Part shown: piece by piece, positions 1 to 49,608 of the stretch | How the letters are laid out: each line of letters begins with the position of its first letter | How positions within the stretch are numbered: position 1 is the first letter of the stretch | From: Thermoanaerobaculum sp. | GTDB taxonomy: Bacteria; Acidobacteriota; Thermoanaerobaculia; Multivoradales; UBA5704 | Length of the DNA stretch: 49,608 nt | Direction of reading: 5' to 3' | Assembly (NCBI GenBank): GCA_021154885.1 | Contig: JAJKHS010000146.1 | Span: forward strand, 1 to 49,608 | Notes under the pieces: model-generated | Databases searched by the model: none | What the model was told of the DNA's origin: nothing | Seen by the model: only the letters and a program-made list of their open reading frames with translations | Position numbers and translations under genes: made by a program

Positions 1-197
1 CCGTTCGCGATCCGGTCCCCGATCTGCTGGTAGAGGAACCAGGTCTTGCCCGACCGCCTCATCCCCACGACCACGTCCGCCTTGCCCGGGAGCTCCGGGA
101 GGGAGAAGTCGCGAGGGGTCACCCGCGGCAGCTCCCGTTCCTGGAAGTCCGCGATCAGGCGGTCGATGAGCTCGGCAAGTCCGGTCTGTCCTTCCAC
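1..197 (-). CDS. AAA ATPase, DUF4143-type, N-terminal part only
   Basis: Only the first 65 codons are present; the gene runs off the left edge. From a GTG at 195-197 the frame gives a short N-terminal helix, then VVVGMRRSGKTWFLYQQI, a Walker A P-loop of the GxRRxGKT type. That P-loop form, about 45-50 residues from the start and preceded by a PR(D/E)-rich stretch, is typical of the large AAA ATPase family with a C-terminal DUF4143 domain. These proteins are widespread in accessory regions and their cellular role is poorly defined. The GTG is chosen because upstream in-frame codons run into the operator-like repeats. The start codon sits exactly at the centre of a 23-bp inverted repeat, with a second one just upstream. 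The C-terminal domain is not visible, so the family call rests on the P-loop region. Confidence 0.72.
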   Translation of the reverse strand, partial: MEGQTGLAELIDRLIADFQERELPRVTPRDFSLPELPGKADVVVGMRRSGKTWFLYQQIGDRIAN

Positions 198-207
198 GAA
201 GGACAGA
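185..207. promoter_or_regulatory. Inverted repeat over the ATPase start codon (operator-like, site 1)
   Basis: Perfect 10-bp arms, TCTGTCCTTC at 185-194 and GAAGGACAGA at 198-207, flank a 3-nt spacer that is the GTG start codon of the minus-strand ATPase. Its centre (196) lies 33 bp, about three helical turns, from the centre of site 2 (229). It could act as a DNA operator or as an mRNA hairpin hiding the start codon. No regulator is identified. Confidence 0.6.
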
Positions 208-217
208 TTAGCGTAGA

Positions 218-240
218 TTTGTCCTTTGGGGAAGGACAAA
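218..240. promoter_or_regulatory. Inverted repeat upstream of the ATPase (operator-like, site 2)
   Basis: Perfect 9-bp arms, TTTGTCCTT at 218-226 and AAGGACAAA at 232-240, flank a 5-nt spacer. It has the same 23-bp footprint and core (TGTCCTT/AAGGACA) as site 1. The two sites bracket the short stretch where a minus-strand promoter would lie, so repression or autoregulation is a reasonable inference. Confidence 0.6.
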
Positions 241-333
241 AGCAGCCCGCGCCCCTCGATCCCGCCCCTTCAACCGCCGCCAGCGGATATAGAATGGTGC
301 CGGTGGTGGTAGAAATTACGAGCAGGAGATTAC

Positions 334-1632
334 ATGCCAGAGTTGAACATGCCTCTGAAGGTCTTCTTCTCATACTCACACCAAGACAAAGCTCTACGGG
401 ACGAGCTTGAGTCTCATCTCAGCTTGCTCAGGCGTGAAGGTCTCATCACGACATGGCACGATCGGGAGATCGAGGCTGGGCAAGAGTGGCAACGAGAGAT
501 CGACGATCGTTTAGGAACTGCGGACATCGTTTTGCTGCTGGTGAGTCCGCCCTTCATCGACTCCAGCTACTGCTGGAGCTTCGAGACGGAAATAGCGCTC
601 AAGCGTCACCAGCGAGGCGAGGCGCGGGTCATTCCAATCATCTTGCGGCCAGTGGACTGGAAATCTTCACCCCTCGGGGTACTGCAGGTGCTCCCCAAGG
701 GCGCGAAGCCCGTTGTCGAATGGGCGCTGCGCGATAGCGCCTTTCTCGAGATTGCGTCGGAGCTACGAAAGGTGATTACAACTCTCGTGGCTTCCCGCTT
801 GTCGGCTGCTGCCGCTCTCGGACAGCCAAATCCACAAGTCAAAGATGACCGGTTTGTAAAGGCAGATGTGTCAAGTGGTGCATCGTCACCGGTTCAGCCG
901 CAGCCTCTTCTTTACCTCCCTCCCTCCATCCGTGTCTCCACTAGAGAACAAGAACCGCATAGCACAGCGACGCAACCAGATCCGACTGCGCGTGTTGCGA
1001 GAGTTTGGCGTGACCACCGACGCCCGCTGTCTTGGCTGGTCTCTTGGTTTTTGGCTACTGCAATCGCGTTTGCGTTCCGCCCAGCGATATTCGGAATGAT
1101 GATTACTATAACTTCAGGAACATTATTATCTACATTATTATCTCATGCCGCTGTGCAGGACTTCCTCATGATTGCCTTGCCCGGCATCCTGCAATGGGCT
1201 GTTATCGCAATTTTCTTCAGGCACAGCCTGTCGGTCTTACGAATGACCCTTTGGATTGCAGTGATGACGGCGTTTGCTGCAACTTCCGCGGTCCCTCAAG
1301 AGATCCTGAGGAACGAATACGTACTACTCGCATGGCTGGCCTTGGGGATGCTTGTGGGCCGGCTCGCAACCTTCCCTGATCAAAGGGACTTGGCCCAATT
1401 TCGATCCTGGCGCGTCGTGCTGCTGCTGTTGCCCTTCGCACTCTTTCCGATCGCTCTAGAACTGGTTGGACCATGGAGCGGAGTTCTCTTCACTCTGGCA
1501 ATCGTCTCGATGATCATGGCGCCGGCCATCGAGTTGCTCCGGTCCCTTCCTAGGCCAGAACGACGGCGTGAACTTCTTGTCCAGTGCCGCGCGGCGCCCG
1601 GAGAATCTCCCTCCTCAGTTCAAAGACACTGA
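334..1632 (+). CDS. TIR-domain protein with C-terminal multipass membrane region
   Basis: The 432-aa protein starts with a TIR domain (residues about 8-150). The strand-A motif VFFSYSHQDK is at 10-19, and the SSYCWSFE segment places E84 where bacterial TIR NADases carry the catalytic glutamate. A low-complexity linker (about 165-225) leads to six or seven hydrophobic segments (about 233-415), so the TIR domain is tethered to the membrane. TIR domains usually degrade NAD or make cyclic ADP-ribose signals, often in antiphage defence; here that role is inferred. The ATG at 334 has a GGAG at 324-327 with 6-nt spacing, and a TATAGAAT -10-like box lies at 288-295. Base use is visibly less GC-rich than in the pil genes, consistent with transfer. 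No Thoeris, CBASS or STAND partner is adjacent, although the neighbouring DUF4143-type ATPase is divergent. Confidence 0.8.
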   Translation: MPELNMPLKVFFSYSHQDKALRDELESHLSLLRREGLITTWHDREIEAGQEWQREIDDRLGTADIVLLLVSPPFIDSSYCWSFETEIALKRHQRGEARVIPIILRPVDWKSSPLGVLQVLPKGAKPVVEWALRDSAFLEIASELRKVITTLVASRLSAAAALGQPNPQVKDDRFVKADVSSGASSPVQPQPLLYLPPSIRVSTREQEPHSTATQPDPTARVARVWRDHRRPLSWLVSWFLATAIAFAFRPAIFGMMITITSGTLLSTLLSHAAVQDFLMIALPGILQWAVIAIFFRHSLSVLRMTLWIAVMTAFAATSAVPQEILRNEYVLLAWLALGMLVGRLATFPDQRDLAQFRSWRVVLLLLPFALFPIALELVGPWSGVLFTLAIVSMIMAPAIELLRSLPRPERRRELLVQCRAAPGESPSSVQRH

Positions 1633-1658
1633 TTTTACGTCACTTATCGCAAAAACTG

Positions 1659-1711
1659 CTCCCTCTCCCGGCGAGGGGCGAGAGAGGGGGCCAGGGGCGA
1701 GGGCTTTCGGA
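1659..1711. repeat. Dispersed CTCTCCC/GAGAGGGG intergenic repeat, copy 1
   Basis: A C-rich half (CCCTCTCCCGGCGAGGGG) is followed by a G-rich half containing GAGAGGGGGCCAGGGGCGAG. It can fold into G:C hairpins. Related sequence recurs at about 11.5, 18.8 and 37.9 kb, always between genes. It follows the TIR gene and may act as a transcript end. Confidence 0.6.
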
Positions 1712-1731
1712 AGGGAGGCCGCTGCAGGGAC

Positions 1732-2083
1732 TCATCGTAGTGGGCTGGTGTTGCACTGGCTATTGTCATGCCTCGTGACCCACTCCACCTTGTGATGAGA
1801 GCAATGGAACATGGAGCCAACGCCATAGGTGCTGCGGACCTGGCGTGACGTCTCGACGAAGGCCGGCGTGCACTGCATGCAGGCGCCGCTCTCGTTGCCG
1901 CAAGTCGATGACGCATAACTGAGGCAGCCATCCACACCCTCCCGGCGGCAGACCGTGCACTAGTCGCTGCAGTTGGAATACGGGGGTGCACTGGTCGCAG
2001 GTCTGCGCCTCTGCTGGGGCGCCTTTCAGCGCCTGCGGAGCTGCCCGACGGCCACGCAATCCAAGAAATTGGATTCTCACCGT
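1732..2083 (-). pseudogene. Broken small secreted cysteine-rich protein
   Basis: Read on the minus strand, one frame (from about 2080) gives the end of a signal peptide and mature start, APAEAQTCDQCTP. A shift at a CCCCC run (about 2000) moves the reading to a second frame, YSNCSD, then an in-frame TAG, then CTVCRREGVDGCLSY and a cysteine-rich domain with CMQC and HCSHHK motifs, ending at TGA 1732-1734. The signal peptide also seems split between frames. Joined, the pieces make one coherent exported protein of about 100 residues with some ten cysteines, so this looks like a decayed gene and not chance. Intact cysteine-rich secreted genes occur elsewhere in the window. Function is unknown. A sequencing error could explain the homopolymer shift but not the stop as well. 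Confidence 0.5.
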
Positions 2084-2117
2084 AAAATTTCGCTGCGCAA
2101 CGGCTGCGCGAGTTCAG

Positions 2118-2361
2118 ATGCCTCCGGCAAAGCCGGAGGCATGAAATCTGGGAGCCGCTCAAAGCGGCTGAGCCGCCTAAAGGCGGCGGCCCTTCTCGCA
2201 ATTCTGCTGGATCTTCTGGGTAGGACGCTTTCCCCCACCCGAGTGCGTGGACTCCAACCATCAACCCGACCTCGTTGAGTTTCCCAGCCATCGGTGACTT
2301 CGCCAGTGAGCCCGCCCTCCGGAGCTGTCAAACTTTGAGAGTCACCCCGGCAGAGCCGGGG
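2118..2361. repeat. Cluster of short-loop hairpins
   Basis: Four perfect hairpins sit within 245 bp: ATGCCTCCGGC with its complement (2118-2142, AAA loop, 11-bp stem); AGCCGCT (2153-2169, CAA loop); GCCGCCT (2172-2187, two-base spacer so the real loop is larger); and CCCCGGC (2345-2361, AGA loop). No open reading frame here looks real. The cluster resembles REP/BIME-type intergenic repeats or a structured RNA. With copy 1 of the dispersed repeat and the broken cysteine-rich gene, it accounts for most of the gap 1633-2425. Confidence 0.55.
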
Positions 2362-2425
2362 CTTACCCTTGAGTCAATGATCCGGGGGCGCGATCAAGAT
2401 TGAGGCCTTTCGTCTCTAAGGCGGC

Positions 2426-2650
2426 TCACGGAAGGACGCATCGCACCCGGAAAGAAGGCCCCGCGGCGTCGCCGGTCTCCGCCCCCGGCCGGTCGTGGAG
2501 CCAGGCGAGCAGCCGGGTCTCGATCTGTTCCGGGCTCTCCTGGGGGAAACGTCGGCGCAGGTTCTGGCGCATCATGGCTTCGGCCGCCTCATAGAGGTCA
2601 AAGGTCGTCTGTACTCGAGCGATCAGGGCAGGGTCGCGTACCGGCTTCAT
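2426..2650 (-). CDS. Small hypothetical protein (ARVQTTFDLYEAAE type)
   Basis: The 74-aa protein is helical and charged: a VQTTFDLYEAAEAMMRQNLRR stretch is followed by ESPEQIETRLLAWLHDRPGAE. I recall similar short proteins beside nucleotidyltransferase-like (AbiEii-type) genes in other genomes, but this is memory and not a search. No such partner follows here; the downstream sequence is hairpins and relics. The last dozen residues (FRVRCVLP) look unlike the conserved part, so the 3' end may be eroded. The ATG at 2648-2650 is preceded by no clear ribosome binding site but lies just after an AT-rich stretch. Confidence 0.55.
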   Translation of the reverse strand: MKPVRDPALIARVQTTFDLYEAAEAMMRQNLRRRFPQESPEQIETRLLAWLHDRPGAETGDAAGPSFRVRCVLP

Positions 2651-2707
2651 GGCTAGATTTTACCGCACTTTACGCCAGAAAGGGAGTGTGTTCCCGGCCT
2701 CCCGCGC

Positions 2708-2820
2708 CCCTCAATCCCCGCCCTTCAACCCCGCCTTCTTCGCGTAGTACCTAAACACCGATCTCGTCGAGGAACAGGGTGCCGCGGTCGGCCTCCTAGA
2801 ACAATCCCTTCTTGTCTTTG
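2708..2820 (-). pseudogene. Internally deleted relic of the pilR-like gene
   Basis: Two blocks match the nearby sigma-54 regulator gene. Positions 2708-2756 match 3581-3629 (its 3' end, stop included) with one mismatch over 49 nt. Positions 2758-2820 match 4227-4289 (the part of the AAA+ domain encoding the [12 protein letters not shown] motif) with three mismatches over 63 nt. The 597 nt between the blocks in the parent are missing. What is left is a duplicated, mostly deleted copy about 900 bp from its source. It cannot encode a working protein. Nothing else was recognised between 2821 and 2882. Confidence 0.85.
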
Positions 2821-2882
2821 GTGACCCAGCAAGAGGTACCAGCCTGCTCTCCTGGCGAGTATACTCGGCTCTTGGAGCCCCA

Positions 2883-2911
2883 TTGCCGCCTTGAGGGCTA
2901 ATCAGTAGACT
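2883..2911 (+). promoter_or_regulatory. Putative promoter of the PIN toxin gene (leaderless)
   Basis: TTGCCG at 2883-2888 and TAGACT at 2906-2911 are separated by 17 bp, close to a sigma-70 consensus. The GTG start follows only 6 nt after the -10 box and there is no Shine-Dalgarno, so transcription may begin at the start codon. Confidence 0.45.
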
Positions 2912-2917
2912 CTACAC

Positions 2918-3358
2918 GTGAGGATCTACTTGGACATGTGCAGCATCCAGCGCCCGCTCGACACGAAAGCCCAGGTGCGGAACGCAGTGGAAGCCGAAGC
3001 CATCCTGGGGGTCCTCGCTCTGTGTGAGTCGGGGCAACTGGACCTGGTGTCCTCAGACACCCTGGTCTTTGAAGCTGAGCGGAACCCCCTGCCGACGAGA
3101 AAGCGCTTTGCGTTTGCGGTTCTGGCCCAGGCAAAGCTCATTGTGCGCACAGACGAGGAGATCGAAAGGCGGGCACGCGCGCTGCAAGCTCAAGGACTCA
3201 AGACTCTCGACGCCTTGCACATGGCGTCGGCTGAAAGGGCCCAGGCAGATTTCTTCTGCACATGCGACGACCGATTTCTCAGGCGAGCCAGGGTGTTGGG
3301 GATTGCTCCCACCCAGGTCGTTTCGCCGCTCGAACTGATCGCGGAGGTAGGACCATGA
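2918..3358 (+). CDS. PIN-domain toxin-like protein
   Basis: The 146-aa protein starts IYLDMCSIQRPLD, the beta-strand with the first acidic residue of a PIN ribonuclease fold. It contains conserved E28 (VEAEAIL) and ends with LDALHMASAERAQADFFCTCDDRF, where the LDALH aspartate and the TCDDRF aspartates complete the metal site. PIN toxins are usually VapC-like endoribonucleases that cut tRNA or rRNA. The GTG at 2918 is the only start that keeps the first strand. Its stop overlaps the start of the next gene (ATGA at 3355-3358), so the pair is cotranscribed, with the toxin first. Length (130-150 aa) fits the family. Confidence 0.8.
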   Translation: MRIYLDMCSIQRPLDTKAQVRNAVEAEAILGVLALCESGQLDLVSSDTLVFEAERNPLPTRKRFAFAVLAQAKLIVRTDEEIERRARALQAQGLKTLDALHMASAERAQADFFCTCDDRFLRRARVLGIAPTQVVSPLELIAEVGP

Positions 3359-3570
3359 ATGTCGAAGTGAGACCCCTGGCCGAAATCACCCAGCAGGCGA
3401 TCGAGATCCTGTACAGGGAGTTGGGAGTCGTGGAGACGGTCCGTTTTCTGAGCCAGTTCACGCCAGGATATGGCAACTACACCGAAGAACGGGAATCCCT
3501 TTTCGAGGGGCTGACGTTGGACCAAGCCCTTGCGGCAATGAAGAAGACAGGAGGCCCGGGGAGCGCATAG
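3355..3570 (+). CDS. Putative antitoxin paired with the PIN protein
   Basis: The 71-aa protein (MNVEVRPLAEITQQAIEILY...) begins at the ATG overlapping the stop of the PIN gene. It has two predicted helical segments and a conserved-looking middle (RELGVVETVRFLSQF, then GYGNYTEERESLF). No known DNA-binding motif is clear, so the antitoxin role comes from size, coupling and context. An earlier in-frame ATG at 3262 lies inside the PIN gene and is not needed. Toxin-before-antitoxin is the less common order. Confidence 0.65.
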   Translation: MNVEVRPLAEITQQAIEILYRELGVVETVRFLSQFTPGYGNYTEERESLFEGLTLDQALAAMKKTGGPGSA

Positions 3571-3583
3571 CGCCAGCCAACCC

Positions 3584-4966
3584 TCAATCCCCGCCCTTCA
3601 ACCCCGCCTTCTTCGCATAGTACCTAAACGACCGGAAGCTCATCCCCAGCAGCTCGGCGGCCTGGGTCTGGACGCCGTCGGTGCGCTCCAGGGCCTGGAT
3701 CATGAGCTGGGTGCGGATGGATTCGAGGTAGGCCTCCAGGTCCAGACCCTCCTCGGGGAGCTGCACCAGGTCGGGATGGGTCCGCCGGTTGGTGAGGAGG
3801 TGGACGGGCAGGTCGCGGGTGGTGATGGTCTCGGCGTGGGAGAGGGCGAGCACCCGCTCGATCAGGTTTTCGAGCTCGCGGACGTTCCCGGGCCAGTCGT
3901 AGCTCTCCAGGATCTGCATCGCCTCGATCGAGATCTGGCGCAGCGGCAGCTCCATCTGCCGGCTGTATTTCTGCAGGAAGAAGTCGACCAGCAGGGGGAT
4001 GTCCTCCCGCCGCTGGCGCAGGGGCGGCAGGTGGATGGGCAGGACGTTGATGCGGTAGTACAGGTCCTCGCGGAACTCGCCGGTCTGCAGCCGCCCCTCC
4101 AGGTCCTGGTTGGTGGCGGCGATGATCCGCACGTCGACCGACTCCTCCTCCGTGCCCCCTACTTTGCGCACCACCTTCTCCTGCAGGGCGCGCAGGAGCT
4201 TGACCTGCATCGAGGGGGTCATCTCCCCGATCTCGTCGAGGAACAGGGTGCCGCGGTCGGCCTCCTGGAACAGTCCCTTCTTGTCCTTGACGGCGCCGGT
4301 GAAGGCCCCCCGCTCGTGGCCGAAGAGCTCGCTTTCGAGCAGGTTCTCCGGCATCGCGCCGCAGTTGATGGAGAGGAACCGGCGGGTCGACCGCGGGCTC
4401 GCGAAGTGGATGGCGCGGGCGATCAGCTCCTTGCCGGTGCCGCTCTCGCCGTGGATCAGCGCCGTCGAGGCGGTGCGGGCGATGCGCTCGACGAGGGAGA
4501 AGATCGCCTGCATGCGGGCGCTCTTGCCGATGATGTTGTTGAAGGTGTACTTCTGCTCCAGCTCGCGGCGCAGGTAGACGTTCTCGTCCGCCAGCTCGGC
4601 CCGCTCCAGGGCCTTCTGCGCCACGATCTTCAGCTCGTCGACGTCGAACGGCTTCGAGACGTAGTCGGCCGCCCCCAGCTTCATCGCCTCGATGGCCGAC
4701 TTGGTGGAGGTGTAGGCGGTCATCATGATGACCGGCGGGCCGCCGCCGTTCACCTTGATCTCCCGCAGCAGGTCGAGGCCGTTGCCGTCCGGCATCAGGA
4801 TGTCGCAGAGCACGAGGTCGAAGGCATTGCGCTCCAACTGCTTGTGGGCCTCGGTGACCGAGCGTGCCGTGGTCACCTCGTACCCCACGCCCTGGAAGAG
4901 CAGGGAGAGGAAGTCGAGCATGCTCGACTCGTCGTCGACGATCAGCAGGCGCACGCGCGGGCTCAT
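3584..4966 (-). CDS. pilR: Sigma-54-dependent response regulator, PilR/NtrC family
   Basis: The 460-aa protein has the full NtrC layout. A receiver domain (1-120) carries the DD acidic pair at 11-12 and phospho-acceptor D55 in LVLCDILMP. The AAA+ domain (about 140-375) has Walker A GESGTGKE, the sigma-54 contact loop GAFTGA and Walker B LFLDEIGE. The C-terminal Fis-type helix-turn-helix reads [20 protein letters not shown]. It would open sigma-54 promoters when phosphorylated by the upstream kinase. The ATG at 4966 overlaps the kinase stop (ATGA). The order pilT-pilC-pilS-pilR supports a role in pilin gene control. A decayed duplicate of its 3' end and AAA+ core lies at 2708-2820. Confidence 0.93.
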
Positions 4967-6723
4967 GCCGGCGCCTCCGCGGAGACCAGGGTGACGCTGG
5001 AGCCGACGGTGGGCAGCTCCACGGTGATGGTGGTGCCGGCGCCCGGGCGGCTGGCGACGCGCAGCCGGCCGCCGTGGTCCTGGACGATGCGGTAGACGAT
5101 CGCCATGCCGATGCCGGTGCCGCCGTCGAAGAACGACTGGAACGGGTGGAAGAGGTTGGTGCGCTGCTCTTCCGACATGCCGAGGCCGGTGTCGATCACC
5201 TGCAGGCGGTACCAGTCGCCCTGGAGCTGGCCGACCACCCGCAGCACGCCGCCGTCGGGCATGGCCCGCAGGGCGTTGCGCGCCAGGTTCCAGAAGATCT
5301 GGCTCACCTGGTCGGGATCGGCGAACAGCCGCGCCGAGGGCGGATCGAAGTCGACTTCCAGGCGGTGCCGGTCCGAGACCTCCTCGCTGTTCTTGAGCAG
5401 CTCGACGTTCTCGGCCAGCAGGCGGCCGATGTCGAAGGAGACGCTCGACCGCTCGCGGGGGCGGGCGAAGCGCAGGAACCCCTTGATGGTGCGGTCCAGG
5501 CGGTGGCTCTCCTTGAGCAGGATCTCGATCAGCTTGCGCTGCGCCGGATCGCCGTCCACCGAGCCGGAGAGCATCTGGACGGACCCCGAGATGGCCGCCA
5601 GGGGGTTGCCGATCTCGTGCGCCAGGCCGGCGGCCAGCTCGCCCACGGCCACCATGCGATCTTTCATCCGCAGCTCCTCCTGCATCCGCCGCCAGCGGGT
5701 CAGGTCCTGGAAGATGATGATGTAGCCGCGGTGGTGCTCCTCGGCGTCGGTGAGCCGCGAGATCGAGAAGCCGACGTAGCGGGTGTCGCCGCCGCTGGTG
5801 ACCTCCACCTCCGAGCGCATGCGGCCGGTCTGCTCGCTGGCGGCGGTCGCTTCGTCCCACTGCGCGGCGTCGAAGAGGCCGGACTCCTGGATCGGCCGGC
5901 CGGCCAGCTCCGTCTCCTCACGGTTGAGGATCTCCAGTCCGGCGTGGTTGGCGCTGGTGACGAGGCCCGCGAGGTCGGTGGTGAGGATGCCGCTGCTGAT
6001 CGACTGGATGACGTCGCGGTGCACCACTTGGAGGTCGGCCAGGTGCTCGCTCTTCTCCTCCAGCGCGCGCTCGGCGCGGGTGACGTTGTGGGCCAGGTAA
6101 TAGGTCAGGAGGGCGACGGCGTAGAAGCCGAAGCCGTGGACCGCCAGGTTGTAGCCCAGGCGGACTCCGGAGACCGCCTCCTGGCTGCGGCTGGCCGGGT
6201 GGATGGCGCCGAAGTAGAGGCCCACGATGAGGAAGGCGTAGAGCAGGAACGCGATGCTCGCCACGGTGACGCCGGCCCGCCGGCGCAGCAGCGTCGAGGC
6301 GACGGCGATGACGATCAGGTAGAGCAGCGAGAAGGGGCTGGTGGCGCCGCCGAGGAAGTAGACCAGGCCGGTGATCAGCATCAGGTCGCCGATGAACTGG
6401 ATGTAGGCCTGGACGGTGGGGTAGCGCCGCAGCAGCCGCATCAGGGCGATGTAGATGAGCGTGGCCACGCAGGTGGCGCCCCCGAGCAGCAGCAGGAAGT
6501 TGCGGGGCACGGCCTCGGGCTCGGGCAACGCGGCGGACTGGGCCGCCGGCGCCGGCGGTCCCACGAGCTCCCCCCGCTCGGGCTGTCCCGCCGTCGTCCC
6601 CGTCGCCGTCTGCGTAGAGGGGACGACCCAGAGCTGGAGCAGGAAATAGGGGAGCAGGACGCTGACGATCGCCACCACGCGGATGGCGGTGTACCAGCGG
6701 AGCTGATGGACCAGGGGAGTCAT
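4963..6723 (-). CDS. pilS: Membrane sensor histidine kinase, PilS-like
   Basis: The 586-aa protein has a hydrophobic N-terminal region with about six membrane segments (residues about 10-225), interrupted by an Ala/Pro/Glu-rich loop (about 40-75). A PAS domain (about 240-350) follows, then a HisKA domain with the H-box GLAHEIGNPLAAI (phosphorylated H369) and an HATPase domain with N, G1 (DTGLGMSEEQ) and G2 (GTGIGMAIVYRIV) boxes. PilS-type kinases sense pilin in the membrane and phosphorylate PilR. It ends in the ATGA overlap with the regulator and starts about 55 bp after the pilC stop. The membrane loop composition varies in the family, so the exact signal is unknown. Confidence 0.9.
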   Translation of the reverse strand: MTPLVHQLRWYTAIRVVAIVSVLLPYFLLQLWVVPSTQTATGTTAGQPERGELVGPPAPAAQSAALPEPEAVPRNFLLLLGGATCVATLIYIALMRLLRRYPTVQAYIQFIGDLMLITGLVYFLGGATSPFSLLYLIVIAVASTLLRRRAGVTVASIAFLLYAFLIVGLYFGAIHPASRSQEAVSGVRLGYNLAVHGFGFYAVALLTYYLAHNVTRAERALEEKSEHLADLQVVHRDVIQSISSGILTTDLAGLVTSANHAGLEILNREETELAGRPIQESGLFDAAQWDEATAASEQTGRMRSEVEVTSGGDTRYVGFSISRLTDAEEHHRGYIIIFQDLTRWRRMQEELRMKDRMVAVGELAAGLAHEIGNPLAAISGSVQMLSGSVDGDPAQRKLIEILLKESHRLDRTIKGFLRFARPRERSSVSFDIGRLLAENVELLKNSEEVSDRHRLEVDFDPPSARLFADPDQVSQIFWNLARNALRAMPDGGVLRVVGQLQGDWYRLQVIDTGLGMSEEQRTNLFHPFQSFFDGGTGIGMAIVYRIVQDHGGRLRVASRPGAGTTITVELPTVGSSVTLVSAEAPA

Positions 6724-6778
6724 GGCGAGCAGGGCCGGGGCGGTGAGGCCGCCCCGGCCAGGGATGTCGCAGCCAACG

Positions 6779-7984
<1,206 letters not shown>

Positions 7985-8000
7985 CCTCGAATTCCTCTCG

Positions 8001-9101
8001 CTACTGCGACGTCAACACCGGGTTCAGGGAGGTGGGGCCGCGGTTGATGATCTCCTGCAGCTCGTCCGGATAGGACGACCGGGCGAGCGCCGTCTCCAGG
8101 GTGATCATGCGTTTGAAGTAGAGGGCGGCCAGGGCCTGGTTGAAGGTCTGCATGCCGTGCTTGGCCTGGCCGGTCTGCATCATGCCGTAGATCTGGTGGA
8201 CCTTGTCCTCGCGGATCAGGTTGCGGATGGCGGAGCTGGGGATCAGGATCTCCATCGCCATCGCCCGTCCCTTCCCCCCCACCTTGGGCAGCAGCGCCTG
8301 GCAGATGATCCCCTCCAGCACCAGCGAGAGCTGGGCCCGGATCTGCCCCTGCTGGTGGGCGGGAAAGACGTCGATGATGCGGTTGATGGTCTGCGCCGCG
8401 GAGTTCGTGTGCAGGGTGGCGAAGGTCAAGTGGCCGGTCTCGGCGATGCGCAGCGCCGCCTCCACCGTCTCCAGGTCGCGCATCTCGCCGATCAGCACCA
8501 CGTCCGGGTCCTGCCGCAGCGCCGAGCGCAGCGCCGCGGTGAAGCTGTGGGTGTCGGCGGCGACCTCGCGCTGGTTGACGATGCACTTCTTGTGGCTGTG
8601 CAGGTACTCCACCGGGTCCTCGATGGTGACGATGTGCTCGCTGCGCTCGCGGTTGATCTTGTCAATCATGGCGGCCAGCGTCGTCGACTTGCCCGAGCCG
8701 GTGGGGCCAGTGACCAGGATCAGCCCGCGTGGCTTCTCGCACAGCCGCTCGATGATGACGGGCAGCCCCAGCTCGCGGAACCCCTTGATTTCATAGGGGA
8801 TCTGCCGGAACACCGCGGCGATGGCGCCGCGCTGGTGGAAGATGTTGGCGCGGAACCGGGCGAGCCCCTTGATGCCGAAGGAGAGGTCGATCTCCAGGTT
8901 CTCCTCCAGCCGGTGCTTCTGGTTGTCCGTCAGGATGGAGTAGGCGAGCTGCTTGGTCTCCGACGGCGTCATCGGCGGCAGGCTGAGCTGGCGCAGGTGG
9001 CCATCCACCCGCACCTGCGGCGGCGAGTTGGTGGTGATGTGGAGGTCCGAGCCCCCCATCTCCACCATCGACTTCAAAAGCTGATTCAGTGTCGGCGGCA
9101 T
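8001..9101 (-). CDS. pilT: Twitching motility retraction ATPase PilT
   Basis: The protein has 366 aa, the normal PilT length. It has a PAS-like N-terminal domain, Walker A GPTGSGKST, an Asp box, Walker B DPDVVLIGEMRD, a His box (TGHLTFATLHTNSA) and the C-terminal PilT signature AIRNLIRE. It hydrolyses ATP to pull back type IV pili. The ATG at 9101 is preferred over the GTG at 9107: GGAG lies 9 nt upstream of the ATG and only 3 nt before the GTG. It is the first gene of pilT-pilC-pilS-pilR on the minus strand. The foldback repeat at 9234-9351 lies in its upstream region. Confidence 0.97.
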   Translation of the reverse strand: MPPTLNQLLKSMVEMGGSDLHITTNSPPQVRVDGHLRQLSLPPMTPSETKQLAYSILTDNQKHRLEENLEIDLSFGIKGLARFRANIFHQRGAIAAVFRQIPYEIKGFRELGLPVIIERLCEKPRGLILVTGPTGSGKSTTLAAMIDKINRERSEHIVTIEDPVEYLHSHKKCIVNQREVAADTHSFTAALRSALRQDPDVVLIGEMRDLETVEAALRIAETGHLTFATLHTNSAAQTINRIIDVFPAHQQGQIRAQLSLVLEGIICQALLPKVGGKGRAMAMEILIPSSAIRNLIREDKVHQIYGMMQTGQAKHGMQTFNQALAALYFKRMITLETALARSSYPDELQEIINRGPTSLNPVLTSQ

Positions 9102-9233
9102 GCCCACAGACTCCAGCGGACGGTCCTCTTCTCCTGAAACCGGGTTGAAACTGGGGCAGTCTACACCATTGAGGGAATAGATGAAAGGGTATAAGGGAGG
9201 CGGCGGCGGTCCCCCATAGACGCTAACTTTGCT

Positions 9234-9351
9234 TAGGGTAGGGGCGGGTCTGTACGGCAGGTTGGGGGCTCGACCCGCCCTGCGACGGCGAGATCATCCT
9301 CCCAGGGCGGGTCGAGCCCCCAACCTGCCGTCCAGACCCGCCCCTACCCTA
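9234..9351. repeat. Long foldback (inverted repeat) element
   Basis: Two 49-bp arms (9234-9282 and 9303-9351) are reverse complements at 48 of 49 positions, with a 20-nt spacer. The ends begin with TAGGGTAGGGGCGGG. It has no coding capacity. It is MITE-like or a dispersed foldback repeat inserted in the divergent gap between pilT and a secreted-peptide gene. No target-site duplication is obvious. The rest of the gap 9102-9464 shows only a TATACC -10-like box near 9414. Confidence 0.88.
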
Positions 9352-9464
9352 GGCAGCGAGGCAAAGTCGGACAGTCCGCAAGAATCTGCAATCCTTTCGC
9401 GCCTTCCTGCTGTATACCAGAGGCCAACGTCCTCGCGGTTTGAGGCATACACAAGGAGATGCGC

Positions 9465-9665
9465 ATGAAAAGGCTGGCCGCTCTTACCCTGGTCCTCGGT
9501 CTCTGCGCCCTGCTCGGTCCGGCGAAAACGAGCTCGGCCTATACCTGTGCCCAACTCTGCGACGGCGACTACCACTCCTGTCAGGTGGACTGCCGGTTCT
9601 CTCCTTACCCGGGCTGCGCCAACGATTGCCGGAACGAGTGGCAGACCTGTCTCGCCGGCTGCTGA
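9465..9665 (+). CDS. Secreted twin-CX3C cysteine-rich peptide
   Basis: The 66-aa precursor has a clear signal peptide (MKRLAALTLVLGLCALL..., cleavage near SSA-YTC). The mature part has eight cysteines arranged as CX3C-X6-CX3C, a 7-residue linker, then CX3C-X6-CX3C: two copies of one helical-hairpin-like unit. The ATG at 9465 is chosen because AAGGAG lies 6 nt before it; the ATG at 9459 directly touches the Shine-Dalgarno. An exported disulfide-bonded mini-protein is likely. I recognise no family, and function is unknown. It stands alone, with an ABC exporter starting about 110 bp downstream. Confidence 0.75.
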   Translation: MKRLAALTLVLGLCALLGPAKTSSAYTCAQLCDGDYHSCQVDCRFSPYPGCANDCRNEWQTCLAGC

Positions 9666-9677
9666 GGGATCGCCTGC

Positions 9678-9691
9678 CGTGACAACTGTCA
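9678..9691. promoter_or_regulatory. Palindromic operator upstream of the ABC exporter
   Basis: GTGACA (9678-9683) and TGTCAC (9686-9691) are separated by 2 nt, with a partial half site (CTGACAT) about 20 bp downstream. LuxR/NarL-type regulators often bind short palindromes of this kind. The regulator encoded at 12913-13515 is a candidate, by inference only. Confidence 0.45.
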
Positions 9692-9773
9692 CCTCAAAGT
9701 CCTGACATCCCTCCCTGGGGTCCTCCGGGCGAATCTCCCAGAATGTCCTTGGAAGATTCGAACGGAGGATGCC

Positions 9774-10703
9774 ATGAAATCTCACAGACAGTTCGACGAC
9801 GACCGGCCGCTCGCGGAGCTGCGCCGGGCCGTCAAGCGGTTCGGGGCCGTCACGGCCCTGGATGGAGTCGACTTCGCGGTCCAGCCCGGGGAGGTGGTGG
9901 CGCTGCTGGGTCCCAACGGCGCCGGCAAGACGACGGCGGTGCAGCTCCTGCTCGGCCTCATGCGGCCCAGCGGCGGCGAGGCGCGGCTTTTCGACCAGGA
10001 CCCGCGGAGCACGGCGGCCCGCGTCCGGGTGGGCGCCATGCTGCAGATCTCCAAGGTGCCGGAGACCCTGAAGGTGCGCGAGCACGTGGACCTCATCTCC
10101 AGCTACTACCCCAACCCCCTTCCGCCGGCCGAGGTGATGGCGGCGGCCGGGCTCGCGGGCCTGGAGGAGCGCCTGTTCGGCAAGCTCTCCGGCGGCCAGC
10201 GCCAGCGGGTGCTCTTCGCCCTCGCCCTGTGCGGTGATCCCGATCTCCTCTTCCTCGACGAGCCCACGGCGGGTCTCGACGTCGAGGCCCGGCACGCCCT
10301 CTGGTCGGTGATCGAGGGCAAGGCCGCCGAGGGGCGGTCGGTGCTCCTCACCACCCACCACCTGGAGGAGGCGGACGCCATGGCGGACCGCATCGTGATG
10401 CTCGTCAAAGGCCGGGTGATCGCCGAGGGGACCCCGGGCGAGATCAAGGCCCGCGTCGCCGGCCGCAGGATCGTCTGTCGCACCGGCCTCTCCCTGGCGG
10501 CGGTGACGGCCCTGCCCGGCGTGCGCAGCGCGAGCCGGGAGGGGGAGCTGACCGCGCTGTTCACCACCGAGGCGGACCGCGCCGTGCGCGAGCTGCTGCA
10601 GCGGGACCCGGGGCTCTCCGGCCTCGAGGTCAAGGGAGCCGACCTGGAAGAAGCCTTCCTCGCCCTGACCGGGGCGGATCTGAAAGACGAGGTAGCGGCA
10701 TGA
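9774..10703 (+). CDS. ABC-2 exporter ATP-binding protein
   Basis: The 309-aa protein has Walker A GPNGAGKT, a Q-loop, the signature LSGGQRQRV, Walker B LLFLDEPTAGLD and an H-loop TTHHLEEAD, followed by about 80 residues typical of drug/antibiotic-type (DrrA/CcmA-like) ATPases. It powers export with the membrane partner in the next gene, whose ATG overlaps its TGA. GGAGG stands 5 nt before the start. The N-terminal 12 residues are charged and precede the first strand. The substrate is unknown. The following two-component system and the operator at 9678 suggest stress or lipid/antibiotic-responsive control, as in BceAB- and DesKR-linked exporters. Confidence 0.92.
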   Translation: MKSHRQFDDDRPLAELRRAVKRFGAVTALDGVDFAVQPGEVVALLGPNGAGKTTAVQLLLGLMRPSGGEARLFDQDPRSTAARVRVGAMLQISKVPETLKVREHVDLISSYYPNPLPPAEVMAAAGLAGLEERLFGKLSGGQRQRVLFALALCGDPDLLFLDEPTAGLDVEARHALWSVIEGKAAEGRSVLLTTHHLEEADAMADRIVMLVKGRVIAEGTPGEIKARVAGRRIVCRTGLSLAAVTALPGVRSASREGELTALFTTEADRAVRELLQRDPGLSGLEVKGADLEEAFLALTGADLKDEVAA

Positions 10704-11515
10704 ACACCGCAGCGATGACGACGACGACCTCGATGACGATCCAACCGGGCCGGCGCAGCCTCGTCCGGATCTTCTCCCTCGAAGCAAAGTACGAATTTCT
10801 GAAGCTGCTGCGGCTGCCGGCCTACATCGTGCCGACGCTGGCCTTCCCGCTGGTCTTCTACATGCTCTTCGGGGTGGCCCTGAAGCAGGGGCCTCGCGGG
10901 GCCTTCGACTTCCCGACCTATCTCATCGCCACCTACGGTGCCTTCGGGGTGATGAATGCCGCCCTCTTCGGCCTCGGCGCCGGCCTCGCCGTCGAGCGTG
11001 GCCAGGGGTGGCTGCTCCTCAAGCGGGCGACGCCCATGCCGCCGCTCGGGCCCTACGTGGGCAAGCTCGCGATGTGCCTCCTGTTCGGCACGCTGATGGT
11101 GGGCTCGCTGTTCACCCTGGGCGCCACGGCCGGCGGCGTGCGCCTCCCCCTCGCGACCTGGCTGGCCCTCGCCGCGGTGCAGATCGCCGGCGCCGTGCCC
11201 TTCGCCGCCTTCGGCCTCGCCATCGGCTACTGGGCGGGTCCCAACTCGGCGCCGGCGATCATCAACCTGCTCTCGCTGCCCTCCGCCTTCGGCTCCGGCA
11301 TGTGGATCCCCATTCAGATGATGCCGGCGGTGGTGAAGAAGATCGCCCTCTATCTCCCCTCCTACCACTATGCTCAGCTCGCGCTCAAGACGATCGGCAT
11401 GGACCGGGGGGAGCCGGTCGGGCGGAGCGTGGCCGTGCTGGCCGTCTTCACGCTCCTCTCGCTGGGGCTCGCCTGGGCCGGCTGGCGGCGGGACGAAGGG
11501 AAGACGTTCGGATAG
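10700..11515 (+). CDS. ABC-2 type transporter permease
   Basis: The 271-aa protein has six hydrophobic segments (roughly 45-70, 80-105, 125-150, 158-180, 190-215, 240-260) after a Thr-rich cytoplasmic N-terminus. It fits the ABC2_membrane family, including the conserved central loop with QMMPAVVKKIALYLPSYHYAQL. It forms the membrane half of the exporter with the preceding ATPase (4-nt ATGA overlap, same frame spacing as other translationally coupled pairs in this window). Substrate unknown. Confidence 0.9.
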   Translation: MNTAAMTTTTSMTIQPGRRSLVRIFSLEAKYEFLKLLRLPAYIVPTLAFPLVFYMLFGVALKQGPRGAFDFPTYLIATYGAFGVMNAALFGLGAGLAVERGQGWLLLKRATPMPPLGPYVGKLAMCLLFGTLMVGSLFTLGATAGGVRLPLATWLALAAVQIAGAVPFAAFGLAIGYWAGPNSAPAIINLLSLPSAFGSGMWIPIQMMPAVVKKIALYLPSYHYAQLALKTIGMDRGEPVGRSVAVLAVFTLLSLGLAWAGWRRDEGKTFG

Positions 11516-11516
11516 A

Positions 11517-11745
11517 AGACCCTCATCACCCCGGCCCTCTTCTCCCGCCCCCTCGCCACCCCCCTCACCGGGAGAAGAGGGAGACCAGCGAGACAGCTCC
11601 AACCGGGTTCCCCTCTCCCGGGGAGGGGGGTGGCGAGGGGGCGGGAGAGGGGCCAGGGGTGAGGGCTTCGGGGCGGGGGGCGTTCCGAGCCTAAGTTAGC
11701 GCCTATGGGGCCAGGGGGTGAGGGTCTTCGGGAGGAGGGATGGCG
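11517..11745. repeat. Dispersed CTCTCCC/GGGAGAG intergenic repeat, copy 2
   Basis: The gap holds at least three inverted copies of the C-rich/G-rich unit: CCCTCATCACCCCGGCCCTC and its relatives on one side, GGGAGAGGGGCCAGGGGTGA on the other, with GGTGGCGAGGGG within. It can fold into long G:C-rich stems and probably ends the ABC operon transcript. After it, TATATATAAGG near 11762 is a plausible -10 region for the two-component operon. Confidence 0.7.
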
Positions 11746-11800
11746 AGGAGCCTGCGTCCTCTATATATAAGGTAGGGTAAGAGCCCAGAGAGGAGACCCG

Positions 11801-12916
11801 ATGCGCCTGCGCCCCCTCCCCGACGACCCCGAAGTGGGCTGGACCCCCTACGCCTGGCTGGTCTATCTCGCGTTCGTGCTCGTACCCCCCATCCTGGGAC
11901 GGGCCTCGGCTCTCCAGTGGGGGCTGACCGTGGCGGGGGTGGCCGTCTTCCTCGTCCTCTACTTCACGGCGCACTGGCTGAACGGCCGCAAAATCCTGTG
12001 GTGCATCGCCGGCATCACGCTGCTGGGGATCCTGCTCGCGCCGACCAACCCTGGAGCGAGCACCTATTTCATCTACGCCGCCAGCTTCATCGGCTACTCA
12101 GGCCGGCCCCGGTTCGCGTTCTGGGGCCTCCTGGTCCTGACCGGCGTGGCGGTGGGGGAGTCGCGGCTCCTCCACCTGCCGATCTACTTCTGGGGGCCGG
12201 CGATCCTGTTCTCCCTGCTGGTGGGCGGCGTCAACATCCACCAGGCGGAGGTGTCGCGGGCCAATTCCAAGCTGCGCCTCGCCCACGAGGAGGTGGAGCT
12301 GCTGGCCAAGACGGCCGAGCGCGAGCGCATCGCCCGCGACCTCCACGACCTGCTGGGCCACACCCTGTCGCTCATCACCCTCAAGGCGGAGCTGGCGGGC
12401 AAGCTCCTCGCCCGCGACCCGGAGCGGGCCGGCCGCGAGATCCGGGAGGTGGAGCGCATCTCCCGCGAGGCGCTGCGCGAGGTGCGTACGGCGGTGGCCG
12501 GCTACCGCTCACAGGGGCTGCCGGCGGAGCTGGCCCGGGCGCGGATCGCCCTGGAGGCGGCCGGGGTGAAGCCCGAATACTTCGCCGTACCCGTGGAGCT
12601 GGAGCCCGCCCAGGAGACGGTGCTCGCCCTCGCCCTGCGCGAGGCGGTGACCAACATCATCCGCCACGCCGGCGCCGCCACCTGCCGCATCGCCCTGGAG
12701 CAGACGGCGGCGGAGACCCGCCTGGAGGTGCGTGACGACGGCCGCGGCGGCTCGGCGCCGGAGGGGATCGGTCTCGCCTCCATGCGCGAGCGGGTGGAGG
12801 GGCTCGGCGGGCGGCTGGAGCGCCGGGCCGGAACCGGCACGTCGCTCTCGATCGTCCTGCCGCGCCCGCCGGCCGCGCAGGAGGGGGGAGGGGCCCTGCG
12901 GGAGGAGACGGCGTGA
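11801..12916 (+). CDS. DesK/NarX-type membrane histidine kinase
   Basis: The 371-aa protein has about five membrane segments (residues about 15-150), then a coiled segment and the HisKA_3 motif ERERIARDLHDLLGHTLS, which places the phosphorylated histidine at H182. The HATPase domain (about 260-360) has the short form used by this class (EAVTNIIRHAGA, DDGRGG, GIGLASMRERVEGLGG). The membrane sensor with no large periplasmic domain resembles DesK, which reads membrane state. GAGGAG precedes the ATG by 7 nt. It is coupled to the response regulator by GTGA overlap and lies downstream of the ABC exporter it may control. Confidence 0.92.
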   Translation: MRLRPLPDDPEVGWTPYAWLVYLAFVLVPPILGRASALQWGLTVAGVAVFLVLYFTAHWLNGRKILWCIAGITLLGILLAPTNPGASTYFIYAASFIGYSGRPRFAFWGLLVLTGVAVGESRLLHLPIYFWGPAILFSLLVGGVNIHQAEVSRANSKLRLAHEEVELLAKTAERERIARDLHDLLGHTLSLITLKAELAGKLLARDPERAGREIREVERISREALREVRTAVAGYRSQGLPAELARARIALEAAGVKPEYFAVPVELEPAQETVLALALREAVTNIIRHAGAATCRIALEQTAAETRLEVRDDGRGGSAPEGIGLASMRERVEGLGGRLERRAGTGTSLSIVLPRPPAAQEGGGALREETA

Positions 12917-13515
12917 TCCGCGTCCTGCTGGCCGAGGACCAGTCCATGGTCCTGGGCGCGCTCGCCGCCCTGCTGGAGCTGGAGCCGGACATCGAGGTGG
13001 TGGGCCGCGCTCACGACGGCCGCGAGGCGCTGGCGCTGCTGGCGACGGCGCGGCCGGACGTGGTGCTCACCGACATCGAGATGCCCAACCTGACGGGCCT
13101 CGAGCTCGCCGCCGAGCTGAAGCGGCGGGGGAGCCCGGCGCGGGTCGTCATCCTCACCACCTTCGGCCGCAGCGGCTACCTGCGGCGGGCCCTGGACGCC
13201 GGGGCCGCCGGCTATCTGCTGAAGGACGCGCCCGCCGAGCGGCTGGCCGAGGCCGTCCGCCGCGTCCACGCCGGCCTGCGGGCCATCGACCCCGAGCTGG
13301 CGGCGGCCGCCTGGGAGGAGGCCGACCCGCTGACCGACCGCGAGCGCCAGGTGCTCCGCCTGGCCGCCGAGGGGCACTCGAGCGCCCGCATCGCCGCCGA
13401 GCTCCACCTCTCCGAGGGGACCGTCCGCAACTACCTCTCCGAAGCCATCAGCAAGCTCGGCGCCGAGAACCGCGTCGACGCCGGCCGGATCGCCCGCCAG
13501 AAGGGATGGCTCTGA
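12913..13515 (+). CDS. LuxR/NarL-family response regulator (DesR-like)
   Basis: The 200-aa protein has a receiver domain (1-120) with the acidic pocket E8-D9, phospho-acceptor D54 in VVLTDIEMP and K105 (LLKDAPAE). A C-terminal LuxR-type HTH (about 138-195) reads LTDRERQVLRLAAEGHSSARIAAELHLSEGTVRNYLSEA. The GTG start overlaps the kinase stop. It is the partner of the kinase above and probably controls the ABC exporter. The palindrome at 9678 is a candidate target. Confidence 0.93.
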   Translation: MIRVLLAEDQSMVLGALAALLELEPDIEVVGRAHDGREALALLATARPDVVLTDIEMPNLTGLELAAELKRRGSPARVVILTTFGRSGYLRRALDAGAAGYLLKDAPAERLAEAVRRVHAGLRAIDPELAAAAWEEADPLTDRERQVLRLAAEGHSSARIAAELHLSEGTVRNYLSEAISKLGAENRVDAGRIARQKGWL

Positions 13516-13704
13516 AGACGCGAATTCGCCGCCGGATTGTCTCCGGATTATCGCCGGACCGTCGCCACGTCTTGACGCCGGCCGGAGTTGGGGTACCATA
13601 GATCCCAAATCGGGTCCATCAGTCTGCACGAGGCGCCGACATGCGATTCGTGCGGAGTCGCGATAAGCCCCACGCGCCGATCTTCCTGGAGGGAGAGTTC
13701 CATC

Positions 13705-16700
13705 ATGGTACATCGCATCTTGTTTGTCTGGAGCCGGCTGCTGACGCCGGTGCTCGTGCTCCTCTTGGCGTTCTCGGTCCCTGGGCGGGCTCTCGCCCAG
13801 GACGACGAGATGACCGTCACTCCTTCCGAGGGCGGCCTCATCAATGTGCTGGTCGAGCTGCAGCAGGCGCCGGCGGCCGTGATCTACGGCAACGTGCTGC
13901 GGCAGAACGCCGGGCTGGACCGGGCGCAGGCGCGGGCGCTGGCCGTCGCCGCCTCCAGGGTGCAGCTCAAGACGATCGCGGCCGAGCAGCAGCGGTTCGA
14001 CGCCGGCTTCGCGGGCGCGGCCGTGCCGGCGAAGGAGATCTACCGGGTGCAGAAGGCCTACAACGGTGTCGCCTTCCAGGTCGATCCCGCGCAGATTCCC
14101 GTCCTGCGCCGGCTGCCCGGCGTGAAGGCGGTGCACGTGATCGTCCCCGAGTTTCCCACCAACTCCACCAGCGTCCCCTTTCTGGGCGTCCCCAACCTCT
14201 GGGGCAACACCATCGGGCTCCCCCAGGGCGTGACCGGCACCGGGATCAGGATCGGCGTCATCGACACCGGCATCGACTACCAGCACGCCAATTTCGGCGG
14301 CACCGGCCTGTTGACGGACTATCAGGCCAACGACCGCACGATCATCACCGACACGATCGGCGGCAATCCGATCTTCCCCACCGCCAAGGTGGTGGGCGGC
14401 ACGGACTTCGTGGGCGACGCCTACACCGGCGCCAACTCGCCGGTGCCGGACACCGATCCGATGGACTGCAACGGCCACGGCAGCCACGTCTCCGGCACGG
14501 CGGCCGGCTTCGGCGTCACGGCGGCCGGCACCACCTTCACCGGCCCCTACGACGGCAGCGCGCCGTTCGGCACCTTCCGCATCGGCCCCGGCGTCGCCCC
14601 CGGCGCCACGCTCTACGCCCTGCGGGTGTTCGGCTGCTCGGGCAGCACGGCGGTGACGGTCCAGGCCATCGACTGGTCCGTGGACCCCAACGGCGACAAC
14701 GACTTCTCGGACCACCTCGACGTCATCAACATGTCGCTGGGCTCCAACTTCGGCAGCGTCAACAGCACCACGACCCAGGCCGCCGAGAACGCGGCCTCGG
14801 CGGGCGTGATCGTCGTGTGCTCGGCCGGCAACGCCGGCGACACCTACTTCATCACCGGCAGCCCGGGCGCCTCCAGCCGTACGATCTCGACGGCGGCGAT
14901 CGCCGATTCCGGCCTCGGCGGCGTGGTCCTCACCGTCAATTCGCCGCCGGCCATCGCCGGCGGTTACGCGGCCTCGGCGGCCAACAGCTTCGCTCCCACG
15001 CCGGCGCCCAATCCCTCCGGACAGACCGCCAATATCGTCCTGGCGCTCGATGCCGCCGACGGCGCCGGTCCGAGCACGACCGACGGCTGCTCGGCCCTGA
15101 CCAACGCCGCCGCGGTGGCCGGCAATATCGCGCTGATCGATCGCGGCTCCTGCGGCTTCCAGGTCAAGGCGAACACCGCGCAGGCCGCGGGTGCCATCGG
15201 CGTCATCATCGCCAACAACGTCCCCGGCGATCCCAACCTGATCGCCATGGGCGCCACGGGAGCCACCCCGGTCACCATCCCTGCCCTTTTCATCTCCCAG
15301 GCGGACCGCAACACGATCGTGGCGAGCCTCCCCGCCAACGCCACGCTGGCCGCGGCCACGGCTGCCGACACCCTGGCGAGCTTCTCCTCGCGGGGTCCGC
15401 GGCGGGCCTCCTCGCCCATCCGGCTGAAGCCCGACATCGCCGCCCCCGGCGTGCTCATCACCTCGACCCAGACCGGGGTCTGCAACAGCACCTGCCTGCG
15501 CGATGCGGCGACGCCGAACGGCGCCTTCATCCCGGGCAACCTGTCGCTGACCATCTCCGGCACGTCGATGGCCAGCCCCCACATGGCGGGCGTGATGGCG
15601 CTGCTGCGGCAGCTCCACCCCGACTGGACGGTGGAGGAGCTCAAGTCGCTGGCGATGAACAACTCCCTCCACGACGCGACCCTGGGCTCCAACGGCGCCG
15701 GCCTGAAGTACGGCCCCAGCCGCGTCGGTGCCGGCCGCGTCGATCCGTCGCTGTCGGCCACGGCCACGGTCCTCGCCTTCAACGCCGAGGATCCCGGCCT
15801 GGTGAGCGTCTCCTTCGAGACCGAGGTGGTGGGCAACGTCACCCGGACGAAGAAGATCCGGGTGGTCAACACCGGCACCACCAGCCAGACCTACGACCTG
15901 AGCATCGACACCCGCCTCGACGCGCCGGGCGTCGCCTTCGGGCTGCCGGGTGGCAGCACCCTGACGGTGCCGGCGAGCAGCGCCACCGAGATCGACGTCC
16001 AGATGACGGGCGACGCCACGCAGATGGACCACGTGCGCGAACCCACCCTCGCTCCCACCTCGGCGGTGGCTTCGCCGGCCTCTATCGCCAACATCGCGAT
16101 CCCCCGCCAGTGGGTCACCGAGGAGGCGGGCTACGTCATCTTCAGCCAGGCGGGCAACCCCAAGCTGCGCGTGCCGATCTACGTGGCGCCGCGGCCGGCC
16201 TCGACCATGGCCGGCGCGGCCACGATCGTCACCGGTGGCGCGGGCTCCGGCTCGACCACCATCCCCCTCTCGGGCGCGGACGTCTGCACCGGCACCCTGG
16301 GCGCCGGCCCGGCCTGCACGGGCACCTTCCCCAACGACGTGGTCTCGCTGGTGAGCCCCTTCGAGCTCCAGGTCGTCTCACCCCTGAATCCGAGCGTGCC
16401 GCCCGCCACCGATCTGCAGTACGCCGGAGTGGCGACGGACGGCTCGCGGATCTGGTTCGGCCTCTCCACCTGGGGCGAGTGGTCCTCGCCGACGGACGTG
16501 TCGTTCACCATCTACGTCGACAACAACCTCGACGGCGTGTATGACCGGCAGATCTTCAATACCAACTCCGGCGGCCTGGCGCGGCAGATCTTCGGGCAGT
16601 CGGCCCAGAGCGACCTGGACACCTACCTCACCTCCGTGTTCACGCCGCCGGGCACGTTCTCGAACGTCATCGCGGCCAGCACGCCCAACTACGTCAACCG

Positions 16701-18744
16701 GCTGAACGCGTCGTCGGTCGACACCGCGATCTTCAACAACAACGTCATGTTCTTCGGCGCCACGCCGGCCCAGCTCGGTCTCGCGAACGCCAACAGCCCG
16801 TTCCGCTACAAGATCGAGACCTGCCCCGGCTTCGCCGTCCTCTGCCAGTTCGCCTCGGGCTTCCACAACGACGAGGCGGTCGGGCCCTTCCAGTGGAACG
16901 GCGGCGCGCCGGGCCTCAGCTTCGGCAACGCCACCCTGACTCCCGACCTCAACGGCGCCTCCCTGCCGGTGACCTGGAACACGGCCAACATGACGACCAA
17001 CGGCTCGCTGGGCGCCCTTCTCCTCCACCACCACAACGCCGCCGGCCGCCGCGCCCAGGTGGTGCTGCTCCAGGGCACGCAGTCGGCGGACCTCGGCGTC
17101 ACCCTGGGGATGTCGCCGGCGACTCCCAGCATCGGCCAGAACGTCACCTTCACCGTGACGGTGACCAACAACGGTCCCAACGCCGCCACCGGCATGGTGG
17201 TGAGCGACCACCTGCCGACGGGCCTCACCTACGTGTCGGACGACGGCGGCGGGGCCTACAACTCCACCCTCGGGCTGTGGACCGTGGGCGCCCTGGCCGT
17301 GTCGGGCAGCTCCACCCTCCACATCGTGGCCACGGTGGACACCTCGAGCCCCGCCCACGACGACGCCATGATCACGTCGGGCACGCCGCTCGATCCCAAC
17401 CCGGCCAACAACCAGGCCACGGTCGACGTCCTGGCGCCGCACTCGGCGGACCTCGCTCTGGCCATGTCGGTCAGCAGCCCCACGGTGCTGGTCGGCGGCT
17501 CCGTCACCTACACCCTGACCGTCACCAACAATGGCGACGATCCGGCTTACGGCCTCAACGTCACCGAGGCGTTCCCGAGCTTCCCGCTGCTCAATCCCAC
17601 GGGCTCCACGGTGTCGCGCGGCGTCTTCAATCCGGCGACCGGTCTATGGAACCTGGCCAACCTCGCCAAGGGCGCCACGGCGACCCTCACCGTCACCGTC
17701 ACCGCTCCGAACATCGCCGGCGCTCTGACCAACAACGGCTCGGCCACCGGCGGCGACGCGGACCCGAATACCGCCAACAACGCGGCGAGCGCCACCACCA
17801 CGGTGCTTTCACCCGCCACGGTCACGGCCACCAAGTCCGTGGCCGGCAGCTTCGCCGAGGGCGGCGCCATCACCTACACGGTGGTGCTCTCGAACAGCAG
17901 CGCCTTCGACCAGCAGGACAACCCGGGCCATGAGTTCACCGACGTGCTCCCCGCGCAGCTCACCCTGGTGAGCGCCTCGGCGACCTCCGGCACGGCCGTG
18001 GCCACCGTCGGCACCAACACCGTGACCTGGGACGGCAAGGTCACCGCCAACGGCTCGGTGACCATCACCATCAACGCCACCATCAAGGCGGGCACCGCCC
18101 TCCAGACGGTCACCAACCAGGGCACCGCCAGCTTCGACGCGGACGGCAACGGCGTCAACGAAGCCTCCGCTTCGACCAGCAGCCCGGGCGGCGGCGGCGG
18201 CACCTCCTTCGTGGTCGTCTCCCCCTCCTCGATCGGCACCCACAGCAAGACCGTCTCCGGCACTTTCTCCGAGGGCGGCTCGGTGACCTACACGGTGACC
18301 ATCTCCAACCCGAGCGGCAACACCCAGCTCGACAACCCGGGCGATGAATTCACCGACGTCCTGCCGGCCGGTCTGACCCTGGTCAGCGCCAGCGCCACCA
18401 GCGGTACGGCCACGCCCGACGTCCCCAACAACACGGTGCACTGGAACGGCAGCATCGCGGCCGGCGGCTCCGTGACCATCACCATCACGGCGCTGATCAA
18501 CAACGGCACCGCCGGCACCACCATCAGCAACCAGGGAACCATCTTCTTCGACGCCGACGGCAACGGCACCAACGAGTCGTCGATCCTGACCGACGACCCG
18601 AACGTGGGCGGTGTCAACGACCCGACGACGTTCCTGGTGGCCTCCATCGCCCAGGTCCCGACGCTGTCCACGGTCGGCCTGGCTCTGCTGGCACTGCTTC
18701 TGGTGGGCGGCGCGCTGCTCGTCCTCCGGCGGCGGCAGGCGTAG
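13705..18744 (+). CDS. Giant secreted S8 subtilase with PA domain, DUF11 repeats and IPTL-CTERM-like anchor
   Basis: The 1,679-aa protein starts at ATG 13705, with GGAGGGAGAG just upstream, and has a signal peptide ending near ALAQ. A propeptide (I9-like) precedes the S8 domain: D187 in GVIDTGID, H258 in GHGSHVSG, S621 in GTSMASPHMAG. A PA domain (about 430-540, IALIDRGSCGFQVKAN) is inserted between H and S. After the protease come beta domains and four DUF11/CARDB-like repeats (about 1130-1640), the last two closely alike (FTDVLPAxLTLVSASATSGT twice). The tail, VPTLSTVGLALLALLLVGG then RRRQA, matches the IPTL-CTERM sorting pattern with V for I. It is likely an exported, processed surface protease for peptide feeding. 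The large antisense ORFs across it are codon-bias shadows. Confidence 0.95.
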   Translation: MVHRILFVWSRLLTPVLVLLLAFSVPGRALAQDDEMTVTPSEGGLINVLVELQQAPAAVIYGNVLRQNAGLDRAQARALAVAASRVQLKTIAAEQQRFDAGFAGAAVPAKEIYRVQKAYNGVAFQVDPAQIPVLRRLPGVKAVHVIVPEFPTNSTSVPFLGVPNLWGNTIGLPQGVTGTGIRIGVIDTGIDYQHANFGGTGLLTDYQANDRTIITDTIGGNPIFPTAKVVGGTDFVGDAYTGANSPVPDTDPMDCNGHGSHVSGTAAGFGVTAAGTTFTGPYDGSAPFGTFRIGPGVAPGATLYALRVFGCSGSTAVTVQAIDWSVDPNGDNDFSDHLDVINMSLGSNFGSVNSTTTQAAENAASAGVIVVCSAGNAGDTYFITGSPGASSRTISTAAIADSGLGGVVLTVNSPPAIAGGYAASAANSFAPTPAPNPSGQTANIVLALDAADGAGPSTTDGCSALTNAAAVAGNIALIDRGSCGFQVKANTAQAAGAIGVIIANNVPGDPNLIAMGATGATPVTIPALFISQADRNTIVASLPANATLAAATAADTLASFSSRGPRRASSPIRLKPDIAAPGVLITSTQTGVCNSTCLRDAATPNGAFIPGNLSLTISGTSMASPHMAGVMALLRQLHPDWTVEELKSLAMNNSLHDATLGSNGAGLKYGPSRVGAGRVDPSLSATATVLAFNAEDPGLVSVSFETEVVGNVTRTKKIRVVNTGTTSQTYDLSIDTRLDAPGVAFGLPGGSTLTVPASSATEIDVQMTGDATQMDHVREPTLAPTSAVASPASIANIAIPRQWVTEEAGYVIFSQAGNPKLRVPIYVAPRPASTMAGAATIVTGGAGSGSTTIPLSGADVCTGTLGAGPACTGTFPNDVVSLVSPFELQVVSPLNPSVPPATDLQYAGVATDGSRIWFGLSTWGEWSSPTDVSFTIYVDNNLDGVYDRQIFNTNSGGLARQIFGQSAQSDLDTYLTSVFTPPGTFSNVIAASTPNYVNRLNASSVDTAIFNNNVMFFGATPAQLGLANANSPFRYKIETCPGFAVLCQFASGFHNDEAVGPFQWNGGAPGLSFGNATLTPDLNGASLPVTWNTANMTTNGSLGALLLHHHNAAGRRAQVVLLQGTQSADLGVTLGMSPATPSIGQNVTFTVTVTNNGPNAATGMVVSDHLPTGLTYVSDDGGGAYNSTLGLWTVGALAVSGSSTLHIVATVDTSSPAHDDAMITSGTPLDPNPANNQATVDVLAPHSADLALAMSVSSPTVLVGGSVTYTLTVTNNGDDPAYGLNVTEAFPSFPLLNPTGSTVSRGVFNPATGLWNLANLAKGATATLTVTVTAPNIAGALTNNGSATGGDADPNTANNAASATTTVLSPATVTATKSVAGSFAEGGAITYTVVLSNSSAFDQQDNPGHEFTDVLPAQLTLVSASATSGTAVATVGTNTVTWDGKVTANGSVTITINATIKAGTALQTVTNQGTASFDADGNGVNEASASTSSPGGGGGTSFVVVSPSSIGTHSKTVSGTFSEGGSVTYTVTISNPSGNTQLDNPGDEFTDVLPAGLTLVSASATSGTATPDVPNNTVHWNGSIAAGGSVTITITALINNGTAGTTISNQGTIFFDADGNGTNESSILTDDPNVGGVNDPTTFLVASIAQVPTLSTVGLALLALLLVGGALLVLRRRQA

Positions 18745-18770
18745 GAAGTCCCTCCGGCACCGGGCGGGGT

Positions 18771-18940
18771 TTGACCCCCGCCCGGGCCCTCACCCCTGTC
18801 CCCACCCCTGTCCCCTCTCCCACCGCACTCCCACCGGCCGGGAGAGGGGAACGCAGCTCAGGTCTCCTGCTTTTCTCCCTCTTCTCCCGGTTGGGGGGAG
18901 GGCGAGGGGAGAAGAGGGCCGGGGTGATGAGGGGCTTGGG
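18771..18940. repeat. Dispersed CTCTCCC/GGGAGAG intergenic repeat, copy 3
   Basis: C-rich unit (CCCTGTCCCCTCTCCCACCG) and G-rich unit (GGGAGAGGGGAACGC), then a second pair around 18870-18920 (CTCCCTCTTCTCCCGGTTGG and GGGGAGAAGAGGGCCGGGGT). It lies between the convergent subtilase and RHH/SPFH genes and probably ends both transcripts. Confidence 0.65.
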
Positions 18941-18964
18941 AGGGCGGAGATCACAGCTCCCGGC

Positions 18965-19141
18965 CTACTCCCCTTCCTTCCCCCGCCGCGAGCGCGGCGC
19001 ACGCCCTGCGGCCTTGAGGGCGCGCGTCAGGATGAAATCGATCTGCGCGTTGACGCTGCGCATCTCGTCGTCGGCCCACTTGCGGAGGGCTTCGTAGACC
19101 TCCGGATCGAGCCGCAGCGGGTAGTTCTTCCGCTCCGCCAT
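18965..19141 (-). CDS. Small ribbon-helix-helix (Arc-like) protein downstream of SPFH gene
   Basis: A 58-aa frame ([20 protein letters not shown]...) starts at ATG 19141, 10 nt after the SPFH stop, and ends at TAG 18965. [18 protein letters not shown] is the beta-strand and first helix of an Arc/MetJ-type RHH domain, and [15 protein letters not shown] is the second helix. The basic tail is RAPRSRRGK. Such short Arc-like genes often sit next to SPFH/band 7 genes. It may repress its own operon through the palindrome at 20045-20062. It was found by reading the sequence and is shorter than usual gene-calling limits. Confidence 0.8.
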
Positions 19142-19150
19142 GGAGCCCTG

Positions 19151-20017
19151 CTAGTAGAGGCTCCCGGCGTTGATCACCGGCTGGGCATGGCGGTCGCCGC
19201 AGAGCACCACCAGCAGGTTGCTCACCATGGCGGCCCGGCGCTCGTCGTCGAGTTGGACGAGGCCCTTCTCCGAGAGCATCTGGAGAGCGTGCTCCACCAT
19301 GCCCACGGCGCCCTCGACGATCTTCGACCGGGCGGCGACCACGGCGCTCGCCTGCTGGCGCTGCAGCATGGCGGAGGCGATCTCGGGCGAATAGGCCAGA
19401 TGGCTGATGCGGGCCTCGATCACCTTGACGCCGGCCTGCTCCAGCCGCTCCTGAATCTCCGCCGAGAGGCCCACGGACATCTCCGCCGTGTGGCTGGAGA
19501 GGGCCATCTCCCCCTCGTGATCGGCGACGTAGGGGAAGTGGGTGGCGAGGTTGCGCAGCGCCGACTCGCTCTGCACGTGGACGAAGTTGATGTAGTCGTC
19601 GACGTTGAACAGGGCCTCGGCGGTGTCCACGACCTTCCAGACCACGACGGCCGCGATCTCGATGGGGTTGCCGCTCTTGTCGTTGACCTTGAGCTTGCCG
19701 GTCTCGAAGTTGCGGGTCCGCATCGAGACCGCCTTCTTGGAGTAGAAGGGGTTGGTCCACCGCAGGCCCGCCTTCCGGGACGTGCCCACGTAGTCGCCAA
19801 AAAGCTGCAACACCTTGGCCTGATTGGGGTTGACGACATACAGCCCGGCCAAGCCGATGATGGCGGCGACCATCAGCACGATCGAGCCGGCCAGCCCGCC
19901 CCCCGACCCGCCACTGACGGACAGGACCAGCCAGGCACACGAAGCGAAGAACAGAATGAGGAACACCAGCAGCATCCCGAGCCCGGGTCCGCCGTTGAAC
20001 TCCTTCTCGCGAATCAT
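19151..20017 (-). CDS. SPFH/band 7 (stomatin-like) membrane protein
   Basis: The 288-aa protein has two hydrophobic segments (about 10-35 and 40-62) then an SPFH domain (about 70-240): [47 protein letters not shown] and [25 protein letters not shown] are typical. A helical C-terminus ([28 protein letters not shown]) is the usual coiled region. SPFH proteins form ring-like membrane scaffolds. The ATG at 20017 (MIREKEF) is preferred because GGGAG lies about 10 nt upstream; earlier in-frame codons run through the palindrome. It is followed by the RHH gene in the same operon. Confidence 0.9.
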
Positions 20018-20044
20018 GGTGACGTATCTCCCTTTCTTGGATAC

Positions 20045-20062
20045 CAGAGTGATATCACTCTG
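20045..20062. promoter_or_regulatory. 18-bp perfect palindrome in the SPFH promoter
   Basis: CAGAGTGATATCACTCTG is a perfect 18-bp palindrome about 28 bp upstream of the SPFH start. TGATATCA within it, and the trailing TGATGCC, look like half sites spaced for a ribbon-helix-helix dimer. It is probably the operator of the SPFH-RHH pair; the binder is an inference. Confidence 0.55.
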
Positions 20063-20185
20063 ATGCCTGGTACGCAAGGGGAGGGGGAAGGTTGCAGGGC
20101 GGCAAGGGCTTGCTGAGCGCCGCCGATCTGAAGACTCGCCACCCCGCCCTGTTTCAGGACAGGGTGGTCAACTCCCGTCAGGCGA

Positions 20186-20458
20186 CTAGGACGATGGCGG
20201 GCACCAGATGCAAACCGGCACCGGCTCGCAGGTGAAGTAGGGGCTGGTGACTCCCCGGTCGATCGAAGCGCCGCAGCAGTCCACGCCGCGCTGCCCCACC
20301 ACCTGGGAATGAGAGTCGTCGTTGAAGTAGGTGCAGTCCTGATTGCTGGCGGCCTCCGCCGTCCGCGGCGTGGTCGCCAGCACGGTGAGAGCCAGGGCGC
20401 AGGTCAGGCCGAGGGCGACGACGAGCTTGCGCGGGGTCGAGAGGGTCTTTTCGGTCAT
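20186..20458 (-). CDS. Secreted small cysteine-rich protein (DUF6289-like)
   Basis: The 90-aa precursor has a signal peptide (LVVALGLTCALALTVLATTP, cleavage near AEAA). The mature part runs CTYFNDDSHSQVVGQRGVDCCG, then DRGVTSPYFTCEPVPVCIWCPP, with six cysteines after the signal. The YxxDxxHxxVVG start and the GVTSPYF pattern resemble DUF6289 proteins, small secreted proteins of unknown role. ATG 20458 is chosen because GAGGAG lies 10 nt upstream; a TTG at 20476 overlaps that site. It is transcribed alone, with an imperfect stem around 20144-20170 (CCACCC.../...GGGTGG) that may end it. Confidence 0.7.
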   Translation of the reverse strand: MTEKTLSTPRKLVVALGLTCALALTVLATTPRTAEAASNQDCTYFNDDSHSQVVGQRGVDCCGASIDRGVTSPYFTCEPVPVCIWCPPSS

Positions 20459-20579
20459 GGTGCGGGATCTCCTCAAGTAGCGAGCGGAAACAGCACTGTT
20501 TCGGCTCGGTCTATTAACGTAGGTGCGCGAGAGATCCCCTCACGACCCGCGGCGCGTGGCGACTCTCCGAGTGCTGTTC

Positions 20580-20755
20580 CGAGCCCGTAGGGCGGCAGAC
20601 TCGTAGCCCAGGGCGCAAGCCCTGGGTAGGCGTCATTCGGTAATTCAATTCGAGCCCTGCCAAGGGCGCCCTTGGCAGGGCTCCATTCGGTGGTATTGCG
20701 CACGTTTTCCCAGCGCTCACGCACTGGGCTATGAGTCTGCCGCCCTACGGGCTCG
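20580..20755. repeat. Cloverleaf-like foldback element
   Basis: Outer 32-bp arms (20580-20611 and 20724-20755) are complementary at 31 of 32 positions. Inside are a 16-bp-arm perfect palindrome (20652-20683, GAGCCCTGCCAAGGGC and its complement), a CCCAGGGC/GCCCTGGG hairpin near 20608-20627, a CCCAG/CTGGG stem near 20710-20728, and two copies of ATTCGGT around the central palindrome. This nested structure resembles REP/RAYT-type or integron-like folded repeats. It has no coding capacity and occupies most of the gap 20459-20921. Confidence 0.85.
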
Positions 20756-20921
20756 CCGTAGAGGACTGCCGATGGTGTGCCTCAGGCATCCGCAGGTTGA
20801 CTTGAAGAATGGTCACGGCCACCAGTTCCTCTACCAGAAAGATAGGGTTGGAGGGTTTCCAAGACGCGCATTCGCTGGCTAGCGTGGCTGATCGTCTTTT
20901 CTGGTACTACCCCCTTTACTG

Positions 20922-21671
20922 CTAAAAGTTTTTGGCTTCCTGTACTCTTAGAAAAATGAACACGCGCCTCATCTGGCCCTGGCCAGAGACTATTCTGGCT
21001 TTGTAATAATGAAGTTTATCACCAGTGGGTGACGTGATCCGCGCTTGAACATCAGCTTCTCCGCCAACGACATTGATCGTTCCAGATGTTAGCCCTCCTG
21101 GCAGGCGAATCTTTACACCTTGCCGAAGCTCAGAATCAGTAAATATGCGGTTCTCTTGACTCGATAGTTTCAGCGTTGCCCCGACTACAGATCCTATCGG
21201 ACTCAAGGAGAGCTCGAGAGTGGAGCCTTCCGGGATGTTCTGCCTGACGAAAAGCGACGGACCGTCTGGAGGTTTTTCTTCTTTGACGATACTCGATACG
21301 GTAACTCCCGCTGGCAGAGGGGCCAGGGCCGGAAAATCTATGAAGTTATCCTCGCCGCCCTTCACGATTATCGGCTTGATCCTCACCGTCTGATATCCTG
21401 ACGCCGAAAACTCCAGGTAGTGCGCCCCCGGCTGGACGTTTGGGAACCGGATGAAACCTCCGTTTGATTCCTTAGTCTCGTCGTTATCAAGCCTCACAGT
21501 GACAGTTGCTCCGGGGGCATCTTTAGTATAGGCAACGATAGTCCCGGGCGTCCTAGCTCTTTCTCTCAGGTCGCGAATAAACCATCCAACTCCTGCCAGG
21601 AGGGCGACGGCAATCGGTACCCACCAATAGCTACCAGCCACGGAGTTAGTTTGCCTGTTCTGCCTTGCCAT
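20922..21671 (-). CDS. Membrane-anchored protein with PEGA/carboxypeptidase-regulatory-like domain
   Basis: The 249-aa protein has one membrane segment (about 14-32, YWWVPIAVALLAGVGWFI) near the N-terminus, with the remainder outside. Residues about 42-95 (APGATVTVRLDNDETKESNGGFIRFPNVQPGAHYLEFSASGYQT) look like a PEGA or carboxypeptidase-regulatory beta-sandwich. The rest is beta-rich without a known motif. Base composition is clearly lower in GC than the flanking core genes, consistent with transfer. No relation to the adjacent nuclease relic is evident beyond shared orientation. Function unknown. Confidence 0.65.
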   Translation of the reverse strand: MARQNRQTNSVAGSYWWVPIAVALLAGVGWFIRDLRERARTPGTIVAYTKDAPGATVTVRLDNDETKESNGGFIRFPNVQPGAHYLEFSASGYQTVRIKPIIVKGGEDNFIDFPALAPLPAGVTVSSIVKEEKPPDGPSLFVRQNIPEGSTLELSLSPIGSVVGATLKLSSQENRIFTDSELRQGVKIRLPGGLTSGTINVVGGEADVQARITSPTGDKLHYYKARIVSGQGQMRRVFIFLRVQEAKNF

Positions 21672-21719
21672 TGGCTCGCCTCTTTCTGATGTTTCTCTAT
21701 TTTACCGCAAATCGAAGCT

Positions 21720-22112
21720 GTGCGGAAGCCGAAGATCGGAATCCAGGCCGTCTGTGCGCTTCTCGTAGGCGGTGGTGGTAAAGACGAACCTGCGGTCCTC
21801 GCCTCGCTGGCGAAGGGTGACGTAGCTCCGCAGGAAGTTGCGGAGGGAGTCGCGGACGACCCGGTCGGTGATGCTCAAGCCGCCGGTGTGGGCCTTGACC
21901 TGCTCGCTGACGGCGCCGCCGTTGAGGAGGAAGCGGTCGAGGTCTTCGTCTCCTTCGCAGAGGAGGATCTCTCCCGGCTGGAGATCGAGTCAGCGTTGGA
22001 CACCCGGGCAGGTCTGGTAGAGGTAGCCGCGGATCGAGGCGTGGGCGGAGCGCCTCTCGTCGAGGAGTTTGAGGTCCGGCCTCGGGTTCGGGGAGGCTCC
22101 GCTGGCGGGCAT
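21720..22112 (-). pseudogene. Relic of a Cap4/DUF4297-type dsDNA nuclease N-terminus
   Basis: On the minus strand, ATG 22112 begins MPASGASPNPRPDL..., then ASIRGYLYQTCPGVQR. An in-frame TGA (21990-21992) stands where the sequence expects tryptophan. The same frame continues LDLQPGEILLCEGDEDLDRF and LNGGAVSEQVKAHTGGLSIT, then RVVRDSLRNFLRSYVTLRQRG, before losing homology near 21720. The GYxYQ start and the EGDED(LD) acidic pair are typical of the dsDNA nuclease domain in Cap4/DUF4297 effectors of antiphage systems. What remains is about 130 codons of an originally longer gene, so it is a decayed defence gene. The signal-sensing part is missing. Confidence 0.65.
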
Positions 22113-22163
22113 GATTCAGAAGATGCTAGCAGAGATGAATGGACGTACCGTGTATCATCCTGC

Positions 22164-22562
22164 ATGCCTTCCTACATCGCCCTCCTCCGAAAGGACCCGG
22201 ACAGCGACTACGGCGTCGAGTTTCCCGACTTCCCGGGATGTGTGACAGCGGGTAAGGATCTGGAGGAGGCGCGGAGCCTGGCCGAGGAAGCTCTGGCCTT
22301 TCACCTCGAAGGCTTGGCCGAGGACGAGGCGCCACTGCCCGAGCCCAGCGGGCTTGAGCAGGTCATGGCCGATCCGGCGAACCGTCAGGCTATCGCCTTA
22401 CTGGTCGAGGTTCCAGAGACGCGGGCCGCCACGGTGCGGGTGGACCTCGCGCTCCCGGAATCGACGATTCGCGAGATCGACGCCAAGGCGCAGGCGAGGG
22501 GGATCAGCCGCTCCGCATTCCTGGAGGAAGCCGCGCTGGAGGCCCTGCGAAAATCCGCCTGA
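22164..22562 (+). CDS. hicB: HicB-family antitoxin (orphan)
   Basis: The 132-aa protein has a HicB N-terminal domain (MPSYIALLRKDPDSDYGVEF, PDFPGCVTAGKDLEEARSLA) and a C-terminal ribbon-helix-helix (VRVDLALPESTIREIDAKAQ, then ARGISRSAFLEEAALEALRK). HicB neutralises the HicA mRNA-cutting toxin and autorepresses. No HicA frame was found directly up- or downstream, so it is an orphan, or HicA is encoded elsewhere. ATG 22164 lies 5 nt after TATCAT (22153-22158), with no Shine-Dalgarno: a likely leaderless start. The preceding in-frame sequence belongs to the antisense relic and is not coding. Confidence 0.8.
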   Translation: MPSYIALLRKDPDSDYGVEFPDFPGCVTAGKDLEEARSLAEEALAFHLEGLAEDEAPLPEPSGLEQVMADPANRQAIALLVEVPETRAATVRVDLALPESTIREIDAKAQARGISRSAFLEEAALEALRKSA

Positions 22563-22608
22563 CTGGTGGGCGGCTCCCGCGGCGAGCCGCCGAAGGGAGG
22601 TTGCCGCT

Positions 22609-22858
22609 TCGCGATCTCTGGTCCGGAGCTCGCGAGCTACGGTGGAGGGATCTCAATCCCTGTTGCAAGGCTCGCGATCCCTGCTGCAAAACTCGCGAGG
22701 CCTGCTGCAAAGTTCCCGATCCCCGTGCGGGGCTCGCGAGGCCTGCTGCAAAACTCACGAAATCTCGTAGAGGGCTCACGAGGCGCGGACCGGGGCTGGC
22801 GAGTTTCGCAACAAAATTCGCGAGCCCGCACCAGGGATCGCGGGTTTTGCAACAGAGT
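22609..22858. repeat. Tandem 21-bp repeat array with internal orientation switch
   Basis: Twelve contiguous units start at 22609, 22630, 22651, 22672, 22693, 22714, 22734, 22755, 22776, 22797, 22818 and 22838. Ten are 21 bp and two are 20 bp. Most begin TCGCGA or a close variant. The left units end in CTGCTGCAAAAC or similar, while the units from 22797 onward carry the reverse complement (TTTCGCAACA, GTTTTGCAACAG), so the array is an imperfect large palindrome. Short frames inside it translate to 7-residue repeats and are not convincing genes. It follows HicB and fills the gap to hepT. It is not a CRISPR: there are no spacers. Confidence 0.85.
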
Positions 22859-22950
22859 TTTCGGGGTGTAGAGCGGAGATCCGGTACCCCGCTTTACGCC
22901 TCCGCGTGTTGTTGTAGCGCATGCACAGTACCGCAGGAAGGATACGGGGC

Positions 22951-23382
22951 CTAGAGATCGCCCTTGCGCAGCCCGAACGCCTCCACAACGCGGGCGCCCA
23001 GATCCTGGAGATCTCCGAGATGCTGTTCGACGATCCGCTCCACGATCGCGGGATCGACCGACTTGTACTCATGGATGGCGATGTTGCGGAAGCCGACCAT
23101 TCGGCGCAGGCGCCCCGCCATCTGGGAGTCGATCAGGCCCCGTCGTTCGAGGAGAGAAAACGCCTCCGCTGTCGAATCCGGTGTGCCATAGTTTTCGGAC
23201 GCGACGACATGGGTAGCGAGGTCGATGGCCGCTTGGACAGCACGCAGAAGGTTGATGGCGGTGATGTCGTCGATGTCGACAGGCAGGAGGTCTTTCCGCG
23301 TCTCGCCGTGGACTTCCGCAATCCGGGCCAGACAGCGGTCAACGACGGCTATCTTGGCCATCACCACGTCACGGTCGACCAC
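22951..23382 (-). CDS. hepT: HepT-like toxin (HEPN domain)
   Basis: The 143-aa helical protein has the HEPN RNase motif RNIAIHEY (R-N-x3-H-x-Y form) late in the chain and the usual start VDRDVVMAKIAVVDRCLARIAE. HepT is the toxin of the HepT-MntA system; its RNase site is AMPylated and silenced by MntA. The GTG at 23382 is chosen because it keeps the conserved first helix; the ATG at 23361 would cut it. It overlaps the end of mntA by 14 nt, so the two are coupled. Confidence 0.85.
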   Translation of the reverse strand: MVDRDVVMAKIAVVDRCLARIAEVHGETRKDLLPVDIDDITAINLLRAVQAAIDLATHVVASENYGTPDSTAEAFSLLERRGLIDSQMAGRLRRMVGFRNIAIHEYKSVDPAIVERIVEQHLGDLQDLGARVVEAFGLRKGDL

Positions 23383-23782
23383 TACACACCCTGGCGAAGA
23401 GTGCCCGCTCGGCTTCGCGGCGGCCGATCTTCACGTCCTCGTACATGCTCACGGTTCGGCTGAAAAAGGCGTAGCGGCGCCTCAAATCGCGATCGACCAG
23501 GAGACGGCCGTGCCGCAGCACCTGCATGCCGAGGATCGGCGAGGTCTGGTCAAGGTCAACGAGGTCGATGTCGCGAAGTAGGATTGCTGCCAACTCTGCC
23601 CGGGCGTCGAAGAGCTCGAGGGTCGAAGGGCGCCGGCGGAAGAGCGCAGCCAAATCGATATCCGAGTCCAGCCGTGCTGTCCCGGCGGCCTCGGAGCCGA
23701 ACAGCCACAGGGTGTCCAGCCCGAACTGGCGGTCCAGGAAACTCACGACCTTCTGGATCTCGTCGCTGGTGATCATGGACAT
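23369..23782 (-). CDS. mntA: MntA-like nucleotidyltransferase antitoxin
   Basis: The 137-aa protein has the minimal nucleotidyltransferase motif GSEAAGTARLDSDIDLA (GS-x10-DxD). A distal aspartate (DIDLVDLD) completes the metal site. MntA AMPylates HepT at the HEPN tyrosine. ATG 23782 is preferred: its first base is the last base of the upstream Uma2 stop (TGATG) and GGAGG lies 4 nt upstream. An ATG at 23776 would also serve. It heads the mntA-hepT pair and is translationally coupled to the Uma2 gene. Confidence 0.85.
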   Translation of the reverse strand: MSMITSDEIQKVVSFLDRQFGLDTLWLFGSEAAGTARLDSDIDLAALFRRRPSTLELFDARAELAAILLRDIDLVDLDQTSPILGMQVLRHGRLLVDRDLRRRYAFFSRTVSMYEDVKIGRREAERALFARVCSGRP

Positions 23783-24468
23783 CACGCCTCCCGGTGTTCG
23801 AGGACGTAGTACCAGGAGGAAATCGGGGTCGGGTAGCGCATCAGCCGGAAGGACGGCCCTAGTCGGGGAGACCGCATCCAGCCGTTCCGGTCCGCCTTGA
23901 CAGGGATGTACTTACCGTCTTGCAGCGCGTAGATCTGGAACCACACCTTGTCGTTACGAGTATCCGCGAGCCACAGCTCGGGGACTCCGGCTCGTGCGTA
24001 GACCAGGGGGAGGTGTTTCGTATCCTTCGACTCTGAGCTGTCGCTGAGGACCTCGACGATCAGGTCCGGAGCGCCCTCCATCTTGGAGAAACGATTCGGC
24101 TGTCCCGAGGCGGCAGGGATGTACCGGACCTTCCCGCTCTTGAGGGAATCCCAGAGAACGACGATCGCGTCCGGCTCGGCGGCGAAATCCGCGAATGGAA
24201 ATTCCAACCGGGTCCTGTCCACATAGGCTTCTCCGAGACTTCCGGTGACCAGGAAGTGGAGCGTCGCGAAGATCGCCCCCTTGACGATCCCGTGAGTCTG
24301 CAGATCCTCCGGGCTCATGTCGACGTAAACGTCCCCCTCCAGGTAGTCGATGCGCCCGGTCTCCGGAAAATCGTCGGACTCCAGCCATCTCTGGAATCCT
24401 TCGTAGGTGAAGGCATCCTCAGGAATCCGGAGATTCTCTTCAGCGACGCTCTCTTGTCTTCCGGCCAC
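23782..24468 (-). CDS. Uma2-family (DUF820) nuclease-fold protein, copy 1
   Basis: The 228-aa protein matches the Uma2/DUF820 PD-(D/E)XK fold: GRIDYLEGDVYVDMSPEDL (early acidic strand), EPDAIVV (D of the nuclease core), APDLIVEVLSDSS (the E-x-L-S core) and YARAGVPELWLAD. Members are putative endonucleases, mostly uncharacterised and often in multicopy. The GTG start has AGGAGG upstream. It shares near-identical N-termini and the same 5' UTR motif (CTTCAGGAG) with copy 2, so the two are a tandem duplication. It is followed by mntA with 1-nt overlap. Confidence 0.85.
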   Translation of the reverse strand: MAGRQESVAEENLRIPEDAFTYEGFQRWLESDDFPETGRIDYLEGDVYVDMSPEDLQTHGIVKGAIFATLHFLVTGSLGEAYVDRTRLEFPFADFAAEPDAIVVLWDSLKSGKVRYIPAASGQPNRFSKMEGAPDLIVEVLSDSSESKDTKHLPLVYARAGVPELWLADTRNDKVWFQIYALQDGKYIPVKADRNGWMRSPRLGPSFRLMRYPTPISSWYYVLEHREA

Positions 24469-24527
24469 GGTGAATCTACCTCCTGAAGATAACCTAGGCG
24501 TCTGAATCCTGTCCAGTTCCTGCGGGC

Positions 24528-25220
24528 TCAGCTTCCCCGGTGCTCCAAAGTATAGCGCCAGGTCCCCAACCTCGGCCGGCGTCGGCGGAGGAGACGGAAG
24601 GTCTGGCCGAAGCGGGGAGAGAGGGTCCAGCCGTCAGCGTCGGGTGCGATGAGCTCATATCGGCCGTCGCGAAGAGTGTGGAGGTCGAACCGGAGATCCT
24701 TGCCGCGAGCGTCGATGAGCCAGAACTCGGGAACGCCGGTCCGGGCGTAGAGGAGGGGGAGTTGAATGGTGTCCTTCTGGACCGAGCCATCGCTGATGAT
24801 CTCGACCACCAGGTCAGGAGGTCCCTCGAAGGCGATGAAGCGGTCCGGCATGTTTCTCGAAGATGGGACTGGACGCACCTTCTCCTGATAGAGCGAATCG
24901 AGAAGTACCACCACCACGTCCGGCTCGACGGAGAGGTTCGCGAACCGGGAGGTGATGCGGGTGCGGTCGATGAAGACCTCTCCGAGATCGGGATCGACGA
25001 CGAGCCTGGCCAGCGTCGAGACCACGGCCGTCTTGGGAGCGGAGTGGGTGTACAGATCCTCCGGGCTCATATCGACTTCGACGTCTCCCTCCAGGTAGTC
25101 GATGCGCCCGGTCTCCGGAAAATCGTCGGACTCCGCCCATCTCTGGAATCCATCGAAGCTGAAGGCATCCTGGGGAATCCGAGGATTCTCTTCGACGACG
25201 ATCGCGTGTCTTCGGGCCAT
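24528..25220 (-). CDS. Uma2-family (DUF820) nuclease-fold protein, copy 2
   Basis: The 230-aa protein is the paralogue of copy 1. Residues 13-60 are almost the same (SDDFPETGRIDYLEGDV in both), while the middle and C-terminus have diverged. It keeps the core acidic positions (EPDVVVVLLDSL; PPDLVVEIISDGS; ARTGVPEFWLIDARGK). AGGAGAT precedes ATG 25220. The duplicates lie head to tail, 60 bp apart, and read toward mntA-hepT. Whether they act as nucleases or are retained as a host-specific array is unknown. Confidence 0.85.
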   Translation of the reverse strand: MARRHAIVVEENPRIPQDAFSFDGFQRWAESDDFPETGRIDYLEGDVEVDMSPEDLYTHSAPKTAVVSTLARLVVDPDLGEVFIDRTRITSRFANLSVEPDVVVVLLDSLYQEKVRPVPSSRNMPDRFIAFEGPPDLVVEIISDGSVQKDTIQLPLLYARTGVPEFWLIDARGKDLRFDLHTLRDGRYELIAPDADGWTLSPRFGQTFRLLRRRRPRLGTWRYTLEHRGS

Positions 25221-25300
25221 GGCTTATTCTATCTCCTGAAGATAACCCCGTACAACTGGATCTGACAAGCCCCCCGAGAGAGGATACTCCCCTATCCGCC

Positions 25301-27721
25301 CTACCGCCGCAGGCTCAGCGCCCGGAAAAACTCCTCCGCCACCTCGGAGGGATTCCCCACCAGAGCCCCGGCCCCCTCCTCCGGGAGCCAGTCGGCGGGG
25401 AGGTAGTTGCGGTAGGGGGCGTGGAGGAAGCGCTGGTCGAAGAGGGCGATGACGCCGGTGTCCTGCGGCGAGCGGATCAGGCGGCCGGCGGCCTGGACGA
25501 CGCGGGTCATCCCCGGCACCACGAAGGAGTATTCGAAGCCGCGCTCGAAGCGCTCTTCGTAATAATCCTTCAGAAGCTGCTGCTCCAGGGTCAGCGCCGG
25601 CAGGCAGGGACCCACGACGGCCACCGCCTTGAGCACTTCGCCGGGGTAGTCCACCCCCTCGGCGAAGACGCCGCCGGCGACGGCCACCAGGAGGATGTCG
25701 CCGAAGATGGCGGAGCGCAGGGCCTGGAGGAGGAGGTCCCGCTCCTGCTCGCTGTCCGCCTGGCGCTGGATGAGCACCCGCTTGTTGCGCAGCCGCATGC
25801 GGCCCGTGATCTCGGAGAGGAAGGCGTAGCTCGGGAAGAGGGCCAGGCAGTTGCCCGGCACCGAGTCCGCGAAGCCCGCCAGGCGCTCGGCGATGCGCTC
25901 GTAGTTCTGGGGCCGCGCGCGGAAGGTGGTGGCGACGGAAGGGTCGATCACCACCCGCCGGTTCTCCTGCGGGAAGGGGTTGGCGATCTCGACGAAGGCC
26001 GTGCGGCCGGTCTCGAAGCCCAGGAGGCCGGTGTAGAACTCGGGCGGCGACAGGGTGGCCGAGAGGCCGACGGCGGCATGGGCGCGGTTGATGACGCCGC
26101 CCAGGAAGCGGCTGGGGTCCTTGCAGAGGATCTTGATACGGCCGTCGCCGCGCCGGTATTCGACGACGTGGCTGAAGGCGGCGTCGGAGACCATGAGGCC
26201 GTTCAGGAAGCGGAGGAAGTTGAAGTAGAGGTCGACGAAGGGGTCCTCGGCGCGGAAGGTGCGGGTCTCGCGCTGGTGCTCCAGGTAGTCGACGAAGGCG
26301 GCGTCGAGCTCGGAGCGCAGGCGCCAGAAGCGGTCCTCGGGGATGGGCCACTCGACGGCCCGGTCGCCCGGCGGCCCTTCTTCCAGAGCGTCGGCCACGA
26401 GGCCGTCGACGAGGGCCGCGAGCTTCAGGCACAGGGTCTCGATGCGGTAGTGGATGGGCTCGCCCCAGCGGCCCACGGCCTCGCCGGCCCGGCGGGCATC
26501 GCTGGAGGAGAGCTCGGGGCTGTAATAGCCGCGGCCGCGGCCCACCAGGTTGTGGACCTCGTCGATCACCAGGATGACGTCCGAGAGGTCCTCGCCGGGG
26601 CCGAAGGCGGTGAGCGAGACGTAGGGATCGAAGACGTAGTTGTAGTCGCAGACGGTGACCTGGACGCGGTTGGACAGATCGAGGCTCACCTCGAAAGGGC
26701 AGACCTCGGCCGCCTGGGCGGCGCGGTAGACGTCGTCCGGCTCGATGGCGGCGTGGGTGTTGTAGATCTGGGCGAGGACGCCGGAGGTGGCGAGCTTGAG
26801 GCCGTAGTCCTTGGCGAAGCGGCAATACTCCTCATGGCAGAGGATCTGGTCGTTGGCGCACATCTTGGCCTTGGCCCGCAGGCGCAGGGAGCGGAAGACG
26901 CCGTCCTGGTTGAGGAGGTTGAGGACGGCGGTGGCCATCTCCTGCTGGGTGTTCTTGGCGGTGAGGACGTAGAGGCGTTTGTCGTGGGCCAGGGCGTAGC
27001 GCAGGGCGGGGTAGAGGGCGGCGACGGTCTTGCCGATGCCGGTAGTGGCCTGGAGCAGGAGGTGCTCGCGGTTGGCGACGGCGGTCTCGACGGCGGCGAG
27101 GATCAGCTCCTGGCCGGGGCGGGTCTCGCGATAGGGGAAGACGAGGCGCTCGGCGGCGGCCCGGCGCTCGGCGGCGCGCTTCTGGGCGGCCTCCCACCCA
27201 CTGATGATGCCGTTGACCCGGCGGCGGACGGAGGCCTCCAGGGCCTCGAAGTTGGGCTCCAGGCTCTCGCGCTCGGTCTCGTCACTACCGATCGCGATCA
27301 GCACCAGCTCGGCGCGCACGGGCGCTGCTTCGGCCCGGGAGAGCATCCAGGCGTAGAGGAGGACCTGGCGCTGGTAGCTCTCCCGCACGTGGGGAGGCAG
27401 GGCGCCGCCGCGGCGGACGGACTTGATCTCCTCGATCACCAGGGTGCCGTCCGGCTCTTTGCGGATGCCGTCCGCCCGGCCCTGGACGGTGACCTTCCAT
27501 CCCCGGTGGTCGAAGGAGTGGGAGATCACCACCTCCCTTCGGTAGGAGGGGTCGTCCTTCAGCCGCTGCTCCTGATACCGCCCGTGAATGGCCTGTCCCA
27601 GCCACATCCGCTCGTAGCCGCCGCGGCTGGAGAACCCCAGGCTGCGCAGCAGGGGAGCGTCCAGCAGATCGGCGACGGAGAGGTCGAGGGTGAGGCTTTC
27701 AGGGTTGAAGCGGGGCGCCAT
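25301..27721 (-). CDS. Nuclease-helicase fusion (PD-DEXK plus DinG/Rad3-type helicase)
   Basis: The 806-aa protein has an N-terminal Cas4/RecB-like nuclease (about 45-190: H in GQAIHGRYQEQ, D in GRADGI, EIK in VIEEIKSVRR). An SF2 Rad3/DinG helicase follows: Walker A QATTGIGKT, iron-sulfur cysteines in MCANDQILCHEEYC and EVCPFEVS, DEVH in VIDEVHNL, SATLSPPEFY, and the C-terminal motifs GVFAEGVDYPG and QAAGRLIRSPQDTG. It should unwind and degrade DNA or R-loops, probably in repair. TATACT lies 9 nt before the ATG with no ribosome binding site, so it may be leaderless. It is transcribed away from BrnT. Confidence 0.9.
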   Translation of the reverse strand: MAPRFNPESLTLDLSVADLLDAPLLRSLGFSSRGGYERMWLGQAIHGRYQEQRLKDDPSYRREVVISHSFDHRGWKVTVQGRADGIRKEPDGTLVIEEIKSVRRGGALPPHVRESYQRQVLLYAWMLSRAEAAPVRAELVLIAIGSDETERESLEPNFEALEASVRRRVNGIISGWEAAQKRAAERRAAAERLVFPYRETRPGQELILAAVETAVANREHLLLQATTGIGKTVAALYPALRYALAHDKRLYVLTAKNTQQEMATAVLNLLNQDGVFRSLRLRAKAKMCANDQILCHEEYCRFAKDYGLKLATSGVLAQIYNTHAAIEPDDVYRAAQAAEVCPFEVSLDLSNRVQVTVCDYNYVFDPYVSLTAFGPGEDLSDVILVIDEVHNLVGRGRGYYSPELSSSDARRAGEAVGRWGEPIHYRIETLCLKLAALVDGLVADALEEGPPGDRAVEWPIPEDRFWRLRSELDAAFVDYLEHQRETRTFRAEDPFVDLYFNFLRFLNGLMVSDAAFSHVVEYRRGDGRIKILCKDPSRFLGGVINRAHAAVGLSATLSPPEFYTGLLGFETGRTAFVEIANPFPQENRRVVIDPSVATTFRARPQNYERIAERLAGFADSVPGNCLALFPSYAFLSEITGRMRLRNKRVLIQRQADSEQERDLLLQALRSAIFGDILLVAVAGGVFAEGVDYPGEVLKAVAVVGPCLPALTLEQQLLKDYYEERFERGFEYSFVVPGMTRVVQAAGRLIRSPQDTGVIALFDQRFLHAPYRNYLPADWLPEEGAGALVGNPSEVAEEFFRALSLRR

Positions 27722-27871
27722 CAGGAGGAGAGTATACGGCGCGTTACCGCGCTGTCCCAGGCGGGCGGGGAAGGGGTCTGATGCTCATAGCCTCACCTCC
27801 GGCCTCTCTCACGCGGAGAAGGGGGATCTAGAACCGAAGGAGCTTGTAGGCTCATCTGGAGGTTGGGCCCC

Positions 27872-28171
27872 ATGGTGACTTACACTTTGCCTGTGCGCAT
27901 AACCTTCGATCCGAACAAGAACGAGCAAAACATCCGCGAACGCGACTTGTCGTTTGAGCTTGCGGCAGAGTTCGATTTCGAGACCGCGCACATCCGCGTT
28001 GACTCACGGCACGAATACGGCGAAGCTCGCTATGTCGCGCTCGGCAGCCTTCAAGGTCGCCTGCACGTTCTGTGCTTCACGGAAACAGCCGATGGCATTC
28101 GCGTCATCAGTTTCCGCAAAGCCAATGACCGAGAGGTAAAGCACTATGCCAAAGTCCAAACCCCTGACTGA
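27872..28171 (+). CDS. brnT: BrnT-family toxin
   Basis: The 99-aa protein fits BrnT, a ribonuclease toxin with a RelE-like fold: VRITFDPNKNEQNIRERDLSF is the conserved start, and REVKHYAKV is the C-terminal helix with the catalytic-type residues. The middle DSRHEYGEARYVALG and ISFRKANDREVKHY match the family. ATG 27872 has GGAGG 9 nt upstream; earlier starts are not needed. It overlaps brnA by 26 nt, toxin first, as is usual for BrnTA. It is divergent from the helicase gene. Confidence 0.85.
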   Translation: MVTYTLPVRITFDPNKNEQNIRERDLSFELAAEFDFETAHIRVDSRHEYGEARYVALGSLQGRLHVLCFTETADGIRVISFRKANDREVKHYAKVQTPD

Positions 28172-28427
28172 CGCCAAGGGTGAAGTCCGCGAACTGACCG
28201 CGGCGGACATGAAGCGCTTTCGTCCTGCGAAGGAAGTGCTGCCCGCCACCTTACTCGTCAAGCTCAAAGTACGCGGGCCGCAGAAGGCCCCGGCCAAGGA
28301 GCGCGTCACGATTCGCCTTTCGCCTGAGGTCGTTCAGCGTTTTCGTGCCACCGGTGATGGTTGGCAAGCACGAGTCGATTCAGCGCTCAAGGACTGGCTA
28401 AAGTCTCACAAGCCCGCCAAGGTCTGA
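28146..28427 (+). CDS. brnA: BrnA-family antitoxin
   Basis: The 93-aa protein has the BrnA C-terminal DNA-binding helices KERVTIRLSPEVVQRFRATG and DGWQARVDSALKDWL, a ribbon-helix-helix that represses the operon and binds BrnT. It overlaps brnT and is followed by a strong terminator at 28463. Base use is a bit lower in GC than core genes, in keeping with a mobile TA module. Confidence 0.85.
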   Translation: MPKSKPLTDAKGEVRELTAADMKRFRPAKEVLPATLLVKLKVRGPQKAPAKERVTIRLSPEVVQRFRATGDGWQARVDSALKDWLKSHKPAKV

Positions 28428-28462
28428 GCGTCTAAGTCTACGACAGGGCTGAATACCGATTG

Positions 28463-28496
28463 CCTGCGGCGGGAGACGACCCGCCGCAGGTTTTCT
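28463..28496 (+). terminator. Rho-independent terminator of brnTA
   Basis: An 11-bp perfect stem, CCTGCGGCGGG and CCCGCCGCAGG, with a 6-nt loop is followed by TTTTCT. It also separates brnA from the convergent glycine-zipper gene. Confidence 0.85.
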
Positions 28497-28511
28497 CGCC
28501 CCGTCCTTCCC

Positions 28512-29270
28512 TTACTTCTCGTTCTTGCCCTTGGGCGGCGTTTCCGGCGTGCCCACGGTGTGGGAGCGGTCGACGCCGGTGATGCCGGGGACGGTCTGGA
28601 AGGCCGTGGGCTTGTCGGTCTGGCCGGGGAAGCCCGGGCTGATGCCGAAACCGGTGGTGCCGACGATGTCGGCCACCCGGTCATAGGTGCCGAGCCCGGC
28701 GCTGGTGCCCTGGGTGCTGGTGCCCGCGGCGGGGCGGTCGCCGGTGGCGAAGCGGCCCTCCAGGCGGTCCCAGGCGTCGCGGGAGGCGTGGCGGGCGTCG
28801 CTCCAGGTGAGGCGCGAGTTGCCCCGGGCCTGGTTCCAGCCCTGCTCGAGGTCCGCTTCGGCGCCGCTCCAGCCGCGCTCGCGGTGCCTGGCCCACGATT
28901 CCCAGCCGTACTGGTAGGCCGGCCCGAGCTCGTCGTAGCCGCGGTTGGCGGCGTAGGGACGGTTGACGTGGTTCTCCCGCCAGTAGGCGTCCTCCTCGGT
29001 GGGATTGACCGACTCGGCCACCCCCTTGCCGGCCAGGCCGCCGGCCACGCCGCCCACGGCGGCACCGATCATGGCGCCCACCGGTCCGCCCACGATGCCG
29101 CCGACGGCGGCTCCCGCCGCAGCGCCGCCGGCGGCGCCCACGCCCGTGCCGACCGGGTGGGCCCCGGGCTCGCCGCTGATGGGATCGTGGTTGGCCTCGT
29201 CCCGCGCCTCCTTCTCGAACTCGGCGGTGGTGGTCTTACCCTTGGTGGTATAGCGATCGTCTTCGTTCAT
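28512..29270 (-). CDS. Glycine-zipper protein
   Basis: The 252-aa protein has a Gly/Ala-rich zipper at about 40-85 (repeats of GxxxG/AxxxG such as VGGIVGGPVGAMIGAAVGG). A hydrophilic aromatic domain follows with ENHVNRPYAANRGYDELGPA, YQYGWESW and GWNQARGNSR. No signal peptide is seen. Such proteins are often stress-induced or envelope-associated, but the role is unknown. AAGGAG lies 6 nt before ATG 29270. It is convergent with brnA and divergent from the BMP operon. Confidence 0.75.
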   Translation of the reverse strand: MNEDDRYTTKGKTTTAEFEKEARDEANHDPISGEPGAHPVGTGVGAAGGAAAGAAVGGIVGGPVGAMIGAAVGGVAGGLAGKGVAESVNPTEEDAYWRENHVNRPYAANRGYDELGPAYQYGWESWARHRERGWSGAEADLEQGWNQARGNSRLTWSDARHASRDAWDRLEGRFATGDRPAAGTSTQGTSAGLGTYDRVADIVGTTGFGISPGFPGQTDKPTAFQTVPGITGVDRSHTVGTPETPPKGKNEK

Positions 29271-29357
29271 GGTGGTCTCCTTGGAAGCAGTGGGTGGAAG
29301 TACGGCCCGCCGTTCGCGGGGGAGAGATTGCAAGGAGGGGGCCAGGTTAGGTTTTGC

Positions 29358-29445
29358 CTGGGAGCGCCGGCGTCCCGCCGGCAACTTACTCCGCTTCTTT
29401 TTAAAAAAAGGGTAAGAAGGCCGGCGGGGACGCCGGCGGTCCCAG
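29358..29445. repeat. Foldback repeat with CGCCGGCG arms
   Basis: A 25-nt arm (29358-29382, CTGGGAGCGCCGGCGTCCCG...) and a 26-nt arm (29420-29445, ...GGGGACGCCGGCGGTCCCAG) are complementary apart from one mismatch and one extra base. They flank a 37-nt centre with a run of T and A (CTTCTTTTTAAAAAAAGGG) that could help end transcription. It is intergenic between the glycine-zipper and BMP genes. It resembles a dispersed genome-specific repeat. Confidence 0.75.
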
Positions 29446-29492
29446 GGCTTCTTGCCTTCCCCCCATCCCCCGGGATACCCTCGCGGGCGATC

Positions 29493-30515
29493 ATGCTGCG
29501 ACAGAAGGTTCCCTGGACTCTCGGCCTCTGCCTCGCCCTGATCGCCGGACTGGCCGGCTCGGGGTGCAACAACCTCGCGAAGGCGGCGGGCGATCCGAAG
29601 AAGGTCCGCGTCGGCATCGTCTTCGACAGCGGCGGCAAGGACGACCGCTCGTTCAACGCCGCCGCGTACCGGGGCGTGAAGCGGGCCGCCAAGGACTTCC
29701 CCATCGTGCTGCGGGACGCCGAGCCGGGCGATCCCGCCTCGCTGGAGCCCGCCATGCGCGCCTTCGCCGAGGTGGGCTACGACCTCATCATCGGCATCGG
29801 CTTCGCCCAGACCCCCATCGTCGAGGCGGTCGCCAAGGACTACCCGAAGCAGAACTTCGCCATCATCGACGGCGTCAGCGACCTGCCGAACGTCGCCTCC
29901 CTCATCTTCAAGGAGCACGAGGGGAGCTTTCTGGTGGGCATGATCGCCGCCCGCACGACCAAGACCGGCGTCGTCGGCTTCGTCGGCGGCATGGACGTCC
30001 CCCTGATCCACAAGTTCGAGGTCGGCTACGAGGAGGGGGCCCGCGCGGCCAATCCGAAGATCGTGGTGATCCAGAACTACGTCGGCGTCACCGAGGCGGC
30101 ATGGAACAACCCGGGCAAGGGCAAGGAGCTCGCCGTGGCCCAGATCGGCAAGGGGGCGGACGTCATCTTCGCCGCCGCCGGCAACTCGGGGCTGGGCGTC
30201 TTCGACGCCGCCGAGCAGTACCAGAAGTACGTCATCGGCGTCGACTCCAACCAGAACTGGGTCAAGCCCGGCTTCGTCCTCACCAGCATGGTCAAGCGGG
30301 TGGACAACGCCGTCTACCAGATCATCTCCGACCTCGTGAACCACCGCTTCAAGGGAGGCATCCACGTCTACGGCCTGCCGGACGGCGGCGTGGGCATAGC
30401 CATGGACCAGTACAACGAGAAGCTCATCCCGCCGGACGTGCTGCGCCAGGTCGAGGAGGCCAAGGCGAAGATCATCCGCGGCGAGATCAAGGTCACGAAC
30501 GCGATGGAGAAGTAG
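29493..30515 (+). CDS. BMP-family nucleoside-binding lipoprotein
   Basis: The 340-aa protein has a signal peptide with lipobox LAGSGC, then a BMP (basic membrane protein) domain: VRVGIVFDSGGKDDRSFNAA at the start, PSLDLIIGIGFAQTP-like middle (YDLIIGIGFAQTP), GFVGGMDVPLIHKFEVGY and VIGVDSNQNWVKPGFVLTSM. BMP lipoproteins bind nucleosides (inosine, guanosine, adenosine) or similar ligands and feed ABC importers. It heads an operon with the ABC ATPase (18 bp later), two permeases and an adenosine deaminase-like lipoprotein. Confidence 0.9.
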   Translation: MLRQKVPWTLGLCLALIAGLAGSGCNNLAKAAGDPKKVRVGIVFDSGGKDDRSFNAAAYRGVKRAAKDFPIVLRDAEPGDPASLEPAMRAFAEVGYDLIIGIGFAQTPIVEAVAKDYPKQNFAIIDGVSDLPNVASLIFKEHEGSFLVGMIAARTTKTGVVGFVGGMDVPLIHKFEVGYEEGARAANPKIVVIQNYVGVTEAAWNNPGKGKELAVAQIGKGADVIFAAAGNSGLGVFDAAEQYQKYVIGVDSNQNWVKPGFVLTSMVKRVDNAVYQIISDLVNHRFKGGIHVYGLPDGGVGIAMDQYNEKLIPPDVLRQVEEAKAKIIRGEIKVTNAMEK

Positions 30516-30533
30516 CCTCCCGGCCTCAACGAC

Positions 30534-32063
30534 ATGCTCGAGCTGCGGGAGATCACCAAGCGCTTCGGCGACGTGCTGGCCAACGACCGCGTGAGCTTCG
30601 CGGTGGCGCCGGGGACGATCCACGCCCTGGTGGGGGAGAACGGCGCCGGCAAGTCCACCGCCATGCGCATCGCCTACGGCTTCTACTCGGCGGACTCGGG
30701 GGACGTGGTGGTGGACGGGGCGGTGCGCCGCTTCGCGAGCCCCCAGGACGCCATCGCCTTAGGGATCGGCATGGTCCATCAGCACTTCATGCTGGTCGAG
30801 CCCATGACGGTGGCGGAGAACATCGTGCTGGGGATCGAGCCGGGTAACGCCCTGCAGCTCGACGTGGCCGGCGCCGTCTCCCGCATCCGCGCCTTGTCCG
30901 CGGAGTTTGGCCTGGCCATCGATCCCACGGCGCGGATCGAGGACCTCTCCGTGGGGCAGCAGCAGCGGGTGGAGTTGCTCAAGGCCCTCTACCGGCAGGC
31001 CCGCATCCTGATCCTGGACGAGCCCACGGCCGTGCTCTCCCCCCAGGCCGTGCGCGATCTCTTCGCCATCCTGCGGCGGATGCGGGAGCAGGGGAAGACG
31101 ATCGTCATCGTCACCCACAAGCTCTCCGAGGTGCTGGAGATCTCGGACGAGGTGACGGTGATGCGCGACGGCAAGGTGGTGGGGAACCGCAGGACCGCGG
31201 AGACCAGCGCCGCCGAGCTCGCCCGCCTGATGGTGGGCCGCGACGTGCTGCTGCGGGTGGTGAAACCCGAGGGGCACCCCGGCAAGCCGGTGCTCGCCGT
31301 GCGCGGACTGTCCTCAGGCGCCCTGGGCACCAAAGACCGCGAGCGGCGGCTGGACGGCGTCTCCTTCGAGGTGCGGGCCGGCGAGATCGTGGGGATCGCG
31401 GGCATCGAGGGGAACGGCCAGACCGAGCTGATCGAGGCCCTGGCCGGTCTCGCGGAGCCGGCGGCCGTGACCGGCACGATCGAGCTGGAGGGCCGGGACG
31501 TGGAGGGGCTCTCCGCCCGGGCACGGCGGGCCGGGGGGATCGCCCACGTGCCCGAGGACCGGCACCGGCGGGGCCTGCTCCTGGACTTCGACCTGGCGGA
31601 GAACTCCATCCTCGGCGCCGACGACCGGCCACCGGTGGCGGTGGGGCCGTGGCACCTGTGGCTGAACCGGGAGGCCATCCGCCGGCGGACGGAGAAGATC
31701 CTGAAAGCCTTCGACGTGCGGCCGCCGGACCCGGACCTGCCCGCCCGCTCGCTCTCCGGGGGGAACCAGCAGAAGCTGATCCTCGGCCGGGAGCTGGAGG
31801 AGTCCCCGAAGCTGCTGCTGGTGGCCCAGCCCACACGGGGGGTGGACATCGGCGGCATCGAGTTCATCCACCGCCGGCTGGTGGAGATGCGCGACGCCGG
31901 CTGCGCCGTGCTCCTCGTCTCCTCCGAGCTGGAGGAGGTGACGGCCCTCTCCGACCGGCTGCTGGTGATGCGCGAGGGGCGGATCGTGGGCGAGGTGGAC
32001 CCGGCCCGGGCCACTCCCGAAGAGATCGGACTGCTGATGACCGGCGGCAATGCCGCGGCCTGA
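30534..32063 (+). CDS. Nucleoside ABC importer, tandem ATP-binding protein
   Basis: The 509-aa protein has two ABC cassettes, like RbsA/NupA. The first has Walker [10 protein letters not shown], signature [10 protein letters not shown] and Walker [12 protein letters not shown]. The second has the degenerate [10 protein letters not shown] Walker A and [14 protein letters not shown] with VAQPTRGVD. The degenerate second P-loop is normal in this family. It energises uptake with the two permeases. Its stop and the ATG of the next gene overlap (TGATG). Confidence 0.92.
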
Positions 32064-33157
32064 TGGCGCTTGAACGGGAAAAATCGCTGATGAAAGGTCT
32101 TCGCCAACTGATCTTCCCCCTGGCCGCGGTGCTGGCGGCTTTCGTCGCGGGCAGCTTCCTGGTGCTGGCGGTGGGCGACAGCCCGCTCGCCACCTACCAG
32201 TTGCTCATCGGCAGCGCCTTCACCTGGCCGGACGGCATCGGCTACACCCTGTTCTACGCGACGCCGCTCATCTTCACCGGTCTGGCGGTGGCGGTGGCCT
32301 TCCGCTGCGGCCTGCTGAACATCGGGGCGGAGGGGCAGCTCTACATCGCCTCCTTCGCCACCGCCTGGGTGGGGATCACCTTCGCGGGGCTGCCGGCCAT
32401 TCTGCTGGTCCCCCTCTGCTGCCTGGCGGCGGTGCTGGCGGGCGGGGTCTGGGGCGGGATCCCCGGAGTGCTCAAGGCGCGGTTCGGAGCGCACGAGGTC
32501 ATCACCACGATCATGATGAACTTCATCGCCATCGCGCTGGCGAGCTACTTCACCCAGTACCACTACAAGCCGCCGGGGGACGCCATCCTGGAGACGGTGC
32601 CCATCGGCGAAGGCGGCCACATCGCGCGCCTGGGGAGGTTCGTCCCCGGCCTGCCGGAACGCATCCCGCTCAACCTGTCCTTCCTGCTGGCCCTCGCGAC
32701 CTGCGTCCTGGTCTACCTCTTCCTCTGGCGCACGCGCTGGGGGTACGAGATCCGGGCCACGGGGGCGAGCCCGGCGGCGGCGCAGTACGGGGGGATCGCC
32801 ACCGGCCGGCAGATCGTGCTGGCCATGGCCCTCTCCGGCGCGCTCGCCGGCATGGTGGGGATCAACGAGGTCCTGGGCTACCGCTACCGCTACTACGACA
32901 GCTTCTCCTCGGGCTATGGCTTCACCGGCATCGCCGTGGCCCTGCTGGGGAGGAACCACCCGGTCGGGGTGATCCTCGCCTCGCTCCTCTTCGGGGCGCT
33001 GCTGCGCGGCGGCCTGTTCGTGGACATCTTCACCGAGCACGTGTCCAAGGACCTGGTGATGGTGCTGCAGGGGATCATCATCCTCTTCGTGGCGGCGGAG
33101 GCGATGTTCCGGGATCGATTCCGCGGGCCCTTCGGGCGGAGGATCAAGGGCGTATGA
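32063..33157 (+). CDS. Nucleoside ABC importer, permease 1
   Basis: The 364-aa protein has about nine membrane segments and the BPD_transp_2 pattern FRCGLLNIGAEGQLYIASF and ARFGAHEVITTIMMNFIAIAL, the EAA-like coupling loop. It matches YufP/NupB-type permeases. The ATG overlaps the ATPase stop; an internal ATG at 32090 (MKGLRQL) is an alternative start. It pairs with permease 2. Confidence 0.9.
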   Translation: MALEREKSLMKGLRQLIFPLAAVLAAFVAGSFLVLAVGDSPLATYQLLIGSAFTWPDGIGYTLFYATPLIFTGLAVAVAFRCGLLNIGAEGQLYIASFATAWVGITFAGLPAILLVPLCCLAAVLAGGVWGGIPGVLKARFGAHEVITTIMMNFIAIALASYFTQYHYKPPGDAILETVPIGEGGHIARLGRFVPGLPERIPLNLSFLLALATCVLVYLFLWRTRWGYEIRATGASPAAAQYGGIATGRQIVLAMALSGALAGMVGINEVLGYRYRYYDSFSSGYGFTGIAVALLGRNHPVGVILASLLFGALLRGGLFVDIFTEHVSKDLVMVLQGIIILFVAAEAMFRDRFRGPFGRRIKGV

Positions 33158-34026
33158 GCAACATCCTGATCGTCTCGCTCCTGTTCTCGGCCATCCGGCT
33201 GACGACGCCGATGCTGCTGGCGGCGCTGGGGGGGCTCTACTCCGAGCGCTCGGGGGTGATCAACATCGCCCTGGAGGGATTGATGCTGGCGGGGGCCTTC
33301 ACCGCCGCGACCATCACCCACTACACCGGGAACCCGTGGGTGGGGCTGGCGGCGGCGATCCTGGCCGGCGCCCTGGTGGCCCTGGTGCACGGGGTGGCGT
33401 GCATCCAGTTCAAGGCCGACCAGGTGGTGAGCGGCACGGCGATCAACATCCTTTTCCTGGGCATCCCGGCGCTTCTCTCGGGCGCTTTCTTCGAGTCGAC
33501 GGGGGCGACGCCCCAACTCCCCAAGGGACAGCTCATCCCCATGGCGCCCATCGTGCTGGCCTTCGCCCTGGTGCCGGTGACGTGGTACGTCCTCTACCGC
33601 ACCCCCTTCGGTCTGCGCCTGCGGGCAGTGGGGGAGAACCCCGAGGCGGCGGATACGGCGGGGGTGGACGTCTCCCGGGTGCGCTATCTGGCGGTGATGC
33701 TCTCGGGGGCGCTGGCGGCGATCGGCGGCGCCTACCTGTCGATCGGCCAGTCGTCGCTCTTCGCCCGCAACATGTCCGCCGGGCGGGGGTTCATCGCGCT
33801 CGCGGCGCTGATCTTCGGCAAGTGGCGGCCGGTGCAGACGATGCTCGCCTGCCTGCTCTTCGGCTTCGCCGAGGCGCTGTCCATCCAGATGCAGGGGGTC
33901 TCGCAGATCCCCGTGCAGTTCATCCAGCTCATCCCCTACGTGCTGACCATCGTCGTCCTCGCCGGCTTCATCGGCCACTCCCGGGCGCCGCGGGCGCTGG
34001 GGTTGCCGTATCAGAAGAAGCGGTAG
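33154..34026 (+). CDS. Nucleoside ABC importer, permease 2
   Basis: The 290-aa protein has about eight membrane segments and the paired-permease signature SERSGVINIALEGLMLAGAF and ADQVVSGTAINILFLGIPAL. It matches YufQ/NupC-type permeases. It is coupled to permease 1 by ATGA overlap and followed by the deaminase gene after 21 bp. Confidence 0.9.
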   Translation: MSNILIVSLLFSAIRLTTPMLLAALGGLYSERSGVINIALEGLMLAGAFTAATITHYTGNPWVGLAAAILAGALVALVHGVACIQFKADQVVSGTAINILFLGIPALLSGAFFESTGATPQLPKGQLIPMAPIVLAFALVPVTWYVLYRTPFGLRLRAVGENPEAADTAGVDVSRVRYLAVMLSGALAAIGGAYLSIGQSSLFARNMSAGRGFIALAALIFGKWRPVQTMLACLLFGFAEALSIQMQGVSQIPVQFIQLIPYVLTIVVLAGFIGHSRAPRALGLPYQKKR

Positions 34027-34047
34027 GACGGCTCCCAAGGAGACCCT

Positions 34048-35811
34048 ATGCGTCGTCTCACCTTGCTGCTGCCGGTCTCCCTCCTGATTGCAGCTTGCCA
34101 TACCGCCCTCCCGGTGTCGGCACCCGCGGGCGCCCCGGCCGGCTCGTATCCGCGCTCGATCGATGAAGCCTTCCAATCCGCCCGCCGGGACCCCAACGCC
34201 CTGCGTGCCCTGCTCCTCGACATGCCTAAAGGGGGCGACCTCCACCACCACCTGACGGGCGCCGTCTATCCCGAGGTGCTGATCCAACTGGCGAGCTACG
34301 AGGGGCTGTATGTAGATGTAGGGAGCTCGTCCTTCCAGCAGTGCCAGGGCGGATCGGCCGGCGATGCCAGCACCAGCCTTCCGATCTCCGCTCCGACCGC
34401 CGACTGCAAGGCCTGCGCGGACGCCAGCTCGTGCAAGAACCCCCTGCCACAGTGCACGAGCGGGACGAAGACGCTGACCGGCTCGTTCGTCCCGGCCTGC
34501 TGCCTGTGCTCCGACGGCAAGTCGTACGACGCGGTCGTCAACGCCCTCTCCATGCGGGGCCAGCCATGGGGGACCCTCGCGGCCCACGACCACTTCTTCG
34601 CCATCTTCAGCAAGCTCGGCCCCGCCGTGCAGGACACCGCCTCCCTCTTCGCGCAACTGCGCCAGCAGGCCTCCCGGGAGAACCTGCTCTACATCGAGAC
34701 CATGACCTCCGCCGCCAGACCGCAGGGGGAGGAGCTGAACGCGTTCCTGGCCAGGTTCTTTGGCGGCAGCTCATCGCCGGGCGCCGCTTTCTGCCAGCAG
34801 TTGATGGCGGGTCCGCTCACTCCCGCGGCCATCAGCGCGGACGGCAAGGCGGTGCTGGCCGCCGCGGACGCCCTGGGCCGGCAGGCCGCGGCGGTGATGG
34901 CCGGCCAGCTCGAGAAAAGCTCGCAGCTCCTGGGTTGCGACGCCCATCCGGACACCCCGGGCTGCGAGGTGACTGTGCGCCGCCAGATCGAGATGCACCG
35001 CACCCTCGATCCCCTCTACGTCTGTGGCGAGGCGTTGCTGGGGTTCGCCGCCTCGCACGCGGACCGCCGGCACATCGTGGGAATCAACATCGTAGCGGCC
35101 GAGGACGCCTACGTCGCGCGCATCGACTATCTCGCCCACATGAACCTCATCGGCAACCTGGGGCGGATCTATCCGGACGTGGGGCGCGCCCTCCACGCCG
35201 GCGAGCTCGCCGAGGGGCTGGTGCCCCCCAACGACCTGCGCTTCCACGTCGGCGCCGCGGTCTGCACGGCCGGCGCCCAGCGCATCGGCCACGGAGTCGA
35301 CATCACCTATGAAGCCGACTCGGGCCAGGTGCTCCGTGCCATGACCGGCAAGACCGGCTGGTGCCCTTCCCGCGCCGCCGGACGGGTCGCGGTCGAGATC
35401 AACCTGGTCAGCAACGCCCAGCTCCTGGGCGTCCAGGGCAAGGAGCACCCCTTCCCGCTGTATCGCGAGGCGGGCGTGCCCGTGGTGCTCGCCACCGACG
35501 ATCCCGGGATCATGCGCACCAGCCTCACCGAGCAGTACCGGCTGGCGGGCCTGGACTATCCGCAGCTCCGCTACGCCGACATCCGCACCCTCAACCGCAA
35601 CAGCCTGGAATACAGCTTCCTGACCGGCCCCTCCATCTGGGAGGACCCGGGCGTCTACCAACGGCCGGTCGCCGCCTGCCGCGCGGCCGCGGGCGGGCTG
35701 GACCTGGACCGCTGCGCCGGCTGGGCCCAGAACCAGGGGGACAATCAGGGGGACAAGGCCCGCGTCCAGGTGGAGCTGGAGCGCCGGCTGCGGGCCTTCG
35801 AGTCTCGGTAA
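34048..35811 (+). CDS. Exported adenosine deaminase-like lipoprotein
   Basis: The 587-aa protein has a lipobox signal (LLPVSLLIAACH), then the adenosine deaminase/ADGF fold: PKGGDLHHHLTGAVYPE (metal HxH), AAVCTAGAQRIGHGVDI (the HGVD metal and base site) and LATDDPGIMRTSLTEQY (catalytic DD). It should deaminate adenosine to inosine outside the cytoplasm. Two insertions are cysteine-rich: residues about 95-165 (DCKACADASSC, QCTSG, ACCLCSDGK) and about 290-330. The family core is about 330-350 aa; this is much longer. It closes the nucleoside importer operon, so salvage is a clear context. Confidence 0.9.
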   Translation: MRRLTLLLPVSLLIAACHTALPVSAPAGAPAGSYPRSIDEAFQSARRDPNALRALLLDMPKGGDLHHHLTGAVYPEVLIQLASYEGLYVDVGSSSFQQCQGGSAGDASTSLPISAPTADCKACADASSCKNPLPQCTSGTKTLTGSFVPACCLCSDGKSYDAVVNALSMRGQPWGTLAAHDHFFAIFSKLGPAVQDTASLFAQLRQQASRENLLYIETMTSAARPQGEELNAFLARFFGGSSSPGAAFCQQLMAGPLTPAAISADGKAVLAAADALGRQAAAVMAGQLEKSSQLLGCDAHPDTPGCEVTVRRQIEMHRTLDPLYVCGEALLGFAASHADRRHIVGINIVAAEDAYVARIDYLAHMNLIGNLGRIYPDVGRALHAGELAEGLVPPNDLRFHVGAAVCTAGAQRIGHGVDITYEADSGQVLRAMTGKTGWCPSRAAGRVAVEINLVSNAQLLGVQGKEHPFPLYREAGVPVVLATDDPGIMRTSLTEQYRLAGLDYPQLRYADIRTLNRNSLEYSFLTGPSIWEDPGVYQRPVAACRAAAGGLDLDRCAGWAQNQGDNQGDKARVQVELERRLRAFESR

Positions 35812-35948
35812 AGGGCTGGACAAAGCGGGGGCGGAGGAGCAGAATACGCAGGAATTTCTCCCCCTCAAGGGCGGGTTTTACAAGATCTAAGTCACCGACG
35901 CGCCTTGTAAAAAAGGCGTGAGAACGACTTCCAGGAGGCCTACTGCGC

Positions 35949-36704
35949 GTGATGCTGGCTAACTCTTCAGCCCCCTTCTGTGTTTCTTCCAAGAAGCGTG
36001 CCCACGGGCTCCTTCGCTCCGCCTCCCTCCTGATCCTCACCGCCTTGATGACGGCGGCCGCTGCCGCTCCTTCCACGGTCCCGGCCGTCTTCACCCAGGG
36101 CGCCGATGGCCTCTCGCCGCAGGTCCTCGCCATGGCGCTCGACGCGGTCTCCTCCGCCCGCGCCCACGGCATCTCGGGGAAGAGCGACCTGTTGACCGTC
36201 ATCGATTATTCCCTGCCTTCGACCCAGCCGCGGCTCTGGGTGCTCGATCTCGCTCGCGGCAAGGTGCTCTTCCACGAGTTGGTGGCGCATGGGGCCGGCA
36301 GCGGCGATAAGGTCGCCACCCGGTTCTCGAACGTCGAAGACAGCCGGGCGACGAGCCTCGGTCTGTTCGTGACGGGCGACACCTACGAGGGAGGCAAGGG
36401 CTACTCGCTCAAGCTCAAGGGCCTGGACGCGGGCGTCAACGACCGCGCCGAAGAGCGCCACATCGTAATGCACGGCGCCTGGTACGTCAGCGCCGACCAT
36501 GCCAGGCAGTACGGCATGCTGGGCCGGAGCTGGGGCTGCCCGGCGCTGTCCCTCCAGGATGCGAAGCCGGTGATCGACGCGATCAAGGGCGGGAGCTTCG
36601 TCTTCTCCTACTCCGCCACCGACCCGGCCTGGCTCCAAGCCGCCTCTTCCCGGAGCCGTGGCGCGGCCCCCGGCAGCAAAGCCGCGGCCAAGTCGACACT
36701 CTGA
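35949..36704 (+). CDS. Murein L,D-transpeptidase-like protein (YkuD_2)
   Basis: The 251-aa protein has a membrane signal (LLILTALMTAAAAAPS) and the YkuD_2 (PF13645-type) catalytic stretch HIVMHGAWYVS with H175 and GRSWGCPALS with C197 as nucleophile. Members often are murein L,D-transpeptidase-like. GTG 35949 has AGGAGG 10 nt before it; an ATG lies at 35952. The basic tail (RGAAPGSKAAAKSTL) is unusual. It is followed by a G:C-rich stem at 36717. Confidence 0.8.
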   Translation: MMLANSSAPFCVSSKKRAHGLLRSASLLILTALMTAAAAAPSTVPAVFTQGADGLSPQVLAMALDAVSSARAHGISGKSDLLTVIDYSLPSTQPRLWVLDLARGKVLFHELVAHGAGSGDKVATRFSNVEDSRATSLGLFVTGDTYEGGKGYSLKLKGLDAGVNDRAEERHIVMHGAWYVSADHARQYGMLGRSWGCPALSLQDAKPVIDAIKGGSFVFSYSATDPAWLQAASSRSRGAAPGSKAAAKSTL

Positions 36705-36716
36705 TTTCCGGATTGC

Positions 36717-36740
36717 CGAGGGCCCCCGGCCGGGGGTCCT
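36717..36740 (+). terminator. Possible terminator stem after the L,D-transpeptidase gene
   Basis: GAGGGCCCCCGG and CCGGGGGTCCTC form an almost perfect palindrome, but no T-run follows (TCTGTGTCTTCC). It may slow or end transcription before the yebC promoter. Confidence 0.4.
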
Positions 36741-36797
36741 CTCTGTGTCTTCCCTCCCCCTTTACTCGGCCGCGACGGACAGGCTAGATTCCCCACC

Positions 36798-37520
36798 ATG
36801 GGACGTATCTTCGAGACTCGAAAACACACGATGTTCGCCCGCTGGGACCGGATGGCGAAGCAGTTCGCCCGGATCGGCAAGGAGATCACCATCGCCGTGA
36901 AGGCGGGCGGGCCCGATCCGGCGGGCAATCCGCTCCTGCGGCGAGTCGTCCAGAACGCGCGCTCGGTCAACATGCCCAAGGACAAGGTCGAGGCGGCGAT
37001 CCGGCGGGCGTCGGGCAAGGAGGCGGCGAGCTATGAGGAGATCCTCTACGAGGGCTACGCCCCGCACGGCATCGCCGTCATGGTCGAGACCGCGACCGAC
37101 AACCCGACGCGCACCGTCTCGAACCTGCGCACCCACTTCAACAAAGGCGGCGGCAACCTCGCGAGCCCGGGCAGCGTCGGCTTCCTGTTCCAGCGGATGG
37201 GCGTCTTCCGCCTGAACCCGGCGGGTCTCGATCAGGACGAGCTGGAGTTGGAGCTGATCGACTTCGGGCTGGAGGAGATCGGCGAGAGCACGGGCGAAAA
37301 GGGCGAGCCGCAGCTCGTGATCCGCTGCGCGTTCGGCGACTTCGGCCATCTGCAGAAGGCCCTCGAAGACCGCGGCATCACGCCGCTCTCCGCCGAGTCG
37401 GAGTACATCCCCGTGACGCCGACCGAGCTGCCCGAGAACCACGCCTCCGAGGTCTTGGGCCTGGTCGACCGGCTCGAACAGGACGACGACGTGCAGAAGG
37501 TCTTCCACAACCTCGGCTGA
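36798..37520 (+). CDS. yebC: YebC/PmpR-family protein
   Basis: The 240-aa protein is full length: [71 protein letters not shown] and [26 protein letters not shown] are the conserved blocks. Family members act as transcription regulators or in translation of proline-rich stretches. TAGATT (36785-36790) lies 7 nt before ATG with no ribosome binding site: a likely leaderless start, with TTACTC at 36762-36767 as a weak -35 at 17-bp spacing. Confidence 0.95.
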
Positions 37521-37594
37521 CGCTCTCACTTCTTGAACTCTTTCGCTCTGCCAACGGACTCACTTAAGATGTCCGCCCTGCGAAAGGAGAGACG

Positions 37595-37903
37595 ATGAAA
37601 CGAACCCTGCTCGCCGTGACCGTCCTGGTCGCCGTCTTCGCCCTGGTTCCCGCCTGCCATGCCGCCGAGAATCCGGCTCCTGCTGCAATCCCTGGTGCCG
37701 ATACCGCCGCGGCGGTCCAGACCGCGCTCCCCGCGCCGACGGGCCATTGCGCACCCGCCTTGAGCCAGGAAAAGCCGGACCTCCAGAGCCAGCTCGACGC
37801 CATCTTGACGCCTGCGACCCGTCAGGCCACCCCTTGCTCCAAGTGCTTCCTCCTCGGAGTGGATTGCTGCTCCACCCCCACTGGCGGCACCCGCTGCTGC
37901 TGA
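37595..37903 (+). CDS. Secreted small cysteine-rich protein
   Basis: The 102-aa precursor has a signal peptide (LLAVTVLVAVFALVPACHA). The mature C-terminus ends in CSKCFLLGVDCCSTPTGGTRCC, six cysteines in 22 residues, after a low-complexity Ala/Pro/Gln spacer. AAGGAGA lies 5 nt before the ATG. I recognise no family. It is one of several secreted cysteine-rich peptides in this window, and an exported disulfide-rich peptide is likely. Confidence 0.65.
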   Translation: MKRTLLAVTVLVAVFALVPACHAAENPAPAAIPGADTAAAVQTALPAPTGHCAPALSQEKPDLQSQLDAILTPATRQATPCSKCFLLGVDCCSTPTGGTRCC

Positions 37904-37916
37904 TCCGGGCCTGATT

Positions 37917-37990
37917 CCCGCCCTCTCCCCGCCCCATCCTGCATTGACCTGCCTTCTCCCTCCTCTCCCTCTGGGAGAGGAGGGTCATGA
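37917..37990. repeat. Dispersed CTCTCCC/GGGAGAG intergenic repeat, copy 4 (hairpin)
   Basis: CCCTCCTCTCCC (37958-37969) pairs with GGGAGAGGAGGG (37973-37984) over a TCT loop, 12 bp. Upstream is a CCCTCTCCCC unit. It lies between the convergent secreted-peptide and methyltransferase genes and probably serves as a two-way transcript end. Confidence 0.6.
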
Positions 37991-38021
37991 AGCGAGCCTT
38001 TCCCCTGCGCCACGAGTGAGC

Positions 38022-38873
38022 TCAACGCTGTTTTTGGAAAAGCATCCAGAAGAGGTCGCCCGCCAGATAGGGTAAGGGGATGTTCTGAGGGATGAGCTTT
38101 CCTGCTCCCGCAAGAAGTCGGCCGGGTATCGAGCCGCCAAGCTTGTATTGCAGCAAGGAGATGGCGTGCGCCCCGTTCAGCCATTTCGAGGGCCGGCCGG
38201 AGCCGATCTCGCGAAACCCGAACGGTTCCACGAGATGGCGCAGGGTCGTAGGAGTAAACCAGTGAACGACGCTCGGAGGGCTGTATTCATGCCAATGCCG
38301 TCCGAAGATCCTGGCTACCCAACTATTTCGATTCCACGTCTCGATCAGCCAGAATCCATCCCGGCAAGTGATCTCGGATGCCACCTGCAAAGCCTTGCGG
38401 AGATCTGGGAAATGAGCGACCACCTGGATCATGGTGACGACGTCGAATCGCTCTTCGGTATGGAAGCTCTCCAGGACTCCGGTGTCGACGCGCAGATTCA
38501 GATGACTCCGCGCGTGCTCGCTTATGCGGAGATTGGGTTCAATGCCCCGGCCACTCCATCCTGTGTCAATCAATCCCTGAAGGACGAAGCCTGCGGCAGC
38601 GCCGACGTCGAACACCGTTCCTGGGTGCATGTATTTTTGGAGCAGCCTGCCGTACCGCTGTCCGTGATTTCTCAGCAGGTCCTTCTCGGCGAGGTAGTCG
38701 CTGTAACCGGCTCCACCGCCGTGGAAATACTCATCGCTGTAGATCTGCTCGACATGGCCCGCCGGATTTCCTACGTCGGCGGACTGATGACCGCATTCAG
38801 AGCAGCCGTAGATCCAGTGACGATGCTTGAGGAAGAGGGGCTGCATCGTCCGGTTGCAGATCTGACATTCCAT
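38022..38873 (-). CDS. SAM-dependent methyltransferase with zinc-ribbon N-terminus
   Basis: The 283-aa protein has an N-terminal zinc ribbon (CQIC...CSECGH) then a class I methyltransferase fold: TVFDVGAAAGFVLQGLIDTGWSG is the SAM-binding motif I, GIEPN is the acidic strand end, RFDVVTMIQVVAHFPDLRKAL is motif II. It resembles Methyltransf_23 proteins often found with polysaccharide or lipid modification. No such partner is adjacent. ATG 38873 is used because the zinc ribbon begins there; longer in-frame readings upstream look non-coding. Confidence 0.8.
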   Translation of the reverse strand: MECQICNRTMQPLFLKHRHWIYGCSECGHQSADVGNPAGHVEQIYSDEYFHGGGAGYSDYLAEKDLLRNHGQRYGRLLQKYMHPGTVFDVGAAAGFVLQGLIDTGWSGRGIEPNLRISEHARSHLNLRVDTGVLESFHTEERFDVVTMIQVVAHFPDLRKALQVASEITCRDGFWLIETWNRNSWVARIFGRHWHEYSPPSVVHWFTPTTLRHLVEPFGFREIGSGRPSKWLNGAHAISLLQYKLGGSIPGRLLAGAGKLIPQNIPLPYLAGDLFWMLFQKQR

Positions 38874-38940
38874 ATCTCTGCCATACCTCTGAAGCTCGCT
38901 TGCGTGGCGACCCGACCGCTTGTAGAAGGGAGCGGCAATC

Positions 38941-38961
38941 GCTATCCTCCACCAGGATAGC
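38941..38961. promoter_or_regulatory. Inverted repeat between methyltransferase and cupredoxin genes
   Basis: GCTATCCT and AGGATAGC, 8-bp perfect arms with a 5-nt spacer, lie in the 105-bp divergent gap, just before the cupredoxin Shine-Dalgarno. It may be an operator or mRNA hairpin. Confidence 0.4.
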
Positions 38962-38978
38962 CTGAGAGGAGTCACGCT

Positions 38979-39404
38979 ATGAGAAGAGAGCCGATGAAGC
39001 AAACCGATGACTTGTCCAAGACTTGGCGCTACGCCTTCTGTCTCCTCGTTCCGATCCTCCTCTTTGGTCTGACTGCCGCGATCGGGTCGGAAGAGCCACA
39101 GGGGGAAAAGGCCGCCGCCCCGGTGGAGGTCCGTCTGAGCGAGTACGCCATCGAGATGCCTCAGACCCTCGTCGCCGGGCCGACGACCTTCCTCGTCCGC
39201 AACGAGGGGAAAAAGATCCATAGCTTCAAGATCCAGGGACCGGGTGTCGACGAATTGTTGGCCAAACCCGTGCCACCCCAGGCGAACGGCACGCTCCAGG
39301 TCACCCTGCAGCCCGGTGAATACAAGGTCTACTGCCCCGTCGGCAGCCACGAGCTGAAAGGGATGACGAGGAAACTGCTGGTCACCGCGAAGCAGGGAGG
39401 GTGA
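38979..39404 (+). CDS. Cupredoxin-domain protein
   Basis: The 141-aa protein has one N-terminal membrane segment (about 17-36) and a cupredoxin fold with type 1 copper ligands H81, C119, H124 and M129 (CPVGSHELKGM, the C-x4-H-x4-M form). It is probably a membrane-tethered periplasmic electron carrier or copper protein. ATG 38979 has GAGGAG about 8 nt upstream. An ATG at 38994 is also possible. Confidence 0.85.
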   Translation: MRREPMKQTDDLSKTWRYAFCLLVPILLFGLTAAIGSEEPQGEKAAAPVEVRLSEYAIEMPQTLVAGPTTFLVRNEGKKIHSFKIQGPGVDELLAKPVPPQANGTLQVTLQPGEYKVYCPVGSHELKGMTRKLLVTAKQGG

Positions 39405-39503
39405 GCCACCCTTTGGGGTGGCTGGCGCCCGGACCTTCGTTCTTCCGCCAGAGAACCAGGGGGTTTGCAGTTCCCCTCCGAAGGTAGTATTCTTCCCGTC
39501 GTT

Positions 39504-39872
39504 ATGACAAGACACGACGAGGTAGCGCGAGCAGAAGCCGTGGACATCCGGTTCATCTCACAGGCCCTGCGGCGGGTCAGGCAAGCAGCAGGTTTCCTCC
39601 AAGTGGACGTGGCTGAGAGGAGCGGCCTGACCCGGGCCATGGTCTCGGCGTACGAAGCGGGAAAGTCGACCCCGTCGCTGGGGAGCCTGTCCGCCTATCT
39701 GGGCGCCATTGGACGTGACCTGGGAGACCTCCAGGACGAGGTCAACCGCCTGAGCGGACGGTCCAGCGATGAGCCTGCCGAGGATCGGGAGCGTGCCGTG
39801 GGACGGGCGGTGCTGAAGGCGATCCGGGTGCTGGGATGGGACCTCGTGAGTAAGCCTACGCCGAGCGGCTGA
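39504..39872 (+). CDS. XRE-family helix-turn-helix regulator
   Basis: The 122-aa protein has an HTH_XRE domain (about 12-70): ISQALRRVRQAAGFLQVDVAERSGLTRAMVSAYEAGKSTPSLGSL. The acidic C-terminal part is helical. TAGTAT (39485-39490) lies 13 nt before ATG 39504 with no Shine-Dalgarno, consistent with a leaderless start. It is a lone regulator; target unknown. Confidence 0.85.
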   Translation: MTRHDEVARAEAVDIRFISQALRRVRQAAGFLQVDVAERSGLTRAMVSAYEAGKSTPSLGSLSAYLGAIGRDLGDLQDEVNRLSGRSSDEPAEDRERAVGRAVLKAIRVLGWDLVSKPTPSG

Positions 39873-40002
39873 AACGTCCTCAGCCACGGCGCAGGACTTG
39901 TGGGTCGCCTTACGACTGCGGGCGCCCACCATGGCCGTGCTCCGCTCGGCGGCGAGCCGCTCGAAGGGTACCGGTTCGACCGGCCCAGCTCTACCCTTGC
40001 GC

Positions 40003-40578
40003 CTACCACTCGATGACGTAGGTGCAGGAGTCCGCGCCTTGGGCACGGGTGGGCTGGGTAGTGTCCAGCCGCACTTCGAGGTTCGGCTTGAAGCGCCGGC
40101 CCATGGCGGTGATGATGCCGCGGTCGAATTCAGAAGGGTAGGGGTTGTTGCAGACCATGGCGGCCGAGTTGTCGCCCGTCATCCCCTTGAACTCATAGTG
40201 GCCGATCCCTTCCGTCATCTCGCCCGTCCGCTCGTTCAGCATGGGCTGGCCGTTGAGCCGGTGGCGCAGATGGTAGTTCAAGTCGATGGCCGCCATGCCG
40301 GTGGGCAGGCTGTTGATCCAGTCCGGCCATTCCACGGCCTCCAGGATCTTCTTGCCGATGGCGAACAGTGTGCGCGGGCCGATCTTCTCGGCGATGGTCT
40401 CGAAGGAGTCGAGCCACGCCTGCTGCGGGTACCAGGATTCCGGCTGCGGCTTCCGGATACCATGCTGGGCGAGGATACCCTCCGCGCGGGTCTTGAAATC
40501 TCCCATCCCGTCCACCACCGAAAGGACGACTGCGCCGTAAACTTCTACGCCCGGTCGAAACGCCTTGAACTGTGCCAT
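40003..40578 (-). CDS. Conserved protein, possible V4R-like sensor fold
   Basis: The 191-aa soluble protein starts FKAFRPGVEVYGAVVLSVVDG, continues QPESWYPQQAWLDSFETIAEKIGPRTLFAIGKKI, then GHYEFKGMTGDNSAAMVCNNPYPSEFDRGIITAMGRRFKP, and ends GADSCTYVIEW. The CTYxxxW end and the layout resemble V4R/heme-NO-binding-like small-molecule sensors, but no heme histidine is fixed, so this is a weak comparison. It stands alone between the XRE and S9 genes. Sequence 40579-40759 shows no gene; TAGACT near 40727 may be the S9 promoter. Confidence 0.55.
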   Translation of the reverse strand: MAQFKAFRPGVEVYGAVVLSVVDGMGDFKTRAEGILAQHGIRKPQPESWYPQQAWLDSFETIAEKIGPRTLFAIGKKILEAVEWPDWINSLPTGMAAIDLNYHLRHRLNGQPMLNERTGEMTEGIGHYEFKGMTGDNSAAMVCNNPYPSEFDRGIITAMGRRFKPNLEVRLDTTQPTRAQGADSCTYVIEW

Positions 40579-40759
40579 GTCGAGACAAGCTCCATGAGAT
40601 GTCAGCCGGGTGGACGCACCCGGACGCCTGATGATGTGAATACCGACTGCTGGTTCTTTAGTGCTGCGAGCCCGGTAGAGCGTGACCTTCTCCCGTCTGC
40701 TCCCTGTCCGCGGGCTCATCCCGGGGTAGACTAGGCGGGCGCTGAAGATTGGAGGTCCC

Positions 40760-42676
40760 ATGGATCGTCGTTCGCTGCCAGCCGTTCTGGCCCTGCTCGC
40801 CGTCCCGGCTCTCGCCCTGGCGGCGAAGTCCCCCTCTCCGGCCGCCCCCACAGCCGACGCGCTCACCGCGTCGGTGGAGCGGATGGCGAAAGTCAGCGGC
40901 AGCTTCGCGCCCAGCCTGTCGCCGGACGGCAAGCGGGTGGCGTTCATCTCCAACCGCGGCGCCCTGCCGCAAGTGTGGATCGCCGAGATCGACAAGGGGA
41001 CGGAGCCGAAGCAGGTGGGCTCGTTCGAGGACCCGGTTTCCAACGTCGAGTGGTCGCCGGACGGGCAGTGGCTGGCGCTGTTGGTCGCGCCCGGCGGCGG
41101 CCTCAATCAGCAGGTCTATCTCATGCACCCGGACGGCACGGGCGTGCAGCGCATCACCGGCGGCGGCAAGGAGAACAACACGCTGGCCGGCTGGAGCGGC
41201 AAGCTCCTGCGCTACAGCTCGAGTCACGACAGCCCTGGCGCGCTCGATCCCTGGATCTACGACTCGGAGTCCGGGAAGAGCCGCAAGGTGGCCTCCGGCG
41301 GCGGGGTCGCCAATCTCACCGACATCAGCCGCGACGGCAAGCGGGCGGTGGTCTCCCGTGTCGCCAGCCGGGGGGACAACAACCTCTACCTGGTCGATCT
41401 CGCGACGGGCCACGAGGGCAAGGAGGAACTGCTGACACTGCACGATCCCCCGGGCTCGTTCGGCGGCGGCAAGCTCAGCCCCGATGGCTCGGCGGTCTTC
41501 CTCTCCTCGAACCGGGACGCGGACAAGACCTACTTCGCCAAGGTGATCCTCGGTCCGGACGGCAAGCCCATCTCGAACCAGAAACTCACGACCCGGGACG
41601 AGGCCGAGGTGGACGACATCGCGCTCGCTCCCGACGCCAGCAGCGCCTTCGTGGTCTTCAACGTCGCCGGCCGCGACGATCTGGGCTTCATCAACCTGAA
41701 GAAGCCGCGCGTCGAGCTCCAGCCCGTCAAGGCGCTCGCCGGGGAGATCCTCGGCGGTCTCACCTATTCGGAAAACGGTCAGCGGCTGGCCTTGACCATC
41801 GGCGGCGCCAGGCTTCCGACGGACATCTGGGTGATCAGCGTCGGGGCCGGCAGCATCCGCCAGATCACCTGGAGCCCCCACGAGGGGGTGGACTTGGCGA
41901 AGCTGGCGTCGCCGGAACTGGTGCGCTTCAAGGCGCACGACGGCCTGGAGCTCTCGGGTTGGCTCTACCGTCCCCGCAGCGAGGGGCCGGGTGCGGTGGT
42001 GATCAGCTTCCACGGCGGTCCGGAGGGGCAGGAGCGGCCATCTTTCAACTCCACCTATCAGGCCCTGCTCTCGCGCGGCATCGGCGTCTTCGCCCCCAAC
42101 GTGCGCGGTTCGTCGGGCTTTGGCAAGAAGTTCGTCAACCTGGACAACGGCCCGCTACGGGTCGAGGGGGTGAAGGACATCAAGGACTGCGTCGACTTCC
42201 TGGTGCAGCAGCGGATCGCCGATCCGAAGCGGATCGGCATCATGGGCGGCTCCTACGGCGGCTACATGACGCTCGCCGGCCTCACCGAGCTCCCCGATCT
42301 CTTCGCCGCCGGGGCCGACCTCTTCGGCATCGTCAATTTCGAGACCTTCTTCGCCCAGACCGAGCCGTGGATGGCCGCCATCTCCACCAAGGAGTACGGC
42401 GACCCGGTGACTCAGAAGGACCTGCTGCGCCAGCTCTCGCCCATCCACAAGCTCGACAGGGTGAAGGTGCCGCTGCTGGTGCTCCACGGCGCCAACGACA
42501 CGAACGTCCCCCTGGTGGAGGCGAAGCAGGTGGCGGAGGAGCTGAAGAAGCGGGGCGTGCCCGTGCAGTCGGTGATTTTCCCGGACGAAGGGCATGGATT
42601 TCGCAAAACGGCGAACCGTGTGCGATCGACGGTGGAGATCGTGCGGTGGTTTGAGAAGTATCTGAAGCCAGAGTAG
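40760..42676 (+). CDS. S9-family (acylaminoacyl/dipeptidyl peptidase-like) serine peptidase
   Basis: The 638-aa exported protein has a signal peptide (LPAVLALLAVPALALA), an N-terminal beta-propeller (WD40/TolB-like repeats such as SPDGKRVAFISNRG) and a C-terminal alpha/beta hydrolase: S498 in GGSYGGYM, D580 in GANDTNVPL, H612 in DEGHGF. It cleaves short peptides, consistent with a feeding role beside the giant subtilase. GGAGG lies 7 nt before the ATG. It is followed by dacB after 33 bp, probably as one operon. Confidence 0.93.
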   Translation: MDRRSLPAVLALLAVPALALAAKSPSPAAPTADALTASVERMAKVSGSFAPSLSPDGKRVAFISNRGALPQVWIAEIDKGTEPKQVGSFEDPVSNVEWSPDGQWLALLVAPGGGLNQQVYLMHPDGTGVQRITGGGKENNTLAGWSGKLLRYSSSHDSPGALDPWIYDSESGKSRKVASGGGVANLTDISRDGKRAVVSRVASRGDNNLYLVDLATGHEGKEELLTLHDPPGSFGGGKLSPDGSAVFLSSNRDADKTYFAKVILGPDGKPISNQKLTTRDEAEVDDIALAPDASSAFVVFNVAGRDDLGFINLKKPRVELQPVKALAGEILGGLTYSENGQRLALTIGGARLPTDIWVISVGAGSIRQITWSPHEGVDLAKLASPELVRFKAHDGLELSGWLYRPRSEGPGAVVISFHGGPEGQERPSFNSTYQALLSRGIGVFAPNVRGSSGFGKKFVNLDNGPLRVEGVKDIKDCVDFLVQQRIADPKRIGIMGGSYGGYMTLAGLTELPDLFAAGADLFGIVNFETFFAQTEPWMAAISTKEYGDPVTQKDLLRQLSPIHKLDRVKVPLLVLHGANDTNVPLVEAKQVAEELKKRGVPVQSVIFPDEGHGFRKTANRVRSTVEIVRWFEKYLKPE

Positions 42677-42709
42677 AGACAGACGACCTTCCAGACGGAC
42701 AAATCGAGG

Positions 42710-44155
42710 ATGATGCAGCTCCGCAAGCGACTCGTCCCTCTTGCCATCGGGCTCACCCTCCTTCTGCCCGCTGCCGCGCCGGCTTGGGCGCAGTCGGCCC
42801 TCGACCAGGCGGTCGCCGCCGAAGTGGCCCACGCGCAACGGGAGGCGGGCGCGGTGGGGGTCAGCATCGTGGAATTGAGCACCGGGGCGGCGGTCTACTC
42901 TTACAACCCCTCCGAAGCGCGGGTGATCGCCTCGAACAGCAAGCTGTTCACCACGGCGGCGGCGCTGGATACCCTGGGGCCGGGCTACCAGTTCGAGACG
43001 CGCTTCCTGATGCGCGGCGCGGTGGCGGACGGCGTGCTGCGGGGCGACCTCGGGGTGGTGGGCGCGGGCGATCCCCAGATCTCGGGGCGGGAGTATGACG
43101 GCGATCCCTTCGGTGCCTTCCGGCCCTGGGCCGCGGCGCTGCGGGAGAAGGGGGTGCGGCGGATCACGGGCGATCTCTATCTGGCGCACGGGCTGTTCGA
43201 AGCCCTGCGCATCCACCCCGACTGGCCCCGGGACCAGCTCGCGGAGTGGTATGAGGCGCCGGTGGCCGCCCTGTCGTTCAGCGACAACTGCGTCCTGGTC
43301 CGGGTCTCTCCGGGCCGCGCGGCGGGCCAGCCGGCCGTCGTCGAGACCGTGCCGCCAATCCCCGTCTTCCGGGTGGACAACAGCACCTCGACGCGGGCGA
43401 AGCGCCGGGGGACGAAGCTTTTCGTCGGCCGGACGGACGATCTGCTGACGGTGCGCGGCACGATCGACGTGAGCTCGGGGCCGTTCGAGACCTGGGTGAC
43501 GGTGCCCGATCCGGTGGCCTACTTCGGCCAGGCCTTGCGGGCGGCTCTCGCGGAGGAGGGGATCGCGATCGACGGCGGCCTGCGGCCGGTGGATCAGCTC
43601 CCGGGGCCGGTCTGGCAGCGGGTGGCGGTGCACCGCAGCGATCTGGTGACGGCGATCCGCACCACCAACAAGCACAGCCAGAACTTCTATGCCGAGAGCC
43701 TGGCCAAGCAGGTGGGGGCACGGCGCTGCGGCCAGGGGAGCTGGAGCGAGGGGGTGAAGGCCATCGGCGAGCTCATGGCATCGATCGGCGTGCCGCCGGG
43801 CGAGCTCCGCATGGTCGACGGCTCGGGGATGAGCCGCGAGAACCAGGCTTCGCCGCGGGCGATCACGACGCTGCTGCGTCACATGTTCTTCCATCCGGCG
43901 GCGGCGGAATTCGCGCAGTCGCTCCCCTACTCGGGGGAGGACATGAAGTCGTGGAAGCGGCGGCTGGCCGCGCCACCCTACTTCGGTAACGTCTTCGCCA
44001 AGACCGGCACCCTGTCCGGCGTCTCCGCTCTCTCGGGCTACGCCAGGGCGGTCTCGGGAAAGTCCTACGCTTTTTCGATCCTCCTGAACGGCACCCGCGG
44101 CGACTCGCACACCGACCAGGACCGGATCGTGATGGCGCTGATCGACCACGGGTAG
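42710..44155 (+). CDS. dacB: D-alanyl-D-alanine carboxypeptidase/endopeptidase, PBP4 (DacB)
   Basis: The 481-aa protein has a signal peptide (AIGLTLLLPAAAPAWA) and the three active-site boxes of class C PBPs: SxxK at S75-K78 (ASNSKLFTTAA), SxN in KHSQNFYAES, KTG in AKTGTLSG. It trims peptidoglycan cross-links and stem peptides in the periplasm. Tandem ATGs at 42710 and 42713 both follow GAGG; the second gives a more usual N-terminus (MQLRKRL). Confidence 0.93.
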   Translation: MMQLRKRLVPLAIGLTLLLPAAAPAWAQSALDQAVAAEVAHAQREAGAVGVSIVELSTGAAVYSYNPSEARVIASNSKLFTTAAALDTLGPGYQFETRFLMRGAVADGVLRGDLGVVGAGDPQISGREYDGDPFGAFRPWAAALREKGVRRITGDLYLAHGLFEALRIHPDWPRDQLAEWYEAPVAALSFSDNCVLVRVSPGRAAGQPAVVETVPPIPVFRVDNSTSTRAKRRGTKLFVGRTDDLLTVRGTIDVSSGPFETWVTVPDPVAYFGQALRAALAEEGIAIDGGLRPVDQLPGPVWQRVAVHRSDLVTAIRTTNKHSQNFYAESLAKQVGARRCGQGSWSEGVKAIGELMASIGVPPGELRMVDGSGMSRENQASPRAITTLLRHMFFHPAAAEFAQSLPYSGEDMKSWKRRLAAPPYFGNVFAKTGTLSGVSALSGYARAVSGKSYAFSILLNGTRGDSHTDQDRIVMALIDHG

Positions 44156-44223
44156 AATCCTCTGCGCTGACGCTCCAAGGCGGTCCGGAGTAGAATGGCC
44201 TGTCTCAGGAAGGAGATCCCTCT

Positions 44224-45498
44224 TTGATCATGTCCGAAGCCCGCCCGGTGAACTACCGGGGGCTGATGAAGAAGGTGGAGCAGGTGGTCGCGGCCATGGA
44301 CCGCGACGAGGACGTCGCCGCGACGATCCCCTCGCTGCTCGAGATCATCATCGACAAGTTCCGCGACGAGCTGGGGATCTACGGCGGCCGCCTCTACCAG
44401 CGCCGGGGCCACTACTACGTGCTGCAGGCCACCTTCGGCGAGGCCAAGGAGGTGCCCAAGGGGCTCAAGGTGCCCATCTCCTATAGGCCGATCCAGCTCT
44501 TGATGGAGAACGGCACCGTCTACATGGACGCCGAGGACCCGGAGATCGACCGCAACCTGGAGAGCCAGCTCGGGGTGCAACGCTTCGCCGCCATCGAGGT
44601 GGGCAACGAGGAGTACGTGCTGGCCTTCGACGTCGCTTCCGGCTACGACCGGGACGACATCCTCTTCTCGCTGGGCATCCTGCGGCACAGCGTCAACCAG
44701 AAGATCCGCCGCGACCGTATGGAGGGGATCTTCGAGCAGGCGCGGAAGATCCAGGCGTCAATCCTCCCCAAGCGCGTCCCCGAGTACGGCGACTTCGACA
44801 TCTTCGGCCGCTCCGAGCCCATCGAGGGCGTGGGCGGCGACTACTTCGACTACATTCCGGTGACCGAGAAGATCTTCGGCCTCGCCATCGCCGACGTCTC
44901 GGGGCATGGTCTGCCCGCCGCCCTCCAGGTGCGCGACATCTACATGGGTTTGCGCATGGGGCTGGCGCGCGACTTCAAGATCGTGCGCACGGTCGAGCGG
45001 ATGAACAAGATCATCCACAAGAGCACGCTGACCAGCCGCTTCGTGTCCATGTTCTACGGCGAGTTGGAGCTCAACGGCGTGTTCATCTACGTCAACGCCG
45101 GCCATCCACCGCCGTTTCACGTCACGGCCGACGGCACGGTGCGCTACCTGGAGGAGGGGGGACCGGTGCTCGGGCCGCTGCCGGACGCCAGCTACCAGCG
45201 GGGCTTCGTGATCATGAAGCCGGGGGACATGCTGGTGTTCTACACCGACGGCATCTGCGAGACCCAGGGACGGGACGAGAACGGCCGGCAGATCGGCGAG
45301 TACGGCCTGGAGCGTCTGGTGGAGGTGGCGCGCGAGCACCAGGGGGAGACCGCCCGTGAAGTGGTGGACGCCATCTTCGCCAGCGTCGAGTCCTTCAGCC
45401 GCCAGGCACCGCCGGACGACGACCGGACGGCGATGGTGGTGAGCCATCCGGTGATCGACACCTCGGTGACGCAGGCGTTTCCGCGGCCGGTGTTGTAG
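44224..45498 (+). CDS. GAF-PP2C (RsbU/SpoIIE-type) serine/threonine phosphatase
   Basis: The 424-aa protein has a GAF-like domain (about 25-160), a short linker helix, and a PP2C SpoIIE domain (about 185-410) with metal sites GVGGDYFD, ADVSGHGLPAA and PPDDDRTAMVV. RsbU-type phosphatases dephosphorylate anti-anti-sigma factors to release stress sigma factors, but no such partner is here. The TTG at 44224 is chosen as start: GGAG at 44212-44215 lies 8 nt upstream, whereas the ATG at 44230 is 14 nt away. TAGAAT near 44191 is a -10 candidate. Confidence 0.88.
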   Translation: MIMSEARPVNYRGLMKKVEQVVAAMDRDEDVAATIPSLLEIIIDKFRDELGIYGGRLYQRRGHYYVLQATFGEAKEVPKGLKVPISYRPIQLLMENGTVYMDAEDPEIDRNLESQLGVQRFAAIEVGNEEYVLAFDVASGYDRDDILFSLGILRHSVNQKIRRDRMEGIFEQARKIQASILPKRVPEYGDFDIFGRSEPIEGVGGDYFDYIPVTEKIFGLAIADVSGHGLPAALQVRDIYMGLRMGLARDFKIVRTVERMNKIIHKSTLTSRFVSMFYGELELNGVFIYVNAGHPPPFHVTADGTVRYLEEGGPVLGPLPDASYQRGFVIMKPGDMLVFYTDGICETQGRDENGRQIGEYGLERLVEVAREHQGETAREVVDAIFASVESFSRQAPPDDDRTAMVVSHPVIDTSVTQAFPRPVL

Positions 45499-45502
45499 CG
45501 CT

Positions 45503-46195
45503 CTACGTCTGGGCCACGATCTCCAGCTCCTGCTTCAGCTTCACGATGCTCCCCGCCGGATACACGCCCGGACGGAGCTGCACGCCGGGGTAGATCTGCG
45601 TCCCGCGGCCGACGACGGCACCGGGGTGGAGGACGCAATTGCAGCCGGTGAGGACGCCGTCGCCGAGGATGGCGCCGAGCTTGCGGCGGCCGGTGTCCAG
45701 CCGGAGGTCGCCGGCGGGGATGCGGATCTTGCCGCCGTCGTGGCGGAAGTTGGAGAGGATGGTACCGGCTCCGAGGTTCACGTCCCCTCCCAGAATGGAG
45801 TCGCCGACGTAGTTGAGGTGGGGCGCCTTGGCGTGAGGGAGGAGGATGGCCCGCTTGAGCTCGGTGTTCGCCCCGACGACGCAGCGGTCACCGATCCAGC
45901 AGCCGCCCCGGATGTAGGCACCGGGGCGGATCTCGACGTCGCGGCCGATGAAGACCGGCCCCTCGATTACCACGCTGGGGTGGATGCGCGCGCCGGAGCA
46001 GATCACGATGCGGTCGCCCGCGAGGTGGACGTCCGGCGACAAGCCGCTCTGGATGTCGCTCGACGGCAGGCCGGCGAGGACCTCGTCGAGGGCATCGCCG
46101 AGCAGGGCCCAGGGGGCGTCCGGATCGAAGCGGCTGGCGAAGGCGTCCGGCAGCTCGGCGAAGAGCGGCGGGATCTGGGGCCGGAGGGGTGTCAT
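45503..46195 (-). CDS. Left-handed beta-helix acyltransferase-like protein (GlmU C-terminal type)
   Basis: The 230-aa protein has hexapeptide repeats over residues about 60-220 (IHPSVVIEGPVFIGRDVEIRPGAYIRGG, NLGAGTILSNFRH, GDGVLTGCNCVLHPGAVVG). LPHAKAPHLNYVGDSILGG resembles the GlmU acetyltransferase loop. It is likely a sugar-nucleotide or sugar-phosphate acetyltransferase-type protein, without the GlmU uridylyltransferase domain. ATG 46195 is used; an in-frame ATG at 46225 overlaps the divergent glycosylase start. It converges with the phosphatase, ending 4 nt from its stop. Confidence 0.8.
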   Translation of the reverse strand: MTPLRPQIPPLFAELPDAFASRFDPDAPWALLGDALDEVLAGLPSSDIQSGLSPDVHLAGDRIVICSGARIHPSVVIEGPVFIGRDVEIRPGAYIRGGCWIGDRCVVGANTELKRAILLPHAKAPHLNYVGDSILGGDVNLGAGTILSNFRHDGGKIRIPAGDLRLDTGRRKLGAILGDGVLTGCNCVLHPGAVVGRGTQIYPGVQLRPGVYPAGSIVKLKQELEIVAQT

Positions 46196-46223
46196 CTGAA
46201 GATGATACCGTTCCGCGGGTCGC

Positions 46224-46841
46224 ATGAGCCGTTTTCGTCCCCTTCCCCTGTCGTTCTACCGCCGGCCCGCCGAGATCGTGGCCCGGGATCTGCTCGGCCG
46301 GTTCCTGGTGCGCGAGCTCGAGGGGGAGCGGCTGGTGCTGCGCCTGGTGGAGGTGGAGGCCTACCTGGGGGCTCCGGACCGGGCGAGCCATGCCTGGGAC
46401 GGCCGCCGCACGCCCCGCAACGAGAGCCTTTACCTGCCGGGCGGCCATGCCTACGTCTACTTCATCTACGGCATGCACTACTGCCTGAACGCCGTCACCG
46501 GCGAGGTGGACGTGGGGAGCGCCGTGCTCCTGCGGGCGGGCGCGCCGGTCGCGGGTGAGGAGCGCATGGCGGAGAACCGGGGCTGGACGAAGAAGGTCCG
46601 CCCGGGCGACCTCGCCGGCGGGCCGGGCAAGATCTGCCGGGCGCTGGGGATCGGCCGCGAGCTCGACGGCGTTCTGCTGGACCGGCCGCCGCTGTACATC
46701 ACGAAAGGGGAGCCGCCGGGCGAGGAGCAGATTATGGCCAGTCCTCGGATCGGGGTCGACTACGCGGGCGAGGCCGCCGGGTGGCCGTTGCGGTTCTCGG
46801 TTGCGGGGGAGCCGCATGTGTCCCGGCCTCGGCCGGGGTAA
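46224..46841 (+). CDS. 3-methyladenine DNA glycosylase (AAG/MPG family)
   Basis: The 205-aa protein matches the MPG fold: FYRRPAEIVARDLLGRFLVRE, VEVEAYLGAPDRASHAWDGRRTPRNESLYLPGGHAYVYFIYGMHYCLNAVTG and PGDLAGGPGKICRALGI are the family blocks, with the catalytic glutamate in VEVEAYLG. It removes alkylated and deaminated purines in base excision repair. The ATG at 46224 is 28 bp from the divergent beta-helix start; a GATACC box near 46203 could be a -10 for a leaderless transcript. Confidence 0.92.
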   Translation: MSRFRPLPLSFYRRPAEIVARDLLGRFLVRELEGERLVLRLVEVEAYLGAPDRASHAWDGRRTPRNESLYLPGGHAYVYFIYGMHYCLNAVTGEVDVGSAVLLRAGAPVAGEERMAENRGWTKKVRPGDLAGGPGKICRALGIGRELDGVLLDRPPLYITKGEPPGEEQIMASPRIGVDYAGEAAGWPLRFSVAGEPHVSRPRPG

Positions 46842-46863
46842 GAGCTTTCAAAGCAGGGAACAT

Positions 46864-46934
46864 AAGGGACAGCAGGGACTCCAGGGACACCTTCCCTCTT
46901 GTCCCTGCTGTCCCTGGAGTCCCTGTTGTCCCTT
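46864..46934. terminator. Foldback hairpin between convergent genes (bidirectional terminator-like)
   Basis: Arms 46864-46889 and 46909-46934 are complementary at 25 of 26 positions; both are built from GGGACA/TGTCCC units (AAGGGACAGCAGGGACTCCA on the left). The loop contains a C/T-rich run. It lies between the convergent glycosylase and DUF4388 genes. It may end both transcripts and belongs to the G:C-rich repeat class of this window. Confidence 0.65.
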
Positions 46935-46961
46935 TCCAGCGCTTGCTTGGAGCTTCCTCCC

Positions 46962-48122
46962 CTACCGCATCGGCGTCGCCCCCCGCAGGGGCGTGCCCGA
47001 GGGGTTGCGCGGCGGGAGGAGGCGGATGTAGCCGGCCTGGGAGAGCTTCCAGAAGAGCATCAGGGCGTCGAGCTGCGGCATCGGGGTGATCTTCAGGATC
47101 GACTGGATGTCGTAGGTGCCGTTGATGCGGGTGAGCATGAAGCCCTCCTGGGGGGAGAGCTTCGAGGAGGTGAGCTGCTCCATCGTGGCCGTCACCTGCG
47201 GGATCGAGCTCAGGGTGACGCCGGCCTTCTCGATGTACTCGCGGACCTTCTTCTCGGCCTGGGTCAGCACCTGCTGGGCGTCCGGGTTGTCCGGCTCCAG
47301 CGCCTTGGCCGCCCGCAGATGGCGCAGGGAGGCGTCGAATTCCCCCTCTTTCATGTGAGCGCGGCCGGCTTCGATGAGGGCCGCCGCCGTGGGGGCGCCG
47401 GTCGCATCCCCGCCGCCAGACCGCAGCTTCACCAGTTTGACGTGCCCCGCCTGGTACTGGTCGAAGAGCAGCTTCGAGACCTGGAACTCCGTGGAGTGGG
47501 TCATGTCGCGGATCTCTTCGATGGTGCGCTGGTCGTCCACGTGGTCCATGATCCGCCGGTCGCCTGGGCCCAGGCCGGGGAGGGTGGAGAGGTCGACGAT
47601 CCCCACGGGGATCATGCGCTCGTCGGGGATCACCTGACGGATGCGCCGCCACTCGTCGACCCGCTGCACTCCCTCCATCACGATGCCGGTGACGTCCATA
47701 CGCATCGGCACCATGGCGCTCTCGGGCAGGATGTCGTCGAGGAAGCGGAAGTCCCCCTCGGCCCACGAGAAGATGTCGTAGATGCTCTCCTCGGCCTTGA
47801 GGCGGAGCATGCGGGTGAGGTCCCGCTCGGCGATGGCGCCGTTCTTGACCAGGATCATGCCGAGCAGGGTCCGGCTCTTCTCCTGCAGCTCGACAGCGCG
47901 GTTGAGTTGCGCCTCGTTGATGAGGCCGTGGCTCACCAGGAAGTGTCCCAGGTACTCCTCCGGCTTGTTCGAGGCGGACGAGAGGATCAGTCCGTCCTTG
48001 AAGAAGACCTTCTTCTCCGTCTTCCCGCTGACGATTTCCAGGGTCCCGTTCTTCTTGCTCTGGGAGAGCCACTGGAGCAGCTCTTCGAGCTGCATCGTTC
48101 TGAGATTGCCGACGATGCCCAT
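46962..48122 (-). CDS. DUF4388 domain protein with MshEN-like and TPR parts
   Basis: The 386-aa protein starts with a DUF4388 domain (MGIVGNLRTMQLEELLQWLSQSKKNGTLEIVSGKTEKKVFF). An MshEN-like segment (GLINEAQLNRAVELQEKSRT) and a middle domain (about 130-235) follow, then a TPR-like helical part (LIEAGRAHMKEGEFDASLRH) and a C-terminal part (TRINGTYDIQSILKITPM). DUF4388 proteins are linked to type IV pili, gliding and cyclic di-GMP signalling in other bacteria; here this is inferred. TATAAT (48136-48141 on the minus strand) lies 13 nt before ATG, so it is probably leaderless. Confidence 0.8.
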   Translation of the reverse strand: MGIVGNLRTMQLEELLQWLSQSKKNGTLEIVSGKTEKKVFFKDGLILSSASNKPEEYLGHFLVSHGLINEAQLNRAVELQEKSRTLLGMILVKNGAIAERDLTRMLRLKAEESIYDIFSWAEGDFRFLDDILPESAMVPMRMDVTGIVMEGVQRVDEWRRIRQVIPDERMIPVGIVDLSTLPGLGPGDRRIMDHVDDQRTIEEIRDMTHSTEFQVSKLLFDQYQAGHVKLVKLRSGGGDATGAPTAAALIEAGRAHMKEGEFDASLRHLRAAKALEPDNPDAQQVLTQAEKKVREYIEKAGVTLSSIPQVTATMEQLTSSKLSPQEGFMLTRINGTYDIQSILKITPMPQLDALMLFWKLSQAGYIRLLPPRNPSGTPLRGATPMR

Positions 48123-48135
48123 GATGACCGGGCCG

Positions 48136-48141
48136 ATTATA
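48136..48141 (-). promoter_or_regulatory. -10 box (TATAAT) of the DUF4388 gene
   Basis: A perfect TATAAT on the minus strand stands 13 nt before the ATG at 48122. No strong -35 was found at 17 bp. It marks a separate promoter after the dcd-like gene. Confidence 0.5.
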
Positions 48142-48203
48142 GCCCTATGCGAATACTGAGAGATGGACCAGGCCGCCAGCGAGCTATGCATGGATGAAGA
48201 GCC

Positions 48204-48692
48204 TCATCTTCGTGCCGGAGTCGTCCCCCTCTGCCCCTGGTAGTGGCTGGACGAGCCGGGGTCGCCGTAGGCGACGTCCGGCGGGGACTCCATGGCAATG
48301 AAGATGAGCTGTGCAATTCGCCTGCCTGCCTCCAGGACGAAAGGCTGGGGCCCGAGATTCTGGAGCTCGAGGGTGATCTCCCCCTCGAAGCCGGGGTCGC
48401 ACCAGCCGGCCAGGGAGTGATTGATCCACAGCCGGCCCAGGGTGGACTTGAGCTTGAGGTCGCAGGCGACGTCGCGCGGGATGCGCACGTACTCCAGGGT
48501 CGAGGCGAGGACCACCTCGCCGGGGAAGAGCTTGATGTGGGGGGCGCGGAACTCCTCGGGGTCGCGGGTGGGGCAGATCCAGTGGTCCGAGACCCGGACG
48601 TCATAGCTGGCGGCATTGACCTGATTCTCCTCGAAAGGGGTGACCCCTCCGCTCCGCCCCCAGTCGCGGATCCAGCGGTCCGGTTTGATCAT
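48204..48692 (-). CDS. dcd: dCTP deaminase-like protein
   Basis: The 162-aa protein has the dCTP deaminase/dUTPase trimer fold: STLGRLWINHSLAGWCDPGFEGEITLELQNL contains the nucleotide-binding SxxGR and the catalytic glutamate (GEITLEL). PFEENQVNAASYDVRVSD is the N-terminal strand pair. It supplies dUTP/dUMP for thymidylate. It is somewhat shorter than E. coli Dcd (193 aa), with an atypical C-terminal tail (GSSSHYQGQRG). The start is 13 nt after the glpX stop, so it is cotranscribed. Confidence 0.85.
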   Translation of the reverse strand: MIKPDRWIRDWGRSGGVTPFEENQVNAASYDVRVSDHWICPTRDPEEFRAPHIKLFPGEVVLASTLEYVRIPRDVACDLKLKSTLGRLWINHSLAGWCDPGFEGEITLELQNLGPQPFVLEAGRRIAQLIFIAMESPPDVAYGDPGSSSHYQGQRGTTPARR

Positions 48693-48705
48693 GGCCGGTC
48701 TCCGA

Positions 48706-49608
48706 CTACAGGAAGCGGACCGGTGTCGTCACCTGCTCGCGGTCGATGGAGTCCACGAAGCGGATGAGCTTGCGCGACAGGGACATGAAGAGGGTCGAGG
48801 TGCGCGAGCCGCCGCCGAAGAAGCGGACACCCCGCAGCAGCTCGCCGTCGGTCACCCCGGTGCAACTGAATAGGATCTCGTTGCCGGGAGCGAGGTCTTC
48901 GGTCTTGTAGATCTTGGTCAGGTCGTGGAAGCCCAGGTCCTTGACCCGCTCCTGCTGCTCCTCGTCGGTGGCCTTGAGGCGGGCCTGGATCTCGCCGCCC
49001 AGGCAGCGCATGGCCGCGGCGGTGATGACCCCCTCCGGAGCGCCGCCGATGCCCATGACGGCGTGGACACCGGTGCCCCGCACAGCGGCCGAGATGCCGG
49101 CCGACAGGTCGCCGTCGCCGATCAGGCGGATGCGGGCGCCGGCGGTGCGGATGTCGGCGATGAGCTGCTCGTGGCGGGGGCGGTCGAGCACCACCACGAT
49201 GAGGTCGCTCACCTTGCGCTCGAAGGCGGCGGCGATATTGCGCAGGTTCTCGGCCACGGGCGCGTCGATGTGGATCGAGCCGCGGGCGGTGGGGCCGACC
49301 ACGAGCTTCTCCATGTAGACGTCGGGAGCATAGAGGAGGCCGCCGCGCTCGGAGGCGGCGAGCACGGTGATGGCGTCGGGCGAGCCGGTGGCGCAGAGGT
49401 TGGTCCCCTCCAGGGGATCGACGGCGATGTCGACCTGCGTGGCGCCGTCCTGACCCCGGCGCGCTCCCACCTCCTCGCCGGTGTAGAGCAGGGGTGCCTT
49501 GTCGCGCTCGCCCTCGCCGATCACCACCCGGCCGTCCATGTCGATGGAATCCATCTCCCGCCGCATGGCCTCGACGGCCACCTGGTCGGAGTAGCGGCGG
49601 TCGCCGAA
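48706..49608 (-). CDS. glpX: Class II fructose-1,6-bisphosphatase GlpX (5' end missing)
   Basis: The C-terminal 300 codons are present; the start lies beyond the right edge. [55 protein letters not shown] (metal and substrate DPLEGT), MEKLVVGP and [31 protein letters not shown] match GlpX. It hydrolyses fructose-1,6-bisphosphate in gluconeogenesis. It is the first visible gene of glpX-dcd on the minus strand. Confidence 0.95.

Follow-up and report, generated by a model that had tools for sequence, protein, structure and literature searches.

How might a bacterial TIR domain be controlled when the remainder of its protein is built of membrane-spanning segments, and how exceptional is such a protein in the lineage that encodes it? 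For most known bacterial TIR effectors, the activating signal comes from a soluble sensor or a nucleotide messenger. The locus that raises the question lies at one end of a stretch of 49,608 bases (hereafter the window; that is, all of contig C146 of an 8.2-Mb host genome in 161 contigs, placed in the Acidobacteriota by its relatives), in which a sequence-only reading had placed an open reading frame (ORF) with an N-terminal TIR domain and a hydrophobic C-terminal half. The frame was recovered exactly there (Table 1); it encodes 432 amino acids and starts 333 bases from the contig end, with AGGAG ending five bases ahead of the ATG. On the evidence set out below, we suggest, at about even chances, that the protein is an inner-membrane-tethered TIR NADase activated by clustering, of which we infer the activity, the clustering, the trigger and the role in defence.

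Table 1 Positions of the TIR–membrane gene and its parts in the window
Feature	Position	Strand	Residues	Basis or remark
Gene for TIR and predicted six-pass membrane protein	334–1632	+		ORF of 432 amino acids; ATG start; AGGAG at 324–328
TIR domain	358–789	+	9–152	Pfam TIR_2, PADLOC PDLC00420, model and structure matches
Codon of E84, putative catalytic glutamate	583–585	+	84	Invariant in 45 of 45 alignment rows; aligned to Cat1 E74
Linker	790–1047	+	153–238	Partly disordered in model (pLDDT <50 at 168–214); Arg-rich end before first membrane segment; K+R 11
Membrane domain (predicted)	1048–1539	+	239–257, 277–295, 299–317, 329–347, 361–379, 384–402	Segments at 1048–1104, 1162–1218, 1228–1284, 1318–1374, 1414–1470, 1483–1539; hydropathy and loop charges
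Arg-rich C-terminal tail, predicted cytosolic	1540–1629	+	403–432	K+R 7

The N-terminal part matches Pfam TIR_2 (2.3e-17, residues 10–116; 64.1 bits against a cut-off of 28), Pfam TIR (3e-7; 30.9 bits against 21.3) and the PADLOC model PDLC00420 (ThsB; 7.3e-56, 187.7 bits, residues 9–159), the last over profile positions 3–153 of 319 only; its second half (about 154–319) is absent from the protein. Two related proteins, L100 (7.5e-130) and L106 (2.5e-142), match this model nearly end to end, reaching 315 and 313, and carry a different C-terminal domain alongside a related TIR; what the window protein has in common with PDLC00420 is hence the TIR module without the second domain. An AlphaFold model of the TIR domain has a pLDDT mostly above 90, and its residues 6–152 superimpose on 7xoz_A (Z 16.4, rmsd 1.9, 133 aligned) and on AbTir (7uxu_A; Z 15.0, rmsd 2.1, 128 aligned), with TIR-containing solved structures aligning at Z 12.4–16.4 among the 50 matches listed. 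The closest solved structure by sequence is Cat1, a CRISPR-associated TIR NADase (2.1e-7). A tree of 46 TIR domains leaves that of the window in an unresolved comb with no supported sister.

In an alignment of the window TIR with those of 44 of 80 relatives (45 rows), S13, D43, S77 and E84 are invariant in every row, and a reading of the pairwise alignment sets them opposite Cat1 S7, D33, S68 and E74, which are among the residues described as lining the NADase site (PMC12162218). The same account reports, in the portion drawn on here, that growth arrest is lost when D33, S68 or E74 is replaced by alanine and that D33A loses activity only in part in vitro (PMC12162218). It also places H8, N9 and N10 at the site and describes N10A as defective (PMC12162218); these three positions are Y14, S15 and H16 in the window protein, and the partner-side Cat1 residues K121 and Y122 could not be placed on its TIR domain. 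As four active-site residues are conserved and the TIR fold is modelled with high pLDDT, we regard the domain as probably catalytically competent and of the NADase type, and the glutamate that had been put forward at the catalytic position is indeed residue 84.

The C-terminal half was earlier described as a six- or seven-pass membrane domain, of which six passes find support in hydropathy and loop charges. Segments were called from hydropathy only, in 19-residue Kyte–Doolittle windows, and number six at thresholds of 1.2 and 1.4, five at 1.6 and three at 1.8. Six at 1.4 were reached by 15 of 500 shuffles of the whole protein and 4 of 500 of its C-terminal part, and five at 1.6 by 3 and 5 of 500, respectively; six segments exceed what composition alone usually yields. 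The loops carry, from the N to the C terminus, 11, 0, 1, 1, 3, 0 and 7 Lys and Arg residues; with six passes this amounts to 11, 1, 3 and 7 inside against 0, 1 and 0 outside, a positive-inside bias with both termini in, which places the TIR domain in the cytosol. A seventh segment is doubtful, given that a possible extra helix (at about 250–269) appears only in a low-confidence model of the membrane part, which was built from its single sequence (pLDDT 60.6) and for which the best Foldseek match has an E value of 0.38, the matches being mostly designed helical proteins and uninformative as to a fold that may be a known one.

We found no convincing relative of this membrane part in any set searched. 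No family in Pfam, PADLOC or NCBIfam passes its cut-off over it, and the half searched alone gave nothing at E up to 1, a range in which HMMER filters discard most matches above about 0.1; with the whole protein, the one sub-threshold NCBIfam match over the membrane part is RhaT (E 0.037; 13.4 bits against a cut-off of 369). The same three libraries, at E up to 1, place no STAND, SAVED, STING or Sir2 domain in residues 153–432, in agreement with the earlier statement that the membrane domain is the only partner of the TIR domain, and a match to a SAVED_TIR model covers the TIR part only (residues 5–110). Two other genomes of the genus and one of the family contain no match to the membrane part. 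A set of 98 related genomes gave, besides the query, one weak match (L011; 7.2e-5, 31% over 97 amino acids), which is interrupted by a stop and whose ORFs are not those of a TIR protein; it is again the best of the six weak matches besides the query in a class sample of 60 genomes. Across 396 genomes of the phylum there were seven weak partial matches besides the query (best 8e-5). One of the seven is L011; the other six, at loci L012–L017, fall on ORFs for an MFS transporter, BacA, a GGDEF protein, a PAS/GAF/PDZ protein, a protein that weakly matches a glycosyltransferase and a protein that matches nothing, and as none has a TIR match we take their similarity to be a chance one between hydrophobic stretches. 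A pattern scan of 84,980 species returned 53 pattern matches to the membrane half, none of which was confirmed; because such a scan detects close relatives only, distant ones may exist. Plasmids contain no match to the membrane half at E up to 1, and the 40 plasmid records that match the full protein cover 25–38% of it, that is, the TIR part, with none above 80% of its length. Phage sequences gave no match to the full protein, and no viral-contig match was confirmed.

Is the combination itself unusual? Among relatives of the TIR domain (the best 80 of 128 loci, many of them cyanobacterial; the matches at L096 and L123 contain a stop), only one, L092 from a Leptolyngbyaceae metagenome-assembled genome, has at least three segments after the TIR domain at a threshold of 1.6; L085, L087, L096 and L138 have a single segment after it and L122 a single segment before it. 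We also examined the ORFs of all TIR_2 matches in the host genome (G000; 41 of 41, 40 of them over the family cut-off) and in a sister genus (G003; 52 of 52, in 51 distinct ORFs). At least three segments outside the TIR domain occur in 3 of the 41 (the window gene and those on contigs C143 and C136) and in 3 of the 52 (on C152, C104 and C25, two of the three segments of C25 lying barely over threshold). The architecture, taken at the outset for an exception, is thus rare among the TIR relatives sampled elsewhere (1 of 80) but no exception in its own family, where polytopic ORFs hold 6 of the 93 matches. Given these six ORFs, whose non-TIR parts share no BLASTP similarity with one another beyond chance (best E 0.16), TIR-type domains appear to have been coupled to membranes repeatedly in this bacterial family, with different membrane modules, which suggests that the family places a TIR enzyme at the cell membrane. 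The G003 protein on C104 (L155, 130–1914) joins CHASE2 (6.3e-17), membrane segments and a C-terminal TIR domain on one chain, a layout that, judged from its domains, is that of a sensory receptor with TIR output. The C143 protein (L243, 423–2417), also near a contig end, is a 665-residue frame in which about eight membrane segments precede a PDLC00420-type TIR domain (1.8e-37), 45% identical to that of the window over 141 amino acids; for the C136 protein, the SEFIR score is better than the TIR score. The two genomes are themselves TIR-rich, with 41 and 52 TIR_2 matches, whereas two fragmented genomes of the same genus have 8 and 15 and the other 36 genomes of a sample of 40 have 0–20 each.

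The gene had also been read as low in GC and as lying next to decayed accessory DNA. Its third-position GC (GC3) is about 0.60 (0.59–0.60), the fifth lowest among the 41 TIR ORFs of the genome, against at least 0.9 in most other long predicted ORFs of the window, which bears out the low GC; other accessory-looking ORFs of the window are low too (for example, 0.54 at 20925–21671). All three polytopic TIR genes of the host genome have a GC3 of 0.57–0.61, against a median of 0.75 for the 41, a composition consistent with acquired genes. The decayed DNA is borne out only in part, by partial copies of a pilR-like gene: 2708–2756 is a 98% copy of 3581–3629 within that gene, and 2758–2820 is a 95% copy of a separate piece of it (4227–4289). 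A related 30-base stretch at 246–275 resembles the 3′ end of the same gene, such that pilR-like pieces or repeats (246–275, 2701–2820, 3574–3629 and 4227–4289) flank the TIR gene on both sides, an arrangement that suggests repeated insertion or duplication at the pilR end. On the left, a divergent ATPase-like ORF beginning at 3–239 is cut by the contig end (AAA_14, 19.8 bits, below cut-off); on the right, a PIN-domain ORF (2918–3358; PF01850, 2.3e-9), possibly the toxin of a toxin–antitoxin pair, precedes the pilS/pilR-like genes. Farther on, 21720–25220 holds a HicB-like antitoxin, a HepT-like and nucleotidyltransferase pair and two neighbouring Uma2 genes. The window ORFs scanned include neither a defence partner nor a ThsA, the left flank being visible for 333 bases only. 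Around the 80 TIR-relative loci, 142 of the 147 nearest-neighbour ORFs computed were scanned, and matches were to TIR_2 (22), PDLC00420 (20) and TPR models (about 22); matches to defence models, among those listed (25 of 236 PADLOC families, with no control set for comparison), were to type I restriction specificity (2), mad5 (2), type I methyltransferase (1), JetD (1), AbiEii (1) and SoFic (1).

How such a protein would work can be envisioned as follows. A linker of about 80 residues would join the TIR domain to the six-pass domain, which would hold it on the cytosolic side; infection or envelope damage would perturb or cluster the membrane domain; the TIR domains would then assemble, with composite active sites forming between neighbours; and the cleavage of NAD+ would arrest or kill the cell. 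In Cat1 the active site is described as being completed by a neighbouring TIR domain (PMC12162218), and clustering is therefore a natural switch. A precedent for restraint by a membrane tether is TirC, a protein that amoebae acquired from bacteria: they are reported to tolerate its full-length form, whereas removal of the N-terminal membrane helix makes it toxic, and in other organisms the protein is reported to be toxic despite the helix (PMC13142454). The TIR fold, the four invariant active-site residues, the loop charges that place the TIR domain in the cytosol and the lack of a soluble fused partner argue for this tethered NADase, as do the other TIR domains with different membrane parts (one of them with CHASE2) in G000 and G003. 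Against it stand the absence of relatives of the membrane domain from the sets searched, the lack of an adjacent defence gene (where the left flank is cut off), the differences at the Cat1 H8, N9 and N10 positions, the merely partial loss of activity in Cat1 D33A in vitro and the ThsB type of the closest PADLOC model, given that the published role of ThsB is to make signalling nucleotides that act on ThsA, not to be the effector that depletes NAD (PMC11204291). A broader proposal can be offered only tentatively and is, as a whole, unlikely: that the protein is a one-protein immune receptor, in which the orphan six-pass domain would sense phage action on the inner membrane and directly bring about TIR assembly and the loss of NAD+, no nucleotide second messenger being needed, and that the family arrived at such receptors on several occasions, with a different membrane domain attached to TIR each time.

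In the main rival reading the protein is a signal enzyme at the membrane: its TIR domain would make a messenger of the cyclic ADP-ribose type, as in Thoeris, for a separate effector encoded elsewhere. We consider this a minority prospect to be taken seriously: the TIR module matches PDLC00420, L100 and L106 pair a related TIR with another C-terminal domain, and the genome has its many TIR_2 matches, yet no ThsA lies among the ORFs scanned to the right. A genome-wide search for STALD, which we take to be the ThsA sensor domain, returned no match, but neither did it in any of 14 control genomes. Rather unlikely, in our view, is a role outside phage defence, in which the protein would be a membrane sensor or resemble a transporter, with its TIR domain as regulator, and respond for example to envelope state or a solute. 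In favour of it count the CHASE2–membrane–TIR protein of the sister genus, laid out like an ordinary sensory receptor, the lack of a known defence system seen adjoining the window gene, and the transporter model RhaT, to which the membrane part has its one library match, below threshold. Defence genes are often acquired accessory genes, however, and the GC3 of 0.59, together with a membrane part that goes unmatched in the two genus genomes and one family genome, suggests a gene of that kind.

That the protein is a non-functional remnant, its membrane half having arisen when a TIR gene was extended by chance or by a frameshift, we regard as very improbable. Such an origin would suit the lack of relatives of the C-terminal half, the decayed flanking DNA and the odd GC pattern by codon position in the linker (0.68/0.58/0.44). 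Yet the frame stays open for 280 codons past the TIR domain, with 6–12 stops in the other frames of the same stretch; only 3 of 20,000 Markov sequences reach an open frame of these 840 bases. The loop charges, moreover, suit a real topology, and no frame of the gene yields a match to the C-terminal parts of the TIR relatives (E up to 0.05), the sole such match (E 0.03, 20 amino acids) lying outside it at 1904–1963.

Should the membrane domain itself prove to be the sensor, bacteria would in principle have a counterpart of the TIR receptors that are anchored in membranes. The six TIR–membrane proteins of two related genomes offer several apparently independent cases for testing membrane control of TIR NADases. 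A search of literature titles, with thin coverage of subscription journals, found no paper on a bacterial TIR domain with a polytopic membrane domain, and we do not claim that none is in print; one title retrieved (PMC11237479) concerns CesT/Tir chaperones, judging from the portion seen, and was discarded. Bacterial membrane-coupled immune proteins are not new in general, given that the conflict systems described for multicellular prokaryotes include, among their variable parts, CHASE2 with transmembrane helices or multi-transmembrane domains; in the sections of those reports considered here, the membrane parts belong to components other than a stand-alone TIR protein, unlike in the window (PMC8195603, PMC7159879). 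TIR-STING (PMC9402430, as described in the part cited) and TIR-SAVED unite a TIR effector and an activating module on one chain, whereas the window protein has neither a STING nor a SAVED domain. With Thoeris ThsB it has in common the TIR domain recognized by PDLC00420; unlike ThsB, it has a linker and six membrane segments in place of the second half of the model, and no ThsA is seen nearby. Cat1, a CARF–TIR NADase, is its nearest solved sequence and shares four active-site positions with it, but differs at three more and has a CARF sensor, with no membrane part mentioned in the portion of its account used above. Similar in layout is the Leptolyngbyaceae L092 protein, in which a PDLC00420-type TIR domain (9.3e-62) is likewise followed by a linker and then at least three membrane segments, although the two membrane parts have no significant similarity. 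Animal Toll-like receptors are single-pass proteins with an LRR ectodomain. The window protein differs from them in its N-terminal TIR domain and polytopic membrane part, and resembles them in the predicted placement of a cytosolic TIR domain at a membrane.
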